Assembly (NCBI GenBank): GCA_949480205.1
Contig: CASXXK010000007.1
Coordinates: 1 to 39,262 of the forward strand
Origin: an uncultured Candidatus Saccharibacteria bacterium
GTDB lineage: Bacteria; Patescibacteriota; Saccharimonadia; Saccharimonadales; Saccharimonadaceae
Direction: 5' to 3'
DNA: 39,262 nt
This document shows positions 1 to 39,262 of the stretch, one piece after another. A program made the position numbers and the translations under genes. Below the pieces are notes generated by a model that worked only from the letters and a program-made list of their open reading frames with translations, did not search any database and had not been told where the DNA came from. The first letter of the stretch is position 1; each line of letters opens with the position of its first letter.

Positions 1-94
1 TTTTAAAAAACGATAAGGTCCAAAAACTGCTCCACCCCTGTTATTTCAAATAGCAGACCTTATCGCTTTTTGATTTTTGTTAAGGTTGCAAAAT
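1..94 (+). repeat. Cassette-upstream element, copy 1 (truncated by window edge)
   Basis: This copy is nearly identical to the element at 34861-34946: an A/T-rich start, then 'cgataaggtcc', a variable stretch, 'cccctgttatttcaaa', and a second A/T-rich palindrome at 57-86. The window opens in the middle of the first palindrome; the intact copy at 34850-34879 is a perfect 30-bp palindrome. The 10-bp arms 'cgataaggtc' (11-20) and 'gaccttatcg' (56-65) are also perfect inverted repeats. In the intact copy the element lies between two divergent cassettes, so a minus-strand cassette probably lies just left of this window (inference). Function is unknown; recombination site or cruciform are possibilities. 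Confidence 0.75.
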
Positions 95-316
95 ATCGTG
101 CGCAGCGGTGGGCTTTTCCTTGATAATGGTTCCGCAGGTAGACCACACTTTGATTATATGGGTCTTCATGGCCTATATCGCTCATCGCGTACGACTTCTG
201 AAGTTGCTCAAACATACAATCTCCGTTTCTCTATCGATTCCTACCCATCAAGCGTTAGTGTCTACTATCACGGTTTCCCCCTCCGCTGCCTTAGTACTGT
301 ATTAGACATAGTGTAG
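95..316 (+). pseudogene. Headless FISUMP-like surface-domain cassette A
   Basis: The frame reads IVRSG..., a variable middle with YRSS in place of YWSS, then a stretch ending YYHGFPLRCLSTVLDIV and a stop. This matches the C-terminal part (about 65 residues) of FISUMP/DUF1566-like lectin-fold surface proteins as I know them from Saccharibacteria; the assignment is by recognition. There is no signal peptide, no upstream domain and no good start: the only in-frame start is a TTG at 77 inside the palindromic element, without a Shine-Dalgarno. It shares with the other four cassettes the 5' end 'cgtgcgcagcgg' and the 3' end 'ttccccctccgctgcctta'. It is the most divergent in its middle. It is probably not expressed alone and may be a recombination donor or a remnant. 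Confidence 0.6.
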
Positions 317-367
317 CTATGTGACGTGCGAGGGGTGAAAATGCAACGAGTATTTTCCTCAAAAACT

Positions 368-396
368 CTTTACATTTTAGGGGAAATTAGTTATCA
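368..396 (+). promoter_or_regulatory. tuf promoter
   Basis: TTTACA (368-373), a 17-nt spacer, then TATCAT (391-396). This gives a leader of about 60 nt ending in the strong site AAAGGAG seven bases before ATG 464. The segment 317-367 holds no gene. Confidence 0.6.
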
Positions 397-463
397 TATA
401 AAGGTAGAGTTGGAGCTGGTTGATATTAGTGCTCTGACAAAATAATAATTAAAAGGAGAAAGA

Positions 464-1648
464 ATGGCAGAATTTGACCGTTCCAAGCCACATATCAACG
501 TCGGTACGATGGGCCACGTTGACCACGGTAAGACTACTCTTACCGCTGCAATCACCAACGTGCTTGCAAAGAAACTTCCATCAGAAGTTAACAAAGCAGT
601 TGCTTATGACCAAATCGATAATGCTCCAGAAGAGAAAGCTCGTGGTATCACCATCGCTACTTCTCACCAGGAGTACGAGTCTGACAATCGTCACTACGCT
701 CACGTCGATATGCCAGGCCACGCCGACTACATCAAGAATATGATTACCGGTGCTGCTCAGGTTGATGGTGCCATTCTCGTAGTTGCCGCCAACGATGGTC
801 CTTTGCCACAGACTCGTGAGCACGTCTTGCTCGCTCACCAGGTGAACGTGCCAAAGATTATCGTCTTCTTGAACAAGATGGACCTTGCTGACCCAGAATT
901 GGTCGAGCTCGTTGAAATGGATGTTCGTGACCTCTTGAACCAATACGGTTTCGATGGCGACAACACTCCAATCATCAAGGGTTCTGCTACTAAGGCTCTT
1001 GAAGGTGATGCTGAGAACGAGCAGGCTATCATGGACCTCGTTAAGGCTATGGATGAATACTTTGATATTCCAGAACACGATCTTGATAAGCCATTCTTGA
1101 TGCCAATTGAAGACGTCTTCTCAATCAAAGGCCGTGGTACAGTTGCTACTGGTCGTATCGAGCAAGGTGTTGTTAAATTGAACGACGAAATCGAAATCGT
1201 CGGTCTCAAAGACACTCAGAAATCTGTTGTGACTGGTATTGAGGCTTTCCACAAGACTCTTGATCAAGGTCAAGCTGGTGACAACGCTGGTCTCTTGCTC
1301 CGCGGTATTGAGCGCGAGCAAATCGAGCGTGGTCAAGTGATTGCCGCTCCAGGTAGCATCACTCCTCATACTGAGTTTGAGGCTCAGGTTTACATCTTGA
1401 AGAAGGAAGAAGGCGGTCGCCACACTCCATTCTCCAAGGGCTACAAGCCACAGTTCTACTTCCGCACCACCGATGTGACTGGTGAAGTCGAACTTCCAGC
1501 CGACAAAGAAATCGTCATGCCTGGTGACACTGTAACCTTCAAGGTTAAGTTGCTCGCGCCAATCGCGATGAACAACAATGACCGCTTCGCTATCCGCGAA
1601 GGTGGTAAGACCGTTGGGTCTGGTGTCGTCACTAACATCATCAAATAA
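464..1648 (+). CDS. tuf: Elongation factor Tu
   Basis: EF-Tu is the GTPase that carries aminoacyl-tRNA to the ribosomal A site in the cytoplasm. The 394-residue protein has the usual length and all three domains. The G motifs are GHVDHGKT near residue 19, DMPGHADY near 80 (DCPGHADY in most bacteria), NKMD near 135 and a GSATKAL segment where GSALKAL is usual. The C-terminus [10 protein letters not shown] is canonical. The ATG follows AAAGGAG at good spacing. It has its own promoter and a hairpin after the stop, so it is likely monocistronic. No fusA or rpsG is adjacent, although rpsJ lies 1.4 kb downstream, a dispersed version of the str/S10 arrangement. Identification is secure. Confidence 0.98.
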
Positions 1649-1684
1649 TCCTGGTTCTTTTAGCGAACTTGGAATTCAGGCTTC

Positions 1685-1717
1685 GAGAGGCCGCCGTGAG
1701 GCGCGCCTCTCTTGCCT
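1685..1717 (+). terminator. Hairpin terminator after tuf
   Basis: GAGAGGC-CGCC, a GTGA tetraloop, then GGCG-C-GCCTCTC (1685-1711) form an 11-bp stem with one bulge. The following tract (ttgccttta) is only moderately T-rich, so efficiency may be partial. Confidence 0.6.
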
Positions 1718-1771
1718 TTATCCCAATTTCATCTAAAAGATCAAGGATTACCAAAAACACGAAACCCGTGG

Positions 1772-1777
1772 TATAAT
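1772..1777 (+). promoter_or_regulatory. -10 box of the CDF gene, leaderless layout
   Basis: TATAAT preceded by TGG lies only 6 nt before ATG 1784, so the expected start of transcription falls on the start codon. There is no Shine-Dalgarno. Confidence 0.6.
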
Positions 1778-1783
1778 AGCCGA

Positions 1784-2884
1784 ATGAATCGACAAACCGC
1801 TATTGTCTGGACTAGTATTATCGGGATTATCACCAATGTGGTTTTGGTGGGTTTCAAGATGTTTGTTGGCCTATTGGCCGGTTCAATTGCAATTATCCTG
1901 GATGCAGTCAATAACTTGACTGACGTTTTATCGTCGGTAGTCACGATTATTGGTACTAAACTTGCTGCGCGTTGTCCGGATGAAGGTCATCCCTATGGGC
2001 ATGGTAGGATTGAATATCTCACTACCTTGCTAGTCGGCGTGATTATCCTGGCCACAGGCATTATGGCCATGGTTGAATCCATTCCCAAAATTATCCATCC
2101 CGAGTTAGCCGACTATTCCTGGGCCACTATTATCGTGGTAGTTGCGGCAATCGTTGTTAAAATTTTACTAGGCAGTTACGTGCACCATGCTGGCAAGCGG
2201 TTTGCCTCTAGTAGCCTCAAGGCATCTGGTATTGATGCACTCTTTGATGCCGTATTATCATTTGCGACGCTAGTAGGGATTGGCGTCACCATGATTTTCC
2301 ACGTGAGCATTGATGGTATTCTTGGGGCTTTAATTTCGCTTTTCATCATTAAAACCAGCATCGAGATTCTCTTTGAAGCATCCAATGAAATTTTGGGACG
2401 CACGGCTGATAGGGAACTTATGCGTAAAATTAAGGACCTGATCTGTGCTTTTCCTGAAGTTAGCGGGGCTTATGATTTGATGTTACATAATTATGGACCC
2501 ACCGAAATGATAGGCTCCGTACAGATTCAAGTGCCAGACCAGTTGACGGCTAAGGATATCCATCGCCTCACTCAAGAAATTGCACATCGAGTTTACGCAA
2601 AATATAGTGTCAACCTTACAATCGGCATCTACGCGGAAAATAGCGCTGAGCCAGCTCACCGTGAAATTCGTGAACAAGTACTTAATATCGTAAACCTTTA
2701 TCCAGAAATTCGCCAGATGCACGGCCTCTATATCGACGACGAGCGCAAATTGATTACTTTTGATGTCGTAATGCCGGTGCAGTGCGCGCGCAAAACCGAA
2801 ATCAAGAACAAAGTCGCACGCGAATTACGTAAAATTTTTCCAGAGTACCGCTGTTTGATCACTATCGATATTGATTTGGAATAA
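1784..2884 (+). CDS. Cation diffusion facilitator transporter (Mn/Fe/Zn type)
   Basis: An inner-membrane divalent-metal/proton antiporter of the CDF family, 366 residues from the chosen ATG. Helix 2 carries DAVNNLTD, followed by the HPYGHGRIEY signature. Helix 5 carries GIDALFD, so metal site A is acidic (D/N-D with D-D) instead of the His-containing site of zinc transporters; by family knowledge this points to Mn2+ or Fe2+ (inference). The cytoplasmic tail is long: one ZT-dimer-like domain around residues 205-285 and a second similar one to the C-terminus. An upstream in-frame start at 1712 exists, but ATG 1784 sits 6 nt after a TATAAT box and begins the first hydrophobic helix. Metal specificity is not settled. 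Confidence 0.9.
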   Translation: MNRQTAIVWTSIIGIITNVVLVGFKMFVGLLAGSIAIILDAVNNLTDVLSSVVTIIGTKLAARCPDEGHPYGHGRIEYLTTLLVGVIILATGIMAMVESIPKIIHPELADYSWATIIVVVAAIVVKILLGSYVHHAGKRFASSSLKASGIDALFDAVLSFATLVGIGVTMIFHVSIDGILGALISLFIIKTSIEILFEASNEILGRTADRELMRKIKDLICAFPEVSGAYDLMLHNYGPTEMIGSVQIQVPDQLTAKDIHRLTQEIAHRVYAKYSVNLTIGIYAENSAEPAHREIREQVLNIVNLYPEIRQMHGLYIDDERKLITFDVVMPVQCARKTEIKNKVARELRKIFPEYRCLITIDIDLE

Positions 2885-2889
2885 AACTC

Positions 2890-2918
2890 TTGACTTTTTA
2901 ACGTAAGTGTGATACAAT
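2890..2918 (+). promoter_or_regulatory. rpsJ promoter
   Basis: TTGACT (2890-2895), 17 nt, TACAAT (2913-2918), with GTGTGA directly before the -10, matching the extended -10 style seen across the window. Confidence 0.75.
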
Positions 2919-2924
2919 GGAATT

Positions 2925-3004
2925 ATAAGCAATAACATTGCCCTAAAAACTCATAGACGGCCCGTCTAGAGGCTATCTGAGGTTATAGGGCGGGAAAGGA
3001 AACC
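2925..3004 (+). promoter_or_regulatory. Structured 5' leader of rpsJ
   Basis: An 80-nt leader. The arms 2940-2952 and 2979-2991 pair over 13 positions with two mismatches (gcccta...tagggc), enclosing a smaller hairpin around agacgg/ccgtct. The site AAAGGA (2995-3000) lies just outside the stem. Ribosomal-protein leaders often bind their product for feedback; that role here is inference. Confidence 0.45.
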
Positions 3005-3331
3005 ATGACTGAAGCTAAAAAAGCTGAAGGTTTGAAGATTCGTATCCGCCTCAAGGCGTACGATCATCGCGTAATTGATCAAAGCGCGAAACAAATTGTA
3101 GATACTGCAATTCGTACTGGTGCTACCGTATCTGGTCCAGTGCCTTTGCCAACTAAGCGCAGCACTTTCACCGTCGTGAAGTCCCCACACGTTTACAAAA
3201 CTGGTGGCGAGGCTTTCGAGATGAAAGTTCACAAGCGTTTGATTGATATCTCTAACGCCACCCCCAAGACGATTGATTCTTTGCAGAATCTCTCGTTGCC
3301 GGCCGGCGTTGATGCTGAAATCAAGATGTAA
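3005..3331 (+). CDS. rpsJ: 30S ribosomal protein S10
   Basis: S10 is a 30S head protein and, with NusB, part of antitermination complexes. The protein has 108 residues, close to the family length, with a short Lys/Glu-rich N-terminal addition before [11 protein letters not shown]. The loop region [20 protein letters not shown] and the conserved KRLIDI segment are intact. It has its own promoter and leader and is followed at once by a terminator, so here it is separate from the rest of the S10 operon (rplC, rplD and so on are absent). The ATG follows AAAGGA by 4 nt. Secure. Confidence 0.97.
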
Positions 3332-3360
3332 AAAATAGAGCCTGCGGGCTCTATTTTTTA
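3331..3360 (+). terminator. rpsJ terminator
   Basis: Stem AATAGAGCC/GGCTCTATT with a TGCG loop, then T6. A textbook intrinsic terminator ending a few bases before the next -10 box. Confidence 0.9.
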
Positions 3361-3363
3361 TGC

Positions 3364-3369
3364 TATAAT
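3364..3369 (+). promoter_or_regulatory. -10 box of the MurF-like gene, leaderless layout
   Basis: TATAAT with TGC before it, 6 nt before ATG 3376. It immediately follows the rpsJ terminator. Confidence 0.6.
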
Positions 3370-3375
3370 GGTTAC

Positions 3376-4647
3376 ATGACTCTAGTAATGCGACTAAAAA
3401 AGCGCTTTTACTTTGTTGCAGCGAGGTATTTCCGTTTTTTTGCTAACTTTGCCTTCAAGCGGTGGCGCCCACGGGTGATTGCTGTCACTGGTTCAGCAGG
3501 CAAGACCACTATGCTGCATATGGTCGAGTTTGAGCTCGGTGATCGCGCTCACTACTCGCATGATGCTAATTCTGCTTTTGGTATTGCTTTTGACCTTTTG
3601 GGGATGGACGGTGTCCGTGGTTCTAAATGGCGTTGGGTGAAGCTGATTCTGCAGGCACCAATTCGGGCAATATATTATAATCATACCGAAGAGTTTTACG
3701 TTGTGGAGATTGATGGCGAACGCCCGCGCGAGACTGAGTTTTTGGCGACCTGGCTCAAGCCGGAAGTGACGCTTTGGGTATCTCTAGGTCTTAGTCATGC
3801 TGTGCAATTTGAGCAAGAAGTGAAAGAGGGTAAATTTGCTACGCTCGACGAAGCGATCGCACACGAGTTTGCCACGCTGCCGGCTAATACTACCAAGCAG
3901 GTTTATATTGACGCTGATAGCAAGCTGATGCGTGCCGCCACCAAGGGGATTAAAGCTAAAGTTACGGCTTTTAGTCGGGATTCGTTGCAACGCTACAATG
4001 TTTATCCGACGCGCACCGACTTTATCTTTGACTCGGCGTCGTTTCATTTTGCCCAGCCCCAGCCGAAGGATCTTGCCATTCAACTTTTGATGTTAGAAAA
4101 ACTGGTGGAATATCTGGAGATTCCACTCAAAACTGATTTTTCCAGTATGCCAGTGCCACCAGGACGCAGTTCGTACTTTGCTGGCAAAAACGGACTCAAC
4201 ATTATTGATAGCAGTTACAATGCACATCTGATTAGTGTAGAGAGTATTCTGGAGATGGTTAAGAATCTCCATGCCGGCCATAAGTGGCTAATTATAGGCG
4301 ATATTGTGGATCAGGGTTCGCTAGAAGGGGAAGAACACCGTAAACTAGCAGACCTGATTGCAGCGGCTAAGCCGGAAATGGTAATTTTGGTAGGGCACCG
4401 TACCAAGGAATATACCGCACCTCGGCTCAAGGAGCTTGGCGTAGAGACACGCACTACACTCGACCCGCACAAAGCGCTTAAATTCATTGAAGAGAACACA
4501 TCTGGCGACGAAACGTTAATTTTTAAGGGTAGTCAATATCTGGAATGGATTATTGAGCGGCTACTCGAAAATCCTGAAGATGCCGCAAAGCTGCCCCGCC
4601 GCGAGAAGGCAGCGGTGAAGCGCCGGGCTAAGCGAGGTTTGGTATGA
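3376..4647 (+). CDS. Mur ligase family protein (MurF-like)
   Basis: An ATP-dependent amide ligase of the Mur family, 423 residues. The P-loop VTGSAGKTT lies at residues 38-46, the C-terminal domain begins around PPGRSSYF, and IIDSSYNAHLIS corresponds to the DxYNANP motif of MurF. An N-terminal hydrophobic/basic stretch (residues 8-30) may associate with the membrane, unlike cytosolic MurF. The central region is shorter and more divergent than in true MurF, so the substrate could be a peptidoglycan precursor or another cell-wall peptide. It is first in a cluster whose next genes overlap: the following ATG lies inside its stop. The lysine/arginine-rich C-terminus is unusual. Family assignment is firm, exact reaction is not. 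Confidence 0.8.
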   Translation: MTLVMRLKKRFYFVAARYFRFFANFAFKRWRPRVIAVTGSAGKTTMLHMVEFELGDRAHYSHDANSAFGIAFDLLGMDGVRGSKWRWVKLILQAPIRAIYYNHTEEFYVVEIDGERPRETEFLATWLKPEVTLWVSLGLSHAVQFEQEVKEGKFATLDEAIAHEFATLPANTTKQVYIDADSKLMRAATKGIKAKVTAFSRDSLQRYNVYPTRTDFIFDSASFHFAQPQPKDLAIQLLMLEKLVEYLEIPLKTDFSSMPVPPGRSSYFAGKNGLNIIDSSYNAHLISVESILEMVKNLHAGHKWLIIGDIVDQGSLEGEEHRKLADLIAAAKPEMVILVGHRTKEYTAPRLKELGVETRTTLDPHKALKFIEENTSGDETLIFKGSQYLEWIIERLLENPEDAAKLPRREKAAVKRRAKRGLV

Positions 4648-5945
4648 AAAAACCCAAACTTTACATTATCCATGGTTGGACTTATACCACAGCGCCGTGG
4701 GCACGTACAATTAGCCTGCTGGAGAAAAAAGGCCTCAAGGTGGAGATGCTGCATGTCCCAGGGCTCACTACGTCTTCCAAAAAGGTTTGGACGATTGAGG
4801 ACTATGTAAAATGGGCGGACCGCAATATTCCGAAAGGTTCGGTGGCTTTGGGCCATAGCAACGGCGGCCGTATTCTACTTAACCTTTGCAGCCAAAAGCC
4901 CGATAAACTTAAACATCTGATTTTGTTGGACGCAGCTGGGATTTATGAAATTTCCAATAAACGCGACGTCGTACGTACATTGTCGAAGAAATTCAGCTTT
5001 CTTAAGAATATTCCAGGATTAGCCAGAATTTGGCATAAATTGACTGGCGCCACGGATTACGCACGCGCTCCCGAGAACATGAAGCACACTTTGGCAAATA
5101 TGCTTGAATCGGACCGTAATCTCGACCTCAGTCAGGTTCTGGTACCGACTTCAATTTTGTGGGGCGCGGCCGATACAGTCACTCCTCCGCGCCAGGCAGA
5201 ACTGATGCACGAGCGCATTGTTAACAGTTCGTTAGAGATTTTTCCAGACTGGACACATGCTCCGTATCTCTCACATCCAGTGGATTTAGCTAAGGCAATT
5301 TATCAGGCATATAATCACCCTCCCGAGCTCAAATTGCCCACTATAGACAGTGCTACGGCGGTTTCGGCAGCTTTGGCGCTCAAAAAAGCCCCCAAACCCA
5401 CTCTGGAGGCTAAGGCTGCGCAAAATTCTGTAGCTCCAGACGTCCCGACGAAGCTAGTTTTGCGGACAGGCGAGAAAATTACTGCTGGCATGGTAGTCTC
5501 AGACACTGATGCTGCCGCCGTCAAATATCGCCACAAGTCACCCGAAGTTCTTACCAAAACTACTAATGCTGGCGAGGTCTCGGCTTCGGCCAGCCTGAAG
5601 AAGGCTACAATCGATAAAACTCCCGACACTGATGCTGCTGCCGCCTCAGCTTCTGCCAGTTTGCGCAAGGCTTCCGCAAAAGTCAAAGCTCCCGAGATTG
5701 TATCCAGTGCTGGGCTATTATCCAACAAACGTGATACTAAGGCGGAAGGTACGGGATTAATGGCTGAACTTGACCAAAAGTCTACTGAAAAAGTCGATTT
5801 TGTTCCTCTAGATCCAACCAAGTCTCCGAGTCAACCTCTGCCTGGCGCAATCACGACGGCTTCCGTGCCAAAAGTCGGGCGTATGGAGCGGGCACGACGC
5901 AAAGTCAAAGCCGTTACCAAACGGTCAGCCAGAGGTAAATCATGA
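4644..5945 (+). CDS. Alpha/beta hydrolase with long disordered C-terminal tail
   Basis: Residues 1-220 are an alpha/beta hydrolase: HGWT oxyanion motif near residue 10, nucleophile Ser72 in GHSNGG, acid Asp177 in WGAADTVTPP and His205 in DWTHAPYL. The remaining 210 residues are rich in Ala, Lys, Ser and Thr, with no predicted fold. They contain a duplicated segment (SDTDAAA or PDTDAAA followed by SASASLKKA or SASASLRKA) and end in a basic cluster. The gene overlaps the Mur-like gene by 4 nt and the next gene by 4 nt, so all three are translationally coupled. The substrate is unknown; an ester or amide of an envelope precursor is plausible from context. The tail could tether it to nucleic acid, membrane or wall polymers (inference). 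Confidence 0.75.
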   Translation: MKKPKLYIIHGWTYTTAPWARTISLLEKKGLKVEMLHVPGLTTSSKKVWTIEDYVKWADRNIPKGSVALGHSNGGRILLNLCSQKPDKLKHLILLDAAGIYEISNKRDVVRTLSKKFSFLKNIPGLARIWHKLTGATDYARAPENMKHTLANMLESDRNLDLSQVLVPTSILWGAADTVTPPRQAELMHERIVNSSLEIFPDWTHAPYLSHPVDLAKAIYQAYNHPPELKLPTIDSATAVSAALALKKAPKPTLEAKAAQNSVAPDVPTKLVLRTGEKITAGMVVSDTDAAAVKYRHKSPEVLTKTTNAGEVSASASLKKATIDKTPDTDAAAASASASLRKASAKVKAPEIVSSAGLLSNKRDTKAEGTGLMAELDQKSTEKVDFVPLDPTKSPSQPLPGAITTASVPKVGRMERARRKVKAVTKRSARGKS

Positions 5946-7069
5946 TTTTTCTTGGTCAGGCATCAAATTATCGTGGTGGGCGGGTGCTACGGCACCTGTT
6001 TGCTCATGGCAATCAAAAGGATGCATTGGCGTTGCGTTCGGCTTTAGCAAAAAGATACAAGGTGGAGCCAACGGCTGGCGAACCTGAAGAGCGAGTCTTA
6101 CTTTATCATACTGGGCGCTCAGCTTTGGCGGCGGCAATTATAGCGGTCGCTCCCAAAGGAAGCCAAGTAATTATCCCTGGGCTGACCTGCATTGCCGTGG
6201 TACGCGCTGTACGTGCGGCGGGTTGTGAACCGGTTTTTGTGGACATTGATCCTGAAACTTTGCAGTATGATTGGGATAGTCTTGACAAAACGCTTAAGGT
6301 TTGCTATAATGCAAAGGTAATTGTAGCGCAAAATACTCTTGGGCTACCACTTGACATGGCGAAATTAGAGAAGATTGCTAAAAAACATCATCTCGAAATC
6401 GTAGAAGATTTAGCGCACTGTGCTGGCCGATTTTATGCTGACGGTCGTGAAATTGGCAGCGTGGGGGCGGCAGCGGCACTTTCTTTCAACAAAGGCAAGG
6501 CTATCGACACAATCTCTGGTGGGGCTTTGGTACTGCGTAGCGCTAAGTTTAATATGCCGTCGTCACCCATCTTCCGTGCTAAGCGTAGTGCTCGCTGGCG
6601 CGAACGCTGGTATCCAGTGCTGGGCGCTATCATTCGCGCGGGCTATCACATCAAGCTTGGCAAAGTCTTCACTGCAATTTTTCTCAAATTAGGCTGGATC
6701 GAGAAATCCGCCGATGCCGAGCTTAACCTAGACGTAAAATTAAGCAATTGGCAAGCCAAGCTCGCTCTGCGCCAACTAGAGGCGCTGCCGCTGTCTCCCT
6801 TGAGAGGATATTATCTGGTCAAAAACCGCAGCAAACTCTTGGCGGAGTGTGCAAAGCACGGATTTTATCTAAATGAGATTTGGTACGATACTCCGGTGTC
6901 GCCCGAACGCTATCTGAAGGAAGCTAATTTCCCAAGTGCGGATTGCCCCAACACGGTAGCGGTAGCCAAGACCATTATTAATTTGCCAACTTGGTATCCA
7001 GAAGAGAAGCTTGAGCCTGTGCGAGAGCTAATTCGACCATATATACTGGACGGAGGAGTACATGATTGA
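5942..7069 (+). CDS. DegT/DnrJ/EryC1-type PLP aminotransferase
   Basis: A fold-type I aminotransferase of 375 residues. Visible features are the TGRSAL segment near residue 57, EDLAHCAG near 155 (Asp156 contacts the PLP ring nitrogen) and SFNKGKAID, where Lys186 aligns with the Schiff-base lysine. Family members transaminate keto-sugars or related carbonyls, usually nucleotide-linked, for wall or surface polysaccharides. It starts inside the stop of the hydrolase gene and overlaps the first FemAB gene by 8 nt, so it belongs to the cell-wall cluster. It may supply an amino group that is later acylated by the FemAB products (inference). Substrate unknown. Confidence 0.85.
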   Translation: MIFLGQASNYRGGRVLRHLFAHGNQKDALALRSALAKRYKVEPTAGEPEERVLLYHTGRSALAAAIIAVAPKGSQVIIPGLTCIAVVRAVRAAGCEPVFVDIDPETLQYDWDSLDKTLKVCYNAKVIVAQNTLGLPLDMAKLEKIAKKHHLEIVEDLAHCAGRFYADGREIGSVGAAAALSFNKGKAIDTISGGALVLRSAKFNMPSSPIFRAKRSARWRERWYPVLGAIIRAGYHIKLGKVFTAIFLKLGWIEKSADAELNLDVKLSNWQAKLALRQLEALPLSPLRGYYLVKNRSKLLAECAKHGFYLNEIWYDTPVSPERYLKEANFPSADCPNTVAVAKTIINLPTWYPEEKLEPVRELIRPYILDGGVHD

Positions 7070-8144
7070 GATTGAATATCGTCAGACTTCCGGAAATGAC
7101 CAACAGTGGCGAGATTTAGAGAAGTCTTGGCAGAAGATCCAAAAACGGTTCCCGGAAGCGAATTTTCTCCAGTCCCCGGCTTGGGGCAAGATGAATAGTA
7201 TCATCGGGCACAAAGTCATGGTAGATGGCTCGGATTTTAACCAAGACGATGAAGAGACTGGCTCTTCGACGAAGCAGCGCGGCGATTATTGGTGTCTGAT
7301 GATTGTAAAAAACGCCAAGCGCGGTCGTTATCTTGAAGTCCCGGGTGGACCATTACTGGATTGGCAAGACCAAGCTGCGGTGCAGGCAAGCTTTGCTCGG
7401 CTTCGCGCCCTGGCAAAGCGGGAGGGTTGCGTGTTTATCCGGTTGCGTCCGCAGTTGCGCCGCGGAGTCGAGCAAGGATCATTACTTGCGGCGCATGGCG
7501 CGAGCCCGGCGCCCATGCATTTGCATGCTGAGCATACCGTAATTTTAGATTTGAGCAAGTCTGCCGATGATTTGCTCGCCGCCATGCGCCGCCAAACACG
7601 GTACGAAGTGCGGCGTGCGGCCAAGCTAGGAATCAAAGTGGAACGATCAAATACTGAAGCAATTTTTCGTGAATTTCACCAAGTGCAGGTCACTACGGCC
7701 GCCCGCCAGCACTTCGTACCGCCCGACCTCAAAACTTTGTTGGCCGAGCGCGAGGCGTTTGGTGACCAAGCCCAAATTTATGTCGCTAAAACCGCCGAGG
7801 GTGAGCCCATCGCGTATGGTTTAATTTTGATTGACGGTGCTGAAGCTGAATACTTTGAGGCAGCATCGACCGACCTCAATCGTAAGCTGCCAGGCTCGTA
7901 CGCTTTACTCTGGCAAGTGATTCAGGATCTGCAGCAACAAAAACTTAAGCGCTTTAACTTGTGGGGGATTGCTCCAGCAGGCCAAAAAAATCACCGCTAT
8001 GCCGGTGTCACTACGTTCAAAACTGGATTTGGCGGAGAAATTGTGGAGTTTGTCCCGGCGCAGGATATCGTCATTAAACGTGGCCGCTATCTGATTAATC
8101 TCCTTATCGAAACCGTGCGCAAGAAAAGACGTCATCTGGGATGA
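7062..8144 (+). CDS. FemAB-family aminoacyltransferase 1
   Basis: FemA/FemX/MurM-type proteins use aminoacyl-tRNA to add amino acids to the peptidoglycan stem peptide and contain two GNAT-like halves. This one has 360 residues. Recognisable parts are FLQSPAWGKM near residue 35, the EVPGGPLLDW segment, the helical stretch RRQTRYEVRRAAKLGI, and the C-terminal KRFNLWGIAP and FKTGFGG motifs. A GGAGG lies before ATG 7062, inside the end of the aminotransferase gene. It is paralogous to the next gene, sharing motifs in the same order. A Gly/Asp/Ser-rich insert near residues 50-70 is absent from the paralogue. The amino acid transferred cannot be read from the sequence. Confidence 0.85.
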   Translation: MIEIEYRQTSGNDQQWRDLEKSWQKIQKRFPEANFLQSPAWGKMNSIIGHKVMVDGSDFNQDDEETGSSTKQRGDYWCLMIVKNAKRGRYLEVPGGPLLDWQDQAAVQASFARLRALAKREGCVFIRLRPQLRRGVEQGSLLAAHGASPAPMHLHAEHTVILDLSKSADDLLAAMRRQTRYEVRRAAKLGIKVERSNTEAIFREFHQVQVTTAARQHFVPPDLKTLLAEREAFGDQAQIYVAKTAEGEPIAYGLILIDGAEAEYFEAASTDLNRKLPGSYALLWQVIQDLQQQKLKRFNLWGIAPAGQKNHRYAGVTTFKTGFGGEIVEFVPAQDIVIKRGRYLINLLIETVRKKRRHLG

Positions 8145-8156
8145 CCCTATCCTTCC

Positions 8157-8185
8157 ATTATATCACACAATTGTAAAAAAGTCAA
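8157..8185 (-). promoter_or_regulatory. Antisense-facing promoter P1 between the FemAB genes
   Basis: On the minus strand: TTGACT (8185-8180), exactly 17 nt, TATAAT (8162-8157), then GGAAGGATAGGG. It faces the 3' end of the first FemAB gene and no minus-strand gene follows. It belongs to the five-member motif family described in the findings. Confidence 0.6.
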
Positions 8186-8203
8186 TAGAAAACGGAGAAA
8201 ATT

Positions 8204-9229
8204 GTGAAATTCGAGCTAAAAACCGCCAAAAATCGTGCTAAGTGGGATGCGTTTGTAACGATTCACCCCGAAGCTAACTTTCTGCAGTCCTGGGATTTTT
8301 ATGAGTTTCATCTTAGCCGTGGCAACGACGTGGTACGCCGAATTGCAGTGGATGAGCAAGGAAATATCATTGCGGCTTATGCTGGCGTAGTGGAGGCAGC
8401 CAAGCGTGGCCGACATCTGGCAATCGCGGGTGGGCCAATTCTGGATTGGGACAACTTAGAATTAGTCGAGGCCGTGTTCCAAGATATGCGCGAGCAGGGA
8501 AAGCGGGAAAAATGTGTATTTGTACGAGTGCGTCCGCAATTGGAGCGCAGTGAATCTAGTCTTAAACTCATGCAACAGCTTGGCGCCAAGCCCGCGCCGA
8601 TGTATCTTTCGGTGGAATTTGCTGGTGTGCTCGATTTAACCAAGAGCGAAGATGAATTGCTCAAAAATATGCGCCAACGTCTACGTCGAGCTTTGCGCAA
8701 GGCAGAGAAAAATGGCATCACTGTAGAAAAGAGTACAAATCCTGAGGATATTCACGAATTTTATCAGATTCAAATGCAGACTGCTGGCCGTCACGGGTTC
8801 GTGGCCTTTTCGGAAGATTTCTTTTACAAACAATTTGCGGCGTTGGCTAAAAATGACGAAGCTGTGCTATATACCGCCAAATACCAGGGCGAGACTTTGG
8901 CGCAGAATTTCATGATTTTTTACGGCAACGAGGCTTCATATCATTATGGCGTAAGTTCGGAGTTGGGCACCAAACTTTCGGGTGCTCCGCTGCTACACAT
9001 GGAAGCGATGCGCGATGCGCGGAAGCGGGGAATTAAACGTTATAATTTTTGGGGTATTGTGGAAGAAGATGAGACTTGGCACCGGTTTTATGGCGTTTCG
9101 CAATTTAAGCGTGGTTTTGGCGTAACTGAGCTCAAATACGTTCCAGCACATGATTTGATTCTAAAACCAGGGAAATACGCTATTACGAAGCTAATTGAGG
9201 ATGTGCGCAAAAAGAAACGCCACGTCTAA
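8204..9229 (+). CDS. FemAB-family aminoacyltransferase 2
   Basis: This 341-residue paralogue follows the first FemAB gene after 59 nt. It repeats the same landmarks: FLQSWDFYEF, LAIAGGPILDWD, RQRLRRALRKAEKNGI, KRYNFWGI and FKRGFGV, ending in a basic KKKRHV tail. The start is GTG 8204 with GGAGA upstream; no better ATG is near. In Fem systems successive residues of an interpeptide bridge are added by separate paralogues (FemX/A/B, MurM/N), so two enzymes suggest a bridge of at least two additions; this is inference. The pair probably arose by tandem duplication. The gene ends 24 nt before the convergent gene at 9254. Confidence 0.85.
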   Translation: MKFELKTAKNRAKWDAFVTIHPEANFLQSWDFYEFHLSRGNDVVRRIAVDEQGNIIAAYAGVVEAAKRGRHLAIAGGPILDWDNLELVEAVFQDMREQGKREKCVFVRVRPQLERSESSLKLMQQLGAKPAPMYLSVEFAGVLDLTKSEDELLKNMRQRLRRALRKAEKNGITVEKSTNPEDIHEFYQIQMQTAGRHGFVAFSEDFFYKQFAALAKNDEAVLYTAKYQGETLAQNFMIFYGNEASYHYGVSSELGTKLSGAPLLHMEAMRDARKRGIKRYNFWGIVEEDETWHRFYGVSQFKRGFGVTELKYVPAHDLILKPGKYAITKLIEDVRKKKRHV

Positions 9230-9253
9230 AACAAATAGGACGCCAACGGCATC

Positions 9254-10066
9254 CTAAAAGTAGCGGCCCGGGTCGAGCCATTCTGCTGAGTGCTGCCAAA
9301 CGCTAGTAATATAGCGATATTGGCTTTCTCCGGCCTGTCCGAGATCGGATAAAATTGTTGCGCGCGGCAGTTCTTCGTCAAATGCGGCATCGATAGCGAA
9401 AATTGTCTGTCTCAGCCGACTTGAGACTTTTTCCATCTGCAGAGCAGAAGTTGCAACCACTAAGAATTTCTCATTGCCTTTCCACAGACAGCTTGAATGG
9501 GTGCGCTCCGTAGAATCTACAAATTGCCAAGTCCCCCATGGCGTAACCAGCGTATGCGGAAAATTGTTACCGTACACCTCCAAGAATAATCCGCGCGAAC
9601 GCTCCGCTTTAGAGTTGGGTGTGTAACTTCGTTGGTCAGCCATCCAAGGGCAGTCCGGATCATTACCGAACTCCAAAGCAGTTTGATAAATCACGTCAGC
9701 GATGCGCCGCGCCGTTTGGTATAAATGTTGGTCGTACAAGCCACCGGTATTTTGATAGCTCGCTGTGATGTCATAGGGCGACCCAAGGCGTGTAGCGGTG
9801 CCGTCATAAATTAGGGCAGCTCGTAGCGTTATCAACATTAAACTTACAGCGTCGCTATTAGCCTGTGGAAACAATTTCCGGAGTTGGCGTCTGGCTGCTC
9901 GATGATAATTGTGCCGCAGCAGTTGCGCCAAATTACAAAACTCAATTGGCTGCGACTGAGCGCACTTATGCAATTCAGCCAAAAGCGCCTCCGTTGTCTC
10001 CAGCGCCACGCGTTCACCGGTTTTCAAAACCACCACTTCAGGCAGCTGTTCGATTTCGTGCAACAT
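9254..10066 (-). CDS. Hypothetical protein (unknown family)
   Basis: I do not recognise this 270-residue protein. It has no signal peptide or membrane helix. The first 75 residues look helical and charged; a Tyr/Gln/Asp-rich middle follows (SPYDITASYQNTGGLYDQHLY), then a region with GNNFPHTLVTPWGTW. The start ATG 10066 has a strong GGGAGGG six bases upstream, and a near-consensus promoter lies 40 nt further up, so it is clearly a gene. It is transcribed opposite to its neighbours and converges on the second FemAB gene with a 24-nt gap and no obvious terminator between them. Function unknown. Confidence 0.75.
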   Translation of the reverse strand: MLHEIEQLPEVVVLKTGERVALETTEALLAELHKCAQSQPIEFCNLAQLLRHNYHRAARRQLRKLFPQANSDAVSLMLITLRAALIYDGTATRLGSPYDITASYQNTGGLYDQHLYQTARRIADVIYQTALEFGNDPDCPWMADQRSYTPNSKAERSRGLFLEVYGNNFPHTLVTPWGTWQFVDSTERTHSSCLWKGNEKFLVVATSALQMEKVSSRLRQTIFAIDAAFDEELPRATILSDLGQAGESQYRYITSVWQHSAEWLDPGRYF

Positions 10067-10107
10067 CTTTGTCCCTCCCGTAGTAAAATTAAGGTGCCTA
10101 TCCTTTC

Positions 10108-10136
10108 ATTATAGCACACTTTCCCAAAAAAGTCAA
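10108..10136 (-). promoter_or_regulatory. Promoter P2 for the hypothetical gene at 9254-10066
   Basis: Minus strand: TTGACT (10136-10131), 17 nt ending GTGTGC, TATAAT (10113-10108), then GAAAGGATAGG. About 35 nt of leader precede the Shine-Dalgarno and ATG. Confidence 0.8.
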
Positions 10137-10185
10137 TAGAAAAAGCTATTTTTGTGAAATTTAGCATAAAAATCATAAGTATGCT

Positions 10186-10191
10186 ATACTA
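10186..10191 (+). promoter_or_regulatory. Extended -10 for the DUF308 gene
   Basis: TATGC-TATACT with no good -35. AGGAGG (10204-10209) follows, five bases before ATG 10215. Confidence 0.45.
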
Positions 10192-10214
10192 AAAACAGTA
10201 TTTAGGAGGTTTTT

Positions 10215-10829
10215 ATGGCGCATATCAAGCGTAAATATATTGATAGCCACTGGCTAGTTTTCATTTTTCAGGGCATCGTGGCCTTTTTGTTCGGCTGTTT
10301 GATGTTGTTTACCTCGGACGAAACATCCGCTTCGATGGTCCCAGTCGTGGGGATTTCGATGCTTGCCCTAGCCATCGTTGAGTTTGCTAACTCGGTTTAC
10401 CGTAGTTACAATCGCCAAGGGTGGTTGGTATCTACTGCCGTAGCGGTTTTTGACGCCATCTTCGGCTTATTACTGCTCTTTGTAATGAACGAAGGTATGA
10501 CTTGGCATTTGGTTTTGATGTCAGTTTATACCCTGCTGCGGGGCGCCTTTGAGCTAGCAATCGCCTTTCGGACTACAGTTGACCCAACCGATCGTTTTAT
10601 CTGGGCGTTGTGTGGAATCTGTGGTGTGATTTTTGGCATCGCCATCTTCAATTCTGGGCATTTGGCAAACGTTGACTTTATGCGTTTCTTCGGTGCTTAC
10701 ATGATGATTTTGGGTGTATCAAGCTTAATTTACAGCATTCACAACCGTGAGCAACAGCGCGAAGATCGTATTGCGCGCTCTGAAGCCGCTAAGCAGTCCC
10801 GGGTGGAGAAAAGTTCCAAAACTGCCTAA
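10215..10829 (+). CDS. DUF308/HdeD-like integral membrane protein
   Basis: A protein of 204 residues with six hydrophobic segments in three hairpins (residues about 13-32, 38-58, 71-91, 97-117, 130-150, 155-175) and a charged cytoplasmic tail rich in Glu, Arg and Lys. This matches the DUF308/HdeD family, whose E. coli member is linked to acid resistance; the biochemical role is unknown. The Shine-Dalgarno AGGAGG is strong. A separate -10 box precedes galU downstream, so the two may be transcribed independently or together. Confidence 0.75.
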   Translation: MAHIKRKYIDSHWLVFIFQGIVAFLFGCLMLFTSDETSASMVPVVGISMLALAIVEFANSVYRSYNRQGWLVSTAVAVFDAIFGLLLLFVMNEGMTWHLVLMSVYTLLRGAFELAIAFRTTVDPTDRFIWALCGICGVIFGIAIFNSGHLANVDFMRFFGAYMMILGVSSLIYSIHNREQQREDRIARSEAAKQSRVEKSSKTA

Positions 10830-10836
10830 AGCATGG

Positions 10837-10842
10837 TATAAT
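10837..10842 (+). promoter_or_regulatory. Extended -10 for galU
   Basis: TGG-TATAAT after the DUF308 stop. A leader of about 25 nt carries AAGGAG before ATG 10874. The -35 is weak. Confidence 0.5.
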
Positions 10843-10873
10843 AGAGACTCAAAGCAATCTTGAAGGAGAAACT

Positions 10874-11758
10874 ATGAAATATCGTCAGCCAACCAAGGCT
10901 ATCGTCACAGATGCAGGTTTTGCTAGTCGGTTCCTACCCATTACAAAAACTATTCCCAAGGCTATGTTGCCATTAGGGAATCGCCCTATTATGCAATTTA
11001 TTGTTGAAGAATGTGCCGCCGCTGGCATTGAGGAAATCATCATCGTGGCCACCCCAGAAGGAAAGTCAATCTATGAGGATTATTTTAATAACAGTGTCAA
11101 CCACATCCGCAAGCAGCTACATGCCCAAGGCAAAGACGACCGCTACGCGCCAATCCAAGCCGTGCTCGATTTTCCAAAGATTGTCGTCATTGAGCAAGAC
11201 CCATCTTACCCTTATGGTAACGGTTCGCCGATTGCTTCGGCACGCAAGTTTATCTCTGACGACGAAGCTTTTGTGGCAATCTATTCAGACGATGTGGTGT
11301 TTGGTAGCTCAGATGTCAAAACTCTTATTGACGCTTACGCTCAGCATCCGGATGCTAGTGCGATTATCATTGCTCAAGAAATGCCGCGCGAGGTCTTGAA
11401 TAAATACGGTGTTATTCGGCTTGCGGATGAGGCCGCTATGACTCTGCAGAATATCGTTGAAAAACCTGCAATTGAGGACGCTCCGTCCAATCTTACAAGC
11501 TACGGTCGTTATTTGTTGACTCCAGAAGTATTCCAATACCTCAATCCAACCGCTACCGGTTTGGACGGCGAATTATGGACAGTGGACGCCATCACGAAGA
11601 TGGTAGAGGCTGGCGGCAAAGTCTATGTTGAGAAAACTCGCGGCAAGTGGATGACTACTGGTGATCCCAAGAATTATTGCATGACCCAGTTGGAGTATAC
11701 TCTAGATAACGAGGACTTTGCTGACGACGTGCGAGCATTGGTCGCTAACCATAACTAA
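10874..11758 (+). CDS. galU: UTP-glucose-1-phosphate uridylyltransferase
   Basis: A nucleotidyltransferase making UDP-glucose from UTP and glucose-1-phosphate, a precursor of surface polysaccharides. The 294-residue protein has the GalU layout: an N-terminal nucleotide loop, RFLPITKTIPKAMLPLGNRP, FIVEECAAAGIEEIIIV, the YGNGSPIASA segment, the metal-binding YSDDVV, and KPAIEDAPSNL. The glycine-rich loop reads DAGFASRFLP where AAGLGTRFLP is usual; the two small-residue changes are conservative but uncommon. The Shine-Dalgarno AAGGAG supports ATG 10874. The preference for UTP and glucose is by homology only. Confidence 0.88.
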   Translation: MKYRQPTKAIVTDAGFASRFLPITKTIPKAMLPLGNRPIMQFIVEECAAAGIEEIIIVATPEGKSIYEDYFNNSVNHIRKQLHAQGKDDRYAPIQAVLDFPKIVVIEQDPSYPYGNGSPIASARKFISDDEAFVAIYSDDVVFGSSDVKTLIDAYAQHPDASAIIIAQEMPREVLNKYGVIRLADEAAMTLQNIVEKPAIEDAPSNLTSYGRYLLTPEVFQYLNPTATGLDGELWTVDAITKMVEAGGKVYVEKTRGKWMTTGDPKNYCMTQLEYTLDNEDFADDVRALVANHN

Positions 11759-11784
11759 AGTTCAATTATAAATAAGGAGGTAAA

Positions 11785-12180
11785 ATGAACATAGCAGAGT
11801 GGATTTTGGTAATTATGCTGGCAATTGCTCTCTTCATCTTTTTGGTCGCCGGAATCGTGCTGGTGATTAAACTGATTAATTTGGCAAACGAAGCTAAAAA
11901 GATTGTTATCACTAGTCAGGGGATTGCCGAAAAGGCCGATGATATCGTGGATAATGTCAAAGGTATGACTTCAGTTGGCGGAATCGTCAAAACGTTTGCT
12001 AACCACGTGATGGAGAATCAAGAACGGCATTACGCCGAGCAGGACGCCGCACGGGCAGCTGAAGCGGCGGCGCAGACTGCTGTCGCTAATGCAGCAATTG
12101 CTGAGGCGAATCGCGCCGAAACTCAAGCCAAGCGAGCTAAGGCTACTGCCAAGAAGGCGGCCAAAGCGGCAAAGAAGTAA
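11785..12180 (+). CDS. Small single-pass membrane protein with Ala/Lys coiled coil
   Basis: This 131-residue protein has one hydrophobic helix (residues 6-30), then a helical region, then an Ala/Glu/Arg/Lys heptad-like stretch ending in AKKAAKAAKK. No family is certain; it resembles DUF948-type or generic membrane-anchored coiled-coil proteins. AAGGAGG lies five bases before the ATG, 26 nt after galU, so it is probably the last gene of that operon; a strong terminator follows. The basic Ala-rich tail could bind nucleic acid or membrane phospholipid (inference). Confidence 0.7.
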   Translation: MNIAEWILVIMLAIALFIFLVAGIVLVIKLINLANEAKKIVITSQGIAEKADDIVDNVKGMTSVGGIVKTFANHVMENQERHYAEQDAARAAEAAAQTAVANAAIAEANRAETQAKRAKATAKKAAKAAKK

Positions 12181-12187
12181 AGGTATT

Positions 12188-12222
12188 AAAAAAGACCTGC
12201 CCTTTCGAGCAGGTCTTTTAAA
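12188..12222. terminator. Bidirectional terminator
   Basis: AAAAGACCTGC / GCAGGTCTTTT around an 8-nt loop, with A- and T-tracts on both sides. It serves the galU operon and the convergent JAMM-domain gene. Confidence 0.88.
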
Positions 12223-12226
12223 GAAC

Positions 12227-13028
12227 TTACTTTTGTGATTCCATGCGCATTGTAGCTATGAACGACGGTATGATGCAAAATGTCCAGCCACAAGCTTTGG
12301 CGGCAGCCACGCAGAAATTACAACTTGCTTCAAGATTGGAGCGGCCGCGATAGAACCTCCGCCCTAATCTGTGAATGTAGCGCAGACTTATCTGGCGCCT
12401 CGTGGGAGCTTCCATCAAGAAACACAAGAACGGAGTAACCACAATCGCCCTACTGCAAATTCCAGTAGTCAAATGGATCAAATCTTCCGGCGAAAATGCT
12501 ACTGGTTCCGGACCGGGGTGGTTGTGAACGATAATACAATCAGAGTGTTGCAGAATTAAGTCCTGATCCCCGTCACAGAGGGCAGTCATGCTTGGATGGT
12601 TTAGAGTTGACTCGCAGATTTTTTTGCCAGCTGCAGTAAAAAACGCTACATACTCCACGGGCTCGTACATAATACCGCACATCACGCTGGAGAGTGTTTC
12701 GCCGTGATCAGCATGCACGGGTTCGCCGAACTCTGCAAATACTCGCTCTCGGCGTAATGCTTGGCGCAAGAAATAAATCTCGTTTAGAGCAACCCGCAGG
12801 AACAACAGCTGAAGACTAACCGTCACTATATAGAGTATTTTGACGGTTAGTGAGTCCGTCATAAATGCCAGACTCACTAACCGTCACTATATAGAGTATT
12901 TTGACGGTTAGTGAGTCCGTCATAAATGCCAGACTCACGTTACATATAAAAGCTATGGAGAATATGACGGTAAAGACAATGGTGGTGATGAGCCTTATGG
13001 TGATGGTGGTTTGTTTGGAAAAGTACAT
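12227..13028 (-). pseudogene. Membrane-anchored JAMM/RadC-like gene split by a 61-bp tandem duplication
   Basis: The gene starts at ATG 13028 behind AGGAGG with an N-terminal membrane helix (MYFSKQTTITIRLITTIVF). After about 50 codons it hits two identical 61-bp units; because 61 is not a multiple of 3, the frame breaks and stops at 12816. The second part continues in another frame from inside the second unit (12877 to 12227). Removing one unit restores one open frame through ICNVSLAFMTDSLTV into LQLLFLRVAL. The second part carries HNHPG and SPED, the H-x-H-P...S-x-x-D pattern of JAMM metalloproteases and RadC. It is either a fresh pseudogene or an on/off phase-variable gene in its off state. 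Confidence 0.8.
12815..12936. repeat. 61-bp perfect tandem duplication with internal inverted repeats
   Basis: Units 12815-12875 and 12876-12936 are identical. Each contains the 10-bp arms actaaccgtc / gacggttagt around a 17-nt loop, plus actcac/gtgagt arms, so each can form a cruciform. The duplication lies inside the JAMM gene. Confidence 0.97.
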
Positions 13029-13082
13029 TTTGCTACCTCCTGGAATGTAAAGTATTCAAGGGTATCTATACCCTATCCCCCC

Positions 13083-13111
13083 ATTATAGCATACTTTTGT
13101 AAAAAAGTCAA
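13083..13111 (-). promoter_or_regulatory. Promoter P3 for the JAMM gene
   Basis: Minus strand: TTGACT (13111-13106), 17 nt, TATAAT (13088-13083), then GGGGGGATAGGG and a palindrome gggtatagataccc. AGGAGG and ATG 13028 follow. An intact promoter argues the gene was recently functional. Confidence 0.8.
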
Positions 13112-13134
13112 TACATTTTTCGCTAAATTCGTGC

Positions 13135-13140
13135 TATAAT
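13135..13140 (+). promoter_or_regulatory. -10 box of dnaE, leaderless layout
   Basis: GTGC-TATAAT; ATG 13148 begins 7 nt after it. The ATG at 13139 overlaps the -10 itself and cannot be transcribed from this promoter, so 13148 is preferred. Confidence 0.6.
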
Positions 13141-13147
13141 GGTAGAT

Positions 13148-16100
13148 ATGACGGAGGTAACTAAAGATTCTGAGCTGCTAAAAGTGAGCGATTTTGTGCA
13201 TTTGCACAACCATACCCATTATTCTTTGCTGGACGGGCTTACTAAGATCCCTGAACTGGTAGATTTTGTGAAAGAGCATGGTATGGAAGCAGTTGCTGTG
13301 ACCGACCATGGCACTATGAGTGGCCTGGTTGAACTGTATAAGGCTTGTAATGATGCTGGAATTAAACCAATTCTTGGCCTAGAGGCTTATGTGGCGGCAC
13401 GCAACATGGAAGATCACGATCCGGCGCATGACAAACAGCGTTTTCACATTACCTTGCTCGCGATGAATAATCAGGGCTTCGAAAACCTTTGCCATCTCAT
13501 GTCAGAAGCTGAGATTCACGGACGCTACTACAAGCCGCGCATTGACCATAAAATCATGGAGCAATTTAGCGAAGGTATTATTTGTCTGAGTGGCTGCGCC
13601 GGTTCTGAGATTTCTGAGGCGATTCGCGCCAACGACCCCAAGCGGGCTCGCGAGTTGATTGATTGGTACCATAATCTATATGGCGATCGCTTCTATTTGG
13701 AAATGCAGGACCATGGTCACCCCGATTCTCCGACTCACTGGGATGTGCAAAATCAAATCAACCAGCAATTGATGAAGTTCCACGAAGAGACGGGAATTCC
13801 GCTAGTGGTGACTTGTGACGCGCACTATCTGCGCCATGAACAACAAGACACGCACGAAGTTTTGCTCTGTGTGGGCACAGCATCCAACCTTTCCAACCCC
13901 AACCGCATGACTCTGAAGGATTTTGAGTTGCATGTAATTCCGCCAGATGAAATTATCGCGCGTTGGCAAAAAACTTGCCCCGAGGCTGTGCGTAATTCAC
14001 GGCGCATTGCTGACCGCTGTAATGTAGACTTACAGCTTGGTCGAATTTTGATTCCGAAGTTTCCAGTGCCAGAAGGCGAAGATGAAAAATCTTACCTAGA
14101 TAAGCTAGTCTTCCAGGGCTTGGTTTATCGCTACGCCGGCAAAAAACTTGAAGAAACGGTAGATTTGAGTGTGGCGGAATGCCGCAAAATGCTGGAAGAA
14201 GTGGATAAATCACCCGAGCGTGCCGAAGAAAAAATGAAAGTTCTGCCACGTATCGACTACGAGCTGGGCGTGGTGGATAAAATGGGTTATAATGGTTACT
14301 TCTTGATTGTGCAGGACTTTATTAACTGGGGTAAAAGCCAAAGAATCGTGTTTGGGCCAGGGCGTGGCTCGGCGGCGGGTAGTATTTTGGCCTATGCTTT
14401 AAGGATTACCGAGCTTGATCCGCTTAAATATGATCTGCTCTTTGAGCGCTTTTTGAACCCAGACCGTATCTCAATGCCAGATATTGATACAGACATTCAA
14501 GATACTCGTCGTGACGAAGTGATTGAGTATTGTACCCGCAAATACGGTAAAGGACGCGTGTCAAACATTGCTACTTTCGGTAAAATGATGGCCAAAAACG
14601 CCGTGCGTGACGTGGCGCGCGTGCTGGAAGTGCCATATGCTGAAGCGGATCGTTTGGCTAAGTTGGTGCCAGACCCAGTGCAGGGCCACCATGTGCATTT
14701 GACGGACGCGATTCGTGATGTGCCCGACCTGAAGCACGAGTATGAGACTAATCCAATTTCGAAGGAAGTTTTGGATTTTGCGAGCCAGCTGGAGGGAACG
14801 GTACGCAACCATGGTGTGCACGCTTGTGGTGTGATTATTGCCCCTGATGAGCTCGAAAAATTCCTCCCGCTTGAAGTTTCTGCCAAAGGGCCAATCGCTG
14901 CCCAATTCCCAATGGGTCAAGTGGAAGAATTGGGCTTGCTCAAAATGGACTTCCTTGGCCTTTCCAACCTCTCCGTGATTAACAACGCTCTGCGTATGAT
15001 TCGTAAAGTCTACCATGATGATGTTGATTTGGTGCATTTGCCGCTCGACGATCCGGAGACTTATCAACTATTGCAGCGTGCCGAGACTACTGGTGTGTTC
15101 CAGCTGGAATCTGCGGGCATGAAACGCTATTTGCGCGACCTCAAAGCCAACTGTTTTGAGGATATCATCGCTATGGTGGCCCTCTATCGTCCGGGCCCAA
15201 TGCAGTTTATTGATCAGTTCATTCGTCGCAAACACGGCGAAGAGCCAATCACATACCTTCACCCTGGGCTAGAGAACTCGCTCAAAAATACCTATGGTAT
15301 TATGATCTACCAGGAGCAGTTCATGCAGATTTCGCGTGAGTGGTGCGGATTTACTGGTGGTCAAGCTGATACCCTGCGCAAAGCAGTAGGTAAAAAGAAA
15401 GTTGACTTGATGAACAAGGTTAAACCACAGTTCATCGAAGGCGCAATCAAAGTTGGTGGAGCTACCAAAGAAATCGCTGAGGAATTCTGGGTGGAGCTAC
15501 TCGACTTTGCAAACTACTGTTTCAACAAATCCCACGCAGCGTGTTATGGTCTAGTCGCATACTGGACGGCTTATCTCAAAGCACACTATCCTGACGCCTT
15601 CATGGCAGCTCTAATGACGGCCGATATGCGCTGGACCGATCGTCTCGCTATTGAGATTACCGAGTGCAAGCGCATGGGTATCCCAGTGCTTGGCCCGGAT
15701 ATCAACGAGTCTTACGGTGACTTTGGTATTGTGGGCACGGAGAAAAAGATTCGCTTCGGTCTCTCTGGTATCAAATCCATGGGTAAGGCACTCGTGGAGG
15801 AATTCGTGATTCCAGAGCGCGATAAGAATGGTCCGTTCACGAGTGTTTGTGATTTTGCGGCTCGAGTCAACTCTAGCAAATTCAACAAGAAGTCTTGGGA
15901 AGCCGCGATTAAGACTGGTGCTTTTGATAGCTTTGGTGATCGTAGCGACTTGCTATTCAATCTTGAGGCAATTCAGGCTTACGGCGCCAAACGTCAAAAA
16001 GATGCAGCTAGTGGACAAACCGATCTCTTTGGCGCAATGGGCGATGCTGGGGCAGTGCCTGAACCAGAGATCAAAACCGCACCTACCAAATTCCCAGAAA

Positions 16101-16900
16101 AGGAACAACTCCTGTGGGAGCGTGATTTGATGGGACTCTACATTTCCAGTCACCCATTGGATAAATACGAAACTTATTTTGCCGAACAAACTCATCCATA
16201 TGATCTTGTAACCGCAGAAAATGACGGTAAACAGCTGAGTATTGGCGGAATTATTAGCGCAGTGCGCACGATTCTTACCAAGAGTGGCACCAAGATGGCC
16301 TTTGTGAAATTAGAAAACAAGATTGCCGAACAAGAAGTAATTATCTTCCCAAGTTTATACGAAGAAGTCGGCGGTAAATTAGTGCAAGATAATGTAGTTA
16401 AGATTACTGGACGCGTTAATGCTAAGGATAAAGACGGAAATGTCAGCTCCGAAGTAAAAATCATCGCGGATTCTGTGGAGGTTATCCCGGATACGGTTTT
16501 GGAAAGCTACCAATCAACTGGCCAAAAATTACCCATACCCAAGGCGGCAGCCCCACGACAGACTCGGCGCAGTCGTGCTACTAGTGTAGGTGGAGGCGGC
16601 TATCGTAGTAGTGCGCCAGCTCCAGTTGTGGACGATGCACCACGCGCACCGATTACTCCACCACGTGATACTCGGGGCGAAAAACTCTATGTTTTGGTGG
16701 AAGATCCAAATAATACTGACACGCTAAGTGAAATCCGCCACTTATGTGAATTGAACCCGGGAGTGCAGGAGATTATCATGGTACTTAAAGATGAAAACGG
16801 TAAACGACCACTAAGGCTGCCGTTCAAAGTTGATGTGACCGATCAGCTTACTAAACCACTGGCTGATCTCCTTGGTGACCAGTGTGTCAAAGTACAATAA
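13148..16900 (+). CDS. dnaE: DNA polymerase III alpha subunit
   Basis: The replicative polymerase, 1250 residues. In order: a PHP domain with FVHLHNHTHYSLLDG, VTDHGTMSG and CDAHYL (metal-binding His and Asp appear retained, unlike E. coli DnaE), the polymerase palm with FGPGRGSAAGS and MPDIDTDIQD (catalytic aspartates), KMDFLGLSNLS, the NKSHAACYGLVAYWTAYLKAHYP segment, a helix-hairpin-helix region, and an OB domain beginning SIGGIISAVRTI. A Thr/Arg/Pro-rich linker near residue 1140 leads to a C-terminal domain of about 75 residues. An intact PHP site may give proofreading or pyrophosphatase activity (inference). It is monocistronic, ends at a bidirectional terminator, and has no Shine-Dalgarno before the start. 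Confidence 0.97.
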   Translation: MTEVTKDSELLKVSDFVHLHNHTHYSLLDGLTKIPELVDFVKEHGMEAVAVTDHGTMSGLVELYKACNDAGIKPILGLEAYVAARNMEDHDPAHDKQRFHITLLAMNNQGFENLCHLMSEAEIHGRYYKPRIDHKIMEQFSEGIICLSGCAGSEISEAIRANDPKRARELIDWYHNLYGDRFYLEMQDHGHPDSPTHWDVQNQINQQLMKFHEETGIPLVVTCDAHYLRHEQQDTHEVLLCVGTASNLSNPNRMTLKDFELHVIPPDEIIARWQKTCPEAVRNSRRIADRCNVDLQLGRILIPKFPVPEGEDEKSYLDKLVFQGLVYRYAGKKLEETVDLSVAECRKMLEEVDKSPERAEEKMKVLPRIDYELGVVDKMGYNGYFLIVQDFINWGKSQRIVFGPGRGSAAGSILAYALRITELDPLKYDLLFERFLNPDRISMPDIDTDIQDTRRDEVIEYCTRKYGKGRVSNIATFGKMMAKNAVRDVARVLEVPYAEADRLAKLVPDPVQGHHVHLTDAIRDVPDLKHEYETNPISKEVLDFASQLEGTVRNHGVHACGVIIAPDELEKFLPLEVSAKGPIAAQFPMGQVEELGLLKMDFLGLSNLSVINNALRMIRKVYHDDVDLVHLPLDDPETYQLLQRAETTGVFQLESAGMKRYLRDLKANCFEDIIAMVALYRPGPMQFIDQFIRRKHGEEPITYLHPGLENSLKNTYGIMIYQEQFMQISREWCGFTGGQADTLRKAVGKKKVDLMNKVKPQFIEGAIKVGGATKEIAEEFWVELLDFANYCFNKSHAACYGLVAYWTAYLKAHYPDAFMAALMTADMRWTDRLAIEITECKRMGIPVLGPDINESYGDFGIVGTEKKIRFGLSGIKSMGKALVEEFVIPERDKNGPFTSVCDFAARVNSSKFNKKSWEAAIKTGAFDSFGDRSDLLFNLEAIQAYGAKRQKDAASGQTDLFGAMGDAGAVPEPEIKTAPTKFPEKEQLLWERDLMGLYISSHPLDKYETYFAEQTHPYDLVTAENDGKQLSIGGIISAVRTILTKSGTKMAFVKLENKIAEQEVIIFPSLYEEVGGKLVQDNVVKITGRVNAKDKDGNVSSEVKIIADSVEVIPDTVLESYQSTGQKLPIPKAAAPRQTRRSRATSVGGGGYRSSAPAPVVDDAPRAPITPPRDTRGEKLYVLVEDPNNTDTLSEIRHLCELNPGVQEIIMVLKDENGKRPLRLPFKVDVTDQLTKPLADLLGDQCVKVQ

Positions 16901-16914
16901 ATAATTAAAAACAA

Positions 16915-16950
16915 GAAAATCCCCAGCTAACGAATTAGCGGGGGATTTTA
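16915..16950. terminator. Bidirectional terminator between dnaE and eno
   Basis: AAAATCCCC ... GGGGATTTT with an inner gctaa/ttagc pairing around cgaa. It is usable from both sides for the two convergent genes. Confidence 0.88.
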
Positions 16951-16966
16951 GTTGCCCTATCTTTTC

Positions 16967-16995
16967 ATTATAGCACACATCGTGCGAAAAGTCAA
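16967..16995 (-). promoter_or_regulatory. Orphan promoter P4 between eno stop and terminator
   Basis: Minus strand: TTGACT (16995-16990), 17 nt ending GTGTGC, TATAAT (16972-16967), then GAAAAGATAGGG. A transcript would meet the terminator within about 45 nt. No gene lies between. Confidence 0.6.
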
Positions 16996-17002
16996 GAAAA
17001 CA

Positions 17003-18277
17003 CTAGAATTTAAACTTCAAACTTGGGTCTTCTTCGGAAATTCGCAATAATTCGTTGTATTTTGCAATGCGCTCCGAACGCGAGAGGGAACCAGTCTTAA
17101 TCTGGCCAGTGCCTAGACCCACCGCAAGATGTGCAATTGAAGTGTCTTCGGTTTCGCCAGAGCGGTGCGACATTATCGTGCGGAAGCCAGCCGTCTTAGC
17201 CATCAAGACGGCATTAATCATCTCCGTCACGGAGCCAATTTGGTTGGGTTTAATGAGAATGGCATTAGCAGCCTTCTCATTAATTCCGCGCTCAAGAAGT
17301 TTAGTATTTGTGACAAAAAGATCGTCACCTACAATCTGAATCTTATCACCCAGGCGTTCGGTCAGCAATTTCCAGCCTTCCCAGTCGCCCTCATCCAAAC
17401 CGTCTTCAATCGAAATTACTGGGTAATTATCCACTACCCATTCATACCAGCTCACCATGTCCTCGGAAGTTTTCCAGGCGCCATCGGTCTTGAGTTCATA
17501 ATGATCGTGGTTCCAGAACTCCGAAGCTGCGACATCTAAGCCCATCGCAATATCTGTGCCTGGGCGGTAACCGGCGGCTTCGATAGCTTCGGTGATGCAT
17601 TCTAACGGCTCGTTGTTGCCTTCACGCACTTTTGGTCCATAACCACCCTCGTCGCCAACAGTGACTGGATAACCGCGCCCCTTCAAGACTTTTTTCAGCT
17701 CATGGAAGACTTCTGTTCCCATGCGTACAGCTTCGGCCATTGTGCCGGCGCCCTTTGGAATAATCATATATTCTTGGAAATCCGTGCACCAATCCGCATG
17801 ACAACCGCCGTTCATCACGTTCATCATCGGCATCGGCAAACACATCTCGGGCGTAGTACCGGCGATAGCAGCAATATACTGATAGAATGGTAAACCTTGG
17901 GCCTTTGCCATAGCCTTGGCGGTGGCTAGCGATACGGCCAGAATAGCGTTAGCGCCAAGTCTTTCTTTATTCTCAGTACCGTCAAGCTCAAGCATCAACT
18001 GATCAACCTTGTTCTGGTCGGCAGTGTTGCCTACTAACAAATCATGAATATCATGGTTGACGTTCCAAACCGCTTTGGAAACACCTTTGCCACCATAATA
18101 CTTCGGGTCGTTATCACGCAATTCTAGGGCCTCGCCAGTGCCAGTTGAAGCACCTGATGGGACAATCGCCCGACCCATGTCGCCCGAAGCTAAAATTACA
18201 TCAGCTTCTACAGTGGGACTGCCGCGGCTGTCTAAAAGTTGCCGGGCCTTAATATCTTGAATCGTAAATTTATCCAT
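17003..18277 (-). CDS. eno: Enolase
   Basis: Enolase interconverts 2-phosphoglycerate and phosphoenolpyruvate in glycolysis. The protein has 424 residues, the usual length. Catalytic and metal residues are in place: PSGASTG loop, [30 protein letters not shown] (Lys base) and SHRSGETED. One conserved loop differs: [16 protein letters not shown] where NGG-HADNNVDIQEFM is common, and the ASTG loop continues TGEA where a basic or aromatic residue usually precedes EA. The catalytic His and Glu of that loop remain. ATG 18277 is chosen over the in-frame TTG 18283 because it lies 6 nt after a TATAAT; there is no Shine-Dalgarno. Confidence 0.97.
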
Positions 18278-18283
18278 AACCAA

Positions 18284-18289
18284 ATTATA
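18284..18289 (-). promoter_or_regulatory. -10 box of eno, leaderless layout
   Basis: ATGC-TATAAT on the minus strand, 6 nt before ATG 18277. Divergent from the promoter at 18303-18332. Confidence 0.6.
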
Positions 18290-18302
18290 GCATAGAAATG
18301 TT

Positions 18303-18332
18303 TTGCTTATATTTACTTTTTTGTGCTACAAT
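18303..18332 (+). promoter_or_regulatory. Promoter of the membrane-anchored protein at 18360
   Basis: TTGCTT (18303-18308), 18 nt ending TTGTGC, TACAAT (18327-18332). AAGGAGAG precedes ATG 18360. Confidence 0.6.
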
Positions 18333-18359
18333 AGTAGTAAAGCTTAAGCAAGGAGAGTC

Positions 18360-19586
18360 ATGGACCAAGATCCTACGACTGAAGATCAAGAAACAGTTGC
18401 CCCGGTCGCTCACGAGGTGGACAGTAATTACGCGAAGCGCGATATTAAGATTCCGGCCGAGAAAAAACACACGGGCTTAATCGTTGGTATCATTGTAGCG
18501 GTAGTAGTTTTGCTCTGTGGCGGTTTGGCGCTATGGTTTTTTGCTTGGTATAGCAACCCTAATCAAGTTGCCTATGATGCAGTCAACAACCTGATTCAGT
18601 CCGAGAACGTGGGTTTCGAGGGCGGAATTACGATTTTGAACTCCGATGAAGACAGCCCGCTCGATATGATTTCTATTGCTTTTGATTCAGCTTCCAGCGG
18701 TTTGCCCAATAGCAGTGCTGCCAAAGTTATGTTCATCTTCGACGCCGAGCAAGTTGAAGGCGACCCTCAGATTTTGATTGAAGTCAAGAACGTCGTCATG
18801 CGCGATGGGGTGATATATCTGCAGATTGGTGGGATTATGGATTCAATTAACTCACTTGAGCTCGACGAGGATACTCGTAGCAGCCTGGAAATATTCTTGA
18901 GTACAGTCGAAGTGATTGATAATGAATGGTGGCAGATTTCCATTCCCGACCTATTAGAGACTATGGAGTTACCAGCTGAGCAGACCAATATTTTCACCGA
19001 AATGTATCACTGCGCCACCCAGGCGATGACTAGCGATATGTCGGGCGAGGCTGCGGCAATCTATAAGCAAAATCAATTCGTTGAGATTAAACCCAGCAAG
19101 CGGCTTGCACCGGATGTCGAGAGTGCCACTAATGAGCTAACAGCAGGGCATAAAGCTTATGAATTGAGTATTAACAAGGCTAAAATGGCCAGCTTTGTCA
19201 ATCGTCTGCCAGAGACCAAGGTCGCCGAAGACTTCTTTGCTTGTTATAACGACGTTGCCAGCAAATACGGCGGACAGCGTATCAGCGCTAGCGATTTTGA
19301 CGAAATCACGGCCGATGACGTAGAGTGGCCAGATGCTGATCAATTGCGAGTCTTCTTAGAAATTTCTCAATTTGGCCACAAGTTACGCAGCGTACATTTC
19401 TTTACGTATGATGACGATGGTCAAGATGCTGGTGGCGGCACTGTGATGTTTAAATATGATGCCGTAACCGTGACCCCACCCGAGAGTTATCGTCCGATCA
19501 CGGACCTCTTTGACGAACTTTCAGAGATTTTCAGCCAATTATTTACAGAGCCAATAGAAGATAGTGAGGAATACGTATGGGATTAG
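18360..19586 (+). CDS. Single-pass membrane-anchored protein, unknown ectodomain
   Basis: A protein of 408 residues: an acidic cytoplasmic N-terminus (about 38 residues), one membrane helix (about residues 40-62, LIVGIIVAVVVLLCGG), and a large acidic extracytoplasmic domain with two cysteines. The repeated beta-like pattern (FEGGITILNS, MFIFDAEQVEG, GVIYLQIGG, WWQISIPDL) recalls LppX/LolA-like lipoprotein folds such as DUF6612, but I cannot assign a family. The last codons overlap the FtsA-like gene by 10 nt, so the two are coupled and may act together at the envelope or division site (inference). Confidence 0.7.
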   Translation: MDQDPTTEDQETVAPVAHEVDSNYAKRDIKIPAEKKHTGLIVGIIVAVVVLLCGGLALWFFAWYSNPNQVAYDAVNNLIQSENVGFEGGITILNSDEDSPLDMISIAFDSASSGLPNSSAAKVMFIFDAEQVEGDPQILIEVKNVVMRDGVIYLQIGGIMDSINSLELDEDTRSSLEIFLSTVEVIDNEWWQISIPDLLETMELPAEQTNIFTEMYHCATQAMTSDMSGEAAAIYKQNQFVEIKPSKRLAPDVESATNELTAGHKAYELSINKAKMASFVNRLPETKVAEDFFACYNDVASKYGGQRISASDFDEITADDVEWPDADQLRVFLEISQFGHKLRSVHFFTYDDDGQDAGGGTVMFKYDAVTVTPPESYRPITDLFDELSEIFSQLFTEPIEDSEEYVWD

Positions 19587-20977
19587 GGAAAATGCAACTT
19601 CTAAAAAAAGCGAAAACTGTTGCCAGTGGCAAAATGGCGCAGGTGAGCCAGGCCGTTAAAACCAGAAAGACCGACGACGGCACTTCTAAAGCTGACGAAC
19701 TGGCTCAAATTTATGATGAGCAAAAGTCCGAATTAAAGGATGGCAGCTCCGATGACACTATTTTGGCGCTGGACATTGGCACCGAGAATGTCAAAGCAGT
19801 GATTGCTCGCCAAAACAAGTCGGGCGGTTTGGACATTATCGGTATTGGCCGTGCACGGCAAGCGTCTACCAATATGTACGCCGGTGCGATTGCGGATATT
19901 CCGGCTGTAGTTAGCGTTTGTGAAAAGGCCCTGAGTCAAGCCGAAAAAATGTCTGGAACCACAAGTAAGCTGACCGTGGTCGGTATTGCGGGCGAGCTGA
20001 TTAAAGGCAACACCAGCACCGTACGCTATCGCCGCAAGAGTGGTAACAAGCCGTTGTCCGAACAAGAAATGGCGCTGATTATTAAGCGGGTACAGGATCG
20101 CGCAGGTGAGCAAGCTCGTCAGGCGATCGCGGACGAAACCAATAATCCCGACGTAGAAGTACGTCTGATCAACTCTGCAATTGTTAGTATTAGCATTGAT
20201 GGCTACAAGATTTCTAACCCAATTGGCTTCAAGGGGACGGATGTTGTAATTCAGTTTTACACGGCTTTTGCACCACTAGTGCATATTTCTGCTATTGAGA
20301 AGGTTTGTGCCGAACTTAGCTTGGATTTGCTCGCTGTGGCCGTAGAGCCATTTGCGGTCTGCCGTGCTTGCTTGGGTGATGACTTGGACAGTAATTTCTC
20401 CGGCATTGTGATGGATATTGGTGGTGGCACTACAGACATTGCCGTGGTAGACGACGGCGGTGTTGAAGGGACCAAGATGTTTAGCATCGGTGGTCGCAGC
20501 TTTACGCACCAGATTGCCGAGACTCTTGATGTGGATTTTGAAACTGCCGAGAAATATAAGCTCGCTATCAAGAATCCTACTAAGGTACCGGCCGACATTA
20601 AGGACAAGATGCTAGTTGCAATTCGACGTAATTTGGCCGTGTGGCTCTCAGGCGTAGAGATTACGCTTGAAGAATTCAACCTGACCGACATGCTGCCAAA
20701 CAAGATTTTGCTCTGTGGGGGCGGCGCGGGTTTAAATGAATTGCAAGACGTTTTGGCGACGACCGACTGGTTCAAAGAATTGCCATTCGCGCGCCGCCCA
20801 GTAGTACACTTGGTGGAGACCGCGGATATTCCGGGCATCACCAACACTACAGATGCGGTACTAGATTATTCATATGTTACTGCGCTTGGCTTGCTCCGCG
20901 TTGCACTCGATACGCTAGCTGGCGTACCTGAGGAATCCGGACTTCGTGCCAAATTAGCTAAATTGTTGCAAAACTAG
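19577..20977 (+). CDS. ftsA: FtsA-like actin-fold cell division protein
   Basis: An actin/Hsp70-fold ATPase of 466 residues. After a charged N-terminal extension of about 58 residues comes phosphate-1 LALDIGTENVKA, an SHS2-type subdomain (VVGIAGELIKGNTSTVRYRR...), phosphate-2 MDIGGGTTDIAVV and adenosine loop ILLCGGGAGLNEL. The C-terminal RAKLAKLLQN could be the amphipathic membrane-targeting helix of FtsA. PilM is the main alternative; the SHS2 insertion and tail favour FtsA. There is no ftsZ next to it. The N-terminal extension is longer than in E. coli FtsA. Start ATG 19577 overlaps the upstream gene; ATG 19592 is a possible alternative. Confidence 0.75.
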   Translation: MGLGKMQLLKKAKTVASGKMAQVSQAVKTRKTDDGTSKADELAQIYDEQKSELKDGSSDDTILALDIGTENVKAVIARQNKSGGLDIIGIGRARQASTNMYAGAIADIPAVVSVCEKALSQAEKMSGTTSKLTVVGIAGELIKGNTSTVRYRRKSGNKPLSEQEMALIIKRVQDRAGEQARQAIADETNNPDVEVRLINSAIVSISIDGYKISNPIGFKGTDVVIQFYTAFAPLVHISAIEKVCAELSLDLLAVAVEPFAVCRACLGDDLDSNFSGIVMDIGGGTTDIAVVDDGGVEGTKMFSIGGRSFTHQIAETLDVDFETAEKYKLAIKNPTKVPADIKDKMLVAIRRNLAVWLSGVEITLEEFNLTDMLPNKILLCGGGAGLNELQDVLATTDWFKELPFARRPVVHLVETADIPGITNTTDAVLDYSYVTALGLLRVALDTLAGVPEESGLRAKLAKLLQN

Positions 20978-20998
20978 CCCCGAAACAGCCTACAGATA

Positions 20999-21027
20999 TT
21001 GACAAAACTGATAATCTGTGGTACAAT
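20999..21027 (+). promoter_or_regulatory. Promoter of the structured leader at 21030-21237
   Basis: TTGACA (20999-21004), 17 nt ending CTGTGG, TACAAT (21022-21027). Close to consensus. Confidence 0.8.
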
Positions 21028-21029
21028 GG

Positions 21030-21237
21030 AATTATGGCATGCTTGATGTCATGATTTTGCAATGTTAGCCGGTACCGGCTTTTCTATTACGATAATAGAA
21101 AAGCCTAACCTATAGCTAAAGCTATTTAAAAGATAACTGATTTTAGATATTTTTGCCCCATTTATTGACCAGATTGGCCAGTAGTTGGGGCAAAAATACG
21201 AGTTTGCCCATAATTTTTCTTCAGAGAGGAGTTAACT
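21030..21237 (+). promoter_or_regulatory. Long structured 5' leader
   Basis: About 205 nt between promoter and ATG with two strong hairpins. The first (21064-21109) pairs gcttttctatta with taatagaaaagc (12 bp, cga loop); its left arm is interrupted by the self-complementary gccggtaccggc, beyond which gtta pairs with taac. The second pairs 21148-21160 with 21186-21198, 13 bp without mismatch (tatttttgcccca / tggggcaaaaata). AGGAG and ATG 21238 lie about 30 nt further. This could be a riboswitch or protein-binding leader, but no known class is recognised. Confidence 0.6.
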
Positions 21238-22146
21238 ATGAGCGAACTATCAAGATTATTGATCCAAAATGGCTACACGATTAAGTCGGAGGTGAGCGCC
21301 ACTGGCAATACGTTGCAGCTCAAGGCTTATCACGGTGATGAATTTGTAATAATCGATTTTGCACCGGGAGAAACCTTATTGCTGAGCGCTGGTGATGAGC
21401 CAGGGTGGGAACAACTTTTAGCGCGCACCCGTCCGATCTGTACGCAATTCATGAAGGCAGAGCCAATCTGCGCTTACGACGCTAAGGTCATGTTTGCGAA
21501 TACGCACTATCTGGAATGGAACATTGCCTGTCCGGAGCGTCATCTCCATCAATTAGTTAACCGCTTGGGTGATTATGCCGTTATTGAAGTTAGTAACCTG
21601 CAGTTGTTTGGCAAATACCAGCTGAATGACTTCGTGGATAAGGAAGCGCGGTGGATTTGCGCGGAGGCTAATCGAGCACGTAGAGTGTATGCTGGGGTTT
21701 ATGGTAAGGATCCGGCAACCTGTGACGTGGTGCGCCTGAGTAAAGCCAACGAACTGGAGCTGTTTTTGGAATACACCATGGCCTTGAGCGCAAAAGTCGA
21801 TGCTGAGCGATACGCCCAACAAACCTTTGGCGGAAATCAGGATATACTGTTGGCTTGGATGGGAGGAGCAATGCTTGAAACGCAGATGCGTATATTGGAT
21901 CTGGCATTGGATTATATTATCAATGCGATTTGTCAGAAAGCTAAAATTGCCATCCTGTCGGAACCAAGCAAACAACATCGTCTACAGGTTGACGAGACAA
22001 GCTTCTATAAATGGTATAATTTCTATGGAGAGCATCTGCAACGGGTTTGCCCTAGTCAGAAATCTTTGGATGAGTTAGCTAAAAAATATCAACTCGGTGA
22101 AGATATATCGGACTACGCCCCTACAGCCGATTGGCATACGTTCTGA
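21238..22146 (+). CDS. Hypothetical protein with structured leader
   Basis: A 302-residue protein I cannot assign. It seems soluble: no signal peptide; mixed composition; a beta-rich first 100 residues (LQLKAYHGDEFVIIDFAPGETLLLSAG) followed by mostly helical sequence. AGGAG six bases before ATG supports the start. It has its own consensus promoter, a leader of about 205 nt and a strong terminator, so it is an independently controlled unit. The gene at 22428 has a similar promoter and a long leader. Function unknown. Confidence 0.8.
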   Translation: MSELSRLLIQNGYTIKSEVSATGNTLQLKAYHGDEFVIIDFAPGETLLLSAGDEPGWEQLLARTRPICTQFMKAEPICAYDAKVMFANTHYLEWNIACPERHLHQLVNRLGDYAVIEVSNLQLFGKYQLNDFVDKEARWICAEANRARRVYAGVYGKDPATCDVVRLSKANELELFLEYTMALSAKVDAERYAQQTFGGNQDILLAWMGGAMLETQMRILDLALDYIINAICQKAKIAILSEPSKQHRLQVDETSFYKWYNFYGEHLQRVCPSQKSLDELAKKYQLGEDISDYAPTADWHTF

Positions 22147-22157
22147 AATCAGTTACG

Positions 22158-22190
22158 AAACACCCGCCGATTTTGTCGACGGGTGTTTTT
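22158..22190 (+). terminator. Terminator
   Basis: AAACACCCG-CCGA-ttttg-TCGA-CGGGTGTTT with T-tract TTTTT. Ends the unit at 21238-22146. Confidence 0.9.
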
Positions 22191-22229
22191 ATGTCCAGAT
22201 TCATTAGGTATAAATTTATGTCAAAATAC

Positions 22230-22258
22230 TTGACAAAAAGCATAACCTGTGCTACAAT
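22230..22258 (+). promoter_or_regulatory. Promoter of the unit at 22428
   Basis: TTGACA (22230-22235), 17 nt ending CTGTGC, TACAAT (22253-22258). Confidence 0.8.
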
Positions 22259-22427
22259 GTTCACGTAAACTACAGGTTTAGCGCATTAAAAAACTAAGGA
22301 GAAAAGTATTGTATTAGGCTCCATCGTGGTTGCAAAAATGCGCTATCTTCAAATGTTTAGAAAGCTTAGCTCAACTGGCAAATAGTGAAAACGAATGCCG
22401 GCTGAAGACTGGGTAGGAGGGAAACAG
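22259..22427 (+). promoter_or_regulatory. Leader with long-range pairing and possible short ORF
   Basis: About 165 nt. The 9-base arms tagcgcatt (22279-22287) and aatgcgcta (22337-22345) are perfectly complementary. Between them lies AAGGAG (22296-22301). Six bases later an ATT at 22308 opens a 25-codon frame (IVLGSIVVAKMRYLQMFRKL...) that stops at 22385, just before the main gene's own TAGGAGGG. If ATT, or ATG 22338 in the same frame, is used, this would be a leader peptide whose ribosome site sits inside the hairpin loop. Translation is unproven. Confidence 0.35.
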
Positions 22428-23033
22428 ATGGCAACAAGAATCTTTATTAGAGATGGGTACGATTCTGGCTGTGCTGGGTATTGCTTGTATTATGCATGCA
22501 ATAACGGCACGCTGCGTGTTGACTGGTGTGGCTTTGCCAGCGCAGAAGTGACCGGCGTCAAACCAGGCGAGGCCTATATCGTAACACAGGATGATGATAA
22601 CCTCACTCTTAATATCAGCCCGTTAAAATTGCCTCGTCGTGATGATGATTTGCTGATGTGGCTGCTGGGATTTGGTAAAGAACAGCGGACGCACCGCTAT
22701 AAAGATTACGCAGAGTTGCGACAGAGGAGGCTTCCTTGGGAGTTACGATATTATGGCCCGAACATTTTGGACGAGAGGGATGGTGCAGAATGCCTTATTT
22801 CGGGCAAGGGTTACAGTTTTGATTTTTTGGTTTGGGAGGGCAAATTCATCCGAGTGGCGGCGTATATTGGTCGTAACTGCAGGGTAGACAAAGACTTTGT
22901 CAAGAAAATCATAAACGAACGGCAAACCCGATTGTCTTCTATCGCATTACCTTTCCCGAGAGTTTTTATTCAAAAAGTTCTGCACGACAGATTCGGTTTG
23001 GCGGCTGACGAAATTGAGATCTATCAGGAATAG
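22428..23033 (+). CDS. Hypothetical protein
   Basis: A 201-residue protein of no family known to me. It begins MATRIFIRDGYDSGCAGYCL and is rich in aromatic and acidic residues with paired aspartates (TQDDDNLTL, RRDDDLLMW). There is no signal peptide or membrane helix, although five cysteines occur in the first 100 residues. ATG 22428 is chosen over the upstream in-frame ATG 22395 because TAGGAGGG lies at ideal spacing. Transcribed alone between a consensus promoter and a terminator; converges with the pseudouridine synthase gene. Confidence 0.75.
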   Translation: MATRIFIRDGYDSGCAGYCLYYACNNGTLRVDWCGFASAEVTGVKPGEAYIVTQDDDNLTLNISPLKLPRRDDDLLMWLLGFGKEQRTHRYKDYAELRQRRLPWELRYYGPNILDERDGAECLISGKGYSFDFLVWEGKFIRVAAYIGRNCRVDKDFVKKIINERQTRLSSIALPFPRVFIQKVLHDRFGLAADEIEIYQE

Positions 23034-23072
23034 TCTTTTTCGGATGCGTCTATACCCCAGTACAGAACAATT

Positions 23073-23107
23073 GCCCCCTGGTCGCTTCGGCGCTCAGGGG
23101 TGTTTTT
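23073..23107 (+). terminator. Terminator with UUCG-type loop
   Basis: CCCCTG ... CAGGGG around a cTTCGg tetraloop, then T5. Ends the gene at 22428-23033. Confidence 0.85.
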
Positions 23108-23111
23108 ATTG

Positions 23112-23789
23112 CTAAACTTTCTGCACTTCTGTAAAATCCCCAGATTTTAGCCCATCCAAGCGATACGGGCCAAAATCTGTGCGGTGCAGACTCACCACTG
23201 TATAACCTAATGCGCCAAAAGTTCGGCGAATTTGGCGGTTGCGACCTTCGGTCATCATCACTCGCCATTTTTTGCGTCGATCGTCCATTTTTTCTAATCC
23301 AAGTCGTGAGCGTCCGTCTGGCAAATCAATTCCAAAATCGGCAATCATCTGTTGATGCAGAGGTTGCAAGGGCTGATCTAATTCCACCTCATATATCTTC
23401 ACCTTAGTAAACTTGGGGTGAGTCATTTTGAAAGCAAAATCACCGTCATTAGTTAACAAGATTAGGCCTGATGAGTCTCTATCTAAACGACCAACGGTTT
23501 TAAGCTCATGGTATTTTTCCGGTAGCAACTCATACAAAGTTGGAAAATCCCCCTGACGCTTGCGTGAGCAAACGTAGCCAGCTGGTTTATTGAGCGCAAG
23601 ATAAGTATATCCCTCAAGAAAGGGGACTATACTTCCATTATAGCACACCTTATTACTTTTGTCAATACGGGCGCCCAAAACTGCCGGTTTTTCATCAATA
23701 AATACTTTGCCGGCCGCAATCAAATCGTCAGCTTCACGCCGCGAGACGCCTAAGCTTTCCGCTAAAAACTTGTTGAGACGTACGGGCAT
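23112..23789 (-). CDS. RsuA/RluB-family rRNA pseudouridine synthase
   Basis: It isomerises a specific uridine of 16S or 23S rRNA to pseudouridine. The 225-residue protein has an N-terminal S4 RNA-binding domain (RLNKFLAESLGVSRREADDLI) and a catalytic domain with LNKPAGYVC, GRLDRDSSGLILLTNDG (catalytic Asp103) and the C-terminal EGRNRQIRRTFGALGYTVVSLHR. Which rRNA position is modified cannot be told; RluB-like is the best guess. The coding sequence contains a full consensus promoter in its own direction (P5). The response-regulator gene lies 4 nt upstream, so it is probably co-transcribed with the two-component genes. Confidence 0.92.
   Translation of the reverse strand: MPVRLNKFLAESLGVSRREADDLIAAGKVFIDEKPAVLGARIDKSNKVCYNGSIVPFLEGYTYLALNKPAGYVCSRKRQGDFPTLYELLPEKYHELKTVGRLDRDSSGLILLTNDGDFAFKMTHPKFTKVKIYEVELDQPLQPLHQQMIADFGIDLPDGRSRLGLEKMDDRRKKWRVMMTEGRNRQIRRTFGALGYTVVSLHRTDFGPYRLDGLKSGDFTEVQKV
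23637..23665 (-). promoter_or_regulatory. Promoter-like sequence P5 inside the pseudouridine synthase gene
   Basis: Minus strand: TTGACA (23665-23660), 17 nt ending GTGTGC, TATAAT (23642-23637), then GGAAGTATAG. It encodes the residues DKSNKVCYNG. It could start a shorter transcript of the same gene; no suitable start codon lies close behind. Confidence 0.4.
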
Positions 23790-23793
23790 GACT

Positions 23794-24357
23794 TTATACC
23801 TGTGGTGGCATGGTAGTTTGGTCTAAGCTACCTAGCGGCTGTGCGGGAGTAACGTTGGCTGCTGGCGGAACTGGCTGCGCAACGGGTTCGGCGCGTGGAA
23901 TATTTAGGACGGGCTCCGGAATTGGTGCTGGGGCGCTTGGTTCTGGAGCATTGGCTGGTGCGACGGGAGAAATTGTGCCGTCAGCGGCGCGATCGCCCAG
24001 AACTTCATGTACGACATTTACTACATCCTCAATTCCGACTTGTGATTTTACCAAATAACGGTCGGCGCCCAAGTTCTCGCCACGTTCGCGCTGGTCCTCC
24101 GACGAAAGCGCTGTCATCATGATTACTTTGATATCTTTGGTTTCAGGAGTGGAACGCAAAATGTCAAGCATGTCAAATCCCGAAATTTTGGGCATCATGA
24201 CATCGGAAATTACCAAATCTGGACGTTCGCGGACGGCTACAGCTAGAGCTTCTTCACCATCACCGGCGGAAACGATAGTATATCCCTCGGCGGTCAGTCT
24301 GATACTATAGATTTCGCGAAGGCTATTGTCGTCTTCGACTAGCATGATTTTGCTCAT
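23794..24357 (-). CDS. Stand-alone response regulator with Pro/Ala-rich tail
   Basis: A receiver domain (residues 1-122) with acidic Asp9/Asp10, phospho-acceptor Asp52 in LVISDVMMP, the MMTALS threonine/serine and Lys in YLVKSQ. The remaining 65 residues are Pro/Ala-rich and disordered (PAPIPEPVLNIPRAEPVAQP). There is no DNA-binding or enzymatic output domain, so it acts by protein contact, CheY-like, or through its tail. Its ATG touches the kinase stop (TAA-ATG), with AAGGAG inside the end of the kinase gene, indicating coupling. It is the cognate partner of the kinase upstream. Confidence 0.9.
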   Translation of the reverse strand: MSKIMLVEDDNSLREIYSIRLTAEGYTIVSAGDGEEALAVAVRERPDLVISDVMMPKISGFDMLDILRSTPETKDIKVIMMTALSSEDQRERGENLGADRYLVKSQVGIEDVVNVVHEVLGDRAADGTISPVAPANAPEPSAPAPIPEPVLNIPRAEPVAQPVPPAANVTPAQPLGSLDQTTMPPQV

Positions 24358-25848
24358 TTAAGCGGCTCCTTGATTTGGGTTAATTTGACTTGGTTGATAT
24401 GTAATGGGCTGGATTGGTTGGACAGCTTGCGGAGTTGGCTGTGGCGGCGCAGATGACCGAGGAGCTGGCGAAGGCGCGGCAGAAGGTGATGATGGCTGTG
24501 GCGTACCTAGTGTTGTGGTCGAACCATCCGCAGCGTCACGAGCGAGGGAGAGGCGGCTCTCACCCGTAACGACGGGCTGAGAGAACGCCGTGTTCGACAC
24601 GACACTAGGTACGCCATTGGACGCCTTATCTTTCTGCTGCAGCTGTGTCTGCTCATTCTGATAGGCGATCAACCGCCGTTGGTACTCCGCCGGCGTTAAC
24701 CGGGGTAGGGAAACATAGAACGTTGATCCATCGCCGAAGGCACTTTCTACCCACACGCGACCGTCCATAGCCTCTACACGTTGCTTAACTAAATACAAAC
24801 CTAGCCCAGTCCCACCAATTTGGCGTGTCTGGGAATTATCAACGCGATAAAACTTCTGGAAAATATGACCTGCATCCTCGGGTGAAACTCCAATGCCAGT
24901 GTCGGTGACGTTGATCAGGACTTTGTCACCGTCGCCTCGAGCATTAACCCAAATTTCACCTCCATCAGGCGTGTATTTGATGGCATTATCGATTAGGTTA
25001 TCCAAAATCTCGCGCAAGAAATCCAAATCCACTGCGGCATACACTAGCTGGTCAATCTGCTTGTCGCCCGTCACCGGACCAGTAGTACCAAAACTGTATT
25101 TGAGATGCTTGGCGTGCATGTCGTTTTCGCGTGCATTGGCCATCTGGCGCACTACAGCTGTCATCTCTACAGGCACGGCATGCACCTTGAGCCGACCATC
25201 GTCCAGCTTGGTTACGTCCAACAAATCCTTAAACAAGCGCCCTAAATGTTGGCTGGAAGAGTGAGCCGCCTCTAGATATTGCCGCGCGCGGTCGTCGATC
25301 GTGGCTGTACTTGGGTTGAGCGCCAAACCTAGATAACCTTCGATGCTGGCCACTGGCGTGCGCATCTCATGACTAGCCGTGGAAATAAATTCACTCTGCT
25401 TTTCTTCTTCCTCTAATTCTTTGGTGATGTCACGGAAGGTGATAATCTTATTAGATTTGGGGCCACCGGTTGGCGTCACTGTGAGAGAAATTGCCGCATG
25501 TCGTTCGCTTTGCACAGAAATCAAGACATAATCTCGTATCACTGCAGCCTGATTCGTCTGCACAGCCTGAGCCAGCTTGCTTTGATCCGGCGGTACAACG
25601 GCGCCATTGGTGGTTTCTAGACGCAAAACCGTCTTGTAGTCTAACCCAAGCATATTGGTGGGGCTACCATAGCCCACCATCATGGCGGCGGCTGGATTGG
25701 CGAACTTGATAATCCCAGTTTCGTCAACCAATAATACACCATCAGTGATATTATTGAGCGTCAATTCCGCCAAAGCGGAATAATTGGCGATATCAGCTGC
25801 TGCTACCGGCGCAGGCGTCTGTTGCTTTTTACTTTTGAATAAACTCAT
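24358..25848 (-). CDS. Soluble PAS-HisKA-HATPase sensor histidine kinase
   Basis: A 496-residue kinase with no membrane helix. A PAS domain spans about residues 22-145, HisKA has the phospho-acceptor His160 in [17 protein letters not shown], and HATPase_c shows [25 protein letters not shown] and [11 protein letters not shown]. The last 100 residues are Gln/Pro/Ser-rich. Part of this tail (about residues 411-450) is encoded by a long inverted repeat related to those in obg and trmD. The start ATG 25848 lies 7 nt after a TAAAAT -10; an upstream in-frame codon at 25875 is rejected because it lies upstream of that box. The signal is presumably cytoplasmic. Confidence 0.92.
24499..24616. repeat. 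In-frame palindromic element in the histidine kinase tail
   Basis: Outer arms 24500-24524 and 24592-24615 are complementary over about 24 bases with a one-base bulge and one mismatch (ggcgtacctagtg... / ...cactaggtacgcc). Inside is a second hairpin, plus-strand ctctcacccgt-aacg-acgggctgagag. The element is read through in frame. Its core CACCCGTAACGACGGGCTG closely matches CACCCGCAACGGCAGGCTG in trmD. Confidence 0.8.
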
Positions 25849-25855
25849 TATGTTT

Positions 25856-25889
25856 ATTTTAACACAAGCGCACAAAAATGTGCTATATT
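25856..25889. promoter_or_regulatory. Divergent -10 boxes in a 49-bp spacer
   Basis: Minus strand TAAAAT (25861-25856) lies 7 nt before the kinase ATG. Plus strand TGC-TATATT (25884-25889) lies 8 nt before ATG 25898. Both genes would be leaderless, and the two promoters overlap in their upstream regions. Confidence 0.5.
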
Positions 25890-25897
25890 TAATACAT

Positions 25898-27664
25898 ATG
25901 AATAAGGAAGTTATTTATTTGGAGCCGGAGGATGATATCACCGACATCTTGTCCAAGCTCCAGCGGGCTGAACAAAAAGTCGTGGCCTTGGTGCCTCCCA
26001 AAAAAGCCACAATGCTTCGTAGTGCGGTGAATATGAAGCTCGTGGCAAAAGCCGCCAAAGAATGTAAGAAAGTTGCTGTGATCGTAACTGCGGATCCAGC
26101 AGTTTCTAAGATGGCAATGATGGCGCAAATCCCAGTAGCCAAGACTTTGCAGAGCCGTCCAGTAGTGCCGACCAAAGAGAGTCTTGAGGCGGCTCAGGCG
26201 GACGAGCAGGTAATTGACGAAGATTTGGCCGATGTCACGGATAAAGCTGAGCTAGATAGCCTGGGAAAGAAAGCCAAAACGCCCGGAGAGGGGTCTGAGA
26301 GCGCTTCTGAGAAGGTTTCTGATAAAACCGCTAACACTATCACCTTGGACGAAGAAGGCCTCGAAAACGGCTCCAAAAAGGCCTCTGAGAAGGCCAAGAA
26401 GGGTGCTGATGGCAAAAAGGTGCCTGATTTGGCGCAATATCGCAAATGGATTATTCTTGGCGTCGCTGCAGCCCTAATTCTTGTGGTTTTTGGGGTTTGG
26501 GCATTTGTTTTTGCCCCGGCAGTCCAAATTACGGTCGCCATGAGCACAACTTCCAATAACTTCTCTGAAGAGGTGCGGTTCACCTCAGATGCTTCTGCTG
26601 AAAATATCGAGGAAGGTATTCTTTATGTCCGCAAAGAGACCTTCGAGCCTGAATATACCGAGGATTTTGAGGCCACCGGCAAAGAAGACCGGGGCGAAAA
26701 AGCCACTGGTACGGTAGCCCTGTCGATGAGTTTTAAACCAGCTGCTGGCGTGGTTACTACTGTTGGCTTGCCTAAAGGCGCCAAGCTGACTGCTACCAAC
26801 GACGCTTCTGGTAAATCCATTACTTATACCCTAGACGAAGATTATAGTGTCAAATTTGATGGCACTGATGCTGGAGTAGCTGCACTCAAAGAAGCCGGCT
26901 GGTCCTGCGCTTCAACGGCGCTGGGTGGCATTTCTAGCTGTAGTCGCTCCGTGTCGGCTGCCAAGGTAACGGCTGTGGCTGCGGGAGAAGATTACAACAT
27001 CGGTGCTGGGCGCACTTGGAATCCGCTAGATGATGACGATGAAGTCATCCGTATCAGCAATTCCACGGCCTTTACTGGCGGCACCACTCGTGACGTAACG
27101 ACGGTGACTCAAGCTAACCTTGATGCCGCCAAAGAGCGCATCCTGGCCAGCCATGCTTCAGAGGGTAAATCTTTGCTCATGGAGCAGGTGAAATCTGAAG
27201 ATGTCATCGTGATTGAGTCGAGCTTTGCTTCGGAGGCGGGTGACGTTAAATCAAATCCAGAAGTAAACGCCGAAGTCGACGAGAATGCTAAGCCCGAGAT
27301 TACAGTTAAGGCAATTTATTCCGTATATACTCTAGATAAGGCCAAGGTAGAAGAGTACATCAAAGCCAAAATGACCGTTGCTGACGATCAGCGAATCTAC
27401 TCGGTTGGTGATCCATACATTGAGCGTTTTACCAACATTGACGAGTCTGCGCGCCTCAAAACCGTGGTTAAAACTGGCCCTACTGTCACCGAAGAGACTA
27501 TTTTAGAGAAGGTCAAGGGTCGCAAGATTGGTGAGGTGCAATCTTTGCTCCGTTCGATTAACGGCGTCAGCTCAGTGGAAATTACCCCATCTTATTTCTG
27601 GGTCAACTCGGTGCCAAATGATACAAACAAGATTACAATTGAACTAACGGTGGAGGATAACTAG
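25898..27664 (+). CDS. Membrane-anchored baseplate-J-like protein
   Basis: A protein of 588 residues. The N-terminal 90 residues (MNKEVIYLEPEDDITDILSK..., LVPPKKATMLRSAVN) form a conserved cytoplasmic domain that I recall from many CPR proteins of this layout. A charged, disordered Lys/Glu/Ser linker follows, one membrane helix lies at residues 184-206, and then an extracytoplasmic region of about 380 residues with baseplate-J-like features (KATGTVALS, VGLPKGAKLTATN, VAAGEDYNIGAG, FTGGTTRDVTTVTQANLDAAK). Function is unknown; a cell-surface or secretion-linked scaffold is possible. ATG 25898 is preferred over a long upstream in-frame extension that overlaps the kinase. It is first in an envelope operon. 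Confidence 0.78.
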   Translation: MNKEVIYLEPEDDITDILSKLQRAEQKVVALVPPKKATMLRSAVNMKLVAKAAKECKKVAVIVTADPAVSKMAMMAQIPVAKTLQSRPVVPTKESLEAAQADEQVIDEDLADVTDKAELDSLGKKAKTPGEGSESASEKVSDKTANTITLDEEGLENGSKKASEKAKKGADGKKVPDLAQYRKWIILGVAAALILVVFGVWAFVFAPAVQITVAMSTTSNNFSEEVRFTSDASAENIEEGILYVRKETFEPEYTEDFEATGKEDRGEKATGTVALSMSFKPAAGVVTTVGLPKGAKLTATNDASGKSITYTLDEDYSVKFDGTDAGVAALKEAGWSCASTALGGISSCSRSVSAAKVTAVAAGEDYNIGAGRTWNPLDDDDEVIRISNSTAFTGGTTRDVTTVTQANLDAAKERILASHASEGKSLLMEQVKSEDVIVIESSFASEAGDVKSNPEVNAEVDENAKPEITVKAIYSVYTLDKAKVEEYIKAKMTVADDQRIYSVGDPYIERFTNIDESARLKTVVKTGPTVTEETILEKVKGRKIGEVQSLLRSINGVSSVEITPSYFWVNSVPNDTNKITIELTVEDN

Positions 27665-27666
27665 TC

Positions 27667-29220
27667 ATGAAACTAATCGCCTTAGACGTTGGCACAAAGC
27701 GCATTGGGGTGGCTAAGGCCGATTCCGCCGTTCGGATTGCAGTGCCATATCCGGCCGTTGAAGTGGATAACGGGGAAGAATTCAAGAAAATTGCCTCTTT
27801 GGCGCGCGCATGGGACATCAATAGCTTCGTATTGGGGCTGCCACGCAACGGACAAGGCGAAGAGACTGAGCAGAGTCGCTATGTGCGTAAATTTGCCAAA
27901 GCACTCAAACAGGCTGTCCCAGATGCCAAAATTTGCTTCCAAGACGAGAGCCTTACCTCAGTTGAGGCAGAAAAGCGCCTCAAAAATCGCAAAAAAGGCT
28001 ACAAGAAGGGTGATATTGATTCTGAAGCGGCTACGATTATCCTGCAAGATTTTCTTGAGGAGCACACCGGTAAGCCTACTACTAAGGCTACAGCAGCCCG
28101 ACATCAATCGGTCAAAGCCGATAAACCGCATAAATTGTTGGTTGCTTTGCTGATTGTGATTATTCTGTTGGCGGGCGCTGCGGCAGGGGCATATTATTAC
28201 TATACACAGAATTTGCAGCCGGTATTTACAGAAGTAGATTGTAATGATCAAGAAAACTCTACCGTTGATGCCTGTAAGCCAGTAGTTTTCAAGATTGAAC
28301 CTGGTGCCAGTGTTAATGATGTTGCCGTCGATCTCAGTAATGCGGGTTTGATTCGTAATTCAATCGTTTTTCAGATTTATTTCCGGCTCAATTATAGTGG
28401 TTATACTATCAAAACTGGTGAATACAGCCTCACTAAGGCCATGTCGATGAAGCAAATCACTGATTTGATTGTGGATGGTAAAGGTGGCGACGTTTTTACA
28501 TTCACCTTTAACCCTGGCGAAACTGTGCGCGATTTTAAGGCTAAACTAGCTAAAGTGGGGTATGACGGCGCTACGATTGATGAAGCCCTTCAGAAGACCT
28601 ATGAGGGGTCATACAGCTGGATTTTTGAAGGTAAACCCGAAGAAGCGGGCCTAGAGGGCTATCTTTACGGTGAAACCTACGAATTTTACCAAAATGATAC
28701 CGTGGAAACTATTATCGAGCGCATGCTTACAGAGATGGCGGATGTCATTGAAGAGAACGGACTTAAAGAGAAATTCGAAGCTCAGGGCTTAAATCTCTAT
28801 CAGGGGATTACTTTGGCCTCAATTGTACAAAAAGAAGCCAATAATGTGACTGACCAAGCTAAAGTAGCTCAGGTGTTTTATAATCGTCTTGCTCAAGGGA
28901 TGAGTCTCGGTAGCGATGTGACGACGCAATATGCGGTGGACTTGGTCGATCCAGACCGCCAAATTTACACCAATAATGCCGATGCACTGCAAATTGACTC
29001 TCCCTATAACACTCGCCTCTATGCCGGATTGCCATATGGCCCAATTTCCAACCCCGGTAGACAGGCACTAAATGCTACCGCTACCCCTGATGGCGAAGCT
29101 GCAAACTACTTATTCTTCTTGACAGGAGATGATGGTATGATGTATTATAGTACTACAGATGCGGAGCACCAACAGAATATCATCGACCATTGTGCTGAGC
29201 TCTGTAATGTTGCATTATAG
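27667..29220 (+). CDS. mltG: YqgF-MltG fusion (RNase H-fold domain + endolytic transglycosylase)
   Basis: A 517-residue fusion. Residues 1-133 are a complete YqgF/RuvX domain: Asp7 in ALDVGTKRIGVA, LGLPRNGQG, Glu94 in QDESLTSVEA and Asp118 in DSEAATIILQ. After a Thr/Lys linker, a membrane helix (157-179) leads to an extracytoplasmic YceG/MltG domain with EPGASVNDVA, EGYLYGETYEF, the conserved Glu390 in ASIVQKEA, and the DSPYNTRLYAGLPYGPISNPG signature. MltG cleaves nascent glycan strands to set their length; YqgF processes rRNA or DNA junctions. In Bacillus subtilis the separate genes lie close together, so a fusion of neighbours is likely. The gene starts 2 nt after the preceding stop. Confidence 0.93.
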   Translation: MKLIALDVGTKRIGVAKADSAVRIAVPYPAVEVDNGEEFKKIASLARAWDINSFVLGLPRNGQGEETEQSRYVRKFAKALKQAVPDAKICFQDESLTSVEAEKRLKNRKKGYKKGDIDSEAATIILQDFLEEHTGKPTTKATAARHQSVKADKPHKLLVALLIVIILLAGAAAGAYYYYTQNLQPVFTEVDCNDQENSTVDACKPVVFKIEPGASVNDVAVDLSNAGLIRNSIVFQIYFRLNYSGYTIKTGEYSLTKAMSMKQITDLIVDGKGGDVFTFTFNPGETVRDFKAKLAKVGYDGATIDEALQKTYEGSYSWIFEGKPEEAGLEGYLYGETYEFYQNDTVETIIERMLTEMADVIEENGLKEKFEAQGLNLYQGITLASIVQKEANNVTDQAKVAQVFYNRLAQGMSLGSDVTTQYAVDLVDPDRQIYTNNADALQIDSPYNTRLYAGLPYGPISNPGRQALNATATPDGEAANYLFFLTGDDGMMYYSTTDAEHQQNIIDHCAELCNVAL

Positions 29221-29235
29221 CGACAACCATTAATT

Positions 29236-31772
<2,537 letters not shown>

Positions 31773-31800
31773 CCAAAAGTGCTGTAATAGTCTACAACTA

Positions 31801-31829
31801 TTGACTTTTTCGACTACCTGTGCTATAAC
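31801..31829 (+). promoter_or_regulatory. Promoter of the gene at 31902
   Basis: TTGACT (31801-31806), 17 nt ending CTGTGC, TATAAC (31824-31829). A leader of about 65 nt with GAGAGG precedes ATG 31902. Confidence 0.75.
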
Positions 31830-31901
31830 GAAGAGATAGAGGGCTTTTTGTTGCCCCTAGTAGACCGGTCCATGTGACCTTAAACAGAGAGGTAGCCAAT
31901 T

Positions 31902-32381
31902 ATGAACAACAAAATGAACTGCTTGGAGCACAATGCGGAACTGTACCATCGGCTGGAAAAACTGGTGGATCGGGGTGACTATCTGGATGTATCCGTGATT
32001 ATGGCGCAGAATTGCATTGAAGTAATTTCCTGTGATGAAGACGGTAAAATCTCCAGACCGACCGGGATCAGCGTCGACGGTAAAGAAGTCATGCCGGGAC
32101 ACTTTCCTTATTTACCGGAAAGCTGGCAGGAAATCAGCAAGTTTTTGGATGTAATCGCCGCCAAGCGGAAAGAGAAGTGGGTGGCTGAATTTGCCAGCCT
32201 GTATGAAAGCATCGCTGACGGCGAGATGTGGGGTCTGGATCTGACTAAGCCGGATTATGCGATTCTGGAAATCGGTGAGAGCCATTGCCTGAAATGTCAC
32301 AAGATTGCATGGGGACGTGACGGGCTGTTGCAGGTTATGGGCTATTTGGCAAAATCCTGCATGATTGATTCTGAAGAATAA
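31902..32381 (+). CDS. Hypothetical protein
   Basis: A 159-residue acidic, apparently cytosolic protein that I cannot assign. It is helical at the N-terminus (HNAELYHRLEKLVDRGDYLD), has a central ESWQEISKFLDVIAAKRKEKWVAEF helix and a C-terminal segment with CLKCH that could bind metal. Its codon choice (frequent ctg, cgg, ccg) looks slightly different from the neighbouring obg, a weak hint of separate origin. It has its own promoter and a duplicated terminator. Its promoter resembles those of the unknown genes at 21238 and 22428. Function unknown. Confidence 0.75.
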   Translation: MNNKMNCLEHNAELYHRLEKLVDRGDYLDVSVIMAQNCIEVISCDEDGKISRPTGISVDGKEVMPGHFPYLPESWQEISKFLDVIAAKRKEKWVAEFASLYESIADGEMWGLDLTKPDYAILEIGESHCLKCHKIAWGRDGLLQVMGYLAKSCMIDSEE

Positions 32382-32390
32382 AAAATTGGC

Positions 32391-32470
32391 TCAGTTAACT
32401 GAGGGCAGCACTATTCAAGTGCCGCCCTCAGTTAACTGAGGGCAGCACTATTCAAGTGCCGCCCGACTCT
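32391..32470 (+). terminator. Tandemly duplicated terminator hairpin (2 x 37 bp)
   Basis: Units 32391-32427 and 32428-32464 are identical. Each has the palindrome ctcagttaactgag and a hairpin gggcagcact / agtgccgccc around attca. The second is followed by gactcTTTTT, giving a working terminator for the gene at 31902. Confidence 0.88.
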
Positions 32471-32480
32471 TTTTATATAC

Positions 32481-32633
32481 CCAAGAAAACTGGCTCTTTC
32501 GAGCCAGTCTCCGCGCTGATGCGCGCCCACCCTGGGGCACATTGGTTTGTTTTAATCCGCTGTTTTTGTTTTTGTTAAAGTCTCCACACTCCACTAAACG
32601 TATCAGTGGAACCCCTGTGAAGCGTACCAGCTT
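32481..32633 (-). ncRNA. Candidate structured ncRNA between uraA and its convergent neighbour
   Basis: Minus strand, about 150 nt, ending in the hairpin CTGGCTC-gaaa-GAGCCAG (32507-32490) followed by TTTTCTT. The 5' half folds as cuucaca/uguggag enclosing uccacu/agugga, with an asymmetric GGGGU internal loop. The GGGG could pair with CCCC at about 32534-32537, forming a pseudoknot. The 5' end aagcuggu can also pair with acuggcu at the 3' side, in competition with the terminator. No reading frame of note. The class is not recognised. Confidence 0.45.
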
Positions 32634-32639
32634 ATACTT

Positions 32640-32668
32640 ATAATAAGCCTAAGCTTAATGACTGTCAA
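32640..32668 (-). promoter_or_regulatory. Promoter of the candidate ncRNA at 32481-32633
   Basis: Minus strand TTGACA (32668-32663), 17 nt, TATTAT (32645-32640). It overlaps the T-tract of the uraA terminator. Confidence 0.5.
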
Positions 32669-32669
32669 G

Positions 32670-32707
32670 CAAAAAGCAAAAACTGTTGTAAAAATCACAA
32701 CAGTTTG
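32670..32707 (-). terminator. uraA terminator
   Basis: Minus strand AAACTGTTGT / ACAACAGTTT (32706-32697 with 32689-32680), then TTGCTTTTTG. Confidence 0.82.
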
Positions 32708-32746
32708 TTTGCCCACCTGAAATGAAAGGTTGTTTTGTAATTGGGT

Positions 32747-34117
32747 TTAAAGATGGTCAGCATCCGCTGCGGTTTCTTTGATTGCTCGCCAAATCCTTTT
32801 CCAAATGCCAACACGGCCTTCTTCCGGCAAAACCAAGTTCAGAATAATTCCGAACAATGCCGCCAGGCTCATTCCCGATACGGAAATTGTAACATCGCCG
32901 CTACCGAAGGACAGAATCGCTCCACCCAGCCCGAACACTAACATCGGTGCCGCAATTGCTACGTTGCGCGGAATGCCAAAATCAATGCGGTTCTCAATCC
33001 AGACTTTAGCGCCATTCAGAGCGATAAAACCGTACAACAAAACGGAAACGCCACCCAGCACCGGATTGGGGATAGTGGAAATTAGTGCGGTCAACTTGCC
33101 CAAGAATCCCATCACGATGGCGAAAACGGCCGCTAATCGTAAAACATAGATTGAGGCTACTTTGGTCATACCGACTACGGCAGTGTTTTCGCCGTAAGTT
33201 GTATTGGCCGGACCACCGAATAATGCGGCTGTCAATGTAGCTAAACCGTCGCCGAGCAGAGTACGTGACAAGCCGGGTTGTTTCAATAGATCTGTGCCGA
33301 TAATGGTGCTGAGTGCCTTGTGATCGCCAATATGCTCGGCCATTGTCACCAGGGCGACCGGCGCAATTTGCCAAATAGCAGCAAAGGTTGGTTGATAATC
33401 TTTAAAAATTATCTGAAACCGCGGAATACTGAACCATGCCGCCTCTTTGACTGGCGTCAAGTCTACAATCCCTAAACAAATCGAGGCAATATAGCCCACA
33501 ATAATTGCCACTAAAAACGGGATAACATTGAGGAAACCTTTGACGCAGACCATCACAATAATCGCTGTGGCCAAGGTGATGAAAGCTATCAGCAATTCGC
33601 GCCAAGTGGCGCCCGAACCCTCATTGAGGCCAATCTGGGAAATCGCTGAAGAGGCCAGACCTAACCCGATTACCAGAATCATCGGACCGATGACAATTGG
33701 CGGCAGGAGGCGGTCAATCCAGCCATTTCCGGCTAATGTTACCAGCGCCGCAAAGACGATGTAAATGACTCCTACCACGATCAACCCGGTCATGGCCCCG
33801 GCGATGCCGGCAACCTGATAGGCGGCGGCAACCGGCGCAATAAAGGCAAAGGAACTGCCTAAATATACCGGCGATTGTGACTTGGTGCAGAGCTGGTAGA
33901 CCAGTGTGCCGATGCCGGACATCACTAATGCTACCGGGATGGGAAGCACCTCAGCTCCAGCCATGCCATTGACCAAAATCGGTACCAGAATCGTGGCGCC
34001 AAACATTGCAAACACATGCTGGATGGCCAAAATCGCCTGCATTCCTCCCGGAGGGTGATCGTGCACTCCGTACAACAGCTGAGTAGCCCCAGGGCTACTA
34101 TGGGTTTTATTTTTCAT
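32747..34117 (-). CDS. uraA: Uracil permease (NCS2/UraA family)
   Basis: A 456-residue inner-membrane uracil/proton symporter with about 14 hydrophobic segments. Signatures: GATILVPILVNG near residue 40, SSFAFIAPV (substrate-contacting strand), the AEHIGDHKALS motif with the conserved Glu, and LFGGPANTTYGENTAVVG. An extra hydrophilic N-terminus (about 20 residues) precedes the first helix. A uracil salvage transporter fits an organism with reduced biosynthesis. Similarity to Firmicutes UraA suggests possible acquisition by transfer, but this is not shown here. The strong site AAAGGAGGGG lies before ATG 34117. Confidence 0.94.
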   Translation of the reverse strand: MKNKTHSSPGATQLLYGVHDHPPGGMQAILAIQHVFAMFGATILVPILVNGMAGAEVLPIPVALVMSGIGTLVYQLCTKSQSPVYLGSSFAFIAPVAAAYQVAGIAGAMTGLIVVGVIYIVFAALVTLAGNGWIDRLLPPIVIGPMILVIGLGLASSAISQIGLNEGSGATWRELLIAFITLATAIIVMVCVKGFLNVIPFLVAIIVGYIASICLGIVDLTPVKEAAWFSIPRFQIIFKDYQPTFAAIWQIAPVALVTMAEHIGDHKALSTIIGTDLLKQPGLSRTLLGDGLATLTAALFGGPANTTYGENTAVVGMTKVASIYVLRLAAVFAIVMGFLGKLTALISTIPNPVLGGVSVLLYGFIALNGAKVWIENRIDFGIPRNVAIAAPMLVFGLGGAILSFGSGDVTISVSGMSLAALFGIILNLVLPEEGRVGIWKRIWRAIKETAADADHL

Positions 34118-34184
34118 ATAAAACCCCTCCTTTCATTATTTGTTAAAGTGCGTCTCTCTAAGCCCACGCTTTGAGGAAATTATA
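34118..34184 (-). promoter_or_regulatory. uraA extended -10 and leader
   Basis: Minus strand ATGC-TATAAT (34184-34179) with a weak -35. A leader of about 55 nt contains gcgt/acgc arms before AAAGGAGGGG. No pyrimidine-responsive attenuator is recognised. Confidence 0.45.
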
Positions 34185-34231
34185 GCATATTTTGGAAACT
34201 CTGGCGTGCGTCTTTTTTGTGATAATGACTC

Positions 34232-34261
34232 TTGACGATTGTGACGGGTTCATGCTAAGAT
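34232..34261 (+). promoter_or_regulatory. tRNA-Gly promoter
   Basis: TTGACG (34232-34237), 18 nt, TGC-TAAGAT (34256-34261), about 10 nt before the tRNA. Confidence 0.6.
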
Positions 34262-34271
34262 AAAGACATAT

Positions 34272-34348
34272 GCGAATGTAGCTCAGTTGTTTAGAGCGCT
34301 TCCTTGCCAAGGAAGAGGTCGAGAGTTAGAGTCTCTTCATTCGCACCA
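34272..34348 (+). tRNA. tRNA-Gly (anticodon GCC), CCA encoded
   Basis: A cloverleaf of 77 nt including CCA: acceptor gcgaatg/cattcgc (perfect), D arm gctc/gagc, anticodon arm cttcc-ttGCCaa-ggaag, variable aggtc, T arm gagag/ctctt. Two near-universal elbow bases are changed together: the D loop reads agttgttta (U at 19, G expected) and the T loop ttagagt (A at 56, C expected), so 19-56 would be U-A instead of G-C. The discriminator is A73, whereas bacterial tRNA-Gly usually has U73; this would suit an alpha2-type GlyRS (inference). Confidence 0.93.
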
Positions 34349-34361
34349 CGCTAGTTTTTGG

Positions 34362-34396
34362 AAATACCTCTTATGGACAACCATGAGAGGTATTTT
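34362..34396 (+). terminator. Hairpin after tRNA-Gly
   Basis: A 15-bp stem aaatacctcttatgg / ccatgagaggtattt with one wobble and an acaa loop. The T-tract is short (TTTT, shared with the stem). Confidence 0.7.
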
Positions 34397-34401
34397 GATA
34401 A

Positions 34402-34597
34402 CAAAAAGCGGCGCCTCAGTAGTTGAAGCGCTTCACTCGGCCGATATCTATCCGGATACGAAGGACCGAAATTCAACAAAAAGGACGCCGCGAGGTGTAT
34501 CCGTCTACTAGACTTTTGTATCAAACAAAGGCATCGTAGGCACTCACGGCGCCCTACTTACCTTCGTTTGATATGTTTAGCCTATAAAGACGGATAC
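34402..34597 (-). ncRNA. Candidate two-domain structured ncRNA
   Basis: Minus strand, about 195 nt. A -10 TGTGC-TATAAT lies directly upstream (34609-34604). Domain 1 is a long rod: 34598-34588 pairs with 34506-34496 over 11 bp, then uaggcu/agucua, then uaucaaac-aagg/ccuu-guuugaua, then guagg/ccuac at the tip. Domain 2 pairs gcggcg (34491-34486) with cgccgc (34413-34408), enclosing guugaa/uucaac and uucgguc/ggccgag, and is followed by TTTTTG, so it also ends the transcript. No open frame. It is not recognisable as 6S, SRP, tmRNA or RNase P RNA. Confidence 0.6.
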
Positions 34598-34603
34598 ATT
34601 CAT

Positions 34604-34609
34604 ATTATA
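34604..34609 (-). promoter_or_regulatory. -10 of the candidate ncRNA at 34402-34597
   Basis: TGTGC-TATAAT on the minus strand with no clear -35. It follows the end of cassette B. Confidence 0.5.
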
Positions 34610-34633
34610 GCACATCTCTGCATGCCGCGTCCT

Positions 34634-34830
34634 ACATGTCTAAGGTAGCGGAGGGGGAAAGCGAAGTAGCGAGGATTCGGGCCACCTGATGGACTAACAT
34701 TATTTGCACCAAAATATAAGTTATGTGCCGTAGCCAAAGCGTCTGAGTGTGACGACCAATAGTCAGCACCGAGACCAGAAGTTCTCAAAACACCATCGGA
34801 ATTAGGCAATCGTACATACCCGCTGCGCAC
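34634..34830 (-). pseudogene. Headless FISUMP-like cassette B
   Basis: Minus strand, from gtgcgcagcgg: VRSGYVRLPNSDGVLR..., ADYWSS, AHNLYFGANNVSPSGG, then FAFPLRYL. It lacks any N-terminal part; the open frame upstream simply runs through the palindrome of the spacer. Its 3' end differs from the others: Cys is Tyr (ctac for ctgc), and 11 bp are missing between two TTAG repeats (ccttag-acatg where the others have ccttagtactgtattagacatg). This shifts the frame, so the STVLDM tail is lost. It is divergent from cassette C, with the shared element between them. Confidence 0.65.
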
Positions 34831-34949
34831 AATTTTTGAGTATCGTGTTACCTTATCGTTTTTTAAAAAACGATAAGGTCCAAAAATCATTCTACCCCTG
34901 TTATTTCAAACAGCACACCTTATCACTTTTTAATTTTCGTTAAGGTCTC
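34831..34949. repeat. Cassette-upstream element, copy 2 (between cassettes B and C)
   Basis: Contains a perfect 30-bp palindrome at 34850-34879 (outer accttatcgtt / aacgataaggt) and an imperfect related one at 34917-34946, centres 67 bp apart, separated by a segment conserved with copy 1 (cccctgttatttcaaa). The 11-bp arms with 8-bp centres recall tyrosine-recombinase sites, but no recombinase is in the window. Confidence 0.8.
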
Positions 34950-35201
34950 GTGCGCAGCGGGAATTTTGAGTTACTTACCACTATGGGAACTTTAAGGATT
35001 GTCGGACATGGCGACTACTGGTCATCACGGGCGGATACTTATACATCATCTACCGCGGCGACCGCTTACTACCTCATCTTTACTACTAATGTCAGTCCTT
35101 CCAATGGCCCACTTAACCGTTGGTACGGTTTCCCCCTCCGCTGCCTTAGTACTGTATTAGACATGGAGGAGAATCAGGTGGTTAGCATTGACATTTGTTG
35201 A
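34950..35201 (+). pseudogene. Headless FISUMP-like cassette C
   Basis: Starts at gtgcgcagcggg (VRSGNFEL), then GTLRIVGHGDYWSSRADTYT, TAYYLIFTTNVSPSNGP and RWYGFPLRCLSTVLDM. Homology ends at the ATG of LDM near 35165; the frame then continues 12 codons into unrelated sequence holding the trmD promoter. The usual stop after LDM is missing, so the 3' breakpoint is visible. No promoter, Shine-Dalgarno or upstream domain. It is most similar to cassette D. Confidence 0.65.
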
Positions 35202-35216
35202 TACCTGTGTCAAAAT
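35188..35216 (+). promoter_or_regulatory. trmD promoter
   Basis: TTGACA (35188-35193), 17 nt ending CTGTGT, CAAAAT (35211-35216). ATG 35227 is 10 nt further, so the leader would be only a few bases. Confidence 0.55.
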
Positions 35217-35226
35217 AGTAACAATT

Positions 35227-36078
35227 ATGCCAAAAATCAAGTTTACCATCATTACGCTTTTTCCAGAAGCTTTGCGGCCGTATCTGGATAGTTCTATGTT
35301 GTTTAAGGCGCAAAAACAGGGAATTATTGCAATAGATTATGTAAATTTACGCGACTTTGGGCTTGGTCCACATAAATCCGTGGACGATACGCCTTACGGC
35401 GGCGGCGACGGTATGCTTTTGCGCTGCGAGCCAGTGTTTGCGGCAATCGAAAGCGTTAAACGAGATTCACCCGAAGCGGAAGTAATTTTACCTACGCCAG
35501 TAGGGGCAACTTGGAACCAGGCCTTAGCGCGGCAATTCGCTGGCGTCGAGACGACTAACAACGAGAACTTGGCAGAAATGGCCAAATCTCGCTCATTGGC
35601 GCATACAGGTCGGCCTGAGCAGTATGCTTTTCGGGAATCTCCGGAGGCTACGGCCGAGGATGAAGATGCGCGACACCCGCAACGGCAGGCTGGCGCGACA
35701 TCGTGCCCCGAAAAAGATGATGGTCAGGCCGAGTATGTGCGCCATTATATCATTCTTTGCCCACACTACGAGGGCTACGACGAGCGCATCATGACTATTG
35801 TTGATCATCCAATTTCACTAGGGAATTATGTTTTGACTGGCGGGGAATTACCGGCGCTGATTATTATTGATAGTGTGACGCGTCTCTTGCCGGGCGTGCT
35901 GGGTGGAGAAACCTCAGCGGCAATTGAGAGTTTTTCTTGCGGCGATAACTTGGAGTATCCGCAGTATACCAAACCGGCCGAATTTCGCGGCATGGCCGTA
36001 CCGAATGTGCTAATGTCCGGCAATCACGGCGCCATTGCTAAGTGGCGAGCCGACCACAGCAGCAGATCGGTGCTATAA
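35227..36078 (+). CDS. trmD: tRNA (guanine-37-N1)-methyltransferase with in-frame insertion
   Basis: A SPOUT methyltransferase that makes m1G37 in tRNAs and prevents frameshifting. It has 283 residues, about 40 more than E. coli TrmD. The core is present: SVDDTPYGGGDGMLL, YEGYDERI, SLGNYVLTGGELPALIIIDSVTRLLPGVLG. An insertion of about 60 residues (about 106-171) interrupts the site just before the knot (YIILCPHYEG), and most of it is encoded by a palindromic element. The knot motif reads CPHYEG where CGRYEG is usual. The start is ATG 35227; the in-frame TTG 35188 is the -35 box. The stop codon overlaps the recG -10 box. Confidence 0.93.
   Translation: MPKIKFTIITLFPEALRPYLDSSMLFKAQKQGIIAIDYVNLRDFGLGPHKSVDDTPYGGGDGMLLRCEPVFAAIESVKRDSPEAEVILPTPVGATWNQALARQFAGVETTNNENLAEMAKSRSLAHTGRPEQYAFRESPEATAEDEDARHPQRQAGATSCPEKDDGQAEYVRHYIILCPHYEGYDERIMTIVDHPISLGNYVLTGGELPALIIIDSVTRLLPGVLGGETSAAIESFSCGDNLEYPQYTKPAEFRGMAVPNVLMSGNHGAIAKWRADHSSRSVL
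35597..35744. repeat. In-frame palindromic element in trmD
   Basis: Arms tggcgcatac...tcggcctga (35597-35618) and tcaggccga...gtatgtgcgcca (35724-35744) are complementary with small bulges. Inner arms cttttcggg / ccccgaaaaag and a terminal hairpin around cccgc-aacg-gcagg follow. The core shares cggaggctNNNgccgagNatg and tgcgcga..cccg with the obg element. Confidence 0.82.
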
Positions 36079-36079
36079 T
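36074..36079 (+). promoter_or_regulatory. -10 box of recG overlapping the trmD stop
   Basis: GTGC-TATAAT; the TAA within it is the trmD stop. ATG 36086 follows after 6 nt, predicting a leaderless recG mRNA, though read-through from trmD is also likely. Confidence 0.5.
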
Positions 36080-36085
36080 ATTCCT

Positions 36086-38167
36086 ATGGATTTGTCGGCG
36101 GGAATTGAGACGGTTAAAGGTGTGGGGCCCAAGACCGCAGAAATACTGAAGCGCGTCAACCTCTGTACAGTAGGGGACTTGCTTTATTGCTTGCCGCGGC
36201 TGTACGAAAACTACCAGACTACGGTAAACATTGAGGATTTGCGCCCAGGCAAGGTGATTATTCGTGGAAAAATCAGCGATTTGCATATTGTGCGTACCAG
36301 CCGTAAACGCCTCACTATTACTCAAGGTGTGATTCGTGATGAAACTGGCGCGGTACGTACGGTTTGGTTTAATCAACCCTATCGGGCAAAGCAATTTGAC
36401 GAGAAGCGAGAATACTACTTCACCGGAAAATACGAGCTCAAAAGTGGGCGTTATCAGTTAACCTCACCTTCAGCCACACTCGTTCAGGACGTAAATAATG
36501 GCGCTGCGGCGAATTTTCAGCCGATTTATTCCGCCAAAAGCGCCATCAAGCCACAAATGTTTCACAAATTAATGGAAAATCTGCGGCCCGAGTTTGCTCA
36601 GATTCCGGATTTATTACCATTTACGGAAGGAAAACCGCTATTTGTAAAACCCGGCGCACGTGCCGAAGCGCTCTATAATTCCCATTTTCCAGAAAACCCC
36701 GATGACGCCGAGAAAGGACGTGACTATTTGGCTTATGAAGAGCTCTTCGAGCTAATTTTGGCGGCCAAACTCAATAAGCAGGAAAACCAGCGTTTGCGGG
36801 CCGAATCGCTGAAGTTTAATGCTAAATTTACGCAAGTTTTGGTAAAACATCTCCCCTTCGCGCTAACGGGAGCGCAACGCCGGGCGACCTGGGAAATTTT
36901 GCAAGATTTAGAGAAAAATGTGCCGATGAATCGCCTTCTGCAAGGCGACGTAGGCTCCGGTAAAACAATTGTGGCAGCGCTAGCGGCCGCCCAGACCGCT
37001 CTAAACGGTCACCAGACAGCCCTGCTCGCGCCCACCGCCATCTTGGCCACTCAACATTTTGAAAGCCTCCAGACACTGTTTGTGGAGCTGCAGAAGGCAT
37101 TTTTGCGGGAATTTGGCAAAAAAATCCGTTTGCCGCAAATTGCTTTATTGACGGGAGCAACCAAAAACAAACGCATGTTGAAGGCGGCAATTAAGGCTGG
37201 ACAAATCGAATTGATTATTGGTACGCATGCCTTAATTACCGATGACACGCAATTTAAATCATTAGCTTTTTGTATCATCGATGAGCAGCACCGTTTTGGT
37301 GTGGGGCAGCGGCAGAAGTTACTCCTTAAATCCCCCAATAATACTGCGCCGCATCTCTTGGCTATGACCGCTACGCCAATCCCGCGCTCTTTGCAATTGA
37401 CGCTGTTTGGAGACCTTGACGTTTCGATCTTGAATGAATTGCCACCGGGGCGCCAGCCGATTGTAACCAAGATTCTGGCAGAAACCGAGCAGCGCGACGA
37501 GCTTTACCCTAAGATGCGCGAACTTTTGGCGAAAAAACAGCAAATTTATTGGATTTGCCAGGTGATTGAAGAGAAAAATTCGGGCACAGCCACGCCTGTT
37601 AAGAAACAAGTCAAAAAATTGCAGGAACTGTTTCCGCAAGTAAAAGTGGAAATGTTGCACGGCAAGATGAAACCCGAAGAGAAAGATGCGATTATGACGC
37701 GGTTTGCGGCTAATCAGATTCAGATTTTGGTGTCAACTACGGTGGTAGAAGTGGGCGTGAATGTGCCGAACGCGAACATGATTGTGATCCAAGATGCGGA
37801 AAACTACGGTTTGGCACAGTTGCACCAGTTGCGTGGCCGAGTGGGACGGGGTGATCAGCCGGCTAGTTGTTTCTTATTAACTACCGGCGAGGGGCGCCCT
37901 TCCAAACGCTTACGCGAAATGGAAAAATCTACCGACGGTTTTTACTTGGCGGAAGTAGACTTGAAGATTCGTGGACCAGGCGAGATCTACGGCTCACAGC
38001 AGCATGGTGAATTAAATTTACAAGTAGCTAACTTGAATGATACGACTTTGATGGCTCAGGCTAGCCATCATGCTGGAAATTTTGCCAAAGACCCCGCAGC
38101 GCTGCAAAACTATCCTGAGCTAGCTGCTCGGATTAAAAAATATCAACAACTCACGACGCTAAATTAA
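36086..38167 (+). CDS. recG: ATP-dependent DNA helicase RecG
   Basis: A branch-migrating helicase that remodels stalled forks and Holliday junctions, 693 residues, the family length. The wedge/OB domain opens with ETVKGVGPKTAEIL and includes the GKVIIRGKISDL strand. Walker A is GDVGSGKT, followed by LLAPTAILA, the DEQHRFG box, TATPIPRSL, GDLDVSILNELPPGR, then helicase_C with STTVVEVGVNVPNA and QLRGRVGRG. ATG 36086 is chosen over the upstream in-frame ATG 36035, which lies inside trmD, because MDLSAGIETVKGVG matches the usual RecG start. No terminator is seen after the stop; cassette D begins within about 30 bp. Confidence 0.97.
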   Translation: MDLSAGIETVKGVGPKTAEILKRVNLCTVGDLLYCLPRLYENYQTTVNIEDLRPGKVIIRGKISDLHIVRTSRKRLTITQGVIRDETGAVRTVWFNQPYRAKQFDEKREYYFTGKYELKSGRYQLTSPSATLVQDVNNGAAANFQPIYSAKSAIKPQMFHKLMENLRPEFAQIPDLLPFTEGKPLFVKPGARAEALYNSHFPENPDDAEKGRDYLAYEELFELILAAKLNKQENQRLRAESLKFNAKFTQVLVKHLPFALTGAQRRATWEILQDLEKNVPMNRLLQGDVGSGKTIVAALAAAQTALNGHQTALLAPTAILATQHFESLQTLFVELQKAFLREFGKKIRLPQIALLTGATKNKRMLKAAIKAGQIELIIGTHALITDDTQFKSLAFCIIDEQHRFGVGQRQKLLLKSPNNTAPHLLAMTATPIPRSLQLTLFGDLDVSILNELPPGRQPIVTKILAETEQRDELYPKMRELLAKKQQIYWICQVIEEKNSGTATPVKKQVKKLQELFPQVKVEMLHGKMKPEEKDAIMTRFAANQIQILVSTTVVEVGVNVPNANMIVIQDAENYGLAQLHQLRGRVGRGDQPASCFLLTTGEGRPSKRLREMEKSTDGFYLAEVDLKIRGPGEIYGSQQHGELNLQVANLNDTTLMAQASHHAGNFAKDPAALQNYPELAARIKKYQQLTTLN

Positions 38168-38189
38168 AAGATCGGCACCCACCGCGGCA

Positions 38190-38398
38190 AAAAACATAAG
38201 GCAGCGGAGGGGGAAACCGTACCAGCGATTGTTCGGGCCGTTGGACGGGTTGACCGCAGTATTGAATTCGAGGTAGTAAGCAGTCGCCGAGGTAGAAGAC
38301 GTATAGGCGGCAGCTCGCGACGACCAGTAGTCAGCATTGTGGCCAGCGTTCCTTAAAGTACCAGCAGTTTTAGGTAATTCGAAGTAGCCGCTGCGCAC
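38190..38398 (-). pseudogene. Headless FISUMP-like cassette D
   Basis: Minus strand from gtgcgcagcggc: VRSGYFELPKTAGTLR, ADYWSSRAAAYTSS, TAYYLEFNTAVNPSNGPN and RWYGFPLRCL. The STVLDM tail is replaced by unrelated codons directly after CL, giving a 3' breakpoint at 'ccgctgcctta' (about 38198). An in-frame stop lies a few codons upstream of VRSG, so there is no N-terminal part to express. It abuts the end of recG tail to tail. Confidence 0.65.
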
Positions 38399-38400
38399 GA

Positions 38401-38640
38401 AAGGCGAGCAAAAGCTGAATTATATACCCCAAAATCAGCCCAATAACTCTTGCGGCAACAGAAGTTCACTTTATACTTATTGACCATAGCCAATAATAGT
38501 GGCTAACCTCGTCATAATTCTCTTCATTATTCCAGAGGGGAACTTCACGATCTTTTTACGAGAGGACCGCTGGCAAGCGGAGGAGTGAACTCGGGCTGCC
38601 CTTGGTACCCATGGAGATGTTCCACAATTTGATTTTACAA
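38401..38640. other. Intergenic stretch with repeated GAAGTTCAC arms, no gene
   Basis: No credible gene. AGTTCACT (38463-38470) is complementary to AGTGAACT (38584-38591), and the overlapping GAAGTTC (38461) to GAACTTC (38540-38546), so two mutually exclusive pairings are possible. Smaller hairpins are tagcc/ggcta and ccgc-tggcaa-gcgg. A possible plus-strand promoter is TTGCGG (38450-38455), 16 nt, TATACT (38472-38477). This could be an unrecognised regulatory RNA. Confidence 0.3.
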
Positions 38641-38659
38641 CGTTTTATCCGCCGCGTAC

Positions 38660-38704
38660 AAAAAAGAGGGCTTGGCCTACTGTTTACAACAGTAGGTCGC
38701 CCTC
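38660..38704 (-). terminator. Terminator of the nuclease-like gene
   Basis: Minus strand gagggc ... gccctc (38704-38699 with 38671-38666) enclosing cctactgtt / aacagtagg, followed by TTTTTTG. Confidence 0.85.
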
Positions 38705-38713
38705 AATAACTTT

Positions 38714-38742
38714 ATTGTAGCATATTATATCAAAAACGGCAA
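38714..38742 (-). promoter_or_regulatory. Orphan promoter P6 between nuclease stop and terminator
   Basis: Minus strand TTGCCG (38742-38737), 17 nt ending ATATGC, TACAAT (38719-38714). A transcript would end at the adjacent terminator after about 50 nt. Same arrangement as P4 behind eno. Confidence 0.45.
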
Positions 38743-38744
38743 CA

Positions 38745-39143
38745 CTATTTTTTATAGAACATGATTTTTCCGGGTTTTATGATAACGTACATTTTGTGTA
38801 CTTTGCGCGTCGTTCTGAAGCATTTTTCTAAAAGATGGACCATGGATTTAATGTCATTATTTATCCTACGCAAATCTATAACGATATTTTTGGATTGGTT
38901 GCTTGCTTCATAAAATACACGCTCAATAGTGCGCCGTGATTTTTGCGTAGGGCTTTTTGTCTCCCATTCCAACCCGTCCATGACAAAATCTGGTCGCTTT
39001 GAATGTGGTGTGTTTGATGGCGTGATTAGCTCAACTGTCTTGCCTAGATTTGCAAATAGTAAAAACGTATCCATTTCATGGGGCTCAGGCTTGACGCCAT
39101 TCGGTATAATTTTGCCAGGTTGCTTAGATATAGTTTTTCTCAT
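38745..39143 (-). CDS. Stand-alone CdiA-CT-like PD-(D/E)xK nuclease domain
   Basis: This 132-residue protein resembles the C-terminal tRNase domain of CdiA toxins: after a basic N-terminus, the core reads KRPDFVMDGLEWETKSP with Asp52 and Glu61-x-Lys63 as the likely metal site, then a helix RRTIERVFYEASNQSKNIVID and basic strands. In CDI systems this domain is the tip of a giant secreted protein; here it is alone, with no signal peptide, no delivery domain and no neighbouring immunity gene in view (upstream lies cassette E). It may be an orphan module or a housekeeping relative. ATG 39143 has no clear Shine-Dalgarno; a weak TTGGTA-16-TATGCT lies upstream. Confidence 0.65.
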   Translation of the reverse strand: MRKTISKQPGKIIPNGVKPEPHEMDTFLLFANLGKTVELITPSNTPHSKRPDFVMDGLEWETKSPTQKSRRTIERVFYEASNQSKNIVIDLRRINNDIKSMVHLLEKCFRTTRKVHKMYVIIKPGKIMFYKK

Positions 39144-39204
39144 TATCTCAGACTAGCATAATTGGATCCAAATTACCAAGCACAAGCATAATAAAATCTA
39201 TCTT

Positions 39205-39262
39205 TTACATGTCTAATACAGTACTAAGGCAGCGGAGGGGGAAAGCATGCCAACGGTGGCTT
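39205..39262 (-). pseudogene. FISUMP-like cassette E, C-terminal end only (continues beyond window)
   Basis: The minus strand reads SHRWHAFPLRCLSTVLDM and a TAA stop, with the same ttccccctccgctgccttagtactg end as A and C. This is the only copy in the window with the complete STVLDM-stop end, so it shows the native C-terminus. Whether its N-terminal part is present cannot be seen. Confidence 0.7.

Follow-up and report, generated by a model that had tools for sequence, protein, structure and literature searches.

The window, a stretch of 39,262 nucleotides, contains five fragments that encode one C-terminal segment of a FISUMP-type protein. Comparison with the rest of its genome and with related genomes shows that they belong to a large silent repertoire which very probably feeds, by segmental gene conversion, one expressed FISUMP surface gene, conversion occurring also among the donors themselves. 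In two related species the tail of the complete gene is an exact copy of a silent cassette, so that the cell very probably varies its surface by copying, as do some pathogens in evading immunity. The window's own genome (termed G000; 855,131 bases in 28 contigs, 87.6% complete) is probably that of a member of Candidatus Saccharibacteria. All assemblies used are drafts of the metagenome type, one genome per species, in which mixing of strains is possible.

Headless cassettes in the window

All five fragments listed in the earlier note were located in the window sequence (Table 1). They do encode a common C-terminal segment, and the agreement far exceeds chance: the 21-nt block at their 3' side, TTTCCCCCTCCGCTGCCTTAG, occurs 87 times on both strands of G000 when up to two mismatches are allowed, and not once when the reversed block is used as a control. 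The start GTGCGCAGCGG is present in all four complete fragments and TTTCCCCCTCCGCT(G/A)CCTT in all five. Thus the start and the 3' block are shared as the earlier note had claimed, but the tail of cassette D is different, being of the rarer type GCCGCGG..GGTGCCGATC.

Table 1. Cassettes and spacer in the window (positions are those of the window)
Feature	Position	Strand	Description
Cassette A	98..313	+	Headless FISUMP C-terminal cassette, VRSG...FPLRCLSTVLD; GTG at 98; open frame, both end blocks
Cassette B	34642..34830	-	Headless; terminates PLRYL, tail AGACATGTAG
Spacer B/C	34831..34949	.	119 nt, separates head-to-head cassettes B and C
Cassette C	34950..35147	+	Headless; tail AGTACTGTATTAGACATG to about 35167; trmD directly downstream
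Cassette D	38198..38398	-	Rare class, tail GCCGCGG..GGTGCCGATC; directly downstream of recG
Cassette E	about 39205..39262	-	3' end only; cut by the contig end

Downstream of cassette A lies the EF-Tu gene (tuf, at 464). The spacer between B and C includes the palindrome ACCTTATCGTTTTTTAAAAAACGATAAGGT (34850-34879) and has a related copy at positions 1-86, and the last 55 nt of cassette E match exactly the end of contig C1. Some other features of the window were recorded. A 132-codon ORF standing alone between cassettes D and E (38745-39143, minus strand) has a match (E 9e-14) to PF18451, the C-terminal domain of CdiA, which is a toxin domain of the contact-dependent-inhibition type. The trmD gene (35188-36078, plus strand) has an apparent extra stretch at about 35560-35735 that is unmatched in the sister species G060 (positions 407-539 of the query, which covered 35200-38160). 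Exact intergenic tandem duplications are found at 12815-12936 (61 nt twice) and 32390-32463 (37 nt twice).

The silent repertoire of the genome

At up to three mismatches, the 3' block was found 90 times in G000, corresponding to 73 complete cassettes and 17 copies without a usable 5' end, nearly all of which are cut by contig ends or by the limits of the stretch analysed. The complete cassettes measure 180-213 nt from block to block and are all in frame. None of them contains an in-frame stop; after shuffling, 93% of the cassettes had at least one, and nearly all antisense frames and most of the other real frames have stops as well. The signs of decay that the earlier note had held against a role as donors, namely stops and lost ends, were thus looked for, and the frames proved open and the ends conserved.

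An exact left block GTGCGCAGCGG is found in 69 of the 73 cassettes, and only a common (T)TC precedes this block; farther upstream, the flanks either show no relationship or fall into a few types of spacer. In the right block hardly any variation is seen, even at codon third positions, and most copies continue as AGTACTGTATTAGACATG, the alternative rare tail being confined to six or seven copies, among them window D. Whereas the end blocks are near-invariant even at synonymous sites, the cores between them share a mean pairwise amino-acid identity of 31%, hypervariable positions being interspersed among conserved anchor residues; conserved ends and variable centres, as noted for the window fragments, therefore characterize the whole set. 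The reported lack of a ribosome site likewise extends to the whole set, since a ribosome-site-like motif at the proper place was found in 0 of 73 cassettes, as compared to 13 of 20 long ORFs of the window.

Only three of the 73 complete cassettes overlap an ORF of at least 200 codons. The scattered location between genes that had been described for the window thus holds genome-wide for about 90 cassettes, nearly all of them intergenic. Among 29 pairs of neighbouring cassettes less than 700 nt apart, 24 are oriented head-to-head, with spacers of 15-17 nt (ten pairs), 85-86 nt (four pairs) and 120-130 nt (five pairs, B/C included). Searches with the cassettes alone gave no match in Pfam, and a sequence search of the PDB gave nothing convincing; a scan of viral contigs revealed no relatives. 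Structure predictions were of low confidence (mean pLDDT 44 and 41) and give no basis for claiming a C-type-lectin-like fold.

The full-length expression gene

A FISUMP family search of G000 identified a single locus, on contig C20. Its 468-codon frame encodes a signal peptide, a front domain and the motifs ..GKMYWVAKMKDGRCWMTQNLAL....SICPKGWQLPTAGSQADGKSG, and runs off the contig end, at base 13,902, just short of the cassette. It is furnished with a ribosome site and with a promoter of the sigma70 type, TTGACA-17-GATAAT (11/12 matches); promoter and leader of the front-part gene are recognisable in five species. Uncut homologues comprise 620 codons in the related species G024 and 578 codons in G061 (CANENS010000002.1), and both proteins end ..PLYFVRSG......GFP(V/L)RCL.. 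followed by the stop, indicating that the cassettes are exactly the missing C-terminal segment. The variable segment extends from VRSG as far as the stop, covers the final 60-70 residues of the protein and forms the C-terminal part of the FISUMP domain. The predicted combination of a full-length secreted gene with many headless copies was accordingly found, G000 having one N-terminal gene and about 90 cassettes; far from being absent, which the earlier note had considered a refutation, full-length homologues are intact in G061 and G024.

Other contigs, including that of a close relative (CAMUBZ010000013.1, 81% identical), end at nearly the same point as the C20 gene. One silent copy of G061 starts at ..QLPTSN.. 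and is a longer donor; such longer donors may explain the shared break point of the contigs carrying the expression gene.

The full-length G061 protein scored 49.5 bits with TIGR02145 (cut-off 41.65), and the truncated G000 protein, with 35.2 bits, remained below the cut-off; PF09603 was below cut-off in all three proteins tested. In Pfam, the FISUMP model was the sole match of the expression proteins, PF01617 (the Anaplasma msp2/p44 family) not being matched. A weak resemblance to NF058581, a pilin domain of the Pam pilus from the candidate phyla radiation, was seen in the front domain of homologous expression proteins (E 1.5e-4 for L121 6108-7907 and 0.22 for L120 9890-11611, both below cut-off), hinting at a possible pilus-like or tip role of the protein.

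Exact copies in expressed and silent positions

The strongest evidence for reading the fragments as gene-conversion donors comes from the two species in which the gene is intact. In one of these, G061, its cassette is identical to a single silent one, located on a different contig (C4:11265-11463; 100% over 199 nt). Identity starts at TCGTTCGCAGCGG and stops just past the stop codon, the flanks being unrelated, and the other cassettes of G061 share only the end blocks with the expressed one. In G024, the expressed cassette equals a silent cassette at C19:7622-7842 (100% over 220 nt, with abrupt ends). An expressed copy together with its kept donor is therefore present in both species with an intact gene; the G000 locus is cut before the cassette. 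Since the expressed and donor loci have nothing in common to the left of the cassette, the junctions on that side should reflect reads and not misjoining at a repeat.

Near-identical silent twins occur in 4 of 73 cassettes in G000, 6 of 52 in G060 and about 6 of 52 in G061 (about 5-12%). From this base rate, the probability that both of two expressed cassettes have an exact twin by chance is estimated at roughly 0.01-0.04. Whether or not the match arose by chance, the intact gene participates in copying. Within G000, too, identical cassettes are found at unlinked places, with sharp boundaries and unrelated flanks. Seven sets of contig ends break inside common cassette ends, and in six of the sets the break coincides with 55-mers shared exactly. 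A 44-nt segment common to the otherwise different cassettes of L053 and L056 suggests that conversion can also be partial.

Turnover of cassettes between sister species

Cassettes of G000 and its sister species G060 were assigned to the same slot by flank matches of at least 300 nt only, assignments by short repeated flanks being dropped. For 17 ordinary slots the flanks showed a mean identity of 84.6%, as compared to 44.2% for the cores, a value equal to that obtained with shuffled partners (43.8-46.0%). The idea that cassettes might be identical in all strains, which the earlier note had named as refuting, thus fails for these sister species, whose slots differ in content. Two rare-class cassettes, window D included, are 80-88% identical between G000 and G060, like their flanks; D itself has kept both place and content, with a core identity of 80%. 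Cassettes with the rare tail, at 38198-38398 of the window, L060 2004-2189, L274 1501-1689 and L279 3965-4159, are kept in place and content, and may represent a frozen or ancestral donor set.

The 3' tail TTAGACATG is found in 46 of 73 copies in G000 and in none in G060, whereas TTAGGTATG is found in 40 copies in G060 and in none in G000; in most copies of G061 the first codon is GTT instead of GTG. Each species has homogenised its own cassette ends.

Proposed mechanism and alternative explanations

According to the model proposed here, one gene with promoter, ribosome site and signal peptide would give rise to a secreted protein with a variable C-terminus. A silent cassette, which has arms of about 14 nt on the left (TTCGTGCGCAGCGG) and of about 40 nt on the right, would pair through both of them with the expression gene, and copying-in, presumably non-reciprocal, would replace the whole C-terminus including the stop. 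Silent cassettes would overwrite each other likewise, so that ends are kept uniform while middles are renewed. The chemistry would be that of homologous recombination, involving RecA/RuvAB or a dedicated enzyme. It counts against the model that ordinary RecA-dependent recombination usually calls for a longer arm than the left one of about 14 nt. The recG gene adjoins cassette D in the window, which proves nothing on recombination factors. Switching presumably continues at present and the protein presumably is exposed on the surface; judging from the secreted class of the protein and the lifestyle of the group, variation might serve to alter how the cell contacts its bacterial host, or to evade phage or immunity. 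As a wider proposal, which we put forward tentatively and hold to be rather less probable than not, 90-150 dispersed silent cassettes with very short arms, possibly acted upon by a dedicated short-homology system, vary the tip of a secreted protein facing the bacterial host or phages, in an arrangement that arose within one genus.

The short left homology, invariant at the DNA level, the sharp breakpoints, and an inverted 7-mer in the end blocks (GCAGCGG...CCGCTGC) which is present in G000, G060 and G061 could also point to site-specific or short-homology recombination by a dedicated enzyme of the shufflon or integron kind recognising these blocks. We consider this unlikely: copies are kept at both places, so exchange is not conservative, the blocks vary by species (GTG or GTT; GTAGCGG...CCGCTGT in G024), and partial mosaics have internal breakpoints. 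The inverted 7-mers, and the occurrence of identical units with sharp boundaries in unrelated flanks, would fit a transposable unit as well, which inserts new copies and needs no transfer into an expressed gene; open frames conserved without exception make this very improbable, and so do the same slots filled with different contents in sister species, which imply replacement in place and not new insertion. There is likewise very little to be said for independent small genes, each translated from its own GTG. Although all frames are open and the GTG could serve as a start, no relationship is seen between the upstream regions, and what the cassettes encode is the C-terminal portion of a larger domain; the count of ribosome-site-like motifs given above led to rejection of this reading.

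FISUMP-type domains resemble the variable domains of diversity-generating retroelements, and the fully diverged slot contents of sister species might be taken to mean that such an element, or another kind of targeted hypermutation, has diversified the cassettes in place. G000 indeed has one reverse transcriptase gene (PF00078 at G000:C8:26400-26900, in a 502-codon frame), but the gene is not common to all array genomes: the PF00078 search found no reverse transcriptase in the drafts of G060 and G061, which contain full arrays, and the reading was rejected. Exact long copies at unlinked loci moreover indicate copying instead of mutation, and window D and cassettes like it are not hypermutated, so that diversification in place is extremely improbable. 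That the exact matches between expressed and silent cassettes are artefacts of assembly or of strain mixture, produced by misjoined repeats, deserves mention because the genomes are drafts whose contigs break at cassettes. The two loci have no left-side sequence in common by which a long repeat could have cross-joined them, and copies recur in independent assemblies of several species, which renders an artefact most improbable. Segmental gene conversion from silent cassettes thus remains our preferred explanation.

Distribution among relatives

A profile (A1) built from 24 cassettes detected 68-148 cassettes in each of eight genomes, with 80 in G000, 148 in G061 and 127 in G024. A search with the front part found a single gene in each of these three and a few matches in the other array genomes. 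In a first look, at least 80 candidates were counted in 10 of the 174 genomes of the genus; across the order (393 genomes) no other comparable array was found, intermediate numbers occurring only within the same genus. Several relatives without an array have many full-length FISUMP paralogues instead, and many species of the genus, e.g. G014, G028 and G004, show tens of front-part matches and few headless cassettes. Sets of full-length FISUMP paralogues are a possible starting point for the array.

Significance

The organism of the window is ultrasmall, and Saccharibacteria as a group live on other bacteria. Those members of the candidate phyla radiation that are in culture live on other microbes; how they recognise a host is largely unknown (PMC12206443). 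In the open-access literature, we found no paper linking Saccharibacteria or the candidate phyla radiation to a silent-cassette system, which is not proof of novelty, nor a link between the FISUMP family in Saccharibacteria and silent cassettes. The nearest reports are a T4SS paper mentioning antigenic variation in passing, for VirB2 arrays, and work on type IV pili in which host recognition is called largely unknown. The finding singles out one protein as a candidate for host contact and points to a mechanism of host adaptation that can be tested, and would add a route of diversification besides retroelements in the candidate phyla radiation. If the wider proposal made above is true, machinery of antigenic variation would be aimed at bacteria rather than at animal immunity. 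Cassette repeats also explain breaks in assemblies of this kind: contigs end inside cassettes, and in several species the break falls within the expression locus. Metagenome-assembled genomes therefore tend to lack the gene that varies most.

Comparison with known systems

In the pilE/pilS system of Neisseria, silent partial copies devoid of the conserved front donate variable sequence to an expressed surface protein; the product is a pilin, the few pilS loci contain tandem copies, and a G4 structure lies upstream of pilE. The system described here resembles it in that silent donors without a front part would feed one expressed surface gene, but the product is no pilin and the donors are many and dispersed. 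A G4-like motif, GGGGGGGTGAGGGTCTCGGG, is located just 3' of the intact G061 gene (L117 11745), not upstream; it was considered as a candidate for a Neisseria-like initiator. G4 motifs are rare, sixteen being counted in 1.25 Mb (duplicates included), but three lie in the 21-kb expression locus of G061, and the G024 contig ends too soon for comparison.

Shufflons and integrons rely on a site-specific recombinase, a conserved recombination site and conservative exchange; in the present system end blocks exist that differ by species, and copies persist at both places. The G061 expression gene, in passing the TIGR02145 cut-off, is like other FISUMP surface proteins of the genus; these, however, are present as many full-length paralogues per species instead of silent cassettes.

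The vls system of Borrelia burgdorferi comprises headless, in-frame, promoterless cassettes with 17 bp end repeats, from which segmental gene conversion takes place into the expressed lipoprotein gene vlsE; its 15 cassettes form one contiguous array beside vlsE and are 90-96% alike in DNA (PMC2632889). Headless in-frame cassettes without promoter and with short terminal repeats are common to both systems. In contrast to vls, the cassettes described here number about 90-150, are dispersed, share about 31% amino-acid identity in their cores (G000), and whole-cassette copies are seen.

The msp2/p44 family of Anaplasma phagocytophilum ("functional pseudogenes") consists of about 100 silent partial copies in a genome of 1.2-1.5 Mb with a single expression site, the copies having conserved 5' and 3' ends and a variable centre and recombining also within the silent repertoire (PMC2789410, PMC11946796). 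Many silent partial copies, one site, conserved ends and recombination between donors recur in the system proposed here. It differs in its protein, which is of the FISUMP type and not PF01617, in its variable region, which is not central but C-terminal and includes the stop, in its left arm of only about 14 nt, and in its head-to-head pairs with fixed spacers. Finally, the large silent-donor repertoires compared here all come from animal pathogens, as does msp2/p44, whereas the carrier of the present one belongs to the candidate phyla radiation, has a reduced genome and is a probable bacterial episymbiont.
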